NCBI GenBank assembly: GCA_018607835.1
Contig: JABBAS010000001.1
Coordinates: 2,197-66,196 of the forward strand
From: Methylobacillus sp.
GTDB taxonomy: Bacteria > Pseudomonadota > Gammaproteobacteria > Burkholderiales > Burkholderiaceae_C
Direction of reading: 5' to 3'
DNA length: 64,000 nt
Shown here piece by piece: positions 1-64,000 of this stretch. Each line of letters opens with the position of its first letter. Position 1 is the first letter of the stretch. A program made the translations under genes and the position numbers. The notes beneath the pieces are model-generated. The model was not told where the DNA came from, did no database searches, and saw only the letters and a program-made list of their open reading frames with translations.

Positions 1-18
1 ACGCCTAGGGCGTGGGCC

Positions 19-2793
19 TCAGCTCGGGGCCGTCTTTTTCACAGCCACTTTTTTTGCGCTGGCTTTTTTAGCACTTGTTTTCTTGGCCGCCGCCTTCTTA
101 GCTGGTGCCTTCTTAGCGGCGGTTTTTTTAGCCGGTGCCGCCGTCACACCGTCGCCGGCGGCTTTCTTGGCGGTTGCGCGTTTGGTGGCTGCCTTCTTAG
201 CTGCTGTGGTTTTTCCTGCGGCGGTTTTCCGAGGAGGGTACTTGCTTACGCGCGGCTCGAACTCAAAAACAACCCGCCCCTCGTCCGCGCTCCACGCCAA
301 GAAGGCTTTGAATGCGCGTCGTGTACGCATGGACACGAATTTGTCCAGCAAGTCGGTCTTCCCCGTGGTGAGCAGTTTTTGAATTTGCTCGGTATCTACC
401 GGCTGTTGCAACACAATCTTGCCCGACTTAAATTTACAACTGGGCGTCGGCTGCGCCTCGGTTGGCACCAACTTTTCGCAAACATACGAGCTACCGTGCT
501 CGAAGACACGGGCCCCACAGCTCGGACAAGCGCCCAATGCCGTGGCCGCACTGAAGTCAACAATTTCTCCGGTATCGGCATTGGCGTCGTTGCCAAAGTC
601 AAACTCCAGCTTCCAGTTCTTATCCTCTTCGCCCCACTTCAGCGCCAGCTCCGCCGTGAACGGCCAGCCCGCTTTTGAGCGGAAGCCGTCCAAGGGGCCA
701 ATCTGCTTGTCGCGTAAAAAGGTCTCTACCTCGTTCAACTCGAAGGCACGGCCTGCCGGTATCTTCGTAATCGAAAAACCGCAACCCTCGGCCTGTGTGG
801 CCGCACCGGTGCAGGTATAGCGCCGATAATTTTCCTTCACAATGCCGCTGCAATTAGGGCATGGCGTTGTCAGCGTTGCGTAATCACCCGGAATGGTGTC
901 GCGGTCATACTCCTTGGCTTTACGCACCATGCGCTCTGTCATCGTCGCAATCTCGCCCATGAAGCTCTCGCGGCTCATCAGGCCTTGCTCCATTTGCGAG
1001 AGCTTGTACTCCCACTCACCCGTTAGCTCTGCACGCGAAAGCTCGTCCACACCTAAGCCGCGCAGCAAGGTCATGAGCTGAAAGGCCTTCGCGGTCGGGA
1101 TCAGCTCACGCCCTTCACGCAGCATGTATTTCTCAGCAATTAGCCCCTCAATAATGCTGGAGCGTGTCGCGGGCGTGCCCAAGCCTTTTTCTTGCATGGC
1201 CTCTCGAAACTCGTCGTCCTCCACGGACTTTCCTGCGCCCTCCATGGCCGACAACAGCGTCGCTTCCGAGTAGCGCGCAGGCGGGCGTGTCTTGAGGTCT
1301 TTTAACAAGGCCTCTATGGTTTGGGCGCCCTCCCCGGCTTGCACGGCGACCAGCGATACGCCATCTTTCTCGTCATCTTGAGCGTCTTTGCCGTAAATCG
1401 CCATCCAGCCGGGTGTTACCAACACCTTGCCTTCGGTCTTAAACGTTTGATCGGCTGCCCGTGTGATGCGCGTCGTGGTCAAAAATTCTGCCGATGGGAA
1501 GAAGACGGCCATGAAGCGTCGCACGACCAAGTCGTACACTTTCTGCTCGGCCTCGCTCAAGCCTGACGGCGCTTGCAACGTCGGAATGATCGCAAAGTGG
1601 TCGCTAACTTTCTTGTTGTCGAACACACGGGGCAACTTGCGGACATACGACTTCTCTATCGCCAACGCCGCGTGTGGCGCCAAGTGCGCCATGCCACTAC
1701 TGGCCAGCATGGCGAAGGTGTCTTGAACCGTTGGCACGTAGTCTTCTGGCAAGGCGCGCGAGTCGGTACGCGGATAGGTCAACGCTTTGTGGCGCTCATA
1801 CAGGCTTTGCGCAATTTGTAACGTGGTTTTGGCCGAGTACCCGAACTTTCCGTTGGCCTCGCGCTGCAACGAGGTGAGGTCAAACAGCGCAGGGCTGGCT
1901 TTGGTAGACGGCGCAGAGGTCTCACTCACCGTCGCAGATTGGTCACGCACCGCATCCACAATTTTTTGCGCCTGCGCCACGTCCCAGAGGCGCTCCGGTT
2001 TTTGCTCTGTGTCTCGGACCTCGCCCTCCGCCGTGGGGGGTCGCTTCCAGTTTTCATCAAACCACTTGCCAACGTATTCGCCTTGCGTCACTTTGAAGGT
2101 GGCGTGGATTTCCCAGTACGGCCGGCTCACAAACTTGCGAATGGCCTCCTCGCGCACCACCACCACCGATAGGGTGGGGGTTTGCACCCGCCCAACGGTG
2201 GTTAAAAAGAAGCCCCCATCGCGGGAGTTAAATGCGGTCATGGCACGCGTGCCGTTGATACCAACCAACCAGTCCGCCTCTGATCGGCAGCGGGCGGCAT
2301 CGGCCAGCGGTTGCATCTGCTCATCAGAGCGCAAATTTACAAACCCATCGCGAATGGCTTGCGGTGTCATAGACTGCAGCCACAAACGCCGTGCAGGCTT
2401 ACCCAACGGTTTCTTCTCACTCGCAAACTGCTCAATGAGCCTAAAAATAAGCTCGCCCTCGCGTCCGGCGTCACACGCATTGATCAGGCGGTCAATGTCT
2501 TTTCGCTTCGCGAGCTTCACGACTGCGTTCAAACGCGACTTGGTCTTCTCTATGGGACGCAGGTCAAAATGCGGGGGCAAGACGGGCAGGTTATTGAAGC
2601 TCCACTTACCGCGCTTCACGTCAAACGCCTCTGGCGCCGCAATCTCTACAAGGTGTCCCACCGCGGAGGTCACCACATACTGCTCGTTCTCAAAGGCGTC
2701 GTCTGACTTCTGAAAAGCACCCGTCGTTGACGTGAGCGCTGCCGCAATATCTTTTGCAACCGAAGGCTTTTCAGCAATGACTAATGTTTTCAT
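19..2793 (-). CDS. topB: DNA topoisomerase III (type IA)
   Basis: Type IA topoisomerase that cuts and rejoins one DNA strand to decatenate replication and recombination intermediates. The Toprim domain is at the N-terminus (LVIAEKPSVAKD at 4-15, acidic DAGREGELI at 108-116). The catalytic tyrosine is in LTYPRTDS (about Tyr340). Two Cys zinc-ribbon-like segments follow (CPNCSG, CPSCGA). The last ~60 residues are Lys/Ala repeats (KKAPAKKAAAKK type), like a histone-H1 tail and probably DNA-binding. I start at MKTLVIAEKP (924 aa); the track start adds 19 residues without homology. It is divergent from the SET gene across about 100 bp. Confidence 0.96.
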   Translation of the reverse strand: MKTLVIAEKPSVAKDIAAALTSTTGAFQKSDDAFENEQYVVTSAVGHLVEIAAPEAFDVKRGKWSFNNLPVLPPHFDLRPIEKTKSRLNAVVKLAKRKDIDRLINACDAGREGELIFRLIEQFASEKKPLGKPARRLWLQSMTPQAIRDGFVNLRSDEQMQPLADAARCRSEADWLVGINGTRAMTAFNSRDGGFFLTTVGRVQTPTLSVVVVREEAIRKFVSRPYWEIHATFKVTQGEYVGKWFDENWKRPPTAEGEVRDTEQKPERLWDVAQAQKIVDAVRDQSATVSETSAPSTKASPALFDLTSLQREANGKFGYSAKTTLQIAQSLYERHKALTYPRTDSRALPEDYVPTVQDTFAMLASSGMAHLAPHAALAIEKSYVRKLPRVFDNKKVSDHFAIIPTLQAPSGLSEAEQKVYDLVVRRFMAVFFPSAEFLTTTRITRAADQTFKTEGKVLVTPGWMAIYGKDAQDDEKDGVSLVAVQAGEGAQTIEALLKDLKTRPPARYSEATLLSAMEGAGKSVEDDEFREAMQEKGLGTPATRSSIIEGLIAEKYMLREGRELIPTAKAFQLMTLLRGLGVDELSRAELTGEWEYKLSQMEQGLMSRESFMGEIATMTERMVRKAKEYDRDTIPGDYATLTTPCPNCSGIVKENYRRYTCTGAATQAEGCGFSITKIPAGRAFELNEVETFLRDKQIGPLDGFRSKAGWPFTAELALKWGEEDKNWKLEFDFGNDANADTGEIVDFSAATALGACPSCGARVFEHGSSYVCEKLVPTEAQPTPSCKFKSGKIVLQQPVDTEQIQKLLTTGKTDLLDKFVSMRTRRAFKAFLAWSADEGRVVFEFEPRVSKYPPRKTAAGKTTAAKKAATKRATAKKAAGDGVTAAPAKKTAAKKAPAKKAAAKKTSAKKASAKKVAVKKTAPS

Positions 2794-2891
2794 CTGTCTA
2801 CAATCTGTTCTGTCTGCTAACGCACAAACACCCCCCGTGCAACGATGCACAGGTAGGGGAACCTTACCAAATTTTTTGAGTCTGTTTTATC

Positions 2892-3518
2892 TTGTCCAAA
2901 ACCAACGCCACCACTCGCTCAAAACCAACGGCCAAAATGTGCGCTGCGGCCCAACAATACAAAGCCCGCGTTGAGGCACGCGACTCCGAGGTCCACGGCA
3001 AAGGCGTCTTCGCCCTAACCGACCTCAAAGCGGATGACACCCTCATCGAATACATTGGTGAGATTATTGACTGGGAGGAGGCCTTGCGTCGCCACCCACA
3101 TGACCCCAGCCAACCGAATCACACGTTTTATTTTCACATTGATGAGTCTCGGGTGATCGATGCCAACGTCGACGGTAACCGCGCACGTTGGATTAATCAC
3201 AGCTGCGACCCTAACTGCGAAGCCAGCGAGGAGGGCGGGCGCGTATTCATCAGAACCCTGCGCGCGATCGCGGCCGGCGACGAATTGTTTTATGACTATG
3301 GCTTGGTCATTGACGAGCCTATGAGCGACGAGTTGAAGGCCGACTACCCCTGCTGGTGCGGCGCACCAACCTGCCGTGGCACCCTGCTCTCAGCGACACC
3401 GGACGCCGACGCGTTTAAGGCAACGAAGACAAAGACCAAGACCAAGCCTAAGGTCAAATCTAAGGTCAAGGCAACGCCTAAAGCAGGGCCCAAGACCAAG
3501 CCCGTCGCAACAAAGTGA
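2892..3518 (+). CDS. SET-domain protein with Lys-rich tail (putative lysine methyltransferase)
   Basis: Small SET-domain protein of 208 aa. Visible elements are HGKGVFA (35-41), the SAM/knot motif NHSCDPNCE (102-110), the FYDYG tyrosine motif (133-137) and a post-SET Cys cluster CWCGAPTC (154-161). Residues from about 177 onward are a KTKTKTKPK-type basic tail. By family it should transfer methyl groups to lysines; the substrate is unknown, and the basic tail suggests a location on DNA. The listed start is TTG without a clear Shine-Dalgarno; an in-frame ATG at 2937 is an alternative. Its stop overlaps birA by 4 bp (GTGA). Confidence 0.88.
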   Translation: MSKTNATTRSKPTAKMCAAAQQYKARVEARDSEVHGKGVFALTDLKADDTLIEYIGEIIDWEEALRRHPHDPSQPNHTFYFHIDESRVIDANVDGNRARWINHSCDPNCEASEEGGRVFIRTLRAIAAGDELFYDYGLVIDEPMSDELKADYPCWCGAPTCRGTLLSATPDADAFKATKTKTKTKPKVKSKVKATPKAGPKTKPVATK

Positions 3519-4342
3519 CCACGACCGACCCACGAGCATCCGGCGCCAGCGACGACGTGTTTCGCGCGCTCAACGGCGCAGCGGAAGCCATCTGGTTGGA
3601 CAACCACGCCACATGGCCGGATGTTAGCGTAGAGGTGCTTCCCTCGATTGACTCCACCAACACCGCGCTCATGCGGCGGGCCCGCGTAGGGCAGCACCAA
3701 CCAGTGGTGCTGATGGCCGTCACCCAGACCGCCGGCAAAGGCCGCTCAGGTAAGGCCTGGGAGAGCCCTGCAGGCGACTCCCTGAGTTTTTCGGTTGGCC
3801 TACCCATGGCGGCTGACGCGCCGCTGTCAGGCCTGTCACTGGCCATTGGCTTGGCGCTGGCAGAGAAGCTCACCCCACGCGCACACATTAAATGGCCAAA
3901 TGATTTATGGGTAGACCAGCAGAAGCTGGCAGGCATTTTGATTGAGGTGGCCACGCTTGGCCACACGCGCTTTGTGGTGGTTGGGGTGGGCCTCAACATA
4001 CAGACGCCACAGCTGCTGCACCCCACTGCGGCCGCCGTGCCACCCATTGGCTTGCGTGACGTCACAGGCGACCCCGCGCTGGACATCGGTGAGACAGCCG
4101 CTCACTGTGTCAATCAGGTCTTCGCGGCCTTCACACACTTTACAGAGTCGGGCTTTTCCTCGCTGATTGAGCGCTACGCCGACAGGGACGCACTGCGGGA
4201 CGTGGCCGTGCGGTTGTCCGACGGGACAACTGGCACCGCGCGCGGCGTTACGGCGGCAGGTGCGTTGCGCTTAGAAAGAGCGGACGGCACAATGGTCGAC
4301 ATCATCAGCCAAGAAGTCAGTGTTCGGCCATGCGCTACCTAG
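3515..4342 (+). CDS. birA: Biotin--[acetyl-CoA-carboxylase] ligase
   Basis: Attaches biotin to the acetyl-CoA carboxylase carrier protein through biotinyl-AMP. The ATP/biotin loop is AGKGRSGKAW (73-82), a variant of the usual GRGRRGR. KWPNDLW (126-132) and KLAGILIE (137-144) are the other family motifs. At 275 aa it has no N-terminal helix-turn-helix, so it is a ligase only and not a bifunctional repressor. The GTG start overlaps the SET stop, and its 3' end overlaps the SPOR gene by 13 bp, so all three are probably co-transcribed. Confidence 0.93.
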   Translation: MTTTDPRASGASDDVFRALNGAAEAIWLDNHATWPDVSVEVLPSIDSTNTALMRRARVGQHQPVVLMAVTQTAGKGRSGKAWESPAGDSLSFSVGLPMAADAPLSGLSLAIGLALAEKLTPRAHIKWPNDLWVDQQKLAGILIEVATLGHTRFVVVGVGLNIQTPQLLHPTAAAVPPIGLRDVTGDPALDIGETAAHCVNQVFAAFTHFTESGFSSLIERYADRDALRDVAVRLSDGTTGTARGVTAAGALRLERADGTMVDIISQEVSVRPCAT

Positions 4343-5139
4343 TCATCATTTTTCTTCTAACCCTTAACGGGCTTGTTTGGCTCTGGGGTCATGACCACCT
4401 GCGATCGGTGGGTCTCCCTGCGCCAAGTCTGAGTACCGACGCGTCCTCCGAGCGCCCGAACGATGCGAAAGCTGCTAAGGCCGCTGCTGAGGCTGCTGCT
4501 GAGACGAATGGCGCGCTGGCTCCCGACGCCGCACCGGTTGCGCTCGTTGCACCCGTTACGCCCGTTGCGCCGGCCCCCCCATCAACACCCGCCGCATCAA
4601 TAGCCACCGCAAAAACGCCAACCAGCGCGGTGCCACCACCCTTTACAAACGCGACGAGCCAGTCGGTGATGCCCGCCAGTTGCTGGCAAGCGCGGTTTTG
4701 GCCCGCCGAGGCAAAGTCCGCGCTATTGGCTGCACTGACCCGCCAAGCGGACGACGTGCTGTGGCGGCTGTTACCCAGCCAGCTTGACCAACGCTGGGTC
4801 GTCATCAACGACGGCAGCGGGCAGGCCTTGGCGCAGTTAAAAACCCGGCTGCGCCGGGCGGGTTTGGATTACAGAGACAGCAAGCCCCCCTTTCCGCCAG
4901 GCGTCATCGTCGGCACCTTCAGCACGGAGGGGGCAGCGAACGCCCTACTGGCAGAGTTGAACGCACGCCGCGAACAGGGGTTTGAGGTGAGGCAATCTCG
5001 GCCAGACAGTCTTGTCTGGGAGGTCGCTATTTATGCACACACCGCCTTAGATCGCGACCGCTTATTGGCGGCACTGGATGCGATTCCGCGCTATGACAAC
5101 GGTGAGTTGCGTATTTCGGACTGCCCAGACAAACCTTAG
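4330..5139 (+). CDS. SPOR-domain-like membrane-anchored protein
   Basis: 269-aa protein with one N-terminal membrane segment (YLVIIFLLTLNGLVWLWG) in an N-in orientation. A low-complexity Ala/Pro/Val linker (~35-115) and a C-terminal globular region (~120-265) follow. The latter resembles SPOR modules that bind denuded septal peptidoglycan, but I assign SPOR from pattern and location only. In related genomes a protein like this follows birA, usually with coaX between; coaX is absent here. A perfect bidirectional terminator follows. Confidence 0.65.
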   Translation: MRYLVIIFLLTLNGLVWLWGHDHLRSVGLPAPSLSTDASSERPNDAKAAKAAAEAAAETNGALAPDAAPVALVAPVTPVAPAPPSTPAASIATAKTPTSAVPPPFTNATSQSVMPASCWQARFWPAEAKSALLAALTRQADDVLWRLLPSQLDQRWVVINDGSGQALAQLKTRLRRAGLDYRDSKPPFPPGVIVGTFSTEGAANALLAELNARREQGFEVRQSRPDSLVWEVAIYAHTALDRDRLLAALDAIPRYDNGELRISDCPDKP

Positions 5140-5163
5140 TTGTCGCTGCATAGCGCGCTCACA

Positions 5164-5190
5164 AAAAAGCCGGCAAGTCGCCGGCTTTTT
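5164..5190. terminator. Bidirectional intrinsic terminator
   Basis: Perfect 11-bp stem AAAAAGCCGGC / GCCGGCTTTTT with a 5-nt loop (AAGTC). It has A and T tracts on both sides, so it ends both the SPOR gene and the convergent gap gene. Confidence 0.93.
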
Positions 5191-5212
5191 AATGCACAGG
5201 GCAGGTCACGGT

Positions 5213-6235
<1,023 letters not shown>

Positions 6236-6277
6236 TCATTAATTCAAATTACAGCCAGCCAGTTGCGACCACCGACA

Positions 6278-8308
6278 TCAGCCACGAAGCACTTTTTCAA
6301 CCGTATCTGCCACGTTCTTTTCGGTAAAGCCGAAGTGCGCAAACAAGGCGGGAGCCGGCGCTGACTCACCGAAGGTATCCAAACCGACGACCGCAGCGCA
6401 ACCGTACTTCCACCAGCCATCCGTGCTGCCCATCTCCACCGCAACGCGGGGTAGGCCCTTGGGCAAAACAGACAACTTATACGCCACCGTCTGGCGATCG
6501 AACGTGGTGGTGCTGGGCATAGACACCACACGCACAGCAATACCGCGCTGCGCCAACACGCCTTGCGCTTTCAATGCCAGCGCGACCTCGGACCCTGTCG
6601 CCACAATCACCGCTTGCGCTTTCTTACGCAACCCCACCTCGCTGGGCTCGGCGAGCACATACGCGCCCTTGCTGATTTCGTCTAGGGCCAACTTAGGGCT
6701 GTATGGCAAGTTTTGACGCGACAGCAGCAACGCGGATGGCCGCGTTGTGTTTTGCAACGCAGACGCCCATGCGACCGCCGTCTCTGCCGTGTCCGCTGGG
6801 CGCCACACGTCTAGGTTCGGAATCAGCCGCAGGCTGGCGGCATGCTCAATAGATTGGTGTGTCGGGCCATCTTCACCCAAACCGATGGAGTCGTGCGTAA
6901 AGACATGCACCACGCGCTTCTTCATGAGAGCGGCCATACGGATGGCATTGCGGCTGTAATCGCTAAACGTCAGAAAGGTGCCGCCGTAAGGGATGTAACC
7001 ACCGTGCAACGCAACGCCGTTCATGATGGCGGCCATACCAAACTCACGAACGCCGTAATTGATGTGGCGCCCGCCCACCCCTTCAGCGGTGTTGCTCACG
7101 GCACCCGCCGCGTCCACGCGCAGGTTGGGAGTCGACGGTGTATTGGTGAGGTTAGAGCCGGTTAAGTCGGCGGAGCCGCCCAACATCTCCGGCAATGCCG
7201 CGGTGAAAAAGCCCAATGCAATTTGCGAGGCCTTGCGCGACGCAACGGTCTCGGCCTTGGTGTCCGCAGCCACAATGGCGTCAAACGCGATTTGCTGGAA
7301 ATTAGCGGGTAAGTCACCCTTCATCCGTCGCAGCAACTCCGACGCCAACGCGGGATGTGCGGCTTGATACGCTGCAAAACGAGTGCTCCAGCTGGCTTGG
7401 GCATCGGCACCCGTCGCCACCGCGCTCCAATCGTCATACACAGCGGCGGGAATCTCAAATGGTGCATGGTCCCAACCGAGCGCTGCACGTGTCAGCGCTA
7501 TTTCCTCAGGGCCCAGCGGCTCGCCGTGCGCCTTCGCGGTGTTGGCACGGTTAGGTGAACCCTTGCCAATCGCGGTTTTACAAACAATCAAGGTGGGCTT
7601 GTCCGCACTGTTCTTGGCAGCAGCAATCGCTTGGTCAACGGCATGGACGTCATGGCCATCAATGGGGCCAATCACTTGCCAACCGTAAGCCTTGAAGCGT
7701 GCTGGGGTGTCATCAACAAACCACGGGGCAACCTGACCGTCAATGGAGATGCCGTTGTCGTCGTACAGCGCGATCAGCTTGTTTAGTTTCCAAGCACCGG
7801 CCAACGCGCTGGCCTCGTGGCTGATGCCTTCCATCAAACAGCCATCGCCCAAGAAGACGTAGGTTTGATGGTCGACCACCTGATGCCCGGCGCGATTAAA
7901 TTCGTTGGCAAGTAATTTTTCAGCAAGCGCCATACCTACGGCGTTGGTCAAGCCTTGGCCCAATGGGCCGGTGGTCGTCTCTATGCCCGGCGTCACGTCC
8001 ACCTCCGGGTGGCCCGGTGTCTTGCTGTGCAATTTGCGGAAGTTTTTGAGCTCGTCTATGGATAAATCGTAACCCGTGAGGTGCAACAGGCTGTAGATCA
8101 GCATCGACCCATGGCCGTTGGAAAGTACAAACCGATCACGGTCCACCCAATGCGGGTCTTTTGGGTTGTGCTTTAAATGCTTAGACCACAGCGCAACCGC
8201 CATGTCAGCCATGCCCATAGGGGCGCCGGGATGACCCGAGTTGGCTTGTTGTACAGCGTCCATCGCCAATGCACGAATTGCATTGGCCATATTGGTGGTG
8301 TTGGCCAT
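6278..8308 (-). CDS. tkt: Transketolase
   Basis: Thiamine-diphosphate enzyme moving two-carbon ketol units in the pentose phosphate or Calvin pathways. The order is an N-terminal TPP domain (SGHPGAPMG at 24-32, TPP motif GDGCLMEG at 154-161), then a pyrimidine-binding domain with [10 protein letters not shown], then a C-terminal domain. It is full length at 676 aa. It precedes gap. No phosphoribulokinase or RuBisCO gene is in view, so a pentose phosphate role is the default. Confidence 0.97.
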
Positions 8309-8441
8309 AGGTGTCCTGTGAAGGGTGGTATCAGTTAGGGCGCCTGAGCATCGCGCGTCAGACAGCCCATTATTTTAGCCGCATGCGCCAGCGCCTTCGT
8401 TGTCTTGGGCGCTGTCGCAGGCGCGTTGCAAATACAGGACA

Positions 8442-9230
8442 ATGTCCGACATGATCACCAACGGCATCATTTTGGCAGCTGGGCGGGGCGAGCGCATGCG
8501 CCCGCTCACCGATCACACGCCCAAACCCATGCTGGCCGTTCACGGCCAACCGCTCATGGCGTGGGCGGCCCAACGCATGCAAGCGGGCGGCGTTCAGACG
8601 CTCATTGTGAACACGGCTTGGTTGGGCGAGCACATTGAATCGCACTTTGGCGACCACGCCTCTGGCTTGCCCATTCACTACTCACACGAGGGCCTAGATT
8701 TCGGACGCGCCCTGGAAACGGCTGGCGGTATCGCCCGCGCACTGCCCCTGTTGCCTGCAGCGGCCCCGGCATTTTGGCTAGCGGCGGGTGACGTCTATGC
8801 ACCCGATTTTGACTTCAGCACGTCGGACACTCTCGGCAGACCCATGGCATGGGTTGACGCGTTTTTGCGCAGTCCACGCTTGGCGCACCTGTGGATGGTG
8901 GCCAACCCAGACCATCACCCCCACGGTGATTTCACCCTCACGGCTGACGGTCTGCTACACCATGGGGCGGACGCGACGGGGCCGCGCCTCACCTACGCGA
9001 CCATTGGTTTATTCAAACCCACCCTGTTTTCGCAGGCCTGGTCCCAGATTCCAGCGGGGAATCCCGCTGGCGTTGCCAGCCCATTGGCACCGCTGCTGAG
9101 ACAGGCCATGGATGCCGGATTGGTTAGCGGTGCGCGCTATGACGGCCAATGGGTGGACGTTGGCACGCCAGCGCGATTGGCGACGCTGAACGCCACCCCG
9201 CCCCACGCCAGCCATGGCCGCACGGGTTAG
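8442..9230 (+). CDS. murU: N-acetylmuramate alpha-1-phosphate uridylyltransferase-type nucleotidyltransferase
   Basis: Sugar-1-phosphate nucleotidyltransferase of ~262 aa with the family signature GIILAAGRGERMRPLTDHTPKPML at the N-terminus. In the cell-wall recycling bypass known from Pseudomonas, AmgK phosphorylates MurNAc and MurU makes UDP-MurNAc. An amgK homologue lies at 19.4 kb, which supports the MurU call over a generic GlmU or mannose enzyme. The track start (TTG 8400) is too long. ATG 8442 or ATG 8451 are both possible; AGGAC at 8436-8440 fits the second better. Confidence 0.82.
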   Translation: MSDMITNGIILAAGRGERMRPLTDHTPKPMLAVHGQPLMAWAAQRMQAGGVQTLIVNTAWLGEHIESHFGDHASGLPIHYSHEGLDFGRALETAGGIARALPLLPAAAPAFWLAAGDVYAPDFDFSTSDTLGRPMAWVDAFLRSPRLAHLWMVANPDHHPHGDFTLTADGLLHHGADATGPRLTYATIGLFKPTLFSQAWSQIPAGNPAGVASPLAPLLRQAMDAGLVSGARYDGQWVDVGTPARLATLNATPPHASHGRTG

Positions 9231-9260
9231 ACTGGCCATTAAACAAGTAGGCAACCCGCT

Positions 9261-10655
9261 ATGAATCCGCTTTTACAAACACACCTCACGCCCTCTGACA
9301 CGGGTGTTTACGCCGAACGGCGCGCACGCTTGGCGCAGGCCTTGGGGCCAAACGCGCTGGCCATTATTCCAACGGCACCCGAGCGTATGCGCAACCGGGA
9401 TGCCGACTTCCCCTTTCGGTTCGATAGCTACTTCTTTTACCTGTGTGGTTTCGCGGAACCCAATGCGGTCTTACTGATTGACAGCAGCGGCCACACAACC
9501 TTGCTCTGTCAGGCCAAGGACCTAGAGCGAGAAATGTGGGACGGCTACCGATTGGGGCCCCTTGAGGCACCCAGCGCGCTTGGCATTCAATCGGCAGCCC
9601 CCATCGCTGAGAAGCACGCCGTGATTGCGAAGCAACTTGAAAATAAGCACGCCGTCTGGTGGCCCTTTGCCACCCACGAAGGCCTGGGTCAGGACGTTGA
9701 GCGCTGGCTAGATGCGGTGCGAGCGAAAGCGCGTGCTGGCGTGCGGTGTCCATCCATGCAAAGCGACGTGTGCGCGATTCTGGATGAAATGCGCCTCGTT
9801 AAAGATACCCACGAAATACAGACCATGGGCCGTGCGGGCAGCATCAGCGCCCACGCACACGTGCGGGCAATGCGCTACAGTGCGGCGGCCCTCCGGCGAG
9901 GAGAGGACCTGAGGGAATACCATTTGGAAGCGGAGCTCTTACACGCGTTTAGAAGCGGCGGCGCGCAGTTCCCAGCCTACACATCGATCGTCGCCGCCGG
10001 TGCGAACGCGTGTGTTTTGCACTACCGCGCGGGAAATCAGGCGGTTGTGTCCGGTGACTTGGTACTGATTGACGCGGGTTGCGAGCTCGATGGCTATGCC
10101 GCCGACATCACACGTACGTTTCCTGCCAATGGCGTGTTTAGCGCACCGCAACGGGACGTCTACGCGGTGGTACTGGCAAGCCAAGAGGCCGCTGTCGCCG
10201 CGACGCGCCCAGGCGCCCGCTTTAATGACCCACATGACGCCGCGCTGCGCGTGCTTTGCGAAGGCCTACTCGACTTGGGAATACTCAACCGGCAAGACGC
10301 GGGCACCGTTGACGACGTGATTGCCAACCGGCTATACAGCCCGTTTTATATGCACCGAACCAGCCACTGGCTCGGCTTGGATGTCCACGACTGCGGCGCT
10401 TACAGTGAGCCGCTTAGCGAGGCGTCAGCTGGCGTTGCGCCGGCGACACCGCTGACGCGGCCCCTGGTACCCGGCATGGTGTTGACCATTGAGCCCGGCC
10501 TCTATATCCGCCCGGCAGAGCAGGTGCCCGAGGCCTTTCACCACATTGGTATTCGCATTGAAGACGACGCCTTGGTCACCGCTGACGGCTGCACCCTCTT
10601 GACCCGCGAGGTGCCGGTCGCAATCGACGAGATTGAGGCGCTCATGCGGGCGTGA
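9261..10655 (+). CDS. pepP: Xaa-Pro aminopeptidase (M24B)
   Basis: Removes N-terminal residues that precede proline. The N-terminal creatinase-like domain (FPFRFDSYFFYLCGF) is followed by a pita-bread metalloprotease domain. Dinuclear metal ligands are visible: LIDAGCELDGYAADITR (two Asp, from about residue 270), HRTSHWLGLDVHD (His), TIEPGLY and GIRIEDD (two Glu). At 464 aa the length is usual. It is 30 bp after murU and 12 bp before the MOSC gene, so these look like one transcript. Confidence 0.95.
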   Translation: MNPLLQTHLTPSDTGVYAERRARLAQALGPNALAIIPTAPERMRNRDADFPFRFDSYFFYLCGFAEPNAVLLIDSSGHTTLLCQAKDLEREMWDGYRLGPLEAPSALGIQSAAPIAEKHAVIAKQLENKHAVWWPFATHEGLGQDVERWLDAVRAKARAGVRCPSMQSDVCAILDEMRLVKDTHEIQTMGRAGSISAHAHVRAMRYSAAALRRGEDLREYHLEAELLHAFRSGGAQFPAYTSIVAAGANACVLHYRAGNQAVVSGDLVLIDAGCELDGYAADITRTFPANGVFSAPQRDVYAVVLASQEAAVAATRPGARFNDPHDAALRVLCEGLLDLGILNRQDAGTVDDVIANRLYSPFYMHRTSHWLGLDVHDCGAYSEPLSEASAGVAPATPLTRPLVPGMVLTIEPGLYIRPAEQVPEAFHHIGIRIEDDALVTADGCTLLTREVPVAIDEIEALMRA

Positions 10656-10667
10656 CCCCCTAATCCC

Positions 10668-11261
10668 ATGACCCTCCGTCACGCCACGATACGCAGCGTT
10701 AATGTTGGCATTGCACGTCCCCTGATGGTGGGGGGACGCCCGGTCATGAGCGCGATGGATAAGCGAGGGCAAACAGGCGAGGTACACGTGGGTACCCTGG
10801 GGCTCGCCGGCGACGAGCAGGTCGAATTGGCCTATCACGGGGGCATCTCCCAAGCCGTCTACGCCTACCCCATTGAACACCTACCGTTTTGGCAGGCGCG
10901 ACGGGCGGCGCAAGCGCCCGGCCTCTTCGAGACCCCGCTTGAGATGGGCGGGTTGGGGGAGAATTTAAGCATCGAAGGGTTGTTGGAACACGAGGTCTTC
11001 GTTGGCGACCAGCTGGTTGGGGCGAACGTTGTCTTTCGCGTCACACAACATAGAGAACCCTGTGCCAAATTGAATGCCGTGCTCGGCTATGCGACCGCGG
11101 CAAAGGAGATGGTCGCCGAGGCGCGCACCGGGTTTTACTTGCGCGTAGAGCAAACCGGCACTCTCCAAGCGGGTGATTGTCTGGCGCTGCACCCGGGCCG
11201 CCAAGAAATCAGCGTGGCCGACATGGCGCGCAGCAAGTGGGCAAGACACGCGCGTGATTAG
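10668..11261 (+). CDS. MOSC domain-containing protein (YiiM-like)
   Basis: 197-aa single-domain protein with a MOSC beta-barrel. Conserved features are LGLAGDEQ, AYHGGISQAVYAY, GENLSIEG and the Cys motif REPCAKLN. MOSC proteins bind molybdenum cofactor or are thought to carry sulfur. YiiM from E. coli reduces N-hydroxylated compounds, but the substrate here cannot be read. No molybdoenzyme gene is nearby. It lies directly after pepP. Confidence 0.85.
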   Translation: MTLRHATIRSVNVGIARPLMVGGRPVMSAMDKRGQTGEVHVGTLGLAGDEQVELAYHGGISQAVYAYPIEHLPFWQARRAAQAPGLFETPLEMGGLGENLSIEGLLEHEVFVGDQLVGANVVFRVTQHREPCAKLNAVLGYATAAKEMVAEARTGFYLRVEQTGTLQAGDCLALHPGRQEISVADMARSKWARHARD

Positions 11262-11404
11262 CGTATTTGCGACCAAAAAGTCAAAAGCGTCTGACCCCAA
11301 GCCTGCCCATTCAGCCCAACGAAACGGTAGGTAACTGCCTACAATCGCATGATTGGGCCAAAATCAACGGCTCTAGCTTACTCTGCGCCTTTTCGCAGCA
11401 CACC

Positions 11405-13714
11405 ATGACACAAAATAAATCCGCCAACGACAGCAAAAATGCCGAATTACGCCGCGCGGCACTCGACTACCACGAGTTCCCAACACCCGGAAAAATTGCG
11501 GTCGCGGCGACCAAGCAACTAACCAATCAGCGCGACTTGGCTTTGGCCTACTCACCCGGCGTAGCGGCGCCCTGCGAAGAGATTGTGGCGGACCCGGCCA
11601 ATGCGTTCCGCTACACCAGCCGAGGCAACCTGGTCGGTGTTATCACCAACGGCACCGCCGTTTTGGGGCTGGGCGACATTGGTCCTCTGGCGTCCAAGCC
11701 CGTGATGGAGGGCAAGGGTGTTTTATTTAAGAAGTTCGCAGGCATCGATGTTTTTGACATTGAGATCAATGAACGTGACCCCGCAAAGCTGGTCGAGATC
11801 ATTGCTGCGCTAGAGCCGACCTTTGGCGGCATTAACCTAGAGGACATCAAGGCGCCAGACTGCTTCTACGTCGAGCGCAAGTTACGCGAGCGTATGAAAA
11901 TCCCGGTTTTCCACGACGACCAGCATGGCACCGCGATTGTGGTGGGTGCGGCATTTTTGAATGGCCTGAAGGTCTTGGGTAAAGATATCAAGCAAGTCAA
12001 GCTGGTGACGTCTGGGGCTGGGGCTGCCGCGCTGGCCTGCCTCAACTTACTGGTAAAGCTTGGCCTACCGCGCGAGCACATTTGGGTGACCGACTTAGGG
12101 GGCTTGGTTTACGAAGGCCGCACCGAACTCATGGACGAAGACAAAGCCCAGTTCACCCAGAAAACAGACCTGCGCACGCTCTCGGACGTTATTCAGGGTG
12201 CCGACGTGTTTTTGGGCTTGTCTGCCGCGGGTGTGCTGAAGCCAGCAATGGTTGCCGGCATGAACGAGCGGCCTTTGATTTTCGCTTTGGCCAACCCAAC
12301 GCCGGAAATTCTGCCAGAAGAAGTCCGCACCGTCCGTGACGACGCCGTTATGGCAACGGGCCGCACGGACTACCCCAACCAGGTCAACAACGTTCTGTGC
12401 TTCCCCTACATCTTTCGGGGTGCTTTGGACGCGGGTGCGTCCACCATTACCGACGAAATGGAAGTCGCGGCGGTACACGCGATTGCGGAGCTTGCGCAGG
12501 CCGAGCAAAGCGAGGTCGTTGCGGCGGCCTACATCGGTGAGCAACTGACCTTTGGTCCCGAGTACCTGATTCCCAAGCCTTTCGATCCGCGGTTGATGAT
12601 TAAGATCGCACCGGCTGTGGCGCAAGCAGCAATGGACAGCGGCGTCGCCACGCGGCCGATTGCCGATATGGCGGCGTATATGGAGCGCCTGCAGAGTTTT
12701 GTATTTGCATCCGGCACCCTCATGAAGCCGATCTACGCGGCAGCTAAAGCCGCACAGATTAAGCGGGTGGCCTATGCTGAAGGCGAGGAAGAGCGCGTGT
12801 TACGCGCTTGCCAAGTGGTCTCCGACGAGGGGCTGGCCAGACCCACGCTCATTGGTCGGCCCGCCGTCATCGTCCAACGCATTCAGAAGTTCGGCCTGCG
12901 ACTGAAGGAGGGCGTGGACTATGACGTTGTCAACGTTGAGCAAGATGACCGGTATCACGCTTTTTGGCAGCAATACCACCGAAAAACAGCGCGGCATGGG
13001 GTTACCCAGCAACTGGCCAAAATTGAAATGCGCAGAAGGCTGACGCTGATCGGGTCTATGTTGTTAGAAAACGGCGATGTTGACGGCCTAATTTGTGGGA
13101 CATGGGGGAGCACACTCAATCACCTGGACTACATCGATCCGGTCATTGGTAAGCGCGATGGCGCGACCACCTACGCCTGCATGAACGGCCTGATGCTACC
13201 CGGCCGGCAAGTGTTCTTGGTGGACACACACGTGAACTATGACCCGTCCGCTGAAGCGCTCACCGAGATTACGTTAGCGGCCGCGGAAGAAATGCGGCGG
13301 TTCGGCATCACGCCCAAGGTAGCCTTGTTATCGCACTCCAACTTTGGCTCCTCCAATCAACCCAGCGCGGTCAAGATGCGGCAAACCCTGGCCTTGCTCA
13401 AGGAGCAAGCGCCTTGGCTGGAGGTCGATGGGGAGATGCACGGTGATGTGGCACTCGATGCCGCAGCCCGTGATAAGTTGATGCCTGACAGCCTGCTACG
13501 CGGCGAGGCTAATTTGCTGGTGCTTCCCAACATTGATGCCGCCAACATCGCCTACAACCTGCTCAAAACCACCTCTGGCGGCGGCATTGCCATCGGCCCT
13601 GTTCTGTTGGGTGCCCGTAAGCCCGTGCACATCCTGACCCCCAGCACGACCGTACGCCGCATCGTGAATATGACGGCACTCACCGTCGCTGATGCAAACG
13701 TACAACGGAATTAA
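11405..13714 (+). CDS. maeB: NADP-dependent malic enzyme with C-terminal phosphotransacetylase-like domain
   Basis: Oxidative decarboxylation of malate to pyruvate, giving NADPH. It has a malic enzyme N-domain ([16 protein letters not shown]), a metal/NADP domain ([13 protein letters not shown]) and a C-terminal ~330-aa phosphotransacetylase-like regulatory domain ([18 protein letters not shown]). The MaeB class is 750-770 aa. I begin at ATG 11405 (MTQNKSAND), giving 769 aa; the 46 extra track residues are non-homologous leader. The gene stands alone, with about 140 bp upstream and 320 bp downstream. Confidence 0.95.
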
Positions 13715-14037
13715 GCTCTTCGCCCCGGGTTTGCTTATTTTTTAGGCAACTTGGGGCCTGGGTTCCCGCCTGTCTGAGGCCGATAGCGCCTGTCTGTAGG
13801 AAACAAGCTTGCGTTTTTGGCGAGAATCAGGCAAACTCTCGCCTTACTTTCAGGGTTAACCCTTGATGATCAAAAGGTGGTCACATTTGCTGATTGCCTT
13901 TGGATCTTTTGTACCGAAAAAGTTTGCTAATTGTCGTTCCTGCTGGTCACGCACCACAGTGCGGCGCCCTTCAGGGTGTGGCGTACTTTTTCGCGATGGC
14001 CTAGCTTTAATTGTTTATTGAAAAGAAAGAAGCGGAG
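13715..14037. other. Long intergenic region with repeats and a palindrome
   Basis: Gene-free stretch between maeB and the barstar-like gene. It holds a direct repeat CGCCTGTCTG at 13767-13776 and 13787-13796, exactly 20 bp apart. It also holds a perfect 7-bp-stem hairpin (GGCGAGA 13819-13825 / TCTCGCC 13837-13843) and the 12-bp palindrome AGGGTTAACCCT (13852-13863). I see no coding signal. Any regulator or small RNA here is unproven. Confidence 0.6.
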
Positions 14038-14586
14038 ATGGATACGCCACTTCGTACGGTTCGTACAAACATTGTTCAATCTATTCGCGCACACCGTGTG
14101 AGCGAGTTGCAGCGCGCTGCTGAGTTTTTGGGGCATCACTTCCTCTACGCTAACGTGGGCAAAGCCCAAGTGAAGCAGGACGTGCTCGACCTCATCAACG
14201 CGCAGTACACACTACCGGCTAGCAGCAACAAAAGCTTTGATACGCTGTACAGCGCTATCACAGACACCCTGCACAAGTCTGGGCCCCAGACTGGTTTCGT
14301 AGCGGTTTTGGAGCACATCCCATCGCACTCGAAATTTGACAAAGAAGCACGCGAGCAGTTGCTGGACATCTTCCGCGATGCGGCGGACTACTGGAATGAC
14401 CGCAAAGTGCCTTTCCGTTGCTTCTACTCGTTCGCAGTTGCACGCGCGGCGACGGGGGAAACGGTTGCCATTAATCTGGAAGGTGGTGAAGAGCCCATGC
14501 CCACCGATAAGTTGGTAGACGTTAGCCCAATGGCCTTGCGCATGAGCAGTCCATTTAACGCAGGCTACTGGTTAACAGCCGCCTAG
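14038..14586 (+). CDS. Barstar-like protein (barnase-inhibitor fold), no partner RNase nearby
   Basis: 182-aa protein. Residues ~60-140 follow the barstar pattern: LPASSNKSFDTLYSAITD matches the LP..gkNlDALwDcLT helix, then VAVLEHIP and a second helix REQLLDIFRDAADYW. Barstar inhibits barnase-type RNases; related proteins exist in Burkholderiales genomes without a clear partner. The key Gly-Lys-Asn is altered (SNKSFD). An N-terminal ~50-aa extension precedes the fold. I chose ATG 14038 (MDTPLR) over TTG 14011; no good Shine-Dalgarno favours either. No RNase N1/T1 gene is in the window. Confidence 0.72.
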   Translation: MDTPLRTVRTNIVQSIRAHRVSELQRAAEFLGHHFLYANVGKAQVKQDVLDLINAQYTLPASSNKSFDTLYSAITDTLHKSGPQTGFVAVLEHIPSHSKFDKEAREQLLDIFRDAADYWNDRKVPFRCFYSFAVARAATGETVAINLEGGEEPMPTDKLVDVSPMALRMSSPFNAGYWLTAA

Positions 14587-14610
14587 GTGCTCAGGCTTAG
14601 CCTAGCGTAG

Positions 14611-14640
14611 AAAAGCCAGCAAACACTGCTGGCTTTTTTT
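14611..14640. terminator. Bidirectional intrinsic terminator
   Basis: Perfect stem AAAAGCCAGCA / TGCTGGCTTTT with a 5-8-nt loop and T tracts on both strands. It lies between the barstar-like gene and convergent ksgA. Confidence 0.93.
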
Positions 14641-14657
14641 GGCCTGTACCGCGCCAG

Positions 14658-15428
14658 TTATCGCGAGCCGTGCACGGCCTGATGCAGCGCCACATACTCA
14701 TCGACAGTAACCTCTTCTGCCCGGCGGCGGACATCAAACGGTCCCGTGTACCCTTTCGCCTCTAACCAGGCACCTAAGGTGTGACGCAATAGCTTACGGC
14801 GCTGGCTAAAAGCGATCTGCACCATTTCAGAAAAAGCGCCCACATCAACCACAGGCGGCTGGGCCTTTGGCACCATGCGCACCATCGCACTATCAACCCG
14901 CGGGGGAGGATCGAAGCTTTGCGGTGGGACATGCAAAAAATTAACCATCTCATAACGCCACTGCAGCATCACAGATAGTCGGCCATATGCCGCCGAACGG
15001 GGTGACGCAACCATGCGGTCAATCACCTCTTTTTGCAGCATAAAGTGCTGGTCTTTGATCACGTCAACAAAACCCAGAAGGTGAAACAAGATGGGCGTTG
15101 AAATGTTGTACGGCAAGTTCCCCACGACACGCAAAGGGCGGTCCGGTGCTGTCTGTGCAATGCCCAGAAAGTCCACCCGCAACACGTCTTGGTCAATCAC
15201 GGTTAACTGCGGGTTGGCTTGCAAGCGCGTCACCAAGTCCCGGTCTAATTCGACGACGGTTAGATGCTTGAGTTGGCGCAACAGGGGCACGGTCAAGGCA
15301 CCCAAGCCGGGGCCGATCTCGACCATGTGGTCGTCAACGGACGGGCTGATGCCGTCGACAATCCCCTCAATGATGCCGCCATCGGTTAAGAAGTGTTGTC
15401 CGAAGCGCTTGCGTGCAACGTGCCTCAT
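14658..15428 (-). CDS. rsmA: 16S rRNA A1518/A1519 dimethyltransferase
   Basis: KsgA/RsmA dimethylates two adenosines near the 3' end of 16S rRNA during 30S maturation. Motifs: [10 protein letters not shown] at the N-terminus, [12 protein letters not shown] (SAM motif I), VVELDRDL, and [11 protein letters not shown] (catalytic motif IV). I start at MRHVARKRF (256 aa); the track ORF adds 42 residues overlapping surA. It is the last gene of lptD-surA-rsmA. pdxA, often between surA and rsmA in proteobacteria, is absent. Confidence 0.95.
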
Positions 15429-15480
15429 TCTTGGCAGCCCGTCAGCATGCAGCGGGCGAACACCGCTTTGTACCCAGCCC

Positions 15481-16851
15481 TCACTCGCGCCACTCGCGAA
15501 TGTCCACGTAGGCCCTGGCACGGGCCTCCGCAGTCCATTTCGCGAATGCCTCATCGGCCGCCTTTTGACGCAAGAGGTTGCTGACAGCCTCGTTTTGAGC
15601 CTCTTCGCTCAGCGGCACACGCCGCCTATCCAATACCTCAATCAGGTGCACACCGAAACGCGACACCACGGGCTCACTCACCTCGCTTACGGCGAGGCGG
15701 TTCATGGGGCCCTCAAACTCAGGCACAAAAGCGCCCGCATCCACCCAGCCCAAATCACCGCCGCCTGCGGCGGAACCATCTTGGCTATACGCCTTTGCCA
15801 GGGCGGCGAAATCGCGCTTGCCCGCTAGCAACTCCGCACGAACATCACGCAACGTTTGAACGGCTTGCTGCTCAGACAACTGCGGCCCTGTTTGCAACAA
15901 AATGTGGCGGGCCCGTGTCTGGCTGGCCGTCATCTGGGCCTTTGCAAGCGGACGGCCCAACACCTTCAACAAATGCACGCCAGCACCACTGGTCACGGGC
16001 GCACTGACCGCCCCAACCGCCAGCGCCGCCGTGGCGTCGGCAAACAGCGCGGGATAATCAGCGACGTTGCGAACACCCATGTCACCGCCGTTGACACCCT
16101 CAGGCGCCTTCGAGAACGTCACCGCCAACGCGGCAAATGACTCGCCTTTGTTCAGCGCCTCACGCACACGGTCCACGCTGGCCATCACGGCGTCTTTCTC
16201 TGCTGCGGTCGCATCCTCGCGGATAGGGAAAAATATCTGCGCCAACTGCAACTGCGGTGGAGGCGCTGCACCATCTGGCGCCGCTTGCGCTTCCAAGAAG
16301 GCGTCAATGTCGGCTTGACTGCTGCGACTGTCTGCGCTCACAAAACGCTCACGCATGCGCTGCACCGCTAACTGGTCACTGAGTTGTTGACGGAATGACA
16401 GCACCGACAAGCCATCTTTCGCGACCGCCGCGCGCAAGGACGCCACGCTCATTTTGTTGTTGCCGGCAACCACCCTTTCCGCGTTGTCAATCTCCTCCTC
16501 GGAGACCACAATGCCTTCTTGACGCGCAGCCTGGACCTGTGCGCGCTGGTCAATCAACTGCTCGAGCACCTGTTTACGCAGGGCGGGGGACTCGGCCACA
16601 CGGTTTTCGCGGGCGACAGCCGCGGTTCGCTGTAACAACTCAAACCAAGTGATGGGCGCGTCATTCACCACGGCCACAATGCGATCGGACAACGCGGGGC
16701 CGACCTCTGCGCCGGGCTTGGCTGGCGCTGCCGCCAGCGCAGCTGTCGACAAACAGCAAAGCATCCAAAGCGAGGCTGAGCCCAACCGCATGCGCGCGAC
16801 CAAGCCGCGCGATTCGTCGTGACATTTCAAAGACATAAGCTCAGGGATCAA
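15481..16851 (-). CDS. surA: Periplasmic chaperone/peptidyl-prolyl isomerase SurA
   Basis: Chaperone escorting outer-membrane beta-barrel proteins, including its neighbour LptD, through the periplasm. A hydrophobic signal segment ([18 protein letters not shown]) is followed by the SurA N-domain ([20 protein letters not shown]) and two parvulin domains ([10 protein letters not shown]..., [13 protein letters not shown]...). The ATG at 16851 overlaps the lptD stop by 4 bp (ATGA), so translational coupling is likely. An inner start (Met21, 16791) would give a shorter, more typical signal peptide. Confidence 0.95.
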
Positions 16852-19244
16852 TCGTAGTTCTGGAATCGACTGGGTGGATTCACTTCTTGCCGCAAATACT
16901 GATAACGAGGAATATTGTTACTCAGCGTTTCCAACGGGTTTGCACCCACACGCGAGAAGCCAACAAATTCCAACTGGAAGAGGATTCGGTCATTAGCCTC
17001 TGACGCAGAGGTTTGTGTGCGCTCCAAGACAACGCGTCCCAACCAACACCCTGCGTCGTACTCTAAACCCGTCACCATGTCCGCGATGCGCCCGTCCGTT
17101 TGGCTGTAGTTCACACGACCAACGCTATACCAGCGCGGGGCGCCTAAGCCGCGACCTTGCCCCAGATCGCTCCCGGCGTCGCCCCACAGGTCATTCAATG
17201 GCCACTGCCATGACACGTCCCACAACTCGCTAACATCACGCTGCAGGCGGTAAGCAAGGCTGACCGTGCGGTAACTCCCTGGGTGATAGGTCGCACGCGC
17301 CGTTACCCGGGTATACCGGTTGGTATCTTGATCAAGTTGCGCAACGCCATCCAAGCGCCACCTGTCGGACGGGTTGTATGCGCCGCCTAGCAGCACGTCG
17401 CTTAAGCGCTCCGTTTGCACGGCCGCGCCATCGGCAATGCCTTGGAACTGATCACGCAAGCGCAGCCGTTGTGCAGCCGTCACATTGAAGACCTCGCGCC
17501 CATTTTCGTTGAACCACCGTGAGGTCAGGCCCATGGTCACGTTGCGGCCATCCGCAATGCGGTCGTTGCCAGAAAAAGCATACGGGGAGTAAATGCTGGA
17601 CAAATTGAAGTCCGTCTCACCCGAGTCGTAGTTGGGCAGTCCATCTTGTTTGCGGTAAGGCGTCTGCGCGAATAGAAAACGCGGCTCCAAGGTTTGTTTG
17701 CTCAAACCGCGATCCGCCTCAAACACCACGCCGCCATCCAAACTAAGTGTCGGAACGGTGACTGACGCTCGGCGCCGACCCGACCAGTCCCCCGAGGTCA
17801 AAGCCGTGTCCAAGTCATAGTGGCGGCTGTGTACGCGCAAGGCAGGTTGCAGGTAACCACCCAATGTCTCAAAGCGGTGTGAGGTATTTGCCACCACCAC
17901 CGTCCGCGTCCCGTCTAGGGTATTGATGTCTGGCCTGTCGAACTCGGTAAGCTCGGTTTCAACCGACCAGTCCAGACCCGCCAATTGACCTTTGTTTCCG
18001 TGTGAGCCCACACGGTACGCAAGTTGATAGCGATCGTACGGCGGCGTAATCGCGTCGGTGTCCGACGTTTGCAAGGTCTCCCACTTATACACGCCGGCAC
18101 TGGCGCTCCACAGATTCTCGCCCGTGGTCAACGCAACGTCATTCGCGAGTAAGCGCTCAGTCAAAGAGGTGGTGGTGCGGGGGAAGTCACGCCAATAGTC
18201 ACCGTCACTGACTTGGTTTATGTTGGTCCGCAGTGTGAGCGGCAACCCGGACGCCTTCAGGCCTTGCTGATGCTGCCAAGCCCAGCCCCAGCGGTCTTGG
18301 TCGCGCAAGCTGTCGTTGGGCATGTAGGCGGCGCGCAGCCGACCGCTGTACGCGGTGCCGAGGTAACGGTATTCACCCGCCAGATCGACGCCCCGCTTGC
18401 TCATCAGCGTGGGGTAGAGGGTCGCGTCATGGTTGGGCGCAATGTTCAGATAGTAGGGAACCGTTAGCTCCAAGCCGCTGTTGTTATCGATGTTAACGGT
18501 GGGTGGCAAGAAGCCCGATTTGCGTGCATCTGATAACGGGAAACTAATCCACGGTGAGCCAATTAGGGGCACGCCCTTGAATCGCAACACCGCGTTTTTC
18601 GCCGTTCCCGTGTCTTCGTTTTGGTCAAAGGTGATGCTGGAGGCCGTCACCACCCAATCGGGCAACCACGTGCCCGCACTGGGCCGGGGGCAGGTGGAGT
18701 AAACGACGTCTTTGGCCTCGGTTAGGTCGGGGCCTTTGAACTCAATCAGGCTGGCGCGACCATGGCCTTGGCCCGCACCGTTCAAGCTGTTGATTTCAAA
18801 ATCTGGCGACGTGAAATAGCCTTCGGTGGTACCGATATTGATCTCCGCTTTCGGACCGGTGAACCGGTTGCCTTGCTGGTTAACGCGCACATTTCCCTCG
18901 ATTAACACGTTATCTGTTACGAGGTTGTGCTCGATCTTGTCGGCTTGAATCACGACACCGCGTCGACGCAATTGCGCATCACCCGTGATGATGGTTGACA
19001 CATCGGCCTCCCCGCCCACTTGCTGGCCGGAGACAAATGTCGGGGTGGGGTCTTGGGCACCACGCACCTGCTCAACCAGCGCATCGGATGGCTCCAATTC
19101 CAGCACCAGCCCGTCGCTCGCTTGCGCAGGCACGTGCAGCGCCATCAAAGCGAGGCCGGCGGGCAACAGTGGCCGCCATGCGCAGATGGCTTTAAAAATC
19201 TGAGTGCGCGAAAAGGTAGGCAAGGCCATCGAGGCAACAATCAA
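16848..19244 (-). CDS. lptD: LPS-assembly outer-membrane protein LptD
   Basis: Beta-barrel that, with LptE, inserts lipopolysaccharide into the outer leaflet. A signal peptide ends near VPAQAS. An OstA/LptA-like beta-jellyroll N-domain (ITGDAQLRRRGVVIQADKIEHN) is followed by the large barrel. It is 798 aa. The mature chain has only two cysteines, in STCPRPSAG and in DAGCWLGR. These match one of the two interdomain disulfides of E. coli LptD; the partner pair is lost. The real start may be Met6. It is divergent from amgK. Confidence 0.95.
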   Translation of the reverse strand: MIVASMALPTFSRTQIFKAICAWRPLLPAGLALMALHVPAQASDGLVLELEPSDALVEQVRGAQDPTPTFVSGQQVGGEADVSTIITGDAQLRRRGVVIQADKIEHNLVTDNVLIEGNVRVNQQGNRFTGPKAEINIGTTEGYFTSPDFEINSLNGAGQGHGRASLIEFKGPDLTEAKDVVYSTCPRPSAGTWLPDWVVTASSITFDQNEDTGTAKNAVLRFKGVPLIGSPWISFPLSDARKSGFLPPTVNIDNNSGLELTVPYYLNIAPNHDATLYPTLMSKRGVDLAGEYRYLGTAYSGRLRAAYMPNDSLRDQDRWGWAWQHQQGLKASGLPLTLRTNINQVSDGDYWRDFPRTTTSLTERLLANDVALTTGENLWSASAGVYKWETLQTSDTDAITPPYDRYQLAYRVGSHGNKGQLAGLDWSVETELTEFDRPDINTLDGTRTVVVANTSHRFETLGGYLQPALRVHSRHYDLDTALTSGDWSGRRRASVTVPTLSLDGGVVFEADRGLSKQTLEPRFLFAQTPYRKQDGLPNYDSGETDFNLSSIYSPYAFSGNDRIADGRNVTMGLTSRWFNENGREVFNVTAAQRLRLRDQFQGIADGAAVQTERLSDVLLGGAYNPSDRWRLDGVAQLDQDTNRYTRVTARATYHPGSYRTVSLAYRLQRDVSELWDVSWQWPLNDLWGDAGSDLGQGRGLGAPRWYSVGRVNYSQTDGRIADMVTGLEYDAGCWLGRVVLERTQTSASEANDRILFQLEFVGFSRVGANPLETLSNNIPRYQYLRQEVNPPSRFQNYD

Positions 19245-19394
19245 GTCAAAAGCTAAATAAAATTCGGTCGATTTTGGCCGAAATGCCTTGTGAGGGCACG
19301 CTGCGTAAGGCGCGCATCTGTGCGCCGCCCCTTACAATTACGTCAACATTATCCTACGGACCGGGCCGACCCTGAGTCGTCCAACCAACAACCT

Positions 19395-20480
19395 ATGGTA
19401 AACGCCCCTTTTCCCGCAATAAGTTGGCCCTCTGAACCACGCAAGCAGGCATTTGACCAGTGGTTCTCGTCCGTCTGCAACACCCACCAAATTGACGCGA
19501 GTAGCCTGCAGGTGGCTTCCGCAGATGCCAGTTTCCGCCGTTATTTTCGGGCACACCGGTTGGGGCAGGCGGCGCATACGGTCATCGTTATGGACAGCCC
19601 CCCGCAAAGCGAAAACGCCGCACCCTTTGTGCAGGTCGCCGAGCTACTTGCCAAAGCCCAGTTGCCCGCACCGGACATATTGGCGTGGGACGAGGCCCAC
19701 GGCTTCCTCTTGCTGAGCGACTTGGGACAGCACACACTCTTAGACGTTCTCAGCACACCTAACGCCAATGCCGCTATTCCAGGAGCACCTTTTGCCGAGC
19801 CCCGAGTTGCACGCGTTTTCATGGAGGAGGCGATTGACCTATTGGTGCGCTGGCAACTCGCTAGCGAGCCTGGGGTACTCCCCCCCTACGATGCGCCGCT
19901 ACTCCGACGTGAGTTGATGCTTTTCCCTGAGTGGTATGTCGCGCAACACAAAGGCTACGCCCTGAGTGAGACCCAAGCGCAGGTGCTACACACCAGCTTT
20001 GAGCGCCTGATCGCGCACAACCTCGATGCCCCACAGGTCTATGTGCACCGTGACTACATGCCCAGAAACCTGCTTGTCGGGCCCGATGGCCGCTTGGGCA
20101 TTGTTGACTTCCAGGACGCCGTCATGGGTCCCGTTACCTACGACATTGCCAGCCTAATGCGAGACGCTTTTTGGACCTGGGACGATGACTTCGTTATTGA
20201 CATCACCATCCGCTACTGGGAGCGTGCGCGCGTTGCCGGCTTGCTGAACCACGGTGATTGGGCCAATGACTTTGGTTCATTTTTCAAAGCGGTGGAGTGG
20301 ATGGGGTTACAACGGCATCTCAAGATTCTGGGTATTTTTGCGCGCCTCAGTCTCCGCGACGGAAAACCCAAATACCTCGCGGACACGCCCCGCTTCATTC
20401 AGTACGCCCGTGCGACGGCGGGGCGCTACATAGAGCTGAAGCCCCTGCTGCGCTTGTTAGATGCGATAGAGGGCGAGTAA
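19395..20480 (+). CDS. amgK: N-acetylmuramate/N-acetylglucosamine anomeric kinase
   Basis: Aminoglycoside-phosphotransferase-fold kinase of 361 aa. Catalytic loop HRDYMPRNLLV and metal-binding GIVDFQDAVMGP are visible. The N-terminal ASFRRYFR and VIVMDSPP match AmgK, which makes MurNAc-1-phosphate for MurU in the fosfomycin-resistant peptidoglycan recycling route. Divergence from lptD is the arrangement known in Pseudomonas, but murU is 10 kb away. I start at ATG 19395 (MVNAPFPAIS). The stop codon abuts the rsmE start. Confidence 0.88.
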   Translation: MVNAPFPAISWPSEPRKQAFDQWFSSVCNTHQIDASSLQVASADASFRRYFRAHRLGQAAHTVIVMDSPPQSENAAPFVQVAELLAKAQLPAPDILAWDEAHGFLLLSDLGQHTLLDVLSTPNANAAIPGAPFAEPRVARVFMEEAIDLLVRWQLASEPGVLPPYDAPLLRRELMLFPEWYVAQHKGYALSETQAQVLHTSFERLIAHNLDAPQVYVHRDYMPRNLLVGPDGRLGIVDFQDAVMGPVTYDIASLMRDAFWTWDDDFVIDITIRYWERARVAGLLNHGDWANDFGSFFKAVEWMGLQRHLKILGIFARLSLRDGKPKYLADTPRFIQYARATAGRYIELKPLLRLLDAIEGE

Positions 20481-21212
20481 GTGCCGCGTATTTATTGCCC
20501 CGACCCGTTGTTGACACACACCGCACTTGGCCTACCGCGCGAGGCAAGTCGTCACATACAGGTCCTGCGTATGCAACCGGGTATGGCGGTCACCCTATTT
20601 GATGGACGCGGTGGTGAGTTCGAGGCCACGATTACAGCCATGGGTAGGCAAGCGGTCGACGTGCTTGTCGGCACCCACCAGCCCCACGAGCGTGAAGCCG
20701 CTCACGCGGTGCATCTGGCCGTGTGCATGCCCGCCAATGAGCGCATGGACTGGTTGGTTGAAAAAGCCACCGAGCTGGGCGTCCAACGCATCACCCCACT
20801 CATGGCACAGCGCAACGTCGTGCGTCTACAAGGCGAGCGGGCCCAAAAGAAACAAGCGCATTGGCGGGCGGTCGCTATCGCGGCGTGTGAGCAATGCGGG
20901 CGCAACCAAGTGCCCGTTGTCGACGCGCCAGTCACGCTAGCGCAGTGGCTACGCGATCAGGCGCTGCCCACAACAGGCGACGTGGATGCACACCGTGTTG
21001 TTCTATCCCTCACAGACACGCAGACGGCCGGTAGTGTGACGCCGGCGTCCGGTGCCACGCGCGCGCTAATCGGGCCTGAAGGCGGTCTGACGCCAGAGGA
21101 AGAAGCCAGCGCCCAGCAACAAGGCTTTGCCCGGGTCCAGCTCGGTCCGCGCGTCTTGCGCACCGAAACCGCTGCGTTGGCGGCACTGATGCATTTCGGT
21201 CACCTCGGCTGA
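20481..21212 (+). CDS. rsmE: 16S rRNA (uracil1498-N3)-methyltransferase
   Basis: SPOUT-class methyltransferase that makes m3U1498 in 16S rRNA. It has an N-terminal PUA-like segment (HIQVLRMQPGMAVTLFDGRGGEFEA) and a C-terminal knotted SPOUT domain: KATELGVQRITPL, IGPEGGLTPEEE and LGPRVLRTETAALAAL. Length is 243 aa. The GTG start directly follows the amgK stop without a gap, so it is coupled to amgK. Confidence 0.95.
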   Translation: MPRIYCPDPLLTHTALGLPREASRHIQVLRMQPGMAVTLFDGRGGEFEATITAMGRQAVDVLVGTHQPHEREAAHAVHLAVCMPANERMDWLVEKATELGVQRITPLMAQRNVVRLQGERAQKKQAHWRAVAIAACEQCGRNQVPVVDAPVTLAQWLRDQALPTTGDVDAHRVVLSLTDTQTAGSVTPASGATRALIGPEGGLTPEEEASAQQQGFARVQLGPRVLRTETAALAALMHFGHLG

Positions 21213-21258
21213 AAGCGTGCGCCAAGTTAAGCCCCCACACATGGGATGGTGACGGTAG

Positions 21259-21280
21259 AATATTAGCTATCACTAATATT
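21259..21280. promoter_or_regulatory. Palindromic operator candidate upstream of the MFS gene
   Basis: Perfect 8-bp inverted repeat AATATTAG / CTAATATT with a 6-bp spacer (CTATCA), 33 bp before the MFS start codon. This is the size and position of a dimeric repressor site overlapping a promoter (MarR- or ArsR-type are possibilities). No regulator gene is adjacent. Confidence 0.6.
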
Positions 21281-21312
21281 TTGGCGGCTGCGAGGCATGC
21301 GCGTGGACATAT

Positions 21313-22491
21313 ATGAACCGTAATCTCTGGTTGCTCGCACTAGCTCAGGGCCTCTTTCTCACCAACAACGTGGTGTTTATTGGCATCAACGGCTTGGTTG
21401 GTTTGGCCCTTGCACCCGTTGGCTGGATGGCCACATTGCCGATTACCGGCTACGTGGTGGGCAGTGCCTTGTCTACCGGCTTGGTGGCGAAGTCGCAGCA
21501 GCGTTGGGGCCGACGCGTCTCGTTCCAACTGGGCTTACTTGCCGCAATCGCCTCGGCCTTACTTTGTGCCCTTGCCACCGTATGGCAGACGTTCTACTTG
21601 CTGATTGCGGCAACGATGCTGGCGGGTTACTACAGCGCCAACGCCCAGCTTTATCGATTTGCTGCGGCCGAGCTGGCTGGCAGCATGGCCAAAGAAAAAG
21701 CCATTTCACTGGTCTTAGCTGGTGGCTTAGCGGGGGCGATCGTCGGGCCTAATATGGCCGCCTACACCCGCGACTTAACCAGCACCCCTTTTACGGGAGC
21801 CTACATTGCCTTGGCGGTTGCCGGCGTGCTGTCGCTCTTTGTAGTCGGTAAAATTCGCTTCCCTGAAGTCCCCAAGCGCGGCCCCAATGACGCCGTCGGG
21901 CGACCCTTGCGTGTGATCATGCGTCAACCCGTCTTTATCATCGCCGTCGGCGGTGCGGCACTCGGCTACGGCGTGATGAATCTGCTCATGGCCGCCACGC
22001 CTTTGGCCATGCAAGTCTGCGGTATGAGCTTTGACAACACGGCAGTGGTGCTGGAATGGCATGTCATCGGGATGTTTGCGCCTGGCTTTTTCACCGGTCA
22101 CTTGATACAGCGTTTTGGCGTGTTGCGCATCATGGGCGTGGGCGTCTTACTCAACCTAGCCTGTATCGCGATTGCACTGACTGGTGAAGACCTCACGCAT
22201 TTCACCATCGCTCTGTTTGTGCTGGGTATCGGCTGGAACTTTTTGTTCACGGGTGGCACCGCGTTGGCGCTAGAAACCTATAGACCCGAGGAGAAGGACA
22301 AGGCGCAAGGCGCTATTAATTTCGTCACGTTTGTGTGTATGGCCGTCAGCTCTTTTGCCTCCGGTGCGGTGATCTCTACCCAAGGCTGGGCTTGGCTCAA
22401 CGTGGGCGCCATACTCCCCGTTGCATTAACGGGAATGGGTCTGTGGTGGCTAGCCCTGCAACACCGCGCGCCACCTGCGCCGTCGGCTTAA
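21313..22491 (+). CDS. Major facilitator superfamily transporter
   Basis: 392-aa integral membrane protein with about 12 hydrophobic segments in two halves. The central loop is near KIRFPEVPKRGPNDAVGRP. An arginine-rich loop between early helices (QQRWGRRVSF) fits the MFS motif A position. The substrate is not readable; drug or metabolite efflux is common for single-gene MFS of this type. It is a single-gene unit, and the palindrome just upstream suggests ligand-induced expression. Confidence 0.85.
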   Translation: MNRNLWLLALAQGLFLTNNVVFIGINGLVGLALAPVGWMATLPITGYVVGSALSTGLVAKSQQRWGRRVSFQLGLLAAIASALLCALATVWQTFYLLIAATMLAGYYSANAQLYRFAAAELAGSMAKEKAISLVLAGGLAGAIVGPNMAAYTRDLTSTPFTGAYIALAVAGVLSLFVVGKIRFPEVPKRGPNDAVGRPLRVIMRQPVFIIAVGGAALGYGVMNLLMAATPLAMQVCGMSFDNTAVVLEWHVIGMFAPGFFTGHLIQRFGVLRIMGVGVLLNLACIAIALTGEDLTHFTIALFVLGIGWNFLFTGGTALALETYRPEEKDKAQGAINFVTFVCMAVSSFASGAVISTQGWAWLNVGAILPVALTGMGLWWLALQHRAPPAPSA

Positions 22492-22512
22492 CGCTTGCGC
22501 GGGTGCGGCGCT

Positions 22513-23094
22513 TTAGGTATGAAACTTAAATACCGCTGTACTGGCCGTGAGGTTAGGTAGCCAACGGCGCGGCGTACCGCCATGCAAACCAAACCCTTCG
22601 GCGATGCGTAGGTTGTTGGCCTGGGCGAGCACCTCGAAGTCGGCAAATGTACCCACGCGAATGTTGGGCGTGTTGTACCACTGATACGGCAAACGCTTGG
22701 TGACCGGCATGCGACCCAACAAGACTTGCAAGCGGTTGGGCCAGTGGGCGAAGTTCGGGAAAGAAACAATACCAATACGCCCAACACGCGCCGTCTCCCG
22801 CAACATGACCTCGGCGTTGCGTAGGTGCTGCAAGGTATCCAATTGCAACACCACATCAAACGACTGGTCTTCAAACATTTGAAGGCCCTCGTCCAAATTC
22901 AACTGCAACACATTCACACCACGGGCAATACAAGCCGCTACTTTACTGTCATCGATTTCGACGCCATAGCCATGGCATTGCCGTGTGTTTTGCAAATGCG
23001 CCAAAAAGCGGCCATCCCCACAGCCCAAGTCCAATACCCGCGCACCCACCGGGACCAAGGCGGCAAGCGCCAACATGCTGTCATCACCGCTCAT
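22513..23094 (-). CDS. metW: Methionine biosynthesis protein MetW
   Basis: SAM-dependent methyltransferase-fold protein of 193 aa with motif [14 protein letters not shown] and the MetW-typical region [31 protein letters not shown]. MetW works with MetX to acylate homoserine in proteobacteria. I start at ATG 23094, which has the Shine-Dalgarno AGAGGTG and overlaps the metX stop by 11 bp. The longer track start is unneeded. It is co-transcribed with metX, so under the same riboswitch. Confidence 0.93.
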
Positions 23095-24262
23095 GGGACA
23101 CCTCTTTGTCAAAGTACGCACGAACCGCGCTGTGGTAGCGCCCATCGTCCAACAAGAATGCATCATGGCCGTGCGGGGCGTCTATCTCCGCATACGACAC
23201 CCGCCGCTGGTTATGCAGCAAGGCACGCACCAGCTCACGACTGCGACTGGGTGCGAAGCGCCAATCCGTCGTAAAACTCACGACTAGAAACGAGGCCTTC
23301 ACCTGCCCAAGGGCCGCCGTAAGGCTGCCGCCGTAGGACTTGGCGGGGTCAAAATAATCCAATGCGCGGGTGATCAGCAAGTAGGTGTTGGCGTCAAAGT
23401 ATTCCGCAAACTTATCCCCCTGATAGCGCAAATAACTTTCAATTTCAAACTCAACAGCCTGCGTGCTGAACTGGAAATCCCGCTCTGGCCCGGTTGACGC
23501 TTGGGTTACGTCGTTCGCGAGTTGGCGCAAACGGCGACCAAATTTCTCGTTCATTACGTCGTCGCTCAGATAGGTGATGTGTCCAATCATCCTCGCGATA
23601 CGCAAGCCACGGCGTGGCAATGTGTCATGCGCGTGGTAATGGCCCTCGTGAAAGTCAGGGTCGGTCACGATCGCGCGTCTAGCCACCTCGTTGAAGGCAA
23701 TGTTTTCAGCGGTTAAGTTAGCCGCACTCGCTACGACAACCGCATGGCGCACACGGTCCGGATACTGCATGGCCCAACTCGTTGCCTGCATACCGCCCAA
23801 GCTGCCGCCCATCACGGCGGCCAACTGCGCAATGCCTAAGGCATCTAGTAACGCCGCCTGCGCATTGACCCAGTCCTCTACCGTCACAACGGGGAAGTCG
23901 GCGCCCCACATCCGGCCCGTTTCGGGGTTAAGCGTTGTCGGCCCACTCGAGCCGAAACAAGAGCCGATGTTGTTAACACCAATCACAAAAAATCGATCGG
24001 TATCAACGGGTTTGCCTGGGCCCACCATGTTGTCCCACCACCCTTCGCTTTTAGCTCGCACCGTGCCATCTTCCTCAACATACACACCCGCAACGTGGTG
24101 CGAGGCGTTCAGGGCGTGGCAAATGAGTACCGCGTTGCTCTTATCAGCACACAATTCCCCATACGTCTCGTAGGCTATCTCGTAGCTGGGCAAGACCGCG
24201 CCACTCTGCAACGCGAGCGGCTCGCTGATACGCAGCGTTTTAGTTTCGGCAATTAGTGGCAT
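23084..24262 (-). CDS. metX: Homoserine O-acyltransferase (MetX)
   Basis: Alpha/beta-hydrolase-fold enzyme that acylates homoserine as the first dedicated step to methionine (acetyl or succinyl donor not decided here). The nucleophile elbow is GGSLGGMQ (Ser near residue 149). Asp in [11 protein letters not shown] and His in [10 protein letters not shown] complete the triad. I start at [10 protein letters not shown] (392 aa); the track ORF wrongly extends 73 residues through the leader RNA. No good Shine-Dalgarno precedes the ATG; a U-run hairpin occupies that place. Followed by metW. Confidence 0.95.
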
Positions 24263-24267
24263 GGCAC

Positions 24268-24300
24268 AAAAAACCCGGTGAACCAAAAACGGGGCCGGGT
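24268..24300 (-). terminator. Terminator-like hairpin between the SAM-II RNA and metX
   Basis: On the minus strand, ACCCGG pairs with CCGGGT over a 16-nt loop and is followed at once by six U, ending 5 nt before the metX ATG. The stem is short (6 bp), so termination strength is uncertain. Its position suggests control of read-through or of ribosome access. Confidence 0.5.
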
Positions 24301-24314
24301 GGTGCCTGAGCGGT

Positions 24315-24370
24315 CCGTTTTTAGCTGAATTTATAAAAGGCGCCCGCAAGCCGGAGCAAATCAGCGCAAT
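24315..24370 (-). ncRNA. SAM-II riboswitch
   Basis: Read on the minus strand, the leader has the SAM-II core in order: GCGCTGATTT, a C-rich loop with CCGG, CTTGCGGGCGCC, ATAAAT, then CAGCTAAAAACGG. P1 forms from GCGCU with GGCGC. The pseudoknot can form between loop CCG and the 3' CGG, the pairing that usually masks ribosome access. SAM-II RNAs are known upstream of metX and metA, mostly in Alphaproteobacteria and marine sequences. An extended -10 just upstream would start transcription at the first base of P1. Confidence 0.85.
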
Positions 24371-24373
24371 GAC

Positions 24374-24382
24374 AGTATAGCA
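24374..24382 (-). promoter_or_regulatory. Extended -10 promoter for the metX leader
   Basis: TGCTATACT on the minus strand matches TGnTATAAT with one mismatch. The expected start is about 7 nt downstream, at the 5' strand of riboswitch helix P1. No good -35 is seen, as is common with extended -10 promoters. Confidence 0.6.
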
Positions 24383-24473
24383 ATGCCTGGCCCCAGCACG
24401 CCCAGCACGCTTGGCACCCGGGCCAAACGACCGTCTCAACCGCCGCACCAATCCAGCGCGCCAGTCATGGTTT

Positions 24474-24489
24474 TGGCGCATAAATTGCT
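24474..24489 (+). promoter_or_regulatory. Sigma-54 (RpoN) promoter of amtB
   Basis: TGGCGC, 5 nt, then TTGCT: GG and GC are separated by exactly 10 bp, as needed for -24/-12 recognition. It is 74 bp before the amtB start codon. RpoN/NtrC control of ammonium transporters is established in proteobacteria. I see only half-site-like GCACCA sequences for NtrC, not a clear palindrome. Confidence 0.75.
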
Positions 24490-24562
24490 TGCTTTTTGGG
24501 CGCAGGGCTTAAAGCGCCCATTTTTGCACCAAAAACAAACATAAGCACCAGGAAATCACGGT

Positions 24563-25765
24563 ATGGACGCACTACAACAGGGCGCAGACGCGCTATTTAT
24601 ACTCCTTGGCGGCATCATGGTGCTCGCTATGCATGCGGGTTTCGCGTTCCTTGAGTTGGGAACCGTTCGCAAGAAAAGCCAAGTTAACGCCTTGGTCAAA
24701 ATCTTGGTGGATTTCTCCGTTTCAACGGTGGTCTATTTTCTGGTGGGCTACGGTGTCGCATACGGCACGCACTTCTTTATAGGCGCGGAGCAGCTCGCCC
24801 AGCAAAATGGTTATGAGCTGGTGAAGTTCTTCTTCCTGCTGACATTTGCCGCAGCGATTCCCGCGATTATCTCTGGCGGCATCGCTGAGCGCGCCAAGTT
24901 TTGGCCGCAATTGATTGCCACCGCCGTCATCGTCGGATTCGTTTACCCGTTCTTTGAGGGCATCATGTGGAATGGCAATTTCGGCGTACAAGCGTGGCTG
25001 GAAGCGCAGTTTGGTGCGGCGTTCCACGACTTCGCTGGCTCAGTTGTCGTCCACTCCGTGGGCGGTTGGATCGCTCTGCCTGCGGTATTGCTGTTGGGCG
25101 CCCGCCATAACCGTTATCGTAAAGACGGCTCACTCAGCGCACACCCACCGTCAAGCATTCCTTTCCTTGCGCTGGGCGCTTGGATATTGTGCGTCGGCTG
25201 GTTTGGCTTCAATGTGATGAGTGCACAACGGCTAGAAAATATTTCTGGCCTGGTTGCCGTGAACTCCTTAATGGCCATGGTGGGTGGCACCTTGGCAGCA
25301 CTCATCGCTGGCAAAAATGACCCGGGCTTCGTTCACAACGGCCCCCTGGCCGGCTTGGTGGCCGTCTGTGCGGGCTCGGACATCATGCATCCCCTGGGCG
25401 CACTCATGGTCGGGGTGGTTGCGGGCTTACTCTTTGTTTGGTTATTTACCCGCGTACAAAACAAATGGAAAATCGATGACGTCTTAGGTGTGTGGCCATT
25501 ACACGGCTTATGCGGCACATGGGGCGGCATTGCCGCGGGGATCTTTGGGTCCACCAGCTTTGGCGGACTGGGCGGCGTGTCGTTTATGACCCAAGTGATC
25601 GGCTCCCTCATGGGGTTGATCTGGGCCGTGGCGGGCGGCTTTGTTGTGTATGCGGTGCTGCGCGCCGCCATGGGCCTGCGCCTATCAGCTGAAGAGGAAT
25701 ACGCAGGCGCCGACCTGACCATTCATCACATCAGCGCCACCCCGGAACGTGAAACCAACTGGTAA
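24563..25765 (+). CDS. amtB: Ammonium transporter
   Basis: Eleven-helix Amt/MEP channel for ammonium uptake, 400 aa. The twin pore histidines are in HDFAGSVVVHSVGG (first His near residue 155-165) and HGLCGTWGG (near 313). The signature FAAAIPAIISGGIAERAKF is present. The N-terminus starts directly with the first core helix, with no cleaved leader visible. Shine-Dalgarno AGGA lies upstream. Unlike many proteobacterial loci there is no glnK beside it. Expression probably rises under nitrogen limitation via the sigma-54 promoter. Confidence 0.95.
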   Translation: MDALQQGADALFILLGGIMVLAMHAGFAFLELGTVRKKSQVNALVKILVDFSVSTVVYFLVGYGVAYGTHFFIGAEQLAQQNGYELVKFFFLLTFAAAIPAIISGGIAERAKFWPQLIATAVIVGFVYPFFEGIMWNGNFGVQAWLEAQFGAAFHDFAGSVVVHSVGGWIALPAVLLLGARHNRYRKDGSLSAHPPSSIPFLALGAWILCVGWFGFNVMSAQRLENISGLVAVNSLMAMVGGTLAALIAGKNDPGFVHNGPLAGLVAVCAGSDIMHPLGALMVGVVAGLLFVWLFTRVQNKWKIDDVLGVWPLHGLCGTWGGIAAGIFGSTSFGGLGGVSFMTQVIGSLMGLIWAVAGGFVVYAVLRAAMGLRLSAEEEYAGADLTIHHISATPERETNW

Positions 25766-25790
25766 GCACTCGGGAAAACACGTAGAAGGC

Positions 25791-25908
25791 GGCGGCAAAT
25801 CGGCATTGCCGCCACACTTTGCGGGCAATTACGACGCGCGTCTCGACAGATTAACACTAAGTCGTTGTTTTCCCGTGATAATAAGTTAGCGCAACGAGGA
25901 TGTTGCGC
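25791..25908 (+). other. Two hairpins in the amtB-RRM gap
   Basis: GGCGGCAA / TTGCCGCC (25791-25813, 8-bp stem, 7-nt loop) lies just after amtB and may be a weak terminator without a T tract. GCGCAAC / GTTGCGC (25889-25908, 7-bp stem, 6-nt loop) lies ~110 bp before the RRM gene start and could sit in its 5' leader. No function is proven. Confidence 0.45.
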
Positions 25909-26015
25909 GTGTTTGAGGTGATAGGCCAGTTTTGCGCGCCCCGACGAAGTCAATTTAGTTTGTGCTTGTGGGACTTCCATCGCTTTAGTAGTGTGTTTTT
26001 TTGAGGAGTCCCAAG

Positions 26016-26387
26016 ATGGGCAACAAACTGTACGTCGGCAACCTGCCTTACACCGTCCGTGATGACGACCTTAGCCAATCTTTTGGCGAGTTCGGCACGG
26101 TCACCAGCGCCAAAGTCATGATGGAACGTGACACCGGCCGCTCAAAAGGTTTCGGTTTTGTCGAAATGGCTGATGATGCGCAAGCACAAGCCGCAATCAA
26201 TGGCATGAACGGCCAAGCTTTAGGCGGCCGCAATTTGGTCGTTAACGAAGCACGTCCAATGGAGCCACGTCCCCCCCGCACCGGCGGTTTCGGTGGCGGC
26301 AATGACGGTTTCCGCAGCCCATACGGCGGCGGTGGCCGACGTGATGGCGGCGGTGGTGGTGGTGGCGGCGGTCGCGGTGGCTACTAA
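26016..26387 (+). CDS. Glycine-rich RRM RNA-binding protein
   Basis: Single RNA-recognition motif (residues 1-82) with RNP2 LYVGNL and RNP1 KGFGFVEM, followed by a Gly/Arg-rich tail (GGGGRRDGGGGGG). At 123 aa it resembles cold-inducible RNA-binding proteins of cyanobacteria and many Proteobacteria. Start at MGNKLYVG is fixed by the strong Shine-Dalgarno GAGGAG 7 nt upstream. The leader to the previous gene is ~250 bp. It likely acts as an RNA chaperone; targets are unknown. Confidence 0.93.
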   Translation: MGNKLYVGNLPYTVRDDDLSQSFGEFGTVTSAKVMMERDTGRSKGFGFVEMADDAQAQAAINGMNGQALGGRNLVVNEARPMEPRPPRTGGFGGGNDGFRSPYGGGGRRDGGGGGGGGGRGGY

Positions 26388-26425
26388 GCCCTGATACTGC
26401 CAGCGCCCTCGTGGCGTTCGCTTTG

Positions 26426-26459
26426 AAACCGGCTCACACCTCGTGTCAGCCGGTTTTTT
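26426..26459. terminator. Bidirectional intrinsic terminator
   Basis: AAACCGGCT / AGCCGGTTT stem extended by ACAC/GTGT, followed by a T tract on the plus strand and an A tract on the other side. It separates convergent RRM and lptC genes; lptC's stop lies at its edge. Confidence 0.9.
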
Positions 26460-27126
26460 ATTGGGTGCGTGGCTGAAAAACGGCGCGTACGTGCCCCTGC
26501 CACTCCGTAATGCCCGTCACGTTCTGGAAGACCATGCTGTCGCCAGTCACCACATCTTTGCCGCTGGTCACGCGCGATGGCGTTAAGGCTCTGAGTATGT
26601 CGGTGCCCGTGTCCATACGTAGGTGCTCGCCCTCTATAACCACCTGTTCGCGATTCGGCCGAATGTGCGTAACCACCGCGTTGCCTGTTAATTCATAAAC
26701 GGTTTGCCCGTCATCAATAAGCGCACGCTTCGCTCTCCCAACCGTTATGGCAGCACCATCGCCCCAAGAGCGGATGCGCGGATTGGTGATCAGCATGTTC
26801 CCGGTCGCCGGTACGTGCGTTCCGGTATCGCCAAATACCTCTGCCGTTAACTGCCCCGCTTCATTGAAGCTGCGCGACACGAAGTTGACGAGGTAATCGT
26901 CAGGCACGTTGCTGCGCACTGCGCTCGGCGCTGACACCTCAAACGTCGGCGTTACCCGCAACAACCAAAAAGACGCCCCCGCCAAGCCAACCATCAAGGC
27001 CAAAGGCACATAGGCCACGAGTGCATCCAGTGCACTATGAAGCGGGCGACTTCGGACTTGGCCTCTGACGCCCTGCCCCTCGGGGGGCGCTAGCGCGTTC
27101 AGCGCAGTCACAACAGGTGGCGCCAT
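26458..27126 (-). CDS. lptC: LPS export protein LptC
   Basis: Bitopic inner-membrane protein linking the LptBFG transporter to periplasmic LptA. One transmembrane segment is at ~36-57 (VAYVPLALMVGLAGASFWLL). A periplasmic beta-jellyroll follows (PDDYLVNFVSRSFNEAGQLTAEVFGD). Length is 222 aa with an unusually long N-terminal cytoplasmic stretch of ~33 residues. It is 3 bp after kdsC. The usual next genes lptA and lptB are not here; the transcript ends at a terminator. Confidence 0.88.
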   Translation of the reverse strand: MAPPVVTALNALAPPEGQGVRGQVRSRPLHSALDALVAYVPLALMVGLAGASFWLLRVTPTFEVSAPSAVRSNVPDDYLVNFVSRSFNEAGQLTAEVFGDTGTHVPATGNMLITNPRIRSWGDGAAITVGRAKRALIDDGQTVYELTGNAVVTHIRPNREQVVIEGEHLRMDTGTDILRALTPSRVTSGKDVVTGDSMVFQNVTGITEWQGHVRAVFQPRTQ

Positions 27127-27129
27127 GGG

Positions 27130-27681
27130 TTAGTGGCCCGCCTCATCCAGCAAAGCCGGGTAGGCACCGTTGGCCGTTAACACCAAGTCGCAGAGCTCGC
27201 GCACGGCGCCGCACCCAGCGCCGGCCTGCGGCACGTAGTTGGCCACTGCCAGCACATCGGGGTGGCCGGAGGCAGGCACACAGGCCAAGGGCGCTCGCCG
27301 CAACATGGGTAAGTCAGGCCAGTCATCACCCATCGCCGCCGCCGCTGACCAGTCTAAGCCCAGCGCCGCCAGCTTGGCTTGGGCTGCAGGCAACTTGTCT
27401 TCTGTTCCGTAAACCGCATGCAGCACACCCAGCGCGCCCAAGCGGTTGCGCAATGCGCCTGAGTCGCGCCCCGTAATAATCACCGGCGTGACGCCACAAC
27501 GCTGCAACAACTTGAGGCCATGGCCGTCCAGCGTATGGAACCGCTTTAAGGTCTCACCCGCTTCGGAAAACCATAGTCCACCATCGGTTAAGACGCCATC
27601 AACATCAAAAAAGACGACTTTTACATCTTTTGCACGTTGCAGGTCCGCTGGCTTAAACCGTGTCTTAGGCGTCATCGTCAT
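27130..27681 (-). CDS. kdsC: 3-deoxy-D-manno-octulosonate-8-phosphate phosphatase
   Basis: HAD-family phosphatase without a cap domain that releases phosphate from KDO-8-phosphate for LPS inner-core synthesis. Motif I is FFDVDGVLTDG, motif II VIITGRDS, and motif IV MGDDWPDLPML. Length is 183 aa, normal for KdsC tetramers. It lies between kdsD and lptC, in the usual order. Confidence 0.95.
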   Translation of the reverse strand: MTMTPKTRFKPADLQRAKDVKVVFFDVDGVLTDGGLWFSEAGETLKRFHTLDGHGLKLLQRCGVTPVIITGRDSGALRNRLGALGVLHAVYGTEDKLPAAQAKLAALGLDWSAAAAMGDDWPDLPMLRRAPLACVPASGHPDVLAVANYVPQAGAGCGAVRELCDLVLTANGAYPALLDEAGH

Positions 27682-27696
27682 ACCGTGATTCTCCTA

Positions 27697-28695
27697 TTAG
27701 ATGACTTTGGCACGCATCAAGTCGTTGGCATTGAGCGCGCCGACCAAGCGGCCATCGCCATCAACCACCAATAGGCTGGTCACCGCATTGGCCTCCATGA
27801 CATCTGCGGCCTCCGCCGCCAAAGCGTCCATCGGGATCACACGCGGGGCATTGCGCATCAGCGTCGCTGCCGTCATCGCTCGGAGGTCACCGCCGCCTTC
27901 AAGCAGTCGTCGTAAATCACCATCGGTGAATATGCCCACCGGTTGGTTTTGACTATTCACAATCGCGGTTGCACCCAGACCCTTGTCGCTCATCTCGCGC
28001 ATGACCTCTAAGCCCGTCGCCTCCGGTGTCACCGAGGGTATCTGCCCCTCTGTACGCATGATGTCATGTACGTGGGTGAGTAACTTGCGGCCCAGTGCGC
28101 CTCCTGGGTGCGAGCGCGCAAAGTCTGCTGGCTTGAATCCGCGGGCATCCAGCAGGGCGATCGCCAGCGCATCACCCAATGCCATTTGCACCGTGGTGCT
28201 CGCGGTTGGCGCCAAGTTGAGGGGGCATGCCTCTTTATCGACAGCGCTGTTCAGCACCCCATCCGCATAGCGGGCCAACGACGAGTCCGCGCCTCCTGTT
28301 AGCGCGATCAAGCCAATGCCCATGCGCTTGATCACAGGCAACACGGCATTCAGCTCATCGCTCTCACCGCTGTTACTGACCGCCAAGACCAAGTCATCGG
28401 CCGTGATCATGCCCAAATCCCCGTGGCTCGCTTCACCCGGATGGACAAAAAATGCCGGCGTCCCAGTAGACGCCAACGTCGCTGCAATTTTATTGCCCAC
28501 ATGGCCACTTTTCCCCATACCCATCACCACCACACGTCCCGTGCAGGCAAGGATGCGCGCAACAACCGCCGTAAAGCCGCCGTCCAGGCGGTCCGCCGCC
28601 TGCCGTAATGCGTTGGCTTCGATATCGAGTGCCGCCTTCGCAACCGTAACGGTTTGCGACAAGTCAAATGAAGGGGGTGTTTTTGCTAGCGTCAT
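27697..28695 (-). CDS. kdsD: D-arabinose-5-phosphate isomerase
   Basis: Converts ribulose-5-phosphate to arabinose-5-phosphate, the precursor of KDO. The N-terminal SIS domain holds MGMGKSGHVGNKIAATLASTG and the catalytic-His segment HPGEASHGDLGMI. Two C-terminal CBS domains follow (TLMRNAPRVIPMDALAAEAADVMEANAVTSLLVV). Length is 332 aa. It is the first gene of the kdsD-kdsC-lptC unit, divergent from the Kef gene over 67 bp. Confidence 0.95.
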   Translation of the reverse strand: MTLAKTPPSFDLSQTVTVAKAALDIEANALRQAADRLDGGFTAVVARILACTGRVVVMGMGKSGHVGNKIAATLASTGTPAFFVHPGEASHGDLGMITADDLVLAVSNSGESDELNAVLPVIKRMGIGLIALTGGADSSLARYADGVLNSAVDKEACPLNLAPTASTTVQMALGDALAIALLDARGFKPADFARSHPGGALGRKLLTHVHDIMRTEGQIPSVTPEATGLEVMREMSDKGLGATAIVNSQNQPVGIFTDGDLRRLLEGGGDLRAMTAATLMRNAPRVIPMDALAAEAADVMEANAVTSLLVVDGDGRLVGALNANDLMRAKVI

Positions 28696-28762
28696 GTACG
28701 AATTATCGGTGATTGATGCGGGGCTGTGCTCGTTCGCAGATTAGAACCGCTAACATGTTGGG

Positions 28763-30748
28763 ATGAACGCATTCGATGTCACGTTGCTCTACCTCCTAGC
28801 CGCTGTGCTGGGGGTCGTTGTGTGTCGTTACCTGCGGTTGCCACCTATTTTGGGTTACTTAACGGTTGGCATTTTGATCGGGCCCAATGCCCTCGCGTTG
28901 ACGCAAGACTCTGCCGGTCTTCGTTATTTAGCTGAATTCGGCGTGGTGTTTTTGATGTTTGTCATCGGGCTGGAATTCAGTCTAACCAAGCTCAAGACCA
29001 TGGGTAAACACGTGTTCGGCCTCGGCGCCTCGCAGGTGATCGTCACCATGGTCGCGGCAACTCTGGGGTCGTTGGCCTTGGCGTGGCTGTGGCCTAGTGG
29101 CTGGTTGATGGATTGGAAGACGGCGTTGGCCCTAGGCTGCGTGATGTCCATGAGCAGCACGGCGGTAGTGATCAAGCTCACCGCCGAGCGTGCTGAGCTC
29201 GAAACCGAACACGGCAAGCGCGTGGTCGGCGTGTTGTTGTTTCAAGACTTGGCTGTTGTCCCGCTATTGGTGCTAATTCCCGCGCTGGGCGAGTCAGGCC
29301 GTGACATGTTTAGTAGCTTGTCACTGGCCGTGGTCAAAGCCGTGGCCCTCATTACCATTCTGTTGGTTGGGGGGCGGCATTTCATTCGCTGGTGGCTGAC
29401 CCTGGTCGTGAAAAGAAAAAGTGCCGAGCTCTTCATGCTCAACCTGTTGCTCATCACACTGGGGCTCGCATGGCTGACCGAACATGCGGGTCTGTCACTG
29501 GCCTTGGGTGCATTCGTGGCCGGCATGCTCATTTCGGACACCGAGTTTAAGCACCAAGTGGAGACGGACATTCGCCCGTTTCATGATGTATTGATCGGCT
29601 TGTTTTTCATCACCATTGGGATGCTCCTTGACTGGCGCATTGTCTTGGAGCGCTGGCCCTTGGTGCTGGCCTTGACCACCTTGCCGGTCATCTTTAAGTT
29701 TCTTGCGATCGCCGGTCTATCACGGCTGTGGGGTGCGCCGGTAGGCACCTCAACACGGGTAGGCCTGTATTTAGCGCAAGCTGGCGAGTTTGGTTTTGTG
29801 TTGCTCACCCTCGCCTCACAGCGCAACCTCATCGCCCCGGAAATGCTCAATCCGATTTTGGCGGCCATGGTTCTGTCGATGATGGCAACGCCGTTCATCA
29901 TCATGTACAGCGATGCGGCTGTGGCGCGACTGGCTGGGGCGGACTGGACCATGCAGTCCATACAAATGACGACCATCGCCAGACAAGCGATGACCGTCAA
30001 CCGCCATGTGGTCATTTGTGGCTACGGACGAAGCGGTCAAAACTTGGCCCGCATGCTGCAGGGAGAGAACATTCCGTACATGGCACTGGACCTTGATCCC
30101 GACCGCGTTAAGCAGGCTGCTGCAGCGGGTGACACCGTCGTCTTTGGCGATGCCGCGCGGCTGCAGGCCCTGATGGCTGCAGGCCTTGCCAGAGCCAGTG
30201 CAGTCGTCGTAACCTACAAAGAACCCAGCGCCGCTTTCCGGGTGTTACTCCACACCAAAGAGCACGCGCCCCATGTCCCCGTCATCGTGCGCACCGTGGA
30301 CGACCATCATATTGAAGACCTGCTAAAGGCGGGCGCAACCGAAGTGGTGCCTGAAGCCATCGAGGGAAGTCTGATGCTGGCATCGCACGCGTTGGCCTTG
30401 GTGGGGGTGCCCACACGGCGCGTTATTCGCCTCGTACAAAATCAACGCGAGGCGCGCTATGGTTTGCTCAGAGGCTATTTCCACGGCGCCGACGACGATA
30501 CCGTTAATGAGATCGACCAAGAGCGACTGAAAAGTTTTGCCATTCCCGATACCGCGCACGCAATTGGCCGGTCGGTCGCACAGCTGTCACTTCAAACACT
30601 CGGGGCGCGCTTGGTGTGCATTCGTCGATATGGCGTACAGCTAACGCAGACGGACGAGGATCAGCAAATACTGGCGAATGATGTCGTGGTTTTGAGCGGT
30701 ACGCCCGGCGCCCTGGCCTTGGCTGAAGCGCGTTTACTAACCGGTTAG
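28763..30748 (+). CDS. Monovalent cation:proton antiporter-2 (KefB/YbaL type)
   Basis: CPA2-family protein of 661 aa. The first ~380 residues form about 12 membrane segments (LLYLLAAVLGVVVCRYL ... GEFGFVLLTLASQR). Then come a cytosolic TrkA-N Rossmann domain with VVICGYGRSGQNLARML (from about 415) and a TrkA-C domain. It probably exchanges K+ for H+ under electrophile or pH stress. YbaL is often next to kdsD in related bacteria. It is followed 13 bp later by apt. Confidence 0.9.
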   Translation: MNAFDVTLLYLLAAVLGVVVCRYLRLPPILGYLTVGILIGPNALALTQDSAGLRYLAEFGVVFLMFVIGLEFSLTKLKTMGKHVFGLGASQVIVTMVAATLGSLALAWLWPSGWLMDWKTALALGCVMSMSSTAVVIKLTAERAELETEHGKRVVGVLLFQDLAVVPLLVLIPALGESGRDMFSSLSLAVVKAVALITILLVGGRHFIRWWLTLVVKRKSAELFMLNLLLITLGLAWLTEHAGLSLALGAFVAGMLISDTEFKHQVETDIRPFHDVLIGLFFITIGMLLDWRIVLERWPLVLALTTLPVIFKFLAIAGLSRLWGAPVGTSTRVGLYLAQAGEFGFVLLTLASQRNLIAPEMLNPILAAMVLSMMATPFIIMYSDAAVARLAGADWTMQSIQMTTIARQAMTVNRHVVICGYGRSGQNLARMLQGENIPYMALDLDPDRVKQAAAAGDTVVFGDAARLQALMAAGLARASAVVVTYKEPSAAFRVLLHTKEHAPHVPVIVRTVDDHHIEDLLKAGATEVVPEAIEGSLMLASHALALVGVPTRRVIRLVQNQREARYGLLRGYFHGADDDTVNEIDQERLKSFAIPDTAHAIGRSVAQLSLQTLGARLVCIRRYGVQLTQTDEDQQILANDVVVLSGTPGALALAEARLLTG

Positions 30749-30761
30749 GTAGAAGGCCATC

Positions 30762-31307
30762 ATGGACACCACACAATTTCTTAGGCAACACATTCGAACG
30801 GTTAACGATTGGCCTGCGCCCGGCGTTGCCTTTCGCGACATCACACCCCTATTGAGTCAGCCGCAGGTTTTTCGCGTCTTGATCGATGCCTTTGTACACC
30901 GCTATATGGCGGCGTCCATGCGGCCGGACGTTGTCGCTGGCCTTGACGCGCGCGGGTTCATCATCGGCTCGGTATTGGCGTATGAGCTAGGCGTCGGCTT
31001 TGTGCCTATCCGCAAAAAAGGAAAGTTGCCTTTCACCACTATTTCGCAAACCTATGAGCTTGAGTACGGGAGCGCCACCGTTGAGTTGCACACCGATGCC
31101 ATCGAGGCCGGCCAACGCGTCTTATTAGTCGATGACCTGATTGCCACCGGCGGAACCATGATGGCCGGTAAGCAGCTAATAGAAAAACTGGGCGGCATCT
31201 TGGTCGAAGGCGCGGCGATTGTCGATTTGCCAGAGTTGGGTGGCTCCGCGCAATTGCGACGTGCCGGTTTACCCCTGTTCACACTGGTTGACTTTGAAGG
31301 TCACTGA
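30762..31307 (+). CDS. apt: Adenine phosphoribosyltransferase
   Basis: Purine salvage enzyme turning adenine and PRPP into AMP. The 181-aa chain has [15 protein letters not shown] at the N-terminus, the base/flexible loop IRKKGKLPF, and the PRPP loop [18 protein letters not shown]. Start ATG follows AGAAGG. It is likely co-transcribed with the antiporter gene and convergent to mnmE, with only 12 bp between stops and no visible terminator hairpin. Confidence 0.96.
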
Positions 31308-31319
31308 ACAAAGCGCGGC

Positions 31320-32705
31320 TTATTTACCGATACAAAAGCGGGAGAATATCTCGCCCAATAAATCGTCGGCATTGAACTCCCCAGTAATCTCACCCAGCGC
31401 AACGTTGGCCAGCCGCAGCTCCTCGGCAAGTAGGTCAAGCTGATCGCCACCTAAATCCAGCCACTCGCGCGCCAGTACCAGATGCTCCCCCACCGCATGC
31501 AGCGCACGAACGTGCCGCTTGCGCGCCGTGAATAGCCCCTCGGTGGGCTGCTCCCAGCCTGCCCACTGCAACAATTGCAAGCGTAAGGCCTCTAGGCCCT
31601 CACCCGTTTTTGCGGACAGTGCGACGGCCGCTTGCGCACCAGCTGTTACACCACCTGATGCGGGGGGTGCCTGCAGGTCGGCCTTGTTCCAGACCGCAAC
31701 CACCGGTATTGATGCGGGTAGCCGCGCACGCAAGGCCGCGTCTTTCTGGGCAACGACGGCATCTTGGGCACAGGTGCTGTCATAGACGTAGATGACTGCG
31801 TCTGCCTGCGCGATTTCGCTCCAGGCACGTTGGATACCCATTTGCTCCACCTCGTCTTGGGTATCTCTCAACCCTGCGGTATCCAACACATGCACAGGTA
31901 CGCCGTTGATCTGTATGGTCTGCGCGATGACATCGCGGGTTGTCCCTGGAATGGCGGTCACGATTGCCAACTCGGCGCCAGCGAGCGCGTTAAGTAGCGA
32001 ACTCTTGCCAGCGTTTGGCTGTCCAGCGATCACCACTTTGATGCCCTCGCGCAACAACACGCCTTGCTGTGTTTGTTGTACGACGGCTTCCAACTGGCTC
32101 TGCAACGCCGCAAGCTGGCCGGAGGCATCTGCTTTTTTTAGGAAGTCAATCTCCTCTTCGGGGAAGTCTAAGGTGGCCTCGACCAGCATGCGTAGCTTTA
32201 CGAGCTGCGTGCGCAACTGCTGGGTTGCGTTAGAGAAGGCGCCACTCAGACTGCGTGCGGCACTGCGGACCGCTTGCTCCGTGCTAGCGTCAATCAAGTC
32301 GGCTACGGCCTCGGCTTGGGTGAGGTCCATTTTATTGTTTAGGAATGCGCGCTGGGTAAACTCTCCCGGCTGGGCCAAGCGCAAGACCCCCGCCACATCA
32401 CACGCCAAACACGCATTCACCAGCATCTGCAAGACAACAGGCCCACCGTGTGCCTGCAGCTCCAGCACGTCCTCGCCGGTGTAAGACTGTGGGGCCTTGA
32501 AATAAATCGCAATGCCGTTATCAACGTGGCTCCCATCCACCTGCGTGAAGGGCAGGTAGTTGGCGACCCGTGGTGTGAGTGTTCGACCAAATAGCTGCGC
32601 GATCAGGCCCGAAAGATCCTTGCCGGAAACACGCACAATACCAACGGCGCCACGCCCGGGCGCCGTTGCAATCGAAACAATGCTGTCTTCAGGGTTCGCG
32701 TGCAT
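31320..32705 (-). CDS. mnmE: tRNA modification GTPase MnmE
   Basis: With MnmG it makes the cmnm5 modification at wobble U34 of tRNAs. The N-terminal folate-binding domain ([22 protein letters not shown]) is followed by a helical domain with an inserted G domain: [14 protein letters not shown] (near 228), DTAGLRDT and NKADL. The C-terminal FCIGK holds the essential Cys. Start at MHANPEDS gives 461 aa. Its partner mnmG lies at 54.3 kb in this window. A terminator separates it from yidC upstream. Confidence 0.96.
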
Positions 32706-32741
32706 GGGTGTCCACTTTCTACTGCGCAGTCTACTGTATGA

Positions 32742-32773
32742 AAAAAGGCCGCCACCCTCAGGGTGCGGCCTCT
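32742..32773 (-). terminator. Intrinsic terminator after yidC
   Basis: Read on the minus strand: GGCCGCACCC / GGGTGGCGGCC (one bulge) followed by six T. It ends rpmH-rnpA-yidD-yidC before mnmE, so mnmE needs its own promoter or read-through. Confidence 0.88.
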
Positions 32774-32793
32774 TCAAGACATGTCGCCGTCGC

Positions 32794-34473
32794 TTATTTA
32801 AACTTCGGCAATCGGAACTTCATCTCCACACCCATGCTCTTGTTAATTTGCCACTGTTGCAAAATAGTCAAGGTGTTGTTCGTAATCCAGTACAGCACCA
32901 AGCCAGCCGGGAAGAAGAAGAACATGACGGAGAACGCCATCGGCATGATCCACATCAACCGCGCTTGTAGCGGGTCTGGTGGCACGGGATTCAAGGCCGT
33001 TTGTATGAAGGTGGTCGCAGTCATCACCGCAGGCAAGATGTAGTACGGGTCTTTAGTCGACAAGTCTAAAATCCAACCAATCCATGGTGCGTTGCGCATT
33101 TCAACACTGGAGAGCAACACCCAATACAGCGCAATAAACACCGGGATCTGAACCATGATGGGCAAACAGCCGCCCAAAGGGTTCACTTTTTCCTCTTTGT
33201 AAATGCGCATCATCTCTTGCTGCATTTGCTGTGGTTTGTCTTTCAAGCGTTCGCGCATATCGGCAATGCGGGGGCTTAACGCCTTCATCTTGCCCATGCT
33301 GCGGTAAGCCTTGGCGTTTAGCCAGTAAAACGCCGCTTTGATCAACACCACCAGCAACATAATGGCCCAACCCCAGTTGCCGACGGCCCCGTGTATTTTG
33401 TCCAGTAACCAATACAGCGGCTTGGCCAAGATCGTGACCCATCCGTAGTCTTTAACCAAGTCCAAGCCTGGCGCCAAAGACTCCAAGAGGGTTTCTTGCT
33501 GAGGGCCTAGGAACAGACGGGCACTAACCGACGACTTACTGCCTGAAGGAACCGCATCAAGATCAGCGACTGAGCCGGCGGAATACAGGTTGCCCTTCAG
33601 CTTGCGTGCAAAGTTGTTCCGCGCTTGGCCGTCTGCCAGCAGCCACGCCGATGCGAAGTAATGCTGCACCATGGCGACGTAGCCGGTCTTGGTGTTAATG
33701 GCAAAGTCGGCCTTGCCGTCGGCGATGTCGTCAAACGACACTTTCTCGTACTTGGCCTCTTCCGTGTAAAACGCGGGCCCAGTAAACGTCTGGTAGAACG
33801 GTGTTGATGACTCTGCCTCGTAGTTGTCCCTGACCATCTGAACGTATAGCTGTGGCTCGACGGCTGTATTGCCGGCATTTTCAACATCGTGACGAACATC
33901 AATCACGTAGGACCCACGCTTGATGGTGTACGTCTTGGTCAACGTGACACCGCCGACCGCGGGGGAGGCGTAAGTAATGGTTAACTCGTCCAGACCATCA
34001 ACCAAACGGGTGGGGCCTGGGAGCCGCGTCATCGCCGTCGTATGGTTGGGGAAGTTGCCGTTGATCAGGCCACTTTGCACGACATAGGTGCGCCCCCGGG
34101 TTTGCTGCAACAGGCTCAGAGGCTCAAAGCCCTCGGCCTTATGACCGCCAAGACCTTGCGCATATTTCAACAGCTGGGCGTCCACCACATTGCCACCGGC
34201 ACTATCAAACGTCAGCTTGAGCACATCGGTTGTCACCTCCGTTAACTCTTGCGCCGCCGGTACGGCACCTGCCACTGGCAACTGTCCAGCACCTGTTTTT
34301 TGAGCCGCCGGCAAGCCTGACGACCCCTGGTCGGACTCTGGCTGCGTCTGCACCGCTGCGGGCTTGTTGAAGAACAGCGGCGCCTGACCGTTGTGCACCT
34401 GCCAAGCATCCCACAACATCACGAGTGAGATACCAAATACAGCCCAGAGCAGAGAGCGGCGAATGTCGTTCAT
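32794..34473 (-). CDS. yidC: Membrane protein insertase YidC
   Basis: Inserts inner-membrane proteins with or without SecYEG. Length is 559 aa, the long gram-negative form. The first membrane segment is [17 protein letters not shown], followed by the periplasmic beta-supersandwich domain (~80-340). Five core membrane helices follow, including [20 protein letters not shown] and the loop [30 protein letters not shown]. Its start overlaps the yidD stop by 4 bp. Confidence 0.97.
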
Positions 34474-34793
34474 GGAGATTTCTTTTTGGTTGAGCGGGCC
34501 ATTAGCCCTGAAAACAAAGGTCGGCGACCCGTTCGAAAACGAGAGAATGTGGCAGGCACCGGGTCATAGCCACCGTCACACCACGGCTGACAACGGGCTA
34601 AGCGTCCAACCGTCAGCACGGACCCTATCACAGCGCCATGGCAAGACAGCGCCGTTAAAGAGTACGCAGAACAGGTGGGTTCAAAACGACAGCTGCTACC
34701 CAGCCACGGGCTGAGCAAGAGACGATAGCCCTTCACCAAGAGGCCGAGTAGGCGCCGTGGCAAAAGCCACACCGCAACCGCCCAAGACGTCAT
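34470..34793 (-). CDS. yidD: Membrane protein insertion efficiency factor YidD
   Basis: Small membrane-associated protein of 107 aa with the DUF37 core GYRLLLSPWLGSSCRFEPTCSAYSLTALSCHG and RLARCQPWCDGGYDPVP. It assists YidC-dependent insertion. The start overlaps rnpA by 4 bp and the stop overlaps yidC by 4 bp, an unbroken coupled series. The C-terminal tail STKKKSP is basic. Confidence 0.95.
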   Translation of the reverse strand: MTSWAVAVWLLPRRLLGLLVKGYRLLLSPWLGSSCRFEPTCSAYSLTALSCHGAVIGSVLTVGRLARCQPWCDGGYDPVPATFSRFRTGRRPLFSGLMARSTKKKSP

Positions 34794-35179
34794 GATGCGC
34801 GCTCTATGAGTTGGCTGTTTCGCAATTGCTGCAACTCGGCCCGCACCGCTCGCGCCAAAGGCTTAGACCAGGCGCTTACGAATTCTTCCCGTAAGAAAGA
34901 ACGGCGCAACCGGATGACGAGTGCCGCATCGCGCGGTGTCCACGTGGCGCTCACCGGAAGCACTTGATTAAAGACCGCATAAATTTGCCTGCGCATGCCG
35001 TTTCGGGTCACTGCGCGCTTGGCCCATCGCTTGGGTAACAAGACCCCAATCGCGGGCCCAGGCGATAAACCGGGCACGCGGTGTGTCTCTGCACGGTGTA
35101 AGGCAAAGTGGGCCGTTTGACACGTCGGTGGACGCGCCGTCACGGCCTGAAATTGCACGCGGCTGTTTAGCCGCCGCAT
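34790..35179 (-). CDS. rnpA: Ribonuclease P protein component
   Basis: Protein cofactor of RNase P, which trims the 5' leaders of tRNAs. The RNR motif is seen in RWAKRAVTRNGMRRQIYAVF and the upstream strand GVLLPK. I start at MRRLNSRVQF (129 aa) after AAAGAAG; the track GTG at 35236 and an ATG at 35221 are longer alternatives. It is overlapped by yidD and lies 86 bp after rpmH, the classic origin-region cluster. Confidence 0.9.
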   Translation of the reverse strand: MRRLNSRVQFQAVTARPPTCQTAHFALHRAETHRVPGLSPGPAIGVLLPKRWAKRAVTRNGMRRQIYAVFNQVLPVSATWTPRDAALVIRLRRSFLREEFVSAWSKPLARAVRAELQQLRNSQLIERAS

Positions 35180-35265
35180 AGCGACTTCTTTCACCGGTTG
35201 GGTGGCTGAAATGAGCGCCATACACGTCGGCTGCACACAGGCCGCAAAAGCGGCGCGCGTCTAAT

Positions 35266-35400
35266 TTACAGGCCGAGGCGTTTGCGGCCCTTGGCGCGGC
35301 GCGCTGCGATCACAGCACGACCACCACGGGTCTTCATACGAACTAAGAAACCGTGCGTGCGTGCGCGGCGTGTTTTAGATGGTTGGTAGGTACGCTTCAT
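35266..35400 (-). CDS. rpmH: 50S ribosomal protein L34
   Basis: 44-aa gene below the ORF-track limit. Translation begins [20 protein letters not shown] and ends AKGRKRLGL, a full-length L34. It heads the rpmH-rnpA-yidD-yidC transcript and is divergent from dnaA over ~280 bp. Confidence 0.98.
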
Positions 35401-35682
35401 GATGAGCTCTCAAAAAAAAGAAAGGGGGTCGTACGCCTTGTGACGCAGGAAACCTAGCATTATCGCAAATATTTGGAAGGGTTTCACAATTTACCTTCAT
35501 TAGCGGGTTTTTTGCCAACGCACAAGGGTGTTTTTTCTTATTTTTCCGGTGTTAAAACGAAATATAGGGGTTGTGGATAACTTTGTTTTATCGCTATACT
35601 CATCACTCATTTTTCGATAGCTATCCACAGGTAGATGTGTTGTCGTGCATGCCGAAACCACCCGAAAAAAAGAACGCCCTCT
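35401..35682. promoter_or_regulatory. rpmH/dnaA divergent promoter region with DnaA boxes
   Basis: AT-rich gap holding TGTGGATAA (35572-35580, a perfect DnaA box on the minus strand) and CTATCCACA (35621-35629, one mismatch), both within 112 bp of the dnaA start. Two boxes are typical of dnaA autoregulation. There is no ACT/TAG trio repeat, so I do not read it as the main unwinding site. Confidence 0.7.
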
Positions 35683-37107
35683 ATGACCGCTCCGCCTTCA
35701 CTCGCCGCACAAGCTGAAGGCCTCTCCGCGGACTTGTGGTCGCGTTGTGTTGACTTTTTAGCGCAAGAAATTCCCGAGCAACAGTTCAATACATGGATTC
35801 GCCCCTTGGCCGCAGCCGTGTCAAACGACCCTCTGCGGGTCACCATTCAGGTGGCTAATCGATTCAAAATGGACTGGGTCCGAAGCCAATATGCCCAACG
35901 AATCAGCCAAGTTTTGCAGACGCTTGCCGGTGAGGAAGTTGCCGTAGAGCTAGTGCTCACTCCGCGTGAAGTTGCCGCAAGACAAGCACCCATGCCAACA
36001 CGACCCGCCAGGGACAGCGTTTTCGATGAGGCGGTTGTCGCGCCCGCTTTCGCCTACACCGACAGCGCCGCTGGAGAAGGTGGGCACAAGAGCAGACTGA
36101 ACACCGCGCTCACCTTCGACAGCCTTGTGGAAGGCAGCGCTAACCGCATGGCCCGCGCGGCGGCAATGCACGTCGCGAGTCAGTTGGGACAACTTTACAA
36201 CCCCTTGTTTATCTACGGCGGCGTCGGTCTAGGCAAGACCCACCTCATGCACGCCATCGGCAATTACTTGGTCAAAGAGCGGGCGGATGCCAAAGTTCTC
36301 TACATCCATGCCGAGCAGTTCGTATCGGATGTGGTTAAAGCCTATCAACGCAAGGCTTTTGACGAGTTCAAGGCGCGCTATCACTCCTTGGACTTATTGC
36401 TCATTGATGACGTCCAGTTTTTCGCCAATAAAGAGCGTACGCAGGAAGAGTTCTTCAACGCTTTTGAGGCTTTACTGGCGAAACGCTCTCACATCGTGAT
36501 GACCAGTGACACCTACCCAAAAGGGTTGGCAGACATCCACGAGCGTTTGGTATCGCGCTTTGACTCCGGTCTCACGGTGGCCATAGAGCCGCCTGAGTTG
36601 GAGATGCGGGTGGCCATCCTGATCACCAAGGCAGCCGTCGAGGGTGCGATCATGCCTGAGGACGTGGCCTTTTTTGTTGCGAAAAATGTGCGCTCCAACG
36701 TCCGAGAACTCGAAGGTGCGCTGCGAAAGATCCTCGCCTATTCACGCTTTAACCAAAAAGACATCTCCATTGCGCTGGCAAAAGAGGCGCTACGCGACCT
36801 GCTGTCTATCCAAAACAGGCAGATCTCCGTTGAAAACATACAAAAAACGGTTGCGGACTTCTACAAAATCAAGGTCGCAGACATGTACTCCAAGAAGCGT
36901 CCTGCGAGCATCGCGCGGCCAAGACAAATCGCCATGTACCTGGCGAAAGAGTTGACCCAAAAAAGCCTGCCTGAGATCGGCGAGTTGTTCGGCGGGCGAG
37001 ACCACACCACAGTCTTACACGCCGTGCGCAAAATTGGTGCCGAGCGCGGCCAACTAAGCGAACTAAACCAGGCCCTTCACGTGCTAGAGCAGACCCTTAA
37101 AGGTTGA
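35683..37107 (+). CDS. dnaA: Chromosomal replication initiator DnaA
   Basis: AAA+ initiator that binds DnaA boxes and opens oriC. The domains are: N-terminal DnaB/DiaA-interaction domain I ([25 protein letters not shown]); a short linker (~100-145); AAA+ with Walker [11 protein letters not shown] (near 180) and Walker [10 protein letters not shown]; and a C-terminal helix-turn-helix with [15 protein letters not shown]. Start ATG 35683 gives 474 aa; the track adds 16 residues. It is followed by dnaN. Confidence 0.98.
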
Positions 37108-37239
37108 TACTTTTTTAGAAAAAAAGCCCGACAAATCAAGGGTTCTAGGCATTTTTGAGCGAAAATATAAGGATAGCTGTTCTGGCCGTTTTGCCGCGTT
37201 AGCAAGCCACACGGTATCCGCTTACTTTAAGGATTTCTA

Positions 37240-38349
37240 ATGATCGTTTTCAAGTCCACTCAAGACCATGTCTTGTCTGCACTCCAGTCGGTGTCTGGCA
37301 TTGTTGAGCGCCGCCAAACCTTGCCTATTTTGGCGAACGTGATGCTGCGCAAAACGGCCGGCGTTGTGCAACTGACCACCAGCGATCTAGAGATTCAAAT
37401 TCGCACACAAGCCGAACTTGGCGGTGATGAAGGGGACTTCGCAACCACCATCGCAGCACGCAAGCTCATTGACATATTGCGCACCATGCCCAGTGACCAG
37501 AACGTTAGCCTGGAGTCCAATGGGGGCAAGCTGATACTGAAGGGTGGGAAAAGCCGCTTTACCTTGCAAAGCCTGCCAGCGGCGGACTTTCCCTTGGTGC
37601 AAGAGGCGCCGAACTTCGGCCCGGTTTTCAGCGTGCCACAGCAAGCGCTCAAAGCCCTGATGAACCGTGTCGCCTTCTCAATGGCCATTCACGACATTCG
37701 CTATTACCTGAATGGCATTCTGTTCGTGGCGGAAGGCAACAACCTGAGTTTGGTCGCAACCGATGGCCACCGCTTGGCGTTTGCAAATGCGACGCTAGAC
37801 GTTGCCATGCCAAGTAAGCAAGAGGTTATTTTGCCGCGCAAGACCGTGCTGGAGTTACAGCGCTTGCTGAGCGACAAAGAGGGCGCCATTGAGATGCAGT
37901 TTGCAGGCAATCAAGCAAAGTTCAGTTTCGACGGGATGGAATTTGTAACGAAACTGGTTGAGGGCAAGTTCCCCGACTACAACCGTGTGATTCCACGCAA
38001 CCACACCAACGAGTTGATACTGGGGCGGCAAACATTGCTGTCGTCGCTGCAACGTACTGCGATCATGACCTCGGACAAGTTCAAAGGTGTACGACTCAAT
38101 ATCGAGCCGGGCAGCTTGCGTATTGCGGCCAGCAACGCCGAGCAGGAAGAGGCCACCGACGAAATCGAAATTGAATACAGCGGTGACGCCATTGATATTG
38201 GGTTCAACGTCACCTACCTAATGGACGTGTTAGCCAATATGAGCCAAGACATGGTCCGCATTAGTTTGTCTGATGGCAATAGTTCCGCGTTGATTACGCT
38301 GCCAGATAGCGAAGATTTCAAGTACGTCGTCATGCCCATGCGCATTTAA
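37240..38349 (+). CDS. dnaN: DNA polymerase III beta sliding clamp
   Basis: Ring-shaped processivity clamp with three repeated folds in 369 aa. Family landmarks are LPILANVMLR, LVATDGHRLA and the C-terminal LPDSEDFKYVVMPMRI, which ends in the usual MRI/MRL-type tail. Shine-Dalgarno AAGGA is 6 nt before the ATG. Order dnaA-dnaN-gyrB, without recF between dnaN and gyrB, is usual in Betaproteobacteria. Confidence 0.98.
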   Translation: MIVFKSTQDHVLSALQSVSGIVERRQTLPILANVMLRKTAGVVQLTTSDLEIQIRTQAELGGDEGDFATTIAARKLIDILRTMPSDQNVSLESNGGKLILKGGKSRFTLQSLPAADFPLVQEAPNFGPVFSVPQQALKALMNRVAFSMAIHDIRYYLNGILFVAEGNNLSLVATDGHRLAFANATLDVAMPSKQEVILPRKTVLELQRLLSDKEGAIEMQFAGNQAKFSFDGMEFVTKLVEGKFPDYNRVIPRNHTNELILGRQTLLSSLQRTAIMTSDKFKGVRLNIEPGSLRIAASNAEQEEATDEIEIEYSGDAIDIGFNVTYLMDVLANMSQDMVRISLSDGNSSALITLPDSEDFKYVVMPMRI

Positions 38350-41007
<2,658 letters not shown>

Positions 41008-41052
41008 CCCCATTTGCAGTCGACAAGCCCTAGACCCCAACTAGGCGCAACA

Positions 41053-41085
41053 AAAAAGCCCTGCTAGCAACCAGCAGGGCTTTTT
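41053..41085. terminator. Bidirectional intrinsic terminator
   Basis: Perfect 13-bp stem AAAAAGCCCTGCT / AGCAGGGCTTTTT with a 7-nt loop. It ends gyrB and the convergent NCS2 permease gene. Confidence 0.93.
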
Positions 41086-41140
41086 CTTTTTGAGGGGCAA
41101 CGCCTTTGGAGGCACCCCTTATTGGATGCCCATTTACCGC

Positions 41141-42463
41141 TTAGTCATCAATTTGCGGCAGCAACAGGTGCATCAGAATGGCGATGAGGGCAACGGGCAA
41201 CAAACCAGTCACCAGCAAGTTTTTCAGGTCAATTGGCAAGTGCTGCAAGGCCTCTGGCACCGCCTTTAGGCCCAGACCCAGAGAGAGGGAGACCGCAAAT
41301 ATCAACATGTTGCGCTGATTCCACTTCACCTCACCCAACATACTCAAACCTGCGGAGGCCACCATACCGAACATCACGATCACACCCCCACCCAACACGG
41401 CAATCGGCATAGAAGCGACCAAGGCGCCTACTTTGGGAATCAGGCCGCAAATGATCAGGAAGACAGCCGCCAAGGTCACGATAAAACGGCTCATCACGCC
41501 AGTAATCGCAATCAGTCCCACATTCTGGCTAAATGACGTATTTGGCAAACCACCAAAGACGCCGGCCACGGCGGTACCTAGACCATCGGCGTAGGTCGCT
41601 CCCGCCAGCTCCTTCTCGGTTGCTTCACGACCCGCACCACCCTTGGTGATACCCGAGACATCGCCAACGGTTTCGATTGCCGAAACCACGGCCATGGCAC
41701 ACATACCGACGACGGCGGCAATATTGAATTCAAACCCATACTTGAACGGCGTGGGAATCTCAAACCAGCCCGCCCGTGCCACACCACCGAAGTTCACCAT
41801 GCCAAGGCCGATAGCGACGAAGTAGCCCGCCAAGATACCCACCAACACAGCAGCCGAAGACAGAAAGCCCTTTGCAAAAAACTTAACCAACAGGGTAACA
41901 ATAATCACCACCAAGGCGAGCGTCCAATGGCTAGCACCGCCAAATTCAGGCTTGCCTTTCAACGGCACACCGCCGGCGGCATAGTCAATGCCCACAGGAA
42001 TCAGAGACAAGCCAATCGTCAAAACAACCAACCCGGTCACTAGCGGTGGAAACCAGTGACGGATCCTGCCAATCACGCGACCCAACATAAAGTGAAAAAT
42101 ACCACCCGCCACAATGCCGCCAAACAGCGCGCCCATACCCGCTGTCTTGACGATGGGAATCATGATCGGGATAAAAGCAAAACTGGTACCCTGCATGATG
42201 GGTAACCGGCCACCGACAGGACCAAACCCTATCGTCTGGATAAGCGTCGCCACCCCAGCGAACAACATCGACATTTGAATCAAGAAAACCAAGTCGGGCG
42301 ACCCGAAGCTGTACCCCGCCGCCAAGCCAACGATGATGGCCGGCGTAAAGTTGGACACAAACATCGCCAGCACGTGTTGAATGCCTAGCGGAATGGCCTG
42401 GCTGAGGGGCGGGACAAAATCGGGATCACGCAGTTTTTGCGCCAGCGTTGTATCAGTCGTCAT
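41141..42463 (-). CDS. NCS2-family purine (xanthine/uric acid-type) permease
   Basis: 440-aa nucleobase:cation symporter with about 14 membrane segments. The NAT signature QNVGLIAITG fits the xanthine/urate branch ([QEP]NxGxxxxT[RKG]) rather than a uracil carrier. Conserved ETVGDVSG with Glu in the substrate pocket is also seen. Substrate xanthine or urate is inferred from this motif. It is a single-gene unit with palindromes in its promoter region. Purine catabolic genes are not nearby. Confidence 0.87.
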   Translation of the reverse strand: MTTDTTLAQKLRDPDFVPPLSQAIPLGIQHVLAMFVSNFTPAIIVGLAAGYSFGSPDLVFLIQMSMLFAGVATLIQTIGFGPVGGRLPIMQGTSFAFIPIMIPIVKTAGMGALFGGIVAGGIFHFMLGRVIGRIRHWFPPLVTGLVVLTIGLSLIPVGIDYAAGGVPLKGKPEFGGASHWTLALVVIIVTLLVKFFAKGFLSSAAVLVGILAGYFVAIGLGMVNFGGVARAGWFEIPTPFKYGFEFNIAAVVGMCAMAVVSAIETVGDVSGITKGGAGREATEKELAGATYADGLGTAVAGVFGGLPNTSFSQNVGLIAITGVMSRFIVTLAAVFLIICGLIPKVGALVASMPIAVLGGGVIVMFGMVASAGLSMLGEVKWNQRNMLIFAVSLSLGLGLKAVPEALQHLPIDLKNLLVTGLLPVALIAILMHLLLPQIDD

Positions 42464-42510
42464 GACATAGCTCCTTGGTCATAGAAGGGGGCCGTGCACG
42501 CGCCAAGGCG

Positions 42511-42563
42511 TTGTACACACTCGTTCGTAATGTATACACTTTTAACCCTATGCCCTATAGGGT
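42511..42563. promoter_or_regulatory. Operator-like palindromes upstream of the NCS2 permease
   Basis: Three elements within 53 bp: TTGTACACA (42511-42519), palindrome TGTATACA (42531-42538, GntR-like), and ACCCTAT / ATAGGGT (42545-42563) around the palindrome CCCTATAGGG. They lie 50-100 bp before the permease start. No regulator gene is adjacent. Confidence 0.5.
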
Positions 42564-42605
42564 ATGCCCCCATATCGACAGCGTTAACCAATGGCTGTCC
42601 CAGCG

Positions 42606-43469
42606 CTAGTAAACGCTCGCTTCGCCCTCTGGTCTTGTCTTAAACCGCTTATGAGTCCAGTGATATTGTGCCGGCGCAGACCGAACAAGGGCCTCTAAAA
42701 CGCGGTTCATCCGGCGCGCATCGGCCACCGCATCCTCGGAAGGAAAGCCGTCCCAAGAAGGCTCAATCGACACCTCGTAACCATATGGCGTCAGACGCGT
42801 CACCACCGTAGCGACGGCACATCTCCCAATCGTAGCAAACCGCGACAGGGAGGTAACCGTTGCAGCGGGTACACCAAAGAAAGGCACAAACACCGCATCT
42901 CTTGCACCTAAGTCCATATCGGGTAGTACGTACAGGGCGGCACCGGCGCGCATGGTCCTCGCTGTCGGACGACCGGCGTCCTGCTTGTTGAGCAGCGTCG
43001 GCGCACCGAATCGTGAACGACCATTCGCAACCCACGCATCCAATGACGACCGTTTCTGACGCGCATAGATGGTCGCAAATAACCTAGGCACAGAAAGCGT
43101 TAATGCGGTCCAACCAGCGTCTAATCCAACAAAGTGGGGGGCAAAAAGCACCTTCGCGCCATCAGACCGCAACCAACTCAAATCGCCTGTTATCTGCAAG
43201 CGCCGCCGAACCAGGTCCTCGGGTCCATGCCACAACCAGGCTCTATCCAATAACGACTGGGCAAACGTCACGAACACCGCCCGCACCAAAGCACGACGTT
43301 CCGCCGTCGACTGCTCCGGAAAGCACAGCCGTAAATTAGTTTGTACGATGTGCCGCCGCCGGTGGGCAAATACCCAAAGCAAGCACCCAAAGCACCGACC
43401 CACAAACCGTAGCAACGGCAGCGGCCAACCCGCCATCACACGTACCCAAAAGGGTGTCGCGCTTGTCAC
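42606..43469 (-). CDS. Lipid A biosynthesis acyltransferase (LpxL/HtrB family)
   Basis: Membrane-anchored acyltransferase of 287 aa that adds secondary acyl chains to lipid A. The catalytic HX4D is HFVGLD (His112, Asp117). RFG.PTLLN and DMDLGARDAVFVPFFG match family blocks. The start overlaps the upstream potI stop by 4 bp (ATGA), so this LPS gene is coupled to a polyamine transport operon, which is unusual. I cannot tell LpxL from LpxM. Confidence 0.88.
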   Translation of the reverse strand: MTSATPFWVRVMAGWPLPLLRFVGRCFGCLLWVFAHRRRHIVQTNLRLCFPEQSTAERRALVRAVFVTFAQSLLDRAWLWHGPEDLVRRRLQITGDLSWLRSDGAKVLFAPHFVGLDAGWTALTLSVPRLFATIYARQKRSSLDAWVANGRSRFGAPTLLNKQDAGRPTARTMRAGAALYVLPDMDLGARDAVFVPFFGVPAATVTSLSRFATIGRCAVATVVTRLTPYGYEVSIEPSWDGFPSEDAVADARRMNRVLEALVRSAPAQYHWTHKRFKTRPEGEASVY

Positions 43470-44338
43470 GCCACGTCCTGACGCGCCGCCATCTGCAGCT
43501 CACGCTCGCGACGACGCTGCGCACGCGCAATCGACACACTGTAGGTGACGATCACCACGGTGACCGTGGCGATTAGCAGCGTTGCCGCCGCGTAAACCGT
43601 TGGGTTAATACCGCGCCGCGCATAGGTGAAAATTGCCTGCGGCAAGGTTGTAACCCCTGGCCCTGACAAGAACTCTGAGATCACCACATCATCAAACGAC
43701 AAGGTAAAGGTCAACAACCACGCGGCTACCAACGCCGGCGCGATGTTTGGTAGCGTTACCAAGAAAAACACCTGCGCAGGACGACAACCCAAATCCATAG
43801 CGGCCTCTTCTATAGCGCGATCCATTTCTCGCAGACGCGACTGAATCACAACCATCGCGTACGCCATACCCATTAAGGTATGGCCAAACACAATGGTGAC
43901 AAACCCACGCTCTGGCCAACCAACGCCAAACCAGGCCTCGGTCGTTCTCTGAACAGAAACCATCAGCAACAACAACGACAACCCAATGATCACCTCGGGC
44001 ATGACCAAGGGTGCGTTGATCATGCCGGAGAACAAGGTTCTGCCGCGAAACCGGTGGTAGCGCACCAAAACAAAGGCGGCGAACGTACCCAAAATACACG
44101 AGAGCGTCGCGGCCGTCAGTGCAACCTGCAAGGATAACCAAAAGCCCTCAATCAGCCGGCTATCGCGCATTAAGGCCTCGTACCATCGCAGAGAAAAGCC
44201 GGTGAAGCGTGCGTCTTGCCGTGTGCTGTTAAATGAGAAAAAAATCAGGAAGCCCAACGGTAAATATAAAAAACCGTAGATGGCGGTCAACCACACCACC
44301 CCCGTTTTCCCCGCCAAGATACGACCCAATGTGGTCAT
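43466..44338 (-). CDS. potI: Putrescine/spermidine ABC transporter permease (PotI/PotC type)
   Basis: 290-aa inner-membrane permease with six membrane segments and the cytoplasmic EAA loop EEAAMDLGCRPAQVFFLVTLPNIAPALVAAW. ISEFLSGPGVTTLPQAIF is typical of PotI. I start at MTTLGRILAG, overlapping the potH stop by 4 bp; the track N-terminus is leader. It acts as the second permease of the polyamine importer with PotF, PotG and PotH. Confidence 0.93.
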   Translation of the reverse strand: MTTLGRILAGKTGVVWLTAIYGFLYLPLGFLIFFSFNSTRQDARFTGFSLRWYEALMRDSRLIEGFWLSLQVALTAATLSCILGTFAAFVLVRYHRFRGRTLFSGMINAPLVMPEVIIGLSLLLLMVSVQRTTEAWFGVGWPERGFVTIVFGHTLMGMAYAMVVIQSRLREMDRAIEEAAMDLGCRPAQVFFLVTLPNIAPALVAAWLLTFTLSFDDVVISEFLSGPGVTTLPQAIFTYARRGINPTVYAAATLLIATVTVVIVTYSVSIARAQRRRERELQMAARQDVA

Positions 44339-45267
44339 GCCCGCCCCGCCTGCGCCAACTGTCGCCCATGGCGGTAGTAATAAATCGCCAGCGGGATCAA
44401 GACGAGCAAAATAACCGTCACCGCCAGCGCCGACGCCCGCGGCCAATTGTTACTTGTAAACATCTCATCCCAGACAACCCGCCCAATCATGAGGTTTTCT
44501 GCGCCGCCCAACAATGACGGAATAACAAACTCACCCAGCGCAGGAATAAACACCAGCATCGATCCGGCAATGATTCCGCTTTTTGACAAGGGCACCGTCA
44601 CCAGCCAAAAGGCTTTCAGCGGGGTTGCACCCAAGTCATGCGCCGCTTCTAATAAGCGACCGTCCATCTTCACCAGGGTTGCGTATAAGGGCAACACCAT
44701 AAATGGCAAATACACATAGGTCATGCCCACCAGCATAGATATGTCTGTATAGAGCATCTGAACCGGTGTATCCGTGAGACCAATGAACATAAAAAAGCGA
44801 TTGATGACACCCGTATCTGCTAGCAGCCCCTTCCACGCGTAAACCCGCAATAAAAAAGACGTCCAGAAAGGCAGCATCACCATCATTAAAAGCGCGGGGC
44901 GGTAACGTGGGTTAGCGCGGGCTATAAAGTAGGCGAACGGATAACCCAAAAACAAACAAAACAAGGTCGTTAGGGCGGCGTAACGAATAGAGGTCGCATA
45001 CGCCTCCAAATAAATCGTCGCATGGCTCGGGTGCTCTAGGTTTAGGAAAATTGAGACGTAATTCGACAGCTCCGCCTTAAATGTCCACCCCCCATCCGTC
45101 ACCTCGAGCAGTGGCATAAATGGATCCACGCCGCCATCCATATCAGTCACACTGATCCGCAACAAAATCAGGAACGGGAGCGCAAAGAACACCAGCAGCC
45201 AGGCGTATGGCACACCAATAACGGTGCGTTTACCCGCTTTGTCTAGCCATCGCCATCCTAGATGCAT
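44335..45267 (-). CDS. potH: Putrescine/spermidine ABC transporter permease (PotH/PotB type)
   Basis: Six-helix permease with EAA loop LEAAHDLGATPLKAFWLVTVPLSKSGIIAG and the typical IPALGEFVIPSLLGG. Length is 310 aa from ATG 45267 (MHLGWRW); the TTG at 45282, directly after the potG stop, is a longer option. It overlaps potI by 4 bp. First permease of the importer. Confidence 0.94.
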   Translation of the reverse strand: MHLGWRWLDKAGKRTVIGVPYAWLLVFFALPFLILLRISVTDMDGGVDPFMPLLEVTDGGWTFKAELSNYVSIFLNLEHPSHATIYLEAYATSIRYAALTTLFCLFLGYPFAYFIARANPRYRPALLMMVMLPFWTSFLLRVYAWKGLLADTGVINRFFMFIGLTDTPVQMLYTDISMLVGMTYVYLPFMVLPLYATLVKMDGRLLEAAHDLGATPLKAFWLVTVPLSKSGIIAGSMLVFIPALGEFVIPSLLGGAENLMIGRVVWDEMFTSNNWPRASALAVTVILLVLIPLAIYYYRHGRQLAQAGRA

Positions 45268-45282
45268 GTCCGTCGGCCTCAA

Positions 45283-46413
45283 CTAGCGGTCCAAAACCAC
45301 AGCCGCCTCGGCTGGCCACCAGAAAAACACGCCGTCCTCCCATGTGATGTCGCTGGTCTCAAAACGAAGGTGATTCGCCTCGGTTACCTTCACCTGCTTA
45401 CCCGAGGGAAGCACGACGACAAAGGTGCTGTAACTGCCGAAGTAAGCAATCTCCAGAACCTTACCTGTAAAAATATTCTGTCCAATGCCATCGGGGCGCT
45501 GTTTACTGATATTTATTTTTTCAGGCCGTACCGCCACGCTCACTTCCTGCCCAAGGTAGCCCGTCGGCGCATGGTTAATATGAATAACCCCTTCGGTGGT
45601 CTCGATCTCGCTAGAGCCCAAGGCCTCGCGCGACAAACGACCATCAAACAAATTAGCCTGACCAATAAAGTCCGCCACAAAACGACAGTTGGGATACTCA
45701 TAGACCTCTTGAGGTGCACCCGTCTGAAGCACGTTGCCGTCGCTCATCACGGCGATGCGCGAGGCCATCGCCATGGCCTCCTCTTGGTCATGCGTGACCA
45801 TGACGCATGTCACTTCTACCGATTCAATGATGTTGACGAGCTCAAACTGTGTCTCTTCTCGTAGCTTCTTATCTAACGCACCTAGCGGCTCATCCAACAA
45901 CAAGAGCTTGGGCTTCTTCGCCAAACTGCGCGCCAGTGCAACACGTTGCTGCTGACCCCCAGAAAGTTGGTGGGGCTTACGCGTCGCATACGCACCGAGC
46001 TGCACCAGATCTAGCATATCCGCCACGCGGGCAGAAATAATGTCTTTAGGTAGGCCCTCCCGACGCAGACCAAACGCGACGTTCTCCCAAACACTCAAGT
46101 GCGGGAACAGCGCATAGGATTGAAACATCATGTTCACTGGCCGCTCATGCGGCGGAATGTTCACCATATCCACACCGCCTAGCAACACGCGCCCAGCCGT
46201 CGGTGTTTCAAAGCCAGCCAACATACGTAACAGCGTGGACTTGCCGCAACCTGAGCTACCTAAGAGGGCAAATATCTCACCGCGTTCAATCGACAAGTTG
46301 ACATGGTCGACCGCAACGACATCATCAAACCGCTTTAACAAATCAATGGTTTGCAAAAACGTTTTGTTGTCTCGCAACGGCTGCACGCGGTCATCAGCTG
46401 TCAGCTCAGTCAT
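45283..46413 (-). CDS. potG: Putrescine/spermidine ABC transporter ATPase
   Basis: 376-aa ATPase that powers polyamine import. Walker A GSSGCGKSTLL (near 52-62), signature LSGGQQQRVALARSL, Walker B LLLLDEPLGALD and switch His VMVTHDQEEA are all present. A C-terminal TOBE-type regulatory domain follows (VAVRPEKINIS). It is immediately followed by potH without a gap. A strong hairpin lies upstream between potF and potG. Confidence 0.96.
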   Translation of the reverse strand: MTELTADDRVQPLRDNKTFLQTIDLLKRFDDVVAVDHVNLSIERGEIFALLGSSGCGKSTLLRMLAGFETPTAGRVLLGGVDMVNIPPHERPVNMMFQSYALFPHLSVWENVAFGLRREGLPKDIISARVADMLDLVQLGAYATRKPHQLSGGQQQRVALARSLAKKPKLLLLDEPLGALDKKLREETQFELVNIIESVEVTCVMVTHDQEEAMAMASRIAVMSDGNVLQTGAPQEVYEYPNCRFVADFIGQANLFDGRLSREALGSSEIETTEGVIHINHAPTGYLGQEVSVAVRPEKINISKQRPDGIGQNIFTGKVLEIAYFGSYSTFVVVLPSGKQVKVTEANHLRFETSDITWEDGVFFWWPAEAAVVLDR

Positions 46414-46463
46414 CTCTGTATACCCACGTTATCGTTGATAGTGGTGTGATCAGACAAAAAGCA

Positions 46464-46500
46464 AAAGCCGCACCCCTCAGTTACCCGGGGGTGCGGCTTT
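46464..46500 (-). terminator. Hairpin between potF and potG (partial terminator)
   Basis: Stem AAAGCCGCACCCC / GGGGTGCGGCTTT, 13 bp perfect with an 11-nt loop. On the minus strand it is followed by TGCTTTTTG, a weak T tract. Likely reduces potGHI relative to the binding protein potF, as is common in ABC operons. Confidence 0.75.
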
Positions 46501-46519
46501 GATTTTTTACTATGCGTAA

Positions 46520-47665
46520 TCAATTACCTTTTTTGAACGTGGTGTATACGTTCGCCATCGCCTCCCGCGCGCTGGCGGTGAAGTTTCCAGGAGGGATCAT
46601 TCGCGTCATGGCCTCACCTGTCACGAAAATGGTGGGGTTCTTAGAAATGACAGGATCAACCAACGGCTCAGCGGCCTTGTTACCTGACGGATACTGCATC
46701 TCATTGGTAAAGGTAGCAGAGACCTCTGGGCGCAAGAAATAGTTCAAAAACTGGTGTGCGTTATTTGGATGCTTGGCATCCGCAGGGATAGCCACTGTAT
46801 CGAAAAAGATCAGAGCGCCGCCGGTCGGCAGCAGCGCTTCAATTTTCTCTCCACTCTCGTTTTCAACGGCACGCTCTCGTGCAATATTGATATCGCCGGA
46901 CCAACCAATGGCCACACAGGCTTTGCCACCCGCTATATCGTCGATGAGGGTGGATGAGAACATGCGCACGTTCGGACGTACCTTCAACAACATCTCCAAC
47001 GCTTTCTTATAGTCGTCGGGGTTGTTTGAATAAGCATCCAACTTGAGATAGTGCAACGCCACGGGAACAATTTCTGTTGGCGAGTCTAGGTACGCGATGC
47101 CACAGGACTGCAACTTGGCCGTGTACTTCGGGTCAAACACCAAATCCCACGCGTTTTCAGGCATGGGCATCCCGTCGAGCGCCTTTGTAACGCGATCCTG
47201 GTTGATACCGACCGTCGTAAAGCCCCAACCCCACGGAAAAATGTATTGATTACCCGGGTCAACCAATTCAAGTTTTTGCATCACACCTGCGTCGAGGTTG
47301 CCGTAGTTGCTTAGCTTTGTTTTGTCGAGCTTTTGCAGCAGTCCGCCGTCAATTTGCGGTTTCGCAAACGCTGACCCCGGCATCACGATGTCGTATCCGG
47401 AGTTCCCCGCAACCAATTTCGCGTGTAACGCTTCATTGGTTTCAAATGTTTGGTAGTTGACCTTGATGCCCGTCTCTTTCTCAAAATCAGGAATCATGGA
47501 CTCACTAATGTAATCAGGCCAGTTGTAGATGTTCAAGATCTTTTCTTCGTCGGACGCCGCAACCTCGGTTGCGGCCGTTTGAGCCTGCTCCTTTTGACCA
47601 CACGCCATCAGCAACGCACTAAGCGCCGTCAGCGCCGCCAAAGCTAGAACTCGTTTCTTCAACAT
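46520..47665 (-). CDS. potF: Putrescine-binding lipoprotein (PotF-like)
   Basis: 381-aa substrate-binding protein of the polyamine importer. A signal peptide with lipobox LLMAC (Cys near residue 21) marks it as a lipoprotein, unlike soluble PotF of E. coli. ILNIYNWPDYISESMIPDFEKETGIKV is the polyamine-binding N-lobe, and WGFTTVGIN and IGWSGDI line the cleft. Start MLKKRVLALA; the track adds 27 residues. It is 142 bp from puuD upstream. Confidence 0.93.
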   Translation of the reverse strand: MLKKRVLALAALTALSALLMACGQKEQAQTAATEVAASDEEKILNIYNWPDYISESMIPDFEKETGIKVNYQTFETNEALHAKLVAGNSGYDIVMPGSAFAKPQIDGGLLQKLDKTKLSNYGNLDAGVMQKLELVDPGNQYIFPWGWGFTTVGINQDRVTKALDGMPMPENAWDLVFDPKYTAKLQSCGIAYLDSPTEIVPVALHYLKLDAYSNNPDDYKKALEMLLKVRPNVRMFSSTLIDDIAGGKACVAIGWSGDINIARERAVENESGEKIEALLPTGGALIFFDTVAIPADAKHPNNAHQFLNYFLRPEVSATFTNEMQYPSGNKAAEPLVDPVISKNPTIFVTGEAMTRMIPPGNFTASAREAMANVYTTFKKGN

Positions 47666-47807
47666 CTCACCACTCCAAAAAGTTAAACAACACCAAAGCG
47701 CCTTCGTTTTTACGCCGCGACACCTATATTGTAAAAAAGAAAGCAAACATTGCGTCAGAACCAGCAGTAGATTGTCATTTTTAAGTCAAAATCGCGCCAA
47801 AACAAGA

Positions 47808-48599
47808 CTATTTAGAGTAACTGGCTAACCGCTGATGCATGCGTTTACGGCAGGCATCTCCAAATGCGCTAAATATCGCGTGATAGAACGGTGTTTCCCA
47901 TGACTTGTATTCTGGATGGAACTGGGTGCCGTAAGCGAATGCCGTCGCGTGGCGTACCCGTGCCATTTCAACAATACCGTCTTCCGCGTGGGCCAATGGC
48001 TCTAGGGCGTCTGCCAGCCGATCAACCCCCTGACCGTGCAGCGAATTCACACGCACCGTGCCACTCCCCGCCCAGGCACGGGTGCTTGGGTCTGCTAGAA
48101 GCGTAATCGTATGCGCCGGCGCGTATTGGCCGTCATAAGACAAGGCCTTGTCTTCCCGGTGATCCCGTTTCCCGGGCAAGTCCTGTACTTGCTGATGCAG
48201 ACTCCCACCTAGGGCAACATTCATTTCCTGAAACCCACGACAAACACCAAAAATTGGCACGCCTCGTAAGACGCACTCGCGCACCAAGGTCAAGGTAAGT
48301 GCATCGCGCCGATGGTCCAACGGTAGGCTCGGGTCCGTAACCGGCTGACCAAAATGTACCGGATCAATATTCGCCGGCGAACCGGGCAGCAGAACACCAT
48401 CTACACCAGCCAGCAGTTGTGCCACTAACGCAGGATCTGCGAGCGGAAACGTACACGGCTGAACGCCCGCGCTTCTCTGGAGCGCTTCAGCATATTTCTC
48501 GCCCAAAAACAAATACGGTATCGCCTGCGGACCGTCGCCGGAGGCACGGTGGTCTAACGGTAGCCAAACCAAAGGCAGCATGGGTTGTGGATGTGACAT
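47808..48599 (-). CDS. puuD: Gamma-glutamyl-GABA hydrolase-type glutamine amidotransferase
   Basis: Class I amidotransferase / C26 peptidase of 263 aa. Nucleophile Cys120 in IFGVCRGFQEMNVALGG, and His-Glu in GTQFHPEYKS. PuuD releases GABA from gamma-glutamyl-GABA in putrescine breakdown. Its position directly before a putrescine importer supports this over other C26 members. No other puu genes (puuA, puuB, puuC) are in the window. No clear Shine-Dalgarno. Confidence 0.87.
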   Translation of the reverse strand: MSHPQPMLPLVWLPLDHRASGDGPQAIPYLFLGEKYAEALQRSAGVQPCTFPLADPALVAQLLAGVDGVLLPGSPANIDPVHFGQPVTDPSLPLDHRRDALTLTLVRECVLRGVPIFGVCRGFQEMNVALGGSLHQQVQDLPGKRDHREDKALSYDGQYAPAHTITLLADPSTRAWAGSGTVRVNSLHGQGVDRLADALEPLAHAEDGIVEMARVRHATAFAYGTQFHPEYKSWETPFYHAIFSAFGDACRKRMHQRLASYSK

Positions 48600-48660
48600 G
48601 GTGTTGATGCGGCGTCGCGATGAGGTGGCGGAAGCATTCTTTTAGAAAGCGCTTTTCTAG

Positions 48661-50943
48661 CTAGTTGCGTGATTTATTCGGTGCCATTTTCCACCCGTTC
48701 AGAAGCAAGGCATTGGCCATGACGCTCACAGAGCTCATGGCCATCGCCGCACCCGCAACCACTGGGTTGAGGAAGCCTAGGGCAGCTAGCGGAATACCTG
48801 CAACGTTATAAACAAAAGCCCAGAATAAGTTTTGCCGAATTTTTTGAACGGTTTTACTTGAAATTTCTAACGCCCCTAAAACCAGTTGCGGGTCCCCTCG
48901 CATCAAGGTCACACCCGCTGCGCTCATCGCAACGTCACCGTGCTTGCCATTATTCATGGCGATGCCAACATCGGCTGTTGACAGCGCCGGCGCATCGTTG
49001 ATACCGTCGCCGACAAAGGCGACTATCTCGCCACGCTCCTGCAGCGTACGAACATGGCGGGCCTTATCGCCAGGTAAGCAACCCGCAAAGACCTCCGTTA
49101 TGCCAACACGGCTTGCCACGGCATTTGCCGCACCCTCGTGATCGCCAGACATAATCAGCACGCGCTTACCCGCCGCTATCAACTCGGCCACGGCGTCACG
49201 GGCACCCGGTTTAAGTGCATCGCCAAAGGCAAAAGCAGCAACCGCCGTAGCGCCATTAGCAACTAAAGACACGGTCAAGCCGCTGGCGTGCCAACGCGAG
49301 AGAGCGGGAGCGAACACAGATGTGTCGACACCTTCATTTAGTAACCAATCAGGGCTACCCATGCGCCAGATTGGGGCTCCCGCTATCGGAAGCCACTGCA
49401 CACCGCGACCGGGGACATTTTCGACCGTGCCTACGCCCTCAGGGGCTTGCATCGCCTCGCCCGGCGCGTTAACAACCAACCATTGCCGCACCGCCGCGGC
49501 CAGTGGGTGTGGGTTCTCTGCTTGAAGCTGTGCGATCCGTTGCATTACATCGGCGTTGTCTAGTGCGCCTTCAAACGCTTGTACCGATGGTTCCCCTTTA
49601 GTCAGCGTACCGGTCTTGTCAAAAACAACGGCCGTGACGCGATGCGCACGCTCCAAGGACAGGGCATCCTTAATTAAAATACCGTGGCGCGCAGCGACGC
49701 CCGTGCCCACCATCATGGCGGCTGGCGTTGCCAGGCCCAGTGCACATGGGCAAGCAATAACCAGTACAGCCACCATATTTATGGTCGACGTTGACAAGTC
49801 CGCGCCCGCAAGCAACCAAGCGATAAATGTCAGCATGGCGATGGCAAGCACGACAGGCACAAAAACGGCTGCAACTTGGTCAACTTGTTTTTGAACAGGG
49901 GCCTTTGCCGCCTGCGCATCTGAGACCATGCCAATGATCTGGGCCAAGATACTGTTGGTATGCGTGGTCAAGACGCGCACATCAAGCGAACTCTCTCCGT
50001 TGAGCGTACCGCCAATCACGCGGTCTCCGGGGTTTTTGTTAACCGGCATGGGCTCCCCAGTCACCAGCGACTCATCCAGGCTTGACTGCCCAGAAATGAC
50101 CTCAGCATCCGCGGGTACGGTTTCGCCTGCGTAAATACGAATAACATCACCAATCAATAATTCAGACACCGCGACCTCAAGGACGTCGTCGCGCTGTTTC
50201 CCATCAGGTAATAGCCTCGCTGTAGCAGGCTGTAAGCGCTGAAGGGCACGAATCGCCTCCGTTGTTTGCTTCTTACTTCTTGCTTCCAGATACTTCCCAA
50301 GCAAGACCATCGCGATAACAACGGCCGACCCTTCAAAGTAAAGGTGAGGCATGGCCTCAGATGAAGCCGTTAGCCAGAGCCATGTTGATAAAAGCCAGCC
50401 TGCGGTGGTGCCAATCACAACGAGAAGCTCCATATTGCCTGCACGTGCTTTTAGCGCTCGCCATGCAACGTTATAAAACGGCCAACCTAAAATAAACTGA
50501 ACAGGGGTTGCCAGCGCAAACTGAATGGGTGCGGGAAGCATAAACGTTACCGTATCCCCACTCATAAGCAAAGACCAACACATAGACAGCACCAGCGGAG
50601 CACAGAGCAGCAGCGCGGCAAAGGTCGGCAAAAACGCCCTATCAATGCCTAACCAGCTTCGTTGTTCATTCTCAAGCGCGGTTTGAATCTCGGTCGGTTC
50701 GTAACCGGCATCCCGAACTGTTCGCTTTACTTGGCGCTGAAAGTCTTCAACCGCCACACCATCTTCGGCGCTAACAACGCGTACGGTTTCCGTTGCCAGA
50801 TTAACCACCGCATCGGCGACCCATGGCTGTCGCTTTAAGGCCCTCTCAACACGCCCAACACATGATGCACATGTCATACCACCGACCCCGAGATCAACGG
50901 TATGGACGATAGGGTGTTGTTGTGCGTCTAAGGTTTTCAGCAT
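48661..50943 (-). CDS. copA: Copper-exporting P1B-type ATPase
   Basis: 760-aa heavy-metal ATPase that pumps Cu(I) from the cytosol. It has one N-terminal HMA domain with GMTCASCVG (Cys25, Cys28), transmembrane CPCALG (near 397-402), phosphorylation site DKTGTLT (Asp near 441), HP loop NPHPLAAAV and hinge GDGINDAPAL. E. coli CopA has two HMA domains; here only one. Divergent from a copZ-like gene over 68 bp. No cueR gene nearby. Confidence 0.95.
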   Translation of the reverse strand: MLKTLDAQQHPIVHTVDLGVGGMTCASCVGRVERALKRQPWVADAVVNLATETVRVVSAEDGVAVEDFQRQVKRTVRDAGYEPTEIQTALENEQRSWLGIDRAFLPTFAALLLCAPLVLSMCWSLLMSGDTVTFMLPAPIQFALATPVQFILGWPFYNVAWRALKARAGNMELLVVIGTTAGWLLSTWLWLTASSEAMPHLYFEGSAVVIAMVLLGKYLEARSKKQTTEAIRALQRLQPATARLLPDGKQRDDVLEVAVSELLIGDVIRIYAGETVPADAEVISGQSSLDESLVTGEPMPVNKNPGDRVIGGTLNGESSLDVRVLTTHTNSILAQIIGMVSDAQAAKAPVQKQVDQVAAVFVPVVLAIAMLTFIAWLLAGADLSTSTINMVAVLVIACPCALGLATPAAMMVGTGVAARHGILIKDALSLERAHRVTAVVFDKTGTLTKGEPSVQAFEGALDNADVMQRIAQLQAENPHPLAAAVRQWLVVNAPGEAMQAPEGVGTVENVPGRGVQWLPIAGAPIWRMGSPDWLLNEGVDTSVFAPALSRWHASGLTVSLVANGATAVAAFAFGDALKPGARDAVAELIAAGKRVLIMSGDHEGAANAVASRVGITEVFAGCLPGDKARHVRTLQERGEIVAFVGDGINDAPALSTADVGIAMNNGKHGDVAMSAAGVTLMRGDPQLVLGALEISSKTVQKIRQNLFWAFVYNVAGIPLAALGFLNPVVAGAAMAMSSVSVMANALLLNGWKMAPNKSRN

Positions 50944-51011
50944 CGCAATATTTCACCACACCGTTGACGCCATTGTCATAAAATCAACTGAATAAATAGC
51001 AAAACCCAACC

Positions 51012-51218
51012 ATGACAACCCATCACCTAACCGTTCTTGGTATGACTTGCGGCCACTGTGAAAAAGACGTTAGCCGAGTGGTCCGTTCCGTTGATACTGA
51101 TGCGAACATCCGTATTGATCGTGCAGCTAATGCCGTTTCTATCGAAACCAATCAAGCAATCACCGCCTTCATTGTGGCGATCGTGGCCGAAGGGTATGAA
51201 GCGACCGTTAATACGTAA
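51012..51218 (+). CDS. copZ: CopZ-like copper chaperone (HMA domain)
   Basis: 68-aa single HMA domain with the metal site GMTCGHCEKDV (two Cys in CxxC). It begins a plus-strand run that continues into the origin region. The fold and divergent copA support delivery of Cu(I) to CopA. The His in TCGHC is typical of Cu rather than Zn chaperones. Confidence 0.92.
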   Translation: MTTHHLTVLGMTCGHCEKDVSRVVRSVDTDANIRIDRAANAVSIETNQAITAFIVAIVAEGYEATVNT

Positions 51219-51365
51219 GTGTCCTCGTAGAAAGGTATAGCTTTACCAAACGCTTACATATCGGTCGTACTGGACTTACACGGCCGCATCACACTAACGC
51301 CATTCCAAGAAATTACTTGGTGACCGTTGAGGCCCCAAAGGGGTCACAACTTATAGGAGTTAGTT

Positions 51366-51848
51366 ATGCGTCCTTTTATTCGAAATATGGGCCTTGTCGC
51401 TGTTGCTGGCAGTGTTGTGGTCGTGTCAGCGTTGGCTTTTGCAGGCCATGACGATGACGACCACGGACGGTACAAGCATAGGCAAAAGCACCACATGGTC
51501 AAGGCTGAGAATTTAGCTGCGCTCAAGGTGAGTCTAAACTTGAATTCAGAGCAACTCCCTCTGTGGGATATATACGCCTCACCGACACGTCCCACTAGCC
51601 AAGACCCATCGGTAGATCGGGCAGCCATGCGTGAGCAAATGGAGGCACTTGAACCAATGGAACATTTGCAATTCGTGAAGGAAAAGCACACCGATCGCCA
51701 TAACAAGTTAATGGCGCACTATGATGCAACCGAACGCTTGTATGAGAGTTTGGACCCCCAGCAAAAAGTAACTTTTAATGAGGCACTCTCAAAGAAAAAT
51801 CGCCACGGTAAGCACCATCGCCGGGACAAAGCGCACGATGATGACTAG
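51366..51848 (+). CDS. Periplasmic Spy/CpxP-like His-rich protein
   Basis: 160-aa protein with a signal peptide (MGLVAVAGSVVVVSALAFAG, cleavage about residue 26). The mature start is metal-ligand rich (HDDDDHGRYKHRQKHH) and the end is HGKHHRRDKAHDDD. The helical middle has two LTxxQ-like motifs, LNLNSEQLPLW and LDPQQKVTFNEAL. Spy-family chaperones often respond to envelope or metal stress. Shine-Dalgarno AGGAG is at 6 nt. Next to copZ/copA, a periplasmic Cu role is inferred. Confidence 0.72.
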   Translation: MRPFIRNMGLVAVAGSVVVVSALAFAGHDDDDHGRYKHRQKHHMVKAENLAALKVSLNLNSEQLPLWDIYASPTRPTSQDPSVDRAAMREQMEALEPMEHLQFVKEKHTDRHNKLMAHYDATERLYESLDPQQKVTFNEALSKKNRHGKHHRRDKAHDDD

Positions 51849-51890
51849 ATCACACTTAAAAACGACGTTTCCGTAAACAGAACACATTTT

Positions 51891-51916
51891 AAAAGCACCT
51901 TATGGTGCTTTTTTTT
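51891..51916 (+). terminator. Intrinsic terminator after the Spy-like gene
   Basis: AAAAGCACC / GGTGCTTTT, 9-bp stem, 4-nt loop, then eight T. It isolates the following AT-rich segment from upstream transcription. Confidence 0.92.
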
Positions 51917-52235
51917 GTTGGTAACACTGTGCATAAAAAACCAATAACTAGGACGTTATCCACAGCGCTTGCCTGCGTTCTAAAGTTGTTACATCTTAAG
52001 CAGCGGTGGAAAAGCCACTTTATCACCTAGTTATAGGCTACATAAGCTTATGATTTTTAATGATTTATTTCTGTTATCAACAGAAAATGCTGTCCCTTAC
52101 TACTACTACTATTTATAAATAAAGAAACTAAGATAAGAGGGGACAAGCTGATCATCGTAGCGTTATCTAAGTACAGGTTGTGATGCCTGTGGAGACTGTT
52201 AAGATCTGGCATCTATCCTGTTTAAAGACGTTATC
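51917..52235. other. oriC: Candidate chromosomal origin (oriC) with DnaA-trio-like unwinding element
   Basis: Gene-free AT-rich segment before minC. It has TTATCCACA (51956-51964, perfect DnaA box), TGTGCATAA (51928-51936, reverse, one mismatch) and TTATCAACA (52074-52082, one mismatch). Fourteen bp after the last box comes TTACTACTACTACTA (52097-52111), then ATTTATAAATAAAG. The box, GC spacer, ACT (trio) repeats and AT-rich order matches the unwinding module described in B. subtilis. Strand bias and G/C bias switch here, and parS/parAB follow. Function is inferred. Confidence 0.8.
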
Positions 52236-53006
52236 GTGCCAAAGCCATCCAGCGAAAATTTCTGTTTTGATATAAAAAGCAGTTATTTATCAATCGTTAA
52301 TTTAGTCTTTCAGACCGTAGATGTGCCGCTTATTGCTGCTGATTTGGATAGACGATTTGGCGATGTCGCTGATTTTTTTGATGACGATGCGGTATCGATC
52401 GATTTGACGGCCCTTGCTCTGTCTGATGTTTCCTCAGTTGATTGGGTTGCTTTACTCGCCTTGCTTAGAAAATATCGTATGCACCCCGTCGCTGTGCGTG
52501 GTGTCGGGCCAGATGATCGTGCGATGATTCAGTCTCTCGGATTGGTAATTCAAGAGACACCGTCCCAAGTGACGTCAGCGATAGCGAGTGGTGCATCCGA
52601 TAGTGCGGTCGGTGGGACAGTATCAGCGATCGACGCCTCCACAACCGAGCCTGCGCTTTTAGGTGCATTGGTTATTGATAAGCCTTTGCGATCGGGGCAG
52701 CGTGTATATGCCAAAGGCCGTGACTTGGTTATGTTGGCTATGGTCAATGCCGGTGCTGAGGTGATCGCTGACGGCCATATCCACGTCTACGCGCCATTGC
52801 GGGGCAGAGCCATCGCGGGCGCGCGGGGTAACCAAGAGGCACGTATTTTTGCGCTTGGTTTTTCGCCTGAGTTGATTTCAATTGCAGGTGTTTATCAAAG
52901 CATCGATGGTGATTTACCTAAAGGGGTCGAATCTCAGGTAGCCGTGGCATCTTTAGAGGTTTCTGAGAGTGGTGAACGTCTTATTTACAAGCCAATCAAC
53001 CGTTAA
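52236..53006 (+). CDS. minC: Septum site-determining protein MinC
   Basis: FtsZ-assembly inhibitor, 256 aa. The N-terminal FtsZ-binding domain (1-105) is followed by a variable Ala/Ser linker (~110-145). The C-terminal beta-helix ([46 protein letters not shown]) binds MinD and FtsZ tails. GTG start with no good Shine-Dalgarno, and no nearby alternative. It directly follows the candidate oriC, so its promoter lies inside the DnaA-box region. Confidence 0.95.
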
Positions 53007-53073
53007 AATGGGCATCAGAGCGTTTGGGCCAGGTTTGTCGCGAGCCCGTTTTTTTCTTTAAGGTAATCTATTA

Positions 53074-53889
53074 ATGACCAAAGTTGTTGTTGTCACGTCC
53101 GGTAAGGGCGGGGTAGGAAAGACCACGACCAGTGCTAGTTTTTCAGCGGGGCTTGCATTACGTGGCTTTAAGACAGCAGTTATTGACTTTGATGTTGGCT
53201 TGCGCAACCTTGACCTCATCATGGGGTGTGAGCGCCGGGTTGTTTATGACTTGATTAACGTGATTCAGGGTGAAGCGACCTTAAATCAGGCGCTTATAAA
53301 AGATAAGCAATGTGATAACTTGTTTGTGTTGGCGGCATCTCAAACGCGTGACAAAGAAGCCCTAACCAAAGAGGGTGTTGAAAAGGTATTGACTGATCTC
53401 AGCGCAATGGGGTTCGAATACATTGTTTGTGACTCGCCAGCGGGTATAGAGACAGGTGCGTTATTGGCGATGCACTTTGCAGATGAGGCCTTGGTGGTAA
53501 CCAATCCAGAAGTCTCGTCGGTCCGTGACTCAGATCGCATTTTGGGTATGTTGAGCTCAAAGACCAAACGTGCCATTGACGGTTCGGATCCTATAAAAGA
53601 ATTTCTGTTGATCACGCGCTACAACCCGGCCCGCGTAGAAGAGGGGCAGATGTTATCGTTAGACGATATTAAGGATATTTTGCGGATCCCATTGATTGGG
53701 GTAATACCAGAGTCAGAAACGGTTTTGCAGGCGTCGAACCAGGGCTTACCAGCGGTTCACTTGACGGGAAGTGATGTCTCGGAAGCCTACAAAGATGTGA
53801 TTGATCGCTTTTTGGGTGAAGAGAAATCAATGCGGTTTGTCGATGTTCAAAAATCGAGCTTGTTCAAGCGCTTGTTCGGTCGGGGGTAA
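53074..53889 (+). CDS. minD: Septum site-determining ATPase MinD
   Basis: Deviant Walker A ATPase that recruits MinC to the membrane and oscillates with Min[10 protein letters not shown] (11-19) at the N-terminus, [14 protein letters not shown] switch, and a C-terminal amphipathic membrane helix ([10 protein letters not shown]). Length is 271 aa. It is 67 bp after minC and 4 bp before minE. Confidence 0.97.
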
Positions 53890-53893
53890 GCAG

Positions 53894-54148
53894 ATGTCCT
53901 TTTTAAATTTCTTCTTAGGTGAAAAGAAAAAGAGTGCAAGTTTAGCTAAAGAGCGGTTACAAATTATTTTGGCGCATGAGCGAGGGGATCGGAGCCCTGA
54001 ACCCGACTTTCTTCCCGCGCTACAAAAAGACCTGTTGGCTGTGATTTCGAAATACATCAAAATTAACGCTGAGGACATCAAGGTGCATCTTGACCGTGAC
54101 GCGACGATGGAAGTGCTAGAGGTCAAGATTGAGCTCCCAGATCGCTGA
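53894..54148 (+). CDS. minE: Cell division topological specificity factor MinE
   Basis: 84-aa activator of the MinD ATPase that limits the MinCD block to the poles. N-terminal membrane/MinD-binding helix [31 protein letters not shown], then the topological-specificity domain. I start at ATG 53894 (MSFLNFF); the track ORF adds 31 out-of-family residues overlapping minD. Confidence 0.95.
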
Positions 54149-54194
54149 TTAACAACGTATTTCTTGGCGCTTCATCTCAACGGTAGAAGGCCAA

Positions 54195-54212
54195 TGTTAC
54201 TTTTCAGTAACA
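54195..54212. repeat. Short inverted repeat between minE and mnmG
   Basis: TGTTACT / AGTAACA, 7-bp perfect, 4-nt loop, no T tract. Possible weak attenuator or protein site in the 155-bp gap; function unknown. Confidence 0.35.
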
Positions 54213-54303
54213 CCTCGTAGAATATTCGATTGGTTGCTACCGATAGGCGAGGGCGTGTTGTGCCTAACATAATCGGGGTGACCCCTACTTAAGGCCAGTC
54301 GTT

Positions 54304-56349
54304 ATGCGTTACCCCGAAAATTTTGATGTGATTGTGGTCGGTGGCGGTCATGCTGGCTGCGAAGCGGCGTTGGCTAGCGCGAGAGCAGGGGCTAAAACAC
54401 TGCTGTTGACACACAATATTGAAACCTTAGGCCAAATGAGCTGCAACCCCTCTATTGGCGGGATCGGTAAGGGCCATTTGGTAAAAGAAATCGATGCCTT
54501 GGGCGGTGCTATGGCGTTGGCAACCGATGAGGCGGGGATTCAATTTCGCACGCTGAATGGGTCTAAAGGACCGGCTGTTAGGGCAACGCGTGCTCAAGCA
54601 GATCGGGTGCTATACAAGGCCGCCATTCGGCGCATGTTGGAAAACCAAGAAAACCTTCAGATTTTTCAACAGTCAGTTGAAGACTTATTGGTGCAGGGTG
54701 ATCGTGTCATTGGTGCGGTAACACAGCTAGGATTGCATTTTCATGCAAGTACAGTGGTGTTAACGGCAGGTACATTTTTAGACGGCAAAATTCACGTCGG
54801 TCTTGAGAGTTATTCGGGCGGCCGCGCGGGTGACCCGCCGTCGGTGGGTTTATCGGGCCGGTTAAAGGAGCTGAAGTTGCCGCAAGGGCGCCTTAAGACG
54901 GGAACCCCGCCGAGGTTGGACGGTAGAACGATTGATTTTTCTAAATGCCAACCACAGCCTGGGGATGGCATGCCAGGGGGAACGATTGAGGGTGGCGGCG
55001 TGCCCGTACTCAGTTATTTGGGTACAGCGGCAATGCACCCCAGACAAATACCTTGCTGGATTACCCATACAAATCTAAAAACCCACGACATTATCCGCAG
55101 TGGTTTTGATCGCAGTCCTATGTTTACTGGGAAGATCGAGGGTGTAGGACCGCGTTATTGCCCTAGTGTTGAAGACAAAATTAGCCGTTTTGCGGACAAG
55201 GACAGCCACCAGATCTTTTTGGAGCCCGAGGGGTTGACGACGCATGAGGTCTATCCCAACGGCATTTCAACCAGTTTACCCTTTGACATTCAGTATGCGC
55301 TGGTGAGGTCTATCAACGGTTTGGAGAATGCGCAGATCGTTAGGCCGGGCTATGCGATTGAATACGATTACTTTGACCCACGCGCATTGAAGGCTAGTTT
55401 TGAAACCAAAGCGATCCACGGGCTGTTTTTTGCAGGGCAGATTAATGGAACAACGGGTTATGAAGAGGCGGGCGCGCAAGGTTTGTTTGCGGGCTTAAAC
55501 GCGGCGCTACAGGCACGCGGGGATGCACCGTGGACACCCGGGAGAGATCAGGCGTATTTGGGTGTGTTGGTTGATGACCTCGTGACCAAAGGTGTAACAG
55601 AGCCGTATCGTATGTTTACCAGTCGTGCTGAATTTCGCCTGCAACTTCGAGAAGACAATGCTGATATGCGGCTAACGGAGGTCGGTCGGTCTTTAGGCCT
55701 TGTGGATGATTTTCGCTGGGACGCCTTTAACCGCAAGCGGGATGCTGTTTCACGTGAAACTGAACGATTGCGGTCGGTATGGGTCAACGCAAAAAACCTT
55801 GGGGCAGATGAGGCAACCCGGGTCTTTGGGAAGCCTCTCGAGAGAGAACAGAGCCTCGCGGATTTATTGCGTCGACCCGGTGTGACATACGCAGACCTGA
55901 TGGGTTTGGATGGCGGACGTTTTGATATCCTTGCTTTGGTGGCGGCACCTGTTTCACGTGAAACAGGTGGTGTCGATCGTGCGGAAAACGAGGGGCCTGT
56001 CAGCGTGCATCCACTTGTTTGGAGCGAAGCACACGAGGAATTTTTGAAGCATGCTGTTGTCGAGCAAATTGAAATCAGCCTCAAATATCAAGGCTATATA
56101 GATAGGCAAAAAGACCAAATCGATCGCGCAGCCTACTACGAGAACCTAGCGTTACCCGAGGATTTTGATTACGCGTGCATCGATGCGCTAGGGTTTGAGG
56201 TGCGTCACAAATTACAGGCGCAGCGACCCGAGACCCTTGGTCAAGCATCACGCATTTCCGGGGTGACCCCGGCGGCTATTTCTGTTTTGTTGGTTCACCT
56301 GAAGCGCGCGGGCCATAAGCGCTTTTTAGAGACGCCGGAGGCGGCGTGA
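54304..56349 (+). CDS. mnmG: tRNA uridine 5-carboxymethylaminomethyl modification enzyme MnmG
   Basis: FAD enzyme that, with MnmE (31.3 kb), modifies wobble U34. The FAD motif is [19 protein letters not shown] (12-30). [17 protein letters not shown] and [11 protein letters not shown] are signatures. It is 681 aa, ~50 longer than E. coli GidA. The extra length lies in the C-terminal half, where two parS sites are translated as VSRET (near residues 482-486 and 550-554). Classic origin-proximal gene; overlaps rsmG by 4 bp. Confidence 0.97.
55746..55761. promoter_or_regulatory. parS site 1 (in mnmG)
   Basis: TGTTTCACGTGAAACT matches the ParB-site consensus at 15 of 16 bases. It is read in frame as VSRET. 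Confidence 0.9.
55950..55965. promoter_or_regulatory. parS site 2 (in mnmG, perfect)
   Basis: TGTTTCACGTGAAACA, a perfect consensus, and the palindrome continues for four more bp on each side. Also read as VSRET. Confidence 0.95.
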
Positions 56350-57059
56350 CTACGGGGCAACCCCTGTCGGTTGCGAGTATTGCCGCCGGGGCTGAGGCGG
56401 TGGGTGTGGCCTTGTCTGACCTACAGGCGGAGGCACTTTTGCAGTATGCCGAGCTGCTTCTAAAGTGGAATAAGGTCTACAACCTGACCTCCCTGCGCGA
56501 CCCGCGCGAGGTGTTGACGCTGCACTTAATTGATAGCCTGTCTGGTGTGGCCGCTCTCAGACGGGCGATCGCTGGTCGGGAACCGAGTGGACCAACGGGG
56601 TGCTTCTCTGTGATGGACGTTGGTTCAGGGGGTGGGCTTCCAGGGGTGGTCTTGGCCGTTGCGTGCCCAGAGCTTCATGTCACCTGCGTTGATACGGTAG
56701 CAAAGAAAGCCGCCTTCATACAGCAGGTGGCTGCACAGTTACCCCGCGCGGCGCTGGCTGGCCGGTTGGTTGCGAAACACGCAAGAGTGGAGTCCGTGCA
56801 GGCGACGTTTGATGTGATCACGTCGCGTGCCTTCGCTTCCTTGTCAGACTTTGCGCTGTGGTCTCGGCAGGCGTTGGGTGAAGGTGGCTTATGGATGGCA
56901 ATGAAGGGCGTCAAGCCTGAGGCGGAAATTGCTGCTTTACCGCCCTGGGCAGAGGCGTTTCACGTGGAACACTTTTCCGTTGAGGGGCTTGGGGCGCAGC
57001 GATGCATTGTTTGGATGCGAGACCGGGGTCCTCAAGTGGACGTGCCGGTGACAAATTAG
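56346..57059 (+). CDS. rsmG: 16S rRNA (guanine527-N7)-methyltransferase
   Basis: Methylates G527 of 16S rRNA; loss gives low-level streptomycin resistance. Core [21 protein letters not shown] and SAM motif [24 protein letters not shown] (from about 88). Length is 237 aa. GTG start overlaps the mnmG stop (GTGA). A third parS-like site lies near its 3' end. Operon with mnmG and probably parA. Confidence 0.95.
56956..56971. promoter_or_regulatory. parS-like site 3 (in rsmG)
   Basis: CGTTTCACGTGGAACA matches 14 of 16 consensus bases. It is read in a different frame (FHVEH) than the other two, which argues that the DNA site, rather than a peptide, is retained. Confidence 0.75.
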
Positions 57060-57136
57060 ATCGCGTAAACTGAGGCCTTGTGTCACCCCGGTTCTGGAGT
57101 GGATGTTCCTTGTTTTCTAAAAAAGAAGATGGCTGT

Positions 57137-57910
57137 ATGGCAAAGATATTTTGCATAGCAAATCAGAAGGGCGGTGTGGGTAAAACCACAACAACCGTCA
57201 ACCTCTCGGCGGGATTGGCAAAAATTGGCCAGCGCGTGCTGATGATTGATCTAGATCCACAAGGGAATGCCACGATGGGGTCGGGTGTTGATAAGCGGAC
57301 GCTGACGCACACGGTCTACGACGTCTTATTGGGTGATGTCAGCATGGCGGATGCTTGCGTGCAGGCCGATGCTTGCGGTTACGCGGTTCTGGGGGCTAAC
57401 CGTGAGTTGGCGGGAGCAGAGGTTGAGCTCGTCAGTGTTACCAACCGTGAGCAACGCCTAAAGGACGCGATCGCCACTGTCGACAGCCAATATGACTTCG
57501 TTTTGATTGACTGCCCACCATCACTGAATATGCTGACGCTAAATGGCCTATGCGCGGCTCATGGTGTCGTCGTACCCATGCAATGTGAATACTTCGCTTT
57601 GGAAGGCCTTAGCGATCTGGTTAATACGATTAAGCAGGTGCACGCCAATTTGAACCCTGAATTGTCGCTCATTGGGTTGTTGCGCGTCATGTTTGATCCT
57701 CGGATTACCTTACAGCAGCAGGTCAGTGAACAAATTAAGGCACATTTTGGCGACAAGGTTTTCGAGGCGGTTATTCCTCGCAATGTGCGCCTCGCAGAGG
57801 CGCCTAGTTACGGGTTGCCTGGCGTTATCTTTGACCCTGCTGCCAAAGGCTCGATGGCATTCGTTGCCTTTGCGGAAGAAATGGTGTTGCGTATGGAGCG
57901 ACTTCAATAA
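57137..57910 (+). CDS. parA: Chromosome-partitioning ATPase ParA
   Basis: Deviant Walker A ATPase that moves ParB-parS complexes on the nucleoid. [27 protein letters not shown] at the N-terminus (5-31), LMIDLDPQGNATMG, and VLIDCPPSLNMLTLNGL. 257 aa, the short chromosomal form without a DNA-binding N-extension. I start at MAKIFCIAN. The following gene starts in the last base of its stop (TAATG). Confidence 0.96.
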   Translation: MAKIFCIANQKGGVGKTTTTVNLSAGLAKIGQRVLMIDLDPQGNATMGSGVDKRTLTHTVYDVLLGDVSMADACVQADACGYAVLGANRELAGAEVELVSVTNREQRLKDAIATVDSQYDFVLIDCPPSLNMLTLNGLCAAHGVVVPMQCEYFALEGLSDLVNTIKQVHANLNPELSLIGLLRVMFDPRITLQQQVSEQIKAHFGDKVFEAVIPRNVRLAEAPSYGLPGVIFDPAAKGSMAFVAFAEEMVLRMERLQ

Positions 57911-58554
57911 TGGGCGTGGCGCTTCTGGCAAAGCCACCGGTCTTACTCCTTCCTGGTTGGCTTAACTCGGATGAAAGCCATTGGCAACGTCGTTGGTCGG
58001 CGTTGCATAGCGCCACCCCCGTTCAACAACACGACTGGCTAACGCCCTTACGCGGCGACTGGCTGTCTGCCTTTGAGACCCACCTGTTGGCTGCGCATGC
58101 AGCGAATACCGCGCGTCATGGTCCGCATGTGCCGCGTTTTGCTGTGGCGGCGCACAGCTTGGGGTGTCACTTGCTGGCGGCGTGGCTGGCACACTCGGCA
58201 CACCGTGCGTGGGTGGTTGCTGCGCTGGTCGTTGCGCCGCCAGATCTCAGTCAGGCCGATCTTGCGCCTGCGGTTGCCCGTTGGGCGCCTGCGGTGACGG
58301 TCGCCTTTCCGCCGGCCCTGCGTGAGGCGACGGTGGTTTTGGGCAGCGATGACGACCCCTACGCGAGCTCTTCGGCGACTGCGCAGTTGGCGGCGCAGTG
58401 GGGGGTTCCCTATGTTGAGAGTCCTGGCTTGGGCCATATGAATGGCCAAAGCCAATTGGGCGACTGGCCTGCGGGTTGGGAGCGCCTGCAATCCCTTATA
58501 CACGCGGCGGCGTCGCACGGTGCGCCGGCGCACTTAACAGATACAACGTATTGA
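57910..58554 (+). CDS. RBBP9/YdeN-family alpha/beta hydrolase inserted between parA and parB
   Basis: 214-aa serine hydrolase. LLLPGWLNSDESHWQRRW at the N-terminus, nucleophile elbow FAVAAHSLGCHLLAAW, and GLGHMNGQSQLGDWPAG with the catalytic His are the family marks. The Asp is likely in GSDDDPYAS. Substrate unknown. TAATG overlap with parA and 10 bp to parB put it firmly in the partition operon. I recall a similar gene in some Alcaligenaceae but cannot confirm here. Confidence 0.88.
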   Translation: MGVALLAKPPVLLLPGWLNSDESHWQRRWSALHSATPVQQHDWLTPLRGDWLSAFETHLLAAHAANTARHGPHVPRFAVAAHSLGCHLLAAWLAHSAHRAWVVAALVVAPPDLSQADLAPAVARWAPAVTVAFPPALREATVVLGSDDDPYASSSATAQLAAQWGVPYVESPGLGHMNGQSQLGDWPAGWERLQSLIHAAASHGAPAHLTDTTY

Positions 58555-58564
58555 GAAAGTTGAT

Positions 58565-59515
58565 ATGGCATTAAAAAAACCAAAGGGGCTTGGGCGTGGT
58601 CTGGAAGCCTTATTAGGCCCTAGCGTTGACGAATGGGCCGGAAGCGCTGCGGACGCCTTGCCTAACACGGCGAACTTGACCCAATTGCGTGCCGGCATGT
58701 ATCAGCCGAGACAACATATGGACGAGGGCGCGCTGTATGAGCTGGCGGAGAGCATCAAGTCACAAGGCATCATGCAGCCGATATTGGTTAGACCTGTGGA
58801 CGCGAACGGGCGCCATCAGCCGTTAACCGGGCGTCCTGGCGCAGCGCAGCAGTACGAGATCATTGCCGGCGAACGCCGTTCGCGTGCGGCGAAACTGGCG
58901 GGCTTGACGGAGGTGCCTGTTCTCATCCGTGATGTCTCCGATGACAAAGCCGCGATCATGTCGCTCATCGAGAACATGCAGCGTGAAGACTTAAACCCCC
59001 TCGAGGAGGCGCAAGGCTTACAGCGCCTAATTCGTGAGTTTGGCCTTACCCACGAAGACGCTGCGCAGGCCGTGGGGCGCTCGCGTAGTGCCGCGAGTAA
59101 TTTGCTGCGGCTTTTAAATTTGGCAGACCAGGTGCAGACGATGTTGACTGCGGGTGATCTCGATATGGGCCATGCCCGTGCGTTGCTTGCCTTGGATAAA
59201 ACGACACAGATCACGGCGGCGAATCAGGTTATCGCCAAGAAAATGTCTGTGCGTGAGACCGAGTCACTGGTGAAAAAGTTGAGTGCGGAATTCAATTTGG
59301 TTGCGGTGAGCCCAAAAGTAGATAAGTCGCGCGATACCAAGCGCATAGAAGAAGAGCTTTCAGACCTATTCGCTGCCACCGTGGAGGTGCGCATAAAGAA
59401 GCGCGTTAAGCGTGGCTCACGGACGGAAGAGCAGGGCGAACTGGCGATTTCGTTCGCGTCTCTTGCCGAGCTGAACGGCCTGATTGACCGTTTGCGTGGC
59501 CGCTCCGTAGAGTAG
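58565..59515 (+). CDS. parB: Chromosome-partitioning protein ParB
   Basis: CTPase and parS-binding protein. MALKKPKGLGRGLEALLG is the N-terminal ParA-stimulating region. The ParB/sulfiredoxin domain has GIMQPILVRPV and the CTP/GERR motif IIAGERRSRAAKLAGL. The helix-turn-helix THEDAAQAVGRSRSAASNLLRLLNL recognises parS. A C-terminal dimerisation domain follows. Length is 316 aa. Target sites lie 1.6-2.8 kb upstream in mnmG and rsmG. Confidence 0.97.
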   Translation: MALKKPKGLGRGLEALLGPSVDEWAGSAADALPNTANLTQLRAGMYQPRQHMDEGALYELAESIKSQGIMQPILVRPVDANGRHQPLTGRPGAAQQYEIIAGERRSRAAKLAGLTEVPVLIRDVSDDKAAIMSLIENMQREDLNPLEEAQGLQRLIREFGLTHEDAAQAVGRSRSAASNLLRLLNLADQVQTMLTAGDLDMGHARALLALDKTTQITAANQVIAKKMSVRETESLVKKLSAEFNLVAVSPKVDKSRDTKRIEEELSDLFAATVEVRIKKRVKRGSRTEEQGELAISFASLAELNGLIDRLRGRSVE

Positions 59516-59526
59516 CGGCGGACGCT

Positions 59527-59557
59527 TGCTAGTGGGCGCTTACTAGCAGTAAGCGCC
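59527..59557. repeat. Overlapping alternative inverted repeats after parB
   Basis: GGCGCTTACT / AGTAAGCGCC (10-bp perfect stem, 3-nt loop, 59535-59557) overlaps TGCTAGT / ACTAGCA (7 bp, 59527-59548). The two hairpins exclude each other. There is no T tract. It lies between convergent parB and the FAD oxidase. Confidence 0.6.
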
Positions 59558-59579
59558 ATATCGTGAAGGCCACCACCCG

Positions 59580-60995
59580 CTAGCCTGGCATAGAAAAAAT
59601 CTTGCCGGGGTTCATGATGTTGTGGGGGTCAAGGGCCTGTTTGATGGCGCGCATCATGTCGACCGCCGCCTCTCCTGCCTCCGCCTTTAGAAAGTCGATC
59701 TTATGCAGGCCAATGCCGTGTTCTCCGGTACAGGTGCCCCCTAAGCGCAAGGCCCGCGCGACCAACCACTCATTCAGTTGCTCGGCCTTGGCGCGCTCTT
59801 CGCTGTCATCCGGGTCGATTAGATAGCCAAAGTGGAAATTGCCGTCGCCGACATGCCCCAGTAAGAAGTAGGGGATGCCAGACGCGTCGGCTTCTTTAAC
59901 GGAGTCCAGCAAACAGTGCGCTAATTGACTAATCGGCACACAGGTATCGGTTGATATTGCACGACAGCCAGGGCGGCTTTGAATGGCGGCAAAGTAGGCA
60001 TTGTGCCGCGCGGTCCACAGCTTTGTGCGCTCCTCGGGCGTGGTCGCCCATTCGAAGGCCTGCCCTCCCATATCGCCTGCAATTTCTTGCACCACCGCGG
60101 CTTGCTCGGCCACGCTGGCAGGCGAGCCATGAAACTCCATCAATAGCATGGCCTCCTCGCGCAACGTTAACTGCGCGTGTTTGTTCACCATGGCGACGGA
60201 CTTCTTATCCATGAACTCACATCGCGCAATCGGGACACCCATTTGTATGATTTGGATCGTCGTCTGCACAGCGGCCTCTATGCTCGGAAAGGAGCAGACC
60301 GCGGCCGAAACGGCTTCAGGTAACGGATACAGCTTCAAGGTGACCTCGGTGATGACGCCTAAAGTACCCTCGCTACCGACCATTAAACGGGTTAAGTCGT
60401 AGCCTGCACTGGACTTTTTTGCCCGCGTACCGGTGCGAGCCACGCCGCCGTCAGCCGTGACAACCTCCAGTGCCAGCACGTTTTCTTTCATCGTGCCGTA
60501 TCGCACGGCGTTGGTGCCACTCGCACGGGTGGCGGCCATCCCGCCAATACTCGCGTCCGCGCCAGGGTCGATAGGGAAGAACAGCCCCATGTCTTTGACC
60601 GCCGCGTTGACGGCCATGCGTGTTACACCGGGCTGCACGGTCACGGTGAGGTCCTCCGCGTTGATTTCTAGCACGTTGTTCATGCGTGATACGTCGATGC
60701 TGATACCGCCCTGAACCGCGAGCAAGTGCCCCTCTAGTGAGCTCCCAACCCCAAATGGAATCACGGGGACGTGGTGTTCAGCCGCGAGGCGCACCGCATC
60801 CCGAACATCTGTGGTGCTTTGGGCAAATACCACGCACGCGGGCGGTGGCACATGGGTAAAAGCAGACTCGTCTCGTCCGTGTTGTTCACGCACGGCCATG
60901 GCCTGACTAAACTGTTTTTCAAACCGCTCTGCAAGTGCGAGCAAGAGCGCTTGGGGGGTGTCGCGCTGGACAACTGCCGGCATGGGGGCGTTCAT
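59580..60995 (-). CDS. FAD-binding oxidoreductase (D-lactate dehydrogenase / GlcD type)
   Basis: 471-aa flavoprotein of the vanillyl-alcohol-oxidase fold. FAD-binding VPVIPFGVGSSLEGHLLAVQGGISIDVSRM and GGMAATRASGTNAVRYGTMKENVLALEVV are in the N-half. The C-terminal FAD-linked oxidase cap holds HVGDGNFHFGYLI and CTGEHGIGLHKIDFL. This subset commonly oxidises D-lactate or D-2-hydroxyacids. Start ATG 60995 follows AGGAG at 6 nt; the track start is longer. Unlinked to other glc genes. Confidence 0.9.
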   Translation of the reverse strand: MNAPMPAVVQRDTPQALLLALAERFEKQFSQAMAVREQHGRDESAFTHVPPPACVVFAQSTTDVRDAVRLAAEHHVPVIPFGVGSSLEGHLLAVQGGISIDVSRMNNVLEINAEDLTVTVQPGVTRMAVNAAVKDMGLFFPIDPGADASIGGMAATRASGTNAVRYGTMKENVLALEVVTADGGVARTGTRAKKSSAGYDLTRLMVGSEGTLGVITEVTLKLYPLPEAVSAAVCSFPSIEAAVQTTIQIIQMGVPIARCEFMDKKSVAMVNKHAQLTLREEAMLLMEFHGSPASVAEQAAVVQEIAGDMGGQAFEWATTPEERTKLWTARHNAYFAAIQSRPGCRAISTDTCVPISQLAHCLLDSVKEADASGIPYFLLGHVGDGNFHFGYLIDPDDSEERAKAEQLNEWLVARALRLGGTCTGEHGIGLHKIDFLKAEAGEAAVDMMRAIKQALDPHNIMNPGKIFSMPG

Positions 60996-61103
60996 ATGGT
61001 TCTCCTGTATTGTTGGCATTATTAAACGCAAGCCCCTTTGACTGCAACCGCCTACGCGAATCTTTCATAATGATGACCTTGCATTAAAAAGAGACACCGA
61101 CCT

Positions 61104-61685
61104 ATGGGTAACAGACTGTCACAAATTGCGACCCGAACGGGGGACGCAGGGACTACGGGCTTGGGCGACAACCAGCGCGTGTCTAAAAACAACTTGCGGG
61201 TGCACGCCATGGGCGATGTAGACGAGTTGAATTCACACATTGGGGTCTTGTTATGCGAGCCTGTACCGCCCGCGATCCGCCCGCTCTTGGTGGAGGTGCA
61301 ACACCAACTGTTTAATTTAGGCGGCGAACTATCCATACCCGGTTACGAGTTGCTTAAAACGCAAGCCGTTATCGACTTAGACCAAGCACTTGAGCGGTTC
61401 AATGCGCAGTTGCCTAAGCTGCAAGAGTTTATTTTGCCTGCGGGCACCCGCGCCGCAAGCCTTGCGCATGTGTGTCGCACCGTCGCACGCCGTGCGGAGC
61501 GTTCAGTCGTCGCCCTCGGCGATGCCGAGAGTGTGAATGAGGCCCCACGTCATTACTTGAACCGCTTGAGTGACCTGATGTTTGTACTTGCGCGCGTTCT
61601 AAACCGTGTTGATGGCGGTGACGACGTGTATTGGCGCAGCGAACGGATGCAACAAAACACCGAACAGGATAAAAACAGCATATGA
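61104..61685 (+). CDS. Cob(I)alamin adenosyltransferase, PduO type
   Basis: Transfers adenosyl from ATP to cob(I)alamin to make coenzyme B12. Signature TRTGDAGTTGLGDNQRV at 10-26, then RRAERSVVAL and the C-terminal YLNRLSDLMFVLARVLN. 193 aa, single domain. No cobalamin pathway gene is near. Followed by the amidohydrolase gene with a 4-bp overlap, a surprising pair. Confidence 0.93.
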   Translation: MGNRLSQIATRTGDAGTTGLGDNQRVSKNNLRVHAMGDVDELNSHIGVLLCEPVPPAIRPLLVEVQHQLFNLGGELSIPGYELLKTQAVIDLDQALERFNAQLPKLQEFILPAGTRAASLAHVCRTVARRAERSVVALGDAESVNEAPRHYLNRLSDLMFVLARVLNRVDGGDDVYWRSERMQQNTEQDKNSI

Positions 61686-62554
61686 ACGTAGATGACCTCA
61701 TCGCGATTGATATCCACACCCACGCGGAAAAATCGTGCTGGAACCCTTTTGACAATTACACCGAGGAATACGACCGCGCCGCTGACAAGTACTTTGGCTC
61801 CAGTAACCGCCCGACCATCACCGAAACGGTGGCCTACTATCGGGAACGAAAAATTGGCCTTGTGATGTTCACGGTTGACAGCGAATCCCAATTAGGCGGG
61901 CGGCGCATTCCCAATGAGGAGATCTGTGACGCGGCAAAAGCCAATGCCGACATGATGATTGCATTCGCCTCTATTGACCCGCACAAAGGGCGCATGGGCG
62001 CACGTGAGGCGCGTCGTTTAATTGAAGAGCATGGCGTGAAGGGCTTTAAATTTCACCCGACGGTTCAAGGCTTTTTGCCCTATGACCGCATGGCCTGGCC
62101 GCTGTATGAAGTGATTGCTGAATATAAATTGCCCGCAATTTTTCACAGTGGCCATTCCGGCATTGGCTCAGGTATGCGATGCGGCGGCGGGCTGCGCCTG
62201 CAAAACAGCAACCCCATGCTGTTGGAGGATGTGGCGATCGATTTCCCAGATATTGAAATTGTCATCGCTCACCCCAGTTGGCCATGGCAAGATGAAGCCC
62301 TCTCCTTGGCTCTGCACAAGCCCAACGTATGGATAGACTTGTCCGGTTGGAGTCCCAAGTACTTCCCACCACAACTGGTGCAGTATGCGAACACGCTCTT
62401 AAAGGACCGCATGTTATTTGGGTCAGACTATCCGTTGATCACACCAGAGCGTTGGATGAAAGACTTCGATGAGGCGGGCTTTAAAGACAAGGTCAAGCCG
62501 CTAATCTTGAAAGAAAACGCAATGCGCCTGTTGGGTCTGAAAGCCAAAATATAG
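61682..62554 (+). CDS. Amidohydrolase-family enzyme (ACMSD-like fold)
   Basis: 290-aa amidohydrolase-2 (PF04909-type) TIM barrel. Metal ligands: DIHTHA (His12, His14), FKFHPT, FHSGHSG, IAHPSWPW and FGSDYP (Asp). Members include decarboxylases and hydrolases of aromatic ring-cleavage products. Its place before a crotonase and feruloyl-CoA synthase suggests a role in hydroxycinnamate or aromatic breakdown, but the reaction is not readable. Overlaps the upstream gene by 4 bp (ATGA). Confidence 0.82.
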   Translation: MNVDDLIAIDIHTHAEKSCWNPFDNYTEEYDRAADKYFGSSNRPTITETVAYYRERKIGLVMFTVDSESQLGGRRIPNEEICDAAKANADMMIAFASIDPHKGRMGAREARRLIEEHGVKGFKFHPTVQGFLPYDRMAWPLYEVIAEYKLPAIFHSGHSGIGSGMRCGGGLRLQNSNPMLLEDVAIDFPDIEIVIAHPSWPWQDEALSLALHKPNVWIDLSGWSPKYFPPQLVQYANTLLKDRMLFGSDYPLITPERWMKDFDEAGFKDKVKPLILKENAMRLLGLKAKI

Positions 62555-62586
62555 GGTAAACCCGGCCGTCTAGCGCACGCCGCCAT

Positions 62587-62623
62587 GGTTAAATATAGTT
62601 CTAAAACAGAACTATATTTAACC
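62587..62623. promoter_or_regulatory. 37-bp palindromic operator at the crotonase start
   Basis: GGTTAAATATAGTTCT and AGAACTATATTTAACC, perfect 16-bp arms with a 5-bp spacer (AAAAC). It ends one base before the ATG of the crotonase. TATATT inside the right arm could be a -10 box, giving a nearly leaderless mRNA. Size and AT-rich arms suit a MarR-type repressor such as those of p-hydroxycinnamate catabolism. The regulator gene is not in view. Confidence 0.8.
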
Positions 62624-62624
62624 G

Positions 62625-63434
62625 ATGACATCACCCATCTTAAAAGCCGTTATTGACGACATAGCTGCCCACGGCCTGCAGTTTGAAATGCGCGGCGCTG
62701 TGGCGTTAATTCGTCTTGCTAGACCCCAAAAGCGCAATGCCCTAAATGATGGCCTAGTCAAAGCACTGCGGGACATCTTTACCCATATGCCAGAGGAGGC
62801 ACGTGTTGCCGTGATTCACGGGGAGGGTGAGCACTTTTGCGCAGGCTTAGATCTATCTGAGCTGCAGGAGCGCGATGCTGCACAGGGCGTGTTTCATTCA
62901 CGCAGTTGGCATGCGGCCCTTGACGCGCTTCAGTTTGGCCGCGTTCCTGTCATCGCGGCGTTACATGGTGCGGTGGTGGGTGGTGGCCTAGAGTTGGCGA
63001 GTGCGTGCCATATCCGGGTTGCCGATGACTCCACGTTCTATGCGCTACCTGAAGGCACGCGTGGCATCTTCGTCGGTGGCGGTGGGTCGGTTCGCATTCC
63101 CAAGCTTATCGGCGTGGCCCGAATGACGGACATGATGATGACTGGACGCGTCTATGATGCCGTTGAGGGTGAGCGGGTTGGGTTTGCCCAATACCATGTG
63201 CCGCAGGGGGAGGCGTTGGACAAAGCGATGCAGCTGGCAGTGCGCGTGGCTGACAATGCACCGATGACTAACTATGCGCTCACCCATGCGCTGCCGCGCA
63301 TCGCTGAGCAACCGGCTGATCACGGGCTTCTGACGGAGGCGCTTATTTCCTCCATCACCCAGTCGGCACCAGAGGCCAAAGCGCGCGTCGCCGCATTTTT
63401 AGCCGGTAAAGCGGCCAAAGTAAAAAAAGCCTAA
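62625..63434 (+). CDS. Crotonase / enoyl-CoA hydratase family protein (hydroxycinnamate cluster)
   Basis: 269-aa crotonase with ALIRLARPQKRNALN, oxyanion-hole segments EHFCAGLDLSEL and GAVVGGGLELASACHIRV, and ALPEGTRGIFVGGGGS. Divergent from the classic hydroxycinnamoyl-CoA hydratase-lyase N-terminus, so its exact step (hydration of feruloyl-CoA or a side chain intermediate) is inferred from the next gene. No Shine-Dalgarno; the palindromic operator touches its start codon. Ends in KAAKVKKA. Confidence 0.85.
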   Translation: MTSPILKAVIDDIAAHGLQFEMRGAVALIRLARPQKRNALNDGLVKALRDIFTHMPEEARVAVIHGEGEHFCAGLDLSELQERDAAQGVFHSRSWHAALDALQFGRVPVIAALHGAVVGGGLELASACHIRVADDSTFYALPEGTRGIFVGGGGSVRIPKLIGVARMTDMMMTGRVYDAVEGERVGFAQYHVPQGEALDKAMQLAVRVADNAPMTNYALTHALPRIAEQPADHGLLTEALISSITQSAPEAKARVAAFLAGKAAKVKKA

Positions 63435-63447
63435 CCGGGCCAGCATC

Positions 63448-64000
63448 ATGCAAACCACTCGCTTCCGTCCCTTTGAATTCGGCGTTACCACCGTCTCCCA
63501 CCAAACCAGCCAAAGCGGTGCCCAATACCTGCGAGCAGAACAAGCGCTGGACGCTTACCCTAACCGGCTAACCGATAGGCTGGCCATGTGGGCCAAGACC
63601 CGACCTAACCACGTGTTTATCGCCCGTCGAGCGCGCTTGCCTGATGGGCAGCTTGGTGACTGGGTACGGGTCACGTATGCGCAGGCGTGGCAACGTGCAC
63701 GTGCGATTGCGCAAGCTCTATTGGACAGGGGCCTAGACAAGGAGCGCCCCGTTGCTATTTTGAGTGAGAACAGCATTGAGCACGCCATGCTCTCCTTGGG
63801 TAGTATGTTGGCGGGCGTTCCGTATGTGCCGATCTCACCGCCGTATGCCCTCGTTAGCGAAGACTTTGATAAGTTGCGACACGTGCTCAAAACCGTAACG
63901 CCTGGCCTGATCTTTGCGCCCGATGCGATGCGCTACGGCCGAGCCCTAGAGGCCGTTGTGCCTATGGGAACCGAAGTGGTCTTGTGCGAGGGCACCCTGA
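63448..64000 (+). CDS. Feruloyl-CoA synthase (partial, runs off the window)
   Basis: Open frame to the window end and absent from the ORF track. The translation MQTTRFRPFEFGVTTVSH ... GVPYVPISPPYALVSEDFDKLRHVLKTVTPGLIFAP matches the N-terminus of AMP-forming feruloyl-CoA synthase as I know it. It activates ferulate or coumarate to the CoA thioester. Only ~184 aa are seen; the AMP-binding core lies outside. It is 13 bp after the crotonase. Confidence 0.85.
   Translation, partial: MQTTRFRPFEFGVTTVSHQTSQSGAQYLRAEQALDAYPNRLTDRLAMWAKTRPNHVFIARRARLPDGQLGDWVRVTYAQAWQRARAIAQALLDRGLDKERPVAILSENSIEHAMLSLGSMLAGVPYVPISPPYALVSEDFDKLRHVLKTVTPGLIFAPDAMRYGRALEAVVPMGTEVVLCEGTL

Follow-up and report, generated by a model that had tools for sequence, protein, structure and literature searches.

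Several SAM-sensing RNAs related to the element studied here have been described. SAM-II riboswitches (RF00521) are represented by the leaders of metZ in Sinorhizobium meliloti (PMC9373788) and metA in Agrobacterium (PMC1273637). The presence of SAM-II in beta-proteobacteria is already known from papers published in 2005, 2007 and 2009: the first SAM-II alignment already contained Bordetella (PMC1273637), Barrick and Breaker (2007) described beta-proteobacterial as well as alpha-proteobacterial SAM-II RNAs with terminators (PMC2258182), and Poiata (2009) reported SAM-II in Alpha-, Beta- and Gammaproteobacteria (PMC2704228). SAM-V RNAs, found with metY and bhmT in Pelagibacter, have a SAM pocket nearly identical to that of SAM-II but are translational and have a 2-bp P2a that contains the Shine-Dalgarno sequence (PMC6061858).

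Leyn et al. (2014) applied Rfam profiles to about 200 genomes and reported SAM_alpha in Rhizobiales and Rhodobacterales only, while proposing a novel metXZ RNA upstream of metXW and metZ in 35 beta-proteobacterial genomes (PMC4239095). As described there, the metXZ RNA has two pseudoknot contacts (regions 1/4 and 2/6), a region 3 that lacks a complementary partner, and a terminator with a proposed antiterminator; it is called novel and no ligand is named for it. A 2022 paper referred to regulatory elements in the leaders of metK, metX and metZ in Burkholderia thailandensis as confirmed, though not published (PMC8814607).

We analyzed a 64,000-nucleotide stretch of the genome of a Methylobacillus sp., hereafter the window. 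A preliminary description had proposed that a SAM-II aptamer lies upstream of metX-metW, and profile searches, homology and gene context all supported this proposal. We read the element, with a probability of roughly 0.88, as a SAM-II riboswitch that would turn off metX-metW through premature transcription termination at high SAM. The aptamer is complete, lies 105 nt upstream of metX-metW behind an extended -10 element, and was annotated with its neighbors as follows (window coordinates; minus strand throughout).

24374..24382 (-): extended -10 element TGCTATACT, from the sequence
24305..24371 (-), core 24314-24367: predicted SAM-II aptamer, found by the beta-proteobacterial covariance model R3 (59.3 bits) and by RF00521 at 24300-24377
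24363..24367 (-): P1 5' strand GCGCU, partner of 24340-24344
24357..24362 (-): L1 GAUUUG, third strand of the P2 triplex, from the alignment
24352..24355 (-): P2a 5' strand UCCG, complementary to CGGA at 24314-24317
24346..24349 (-): P2b 5' strand UUGC, paired to the GC.AA portion of GCUAA; no variation seen, but in part fixed by the search pattern
24340..24344 (-): P1 3' strand GGCGC, paired in 57/57 sequences without being imposed by the search pattern
24326 (-), start of AGCUAAAAA: AUAAAU plus AGCUAAAAA, from the sequence
24320..24325 (-): P2b 3' strand and ligand pocket GCUAAA, invariant in 57 sequences; final A not imposed by the pattern
24314..24317 (-): P2a 3' strand CGGA, from the sequence
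23084..24262 (-), AUG 24262-24260: metX, homoserine O-succinyltransferase, 392 aa (NCBIfam NF047916, 622.6 bits, cut-off 560)
22513..23094 (-), start inferred: metW, overlapping the end of metX (NCBIfam TIGR02081, 231.9 bits, cut-off 189.5)

An open frame at 23084-24481 (-) runs in frame through the riboswitch; a gene caller that picked the ATG at 24481 would add 73 residues to metX, spanning the leader.

Each piece of the motif core that had been placed on the minus strand (GAUUUG, UUGC, AUAAAU and AGCUAAAAA) was located there. P1 and the claimed CCG:CGG pseudoknot (24354-24352 with 24317-24315) were also present in the sequence, and the latter can be extended to UCCG:CGGA. In the alignment, 100% of P1 cells were paired (n = 57 sequences), with a single compensatory change (GC to AU) and four changes from C-G to U-G; as P1 is nearly invariant among beta-proteobacteria, covariation support inside the sequence set is thin. 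UUGC and GCUAA had been imposed during sequence collection, yet the final A of GCUAAA and the 3' strand of P1, which were left free, were conserved as well. For P2a, 43% of cells were paired among relatives, with no excess over shuffles, and covariation across metX leaders did not exceed permutation (7.3 versus 7.2), with UCCG:CGGA present in the window. By analogy with SAM-V and SAM-II structures (PMC6061858), U24360, U24359 and U24358 would correspond to the SAM-contacting uridines of the third strand, and by homology U24323 would be the partner of the SAM adenine. All nucleotides predicted by this mapping to contact SAM are present in the window: UUU of the third strand, UU of UUGC, and U and AAA of GCUAAA.

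The element shares with classical SAM-II RNAs a predicted H-type pseudoknot, the GAUUUG, UUGC and GCUAAA segments, a promoter directly before P1, and a terminator between the aptamer and the methionine gene. It differs from them in its P1, which is GCGC[CU]:GGCGC rather than CGUGG:CCACG, in its shorter L1/P2a loop, in a P2a of just 4 bp, in a score under the Rfam cut-off, and in its target, metX-metW.

Scanning the whole window against Rfam at the gathering threshold listed nothing. In a local scan, RF00521 matched the locus over its full model length, the best match in the 2.42-Mb genome (E 6e-4). The preliminary description had named a score above the RF00521 gathering threshold as support for the element, and this threshold was narrowly missed (26.5 versus 36 bits). 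So low a score from the public model might suggest a chance resemblance in a GC-rich leader. However, R3, a profile derived from 23 leaders that all come from other genera, with the window and its genus left out, found 24371-24305 with an E value of 1.9e-17 for the window and 7e-16 genome-wide, and the element is conserved with the same gene throughout the family; chance resemblance was ruled out by this conservation, and we regard its probability as negligible. A second R3 match in the window (8359-8416, 11 bits) was taken as chance, as was a match to the LcrF thermometer at the locus (17 bits against a cut-off of 169). The SAM-V covariance model (RF01826) gave no match at the locus at E up to 10.

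The sub-threshold score can also be combined with the conclusion of Leyn et al., who found SAM_alpha in only two orders and called the metXW/metZ leader element new, to argue that the window element is the metXZ element, an RNA class of beta-proteobacteria distinct from SAM-II. Homology between profiles ran in both directions, however. RF00521 matched many relatives in the same register, with E values of 1e-8 to 1e-3; of 60 relatives, 48 were matched with E no higher than 0.3 and five exceeded the cut-off. Conversely, R1, a covariance model built from 57 leaders including the window, was searched across 200 genomes of the phylum and recovered alpha-proteobacterial SAM-II RNAs at 29-43 bits; nine of the loci it found were SAM_alpha by Rfam at 63-81 bits. 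A model built on beta-proteobacteria only thus leads back to classical alpha-proteobacterial SAM-II, so we filed the element as a SAM-II member; the pocket nucleotides are identical. Moreover, the published description of the metXZ RNA, in the text of that paper (regions 1/4 and 2/6, a terminator, metXW and metZ), fits the window element, a pseudoknot leader of such genes in beta-proteobacteria with a terminator downstream. We therefore consider a separate class very unlikely. Matched by description in that text (position, genes, class and structure), the metXZ RNA is almost certainly SAM-II, and the RNA called new in 2014 has most likely been identified.

The gene context of the relatives pointed the same way. 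Among 29 loci picked from the RF00521 search regardless of their genes, 20 precede metX (19 of these metX together with metW), five precede a metZ-like gene and a single locus precedes a MATE operon; like the window element before metX-metW, 25 of the 29 thus lead into metX or a metZ-like gene. Three loci of the same family, upstream of metX-metW, exceeded the Rfam cut-off at 38-40 bits. When metX loci were instead fetched by protein, the element was upstream of metX in about 71 of 80. The metX loci that have a complete upstream region but lack the element look like genuine losses, with metX tightly behind another gene.

The preliminary description had also called SAM-II best known from Alphaproteobacteria. 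Its occurrence in a beta-proteobacterium is nevertheless no surprise (PMC1273637, PMC2258182, PMC2704228).

The same description had an extended -10 element starting the RNA at P1, and TGCTATACT is present where this predicts; the RNA would start at roughly position 24367, where P1 begins. TATA[CA]T was found 6-11 nt (once 14 nt) upstream of P1 in 84 of 101 related leaders, with about one expected after shuffling. A simple scan found no -35 element.

Ahead of metX we found a terminator and an antiterminator, a part of the mechanism absent from the preliminary description:

24268..24300 (-): intrinsic terminator, ACCCGG (24300-24295) with CCGGGU (24278-24273) plus U6 (24273-24268), -11.0 kcal/mol, z -1.4
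24315..24325 (-): antiterminator 5' arm GCUAAAAACGG, which is the 3' strand of the aptamer itself; 11 bp with 24282-24292, -15.5 kcal/mol
24282..24292 (-): antiterminator 3' arm CCGUUUUUGGU, within the terminator loop, complementary to GCUAAAAACGG

The terminator ends about 6 nt ahead of the metX AUG. Its loop is 16 nt long, and a simple terminator scan, which covers loops of 3-8 nt only, misses it. A terminator-like hairpin was present in 68 of 71 metX leaders. Folding predicted that the nascent RNA contains the antiterminator hairpin together with P1, and an unconstrained minimum-energy fold of the full leader gave a more stable alternative (-30.4) with the terminator and without P1. In relatives, the loop segment varies with the aptamer tail (GCUAAAG:CUUUAGC, GCUAAAGAC:GUUUUUGGC, GCUAAAGAG:CUCUUUGGC and GCUAAAUC:GAUUUGGC). 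Over 47 distinct tails, the best-helix scores between tail and loop exceeded those of permuted partners (z 2.7; 10 of 2000 permutations), a moderate statistic. No obvious Shine-Dalgarno sequence was seen upstream of AUG 24262, which, like the alternative fold, weighs against our overall reading of the element.

The expression platform is most likely a SAM-dependent transcriptional OFF switch. This model builds on aptamer homology, position, promoter element, terminator and complementarity as found at the locus; for SAM as the ligand and for the OFF direction, we infer from the SAM-II family. RNA polymerase would start at P1. Without SAM, GCUAAAAACGG would pair with CCGUUUUUGGU once the latter has been transcribed; this would trap the terminator's left arm, and transcription would continue into metX. 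When SAM is present, the GCUAAAAACGG strand would be tied up by UUGC and UCCG in the pseudoknot and the antiterminator could not form; ACCCGG:CCGGGU and the U-tract would then halt the polymerase about 6 nt upstream of the metX start codon.

Certain SAM-II RNAs and the SAM-V RNAs work on translation (PMC6061858; PMC9373788), and the aptamer might likewise act mainly by hiding the ribosome binding site, like the metX example from the Sargasso Sea. Here, though, the aptamer ends about 50 nt from the AUG, a terminator lies between them in the great majority of leaders as counted above, and no Shine-Dalgarno sequence overlaps P2a. Mainly translational control is hence improbable, and transcription termination is the reading we retain.

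Under this reading, methionine entry in this bacterium would be placed under direct RNA sensing of SAM, the presumed ligand, with a concrete terminator/antiterminator pair for metX-metW. Because the public SAM-II model at its cut-off misses most beta-proteobacterial members, the beta-proteobacterial SAM-II regulon is undercounted; it takes in metX-metW, metZ-like genes, metH, metK, a metNI-like transporter and an uncharacterized MATE-transporter operon.

A second element was found in the same genome outside the window, at C9:72839-72906 (-), equivalent to L175:3840-3907 (-), scoring 33.9 bits with R1 and 31.9 bits with R3. It lies 52 nt upstream of metK (TIGR01034, 582.7 bits), and the 30 metK loci retrieved from this genome and its relatives all have an element of the same type. 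Its consensus is [AG]UCGC[CU]-GAGUUA-..GA[AG]C.AC-UUGC-.GGGCGA[CU]-..-GCUAAAGCGUUCGCC. The third strand is GAGUUA where the window element has GAUUUG, such that, with the position assigned by analogy, a G replaces the third-strand uridine that contacts the partner of the SAM adenine in SAM-V and SAM-II (PMC6061858). P1 of the metK-type element varies between G-C and A-U and among C-G, U-G and U-A along with its partner, with wider variation in other families, and its covariation score exceeded those of all 500 shuffles and of every slid version. P2a is GAAC:GUUC; in two loci it is GAC:GUC, with both strands one pair shorter.

Downstream in the metK leader, CUCC faces the metK Shine-Dalgarno sequence GGAG, with matching flanks (z 2.8, 17/3000), and GGCAACGC is complementary to a P2a strand. 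The natural reading of this arrangement of sequences is that the metK-type element would be a translational OFF switch. Matches with E of 1e-5 or lower occurred in 62 of 200 genomes of the order. Among the 30 best of these loci, most lay before metK and several before a small unknown protein and a MATE transporter; in several, a GAUUU-type aptamer with a terminator of its own came first and the metK-type element was the second aptamer. On balance, we lean towards the view that Burkholderiales have a second SAM-II-like riboswitch variant, in metK and tandem leaders, in which the pocket changed to GAGUUA may give altered SAM affinity or accept another ligand, and which, with an apparent anti-Shine-Dalgarno instead of a terminator, would switch off translation of SAM synthetase, sometimes paired with a transcriptional SAM-II.

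Rfam searches matched no family to the metK-type element in this genome (E up to 10) or in four others (E up to 1). With no matching family in Rfam 15, the switch is apparently uncatalogued, with an earlier mention in the literature possible. It is a more novel lead than the window element, and bears both on the control of SAM synthetase and on how one substitution in the SAM-II pocket affects ligand choice.

Other SAM-II-like leaders were seen in the course of these searches. Ten tandem leaders (L211, L215, L216, L220, L221, L223, L235, L135, L012 and L036) begin with a GAUUU-type SAM-II aptamer and a terminator, with another SAM-II-like aptamer roughly 100-200 nt further along, close to the start codon; they resemble the transcription/translation pairing of SAM-II and SAM-V in Pelagibacter. 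SAM-II-type leaders in L012, L215, L216, L220, L221, L229, L230 and L232 precede a small protein starting with MFDC or MYDC and then a NorM-like MATE transporter; two of the small proteins were searched and had no Pfam match. Five loci from probable Pseudomonas genomes have SAM-II-like aptamers with a long J hairpin, under the Rfam cut-off, before a protein of about 105 aa, and in one of them (L158) the P11 sRNA adjoins. Matches of the beta-proteobacterial model also lay before the methionine synthase gene metH (two loci) and before ABC transporter genes resembling metNI (two loci), with these genes named by eye. Finally, the Burkholderia sRNA Bp2_287 (RF02424) weakly matched the opposite strand of SAM-II and terminator leaders at L230:1306-1442, L215:1335-1512 and L223:1372-1494, and RF02424 may be a SAM-II leader read on the wrong strand.
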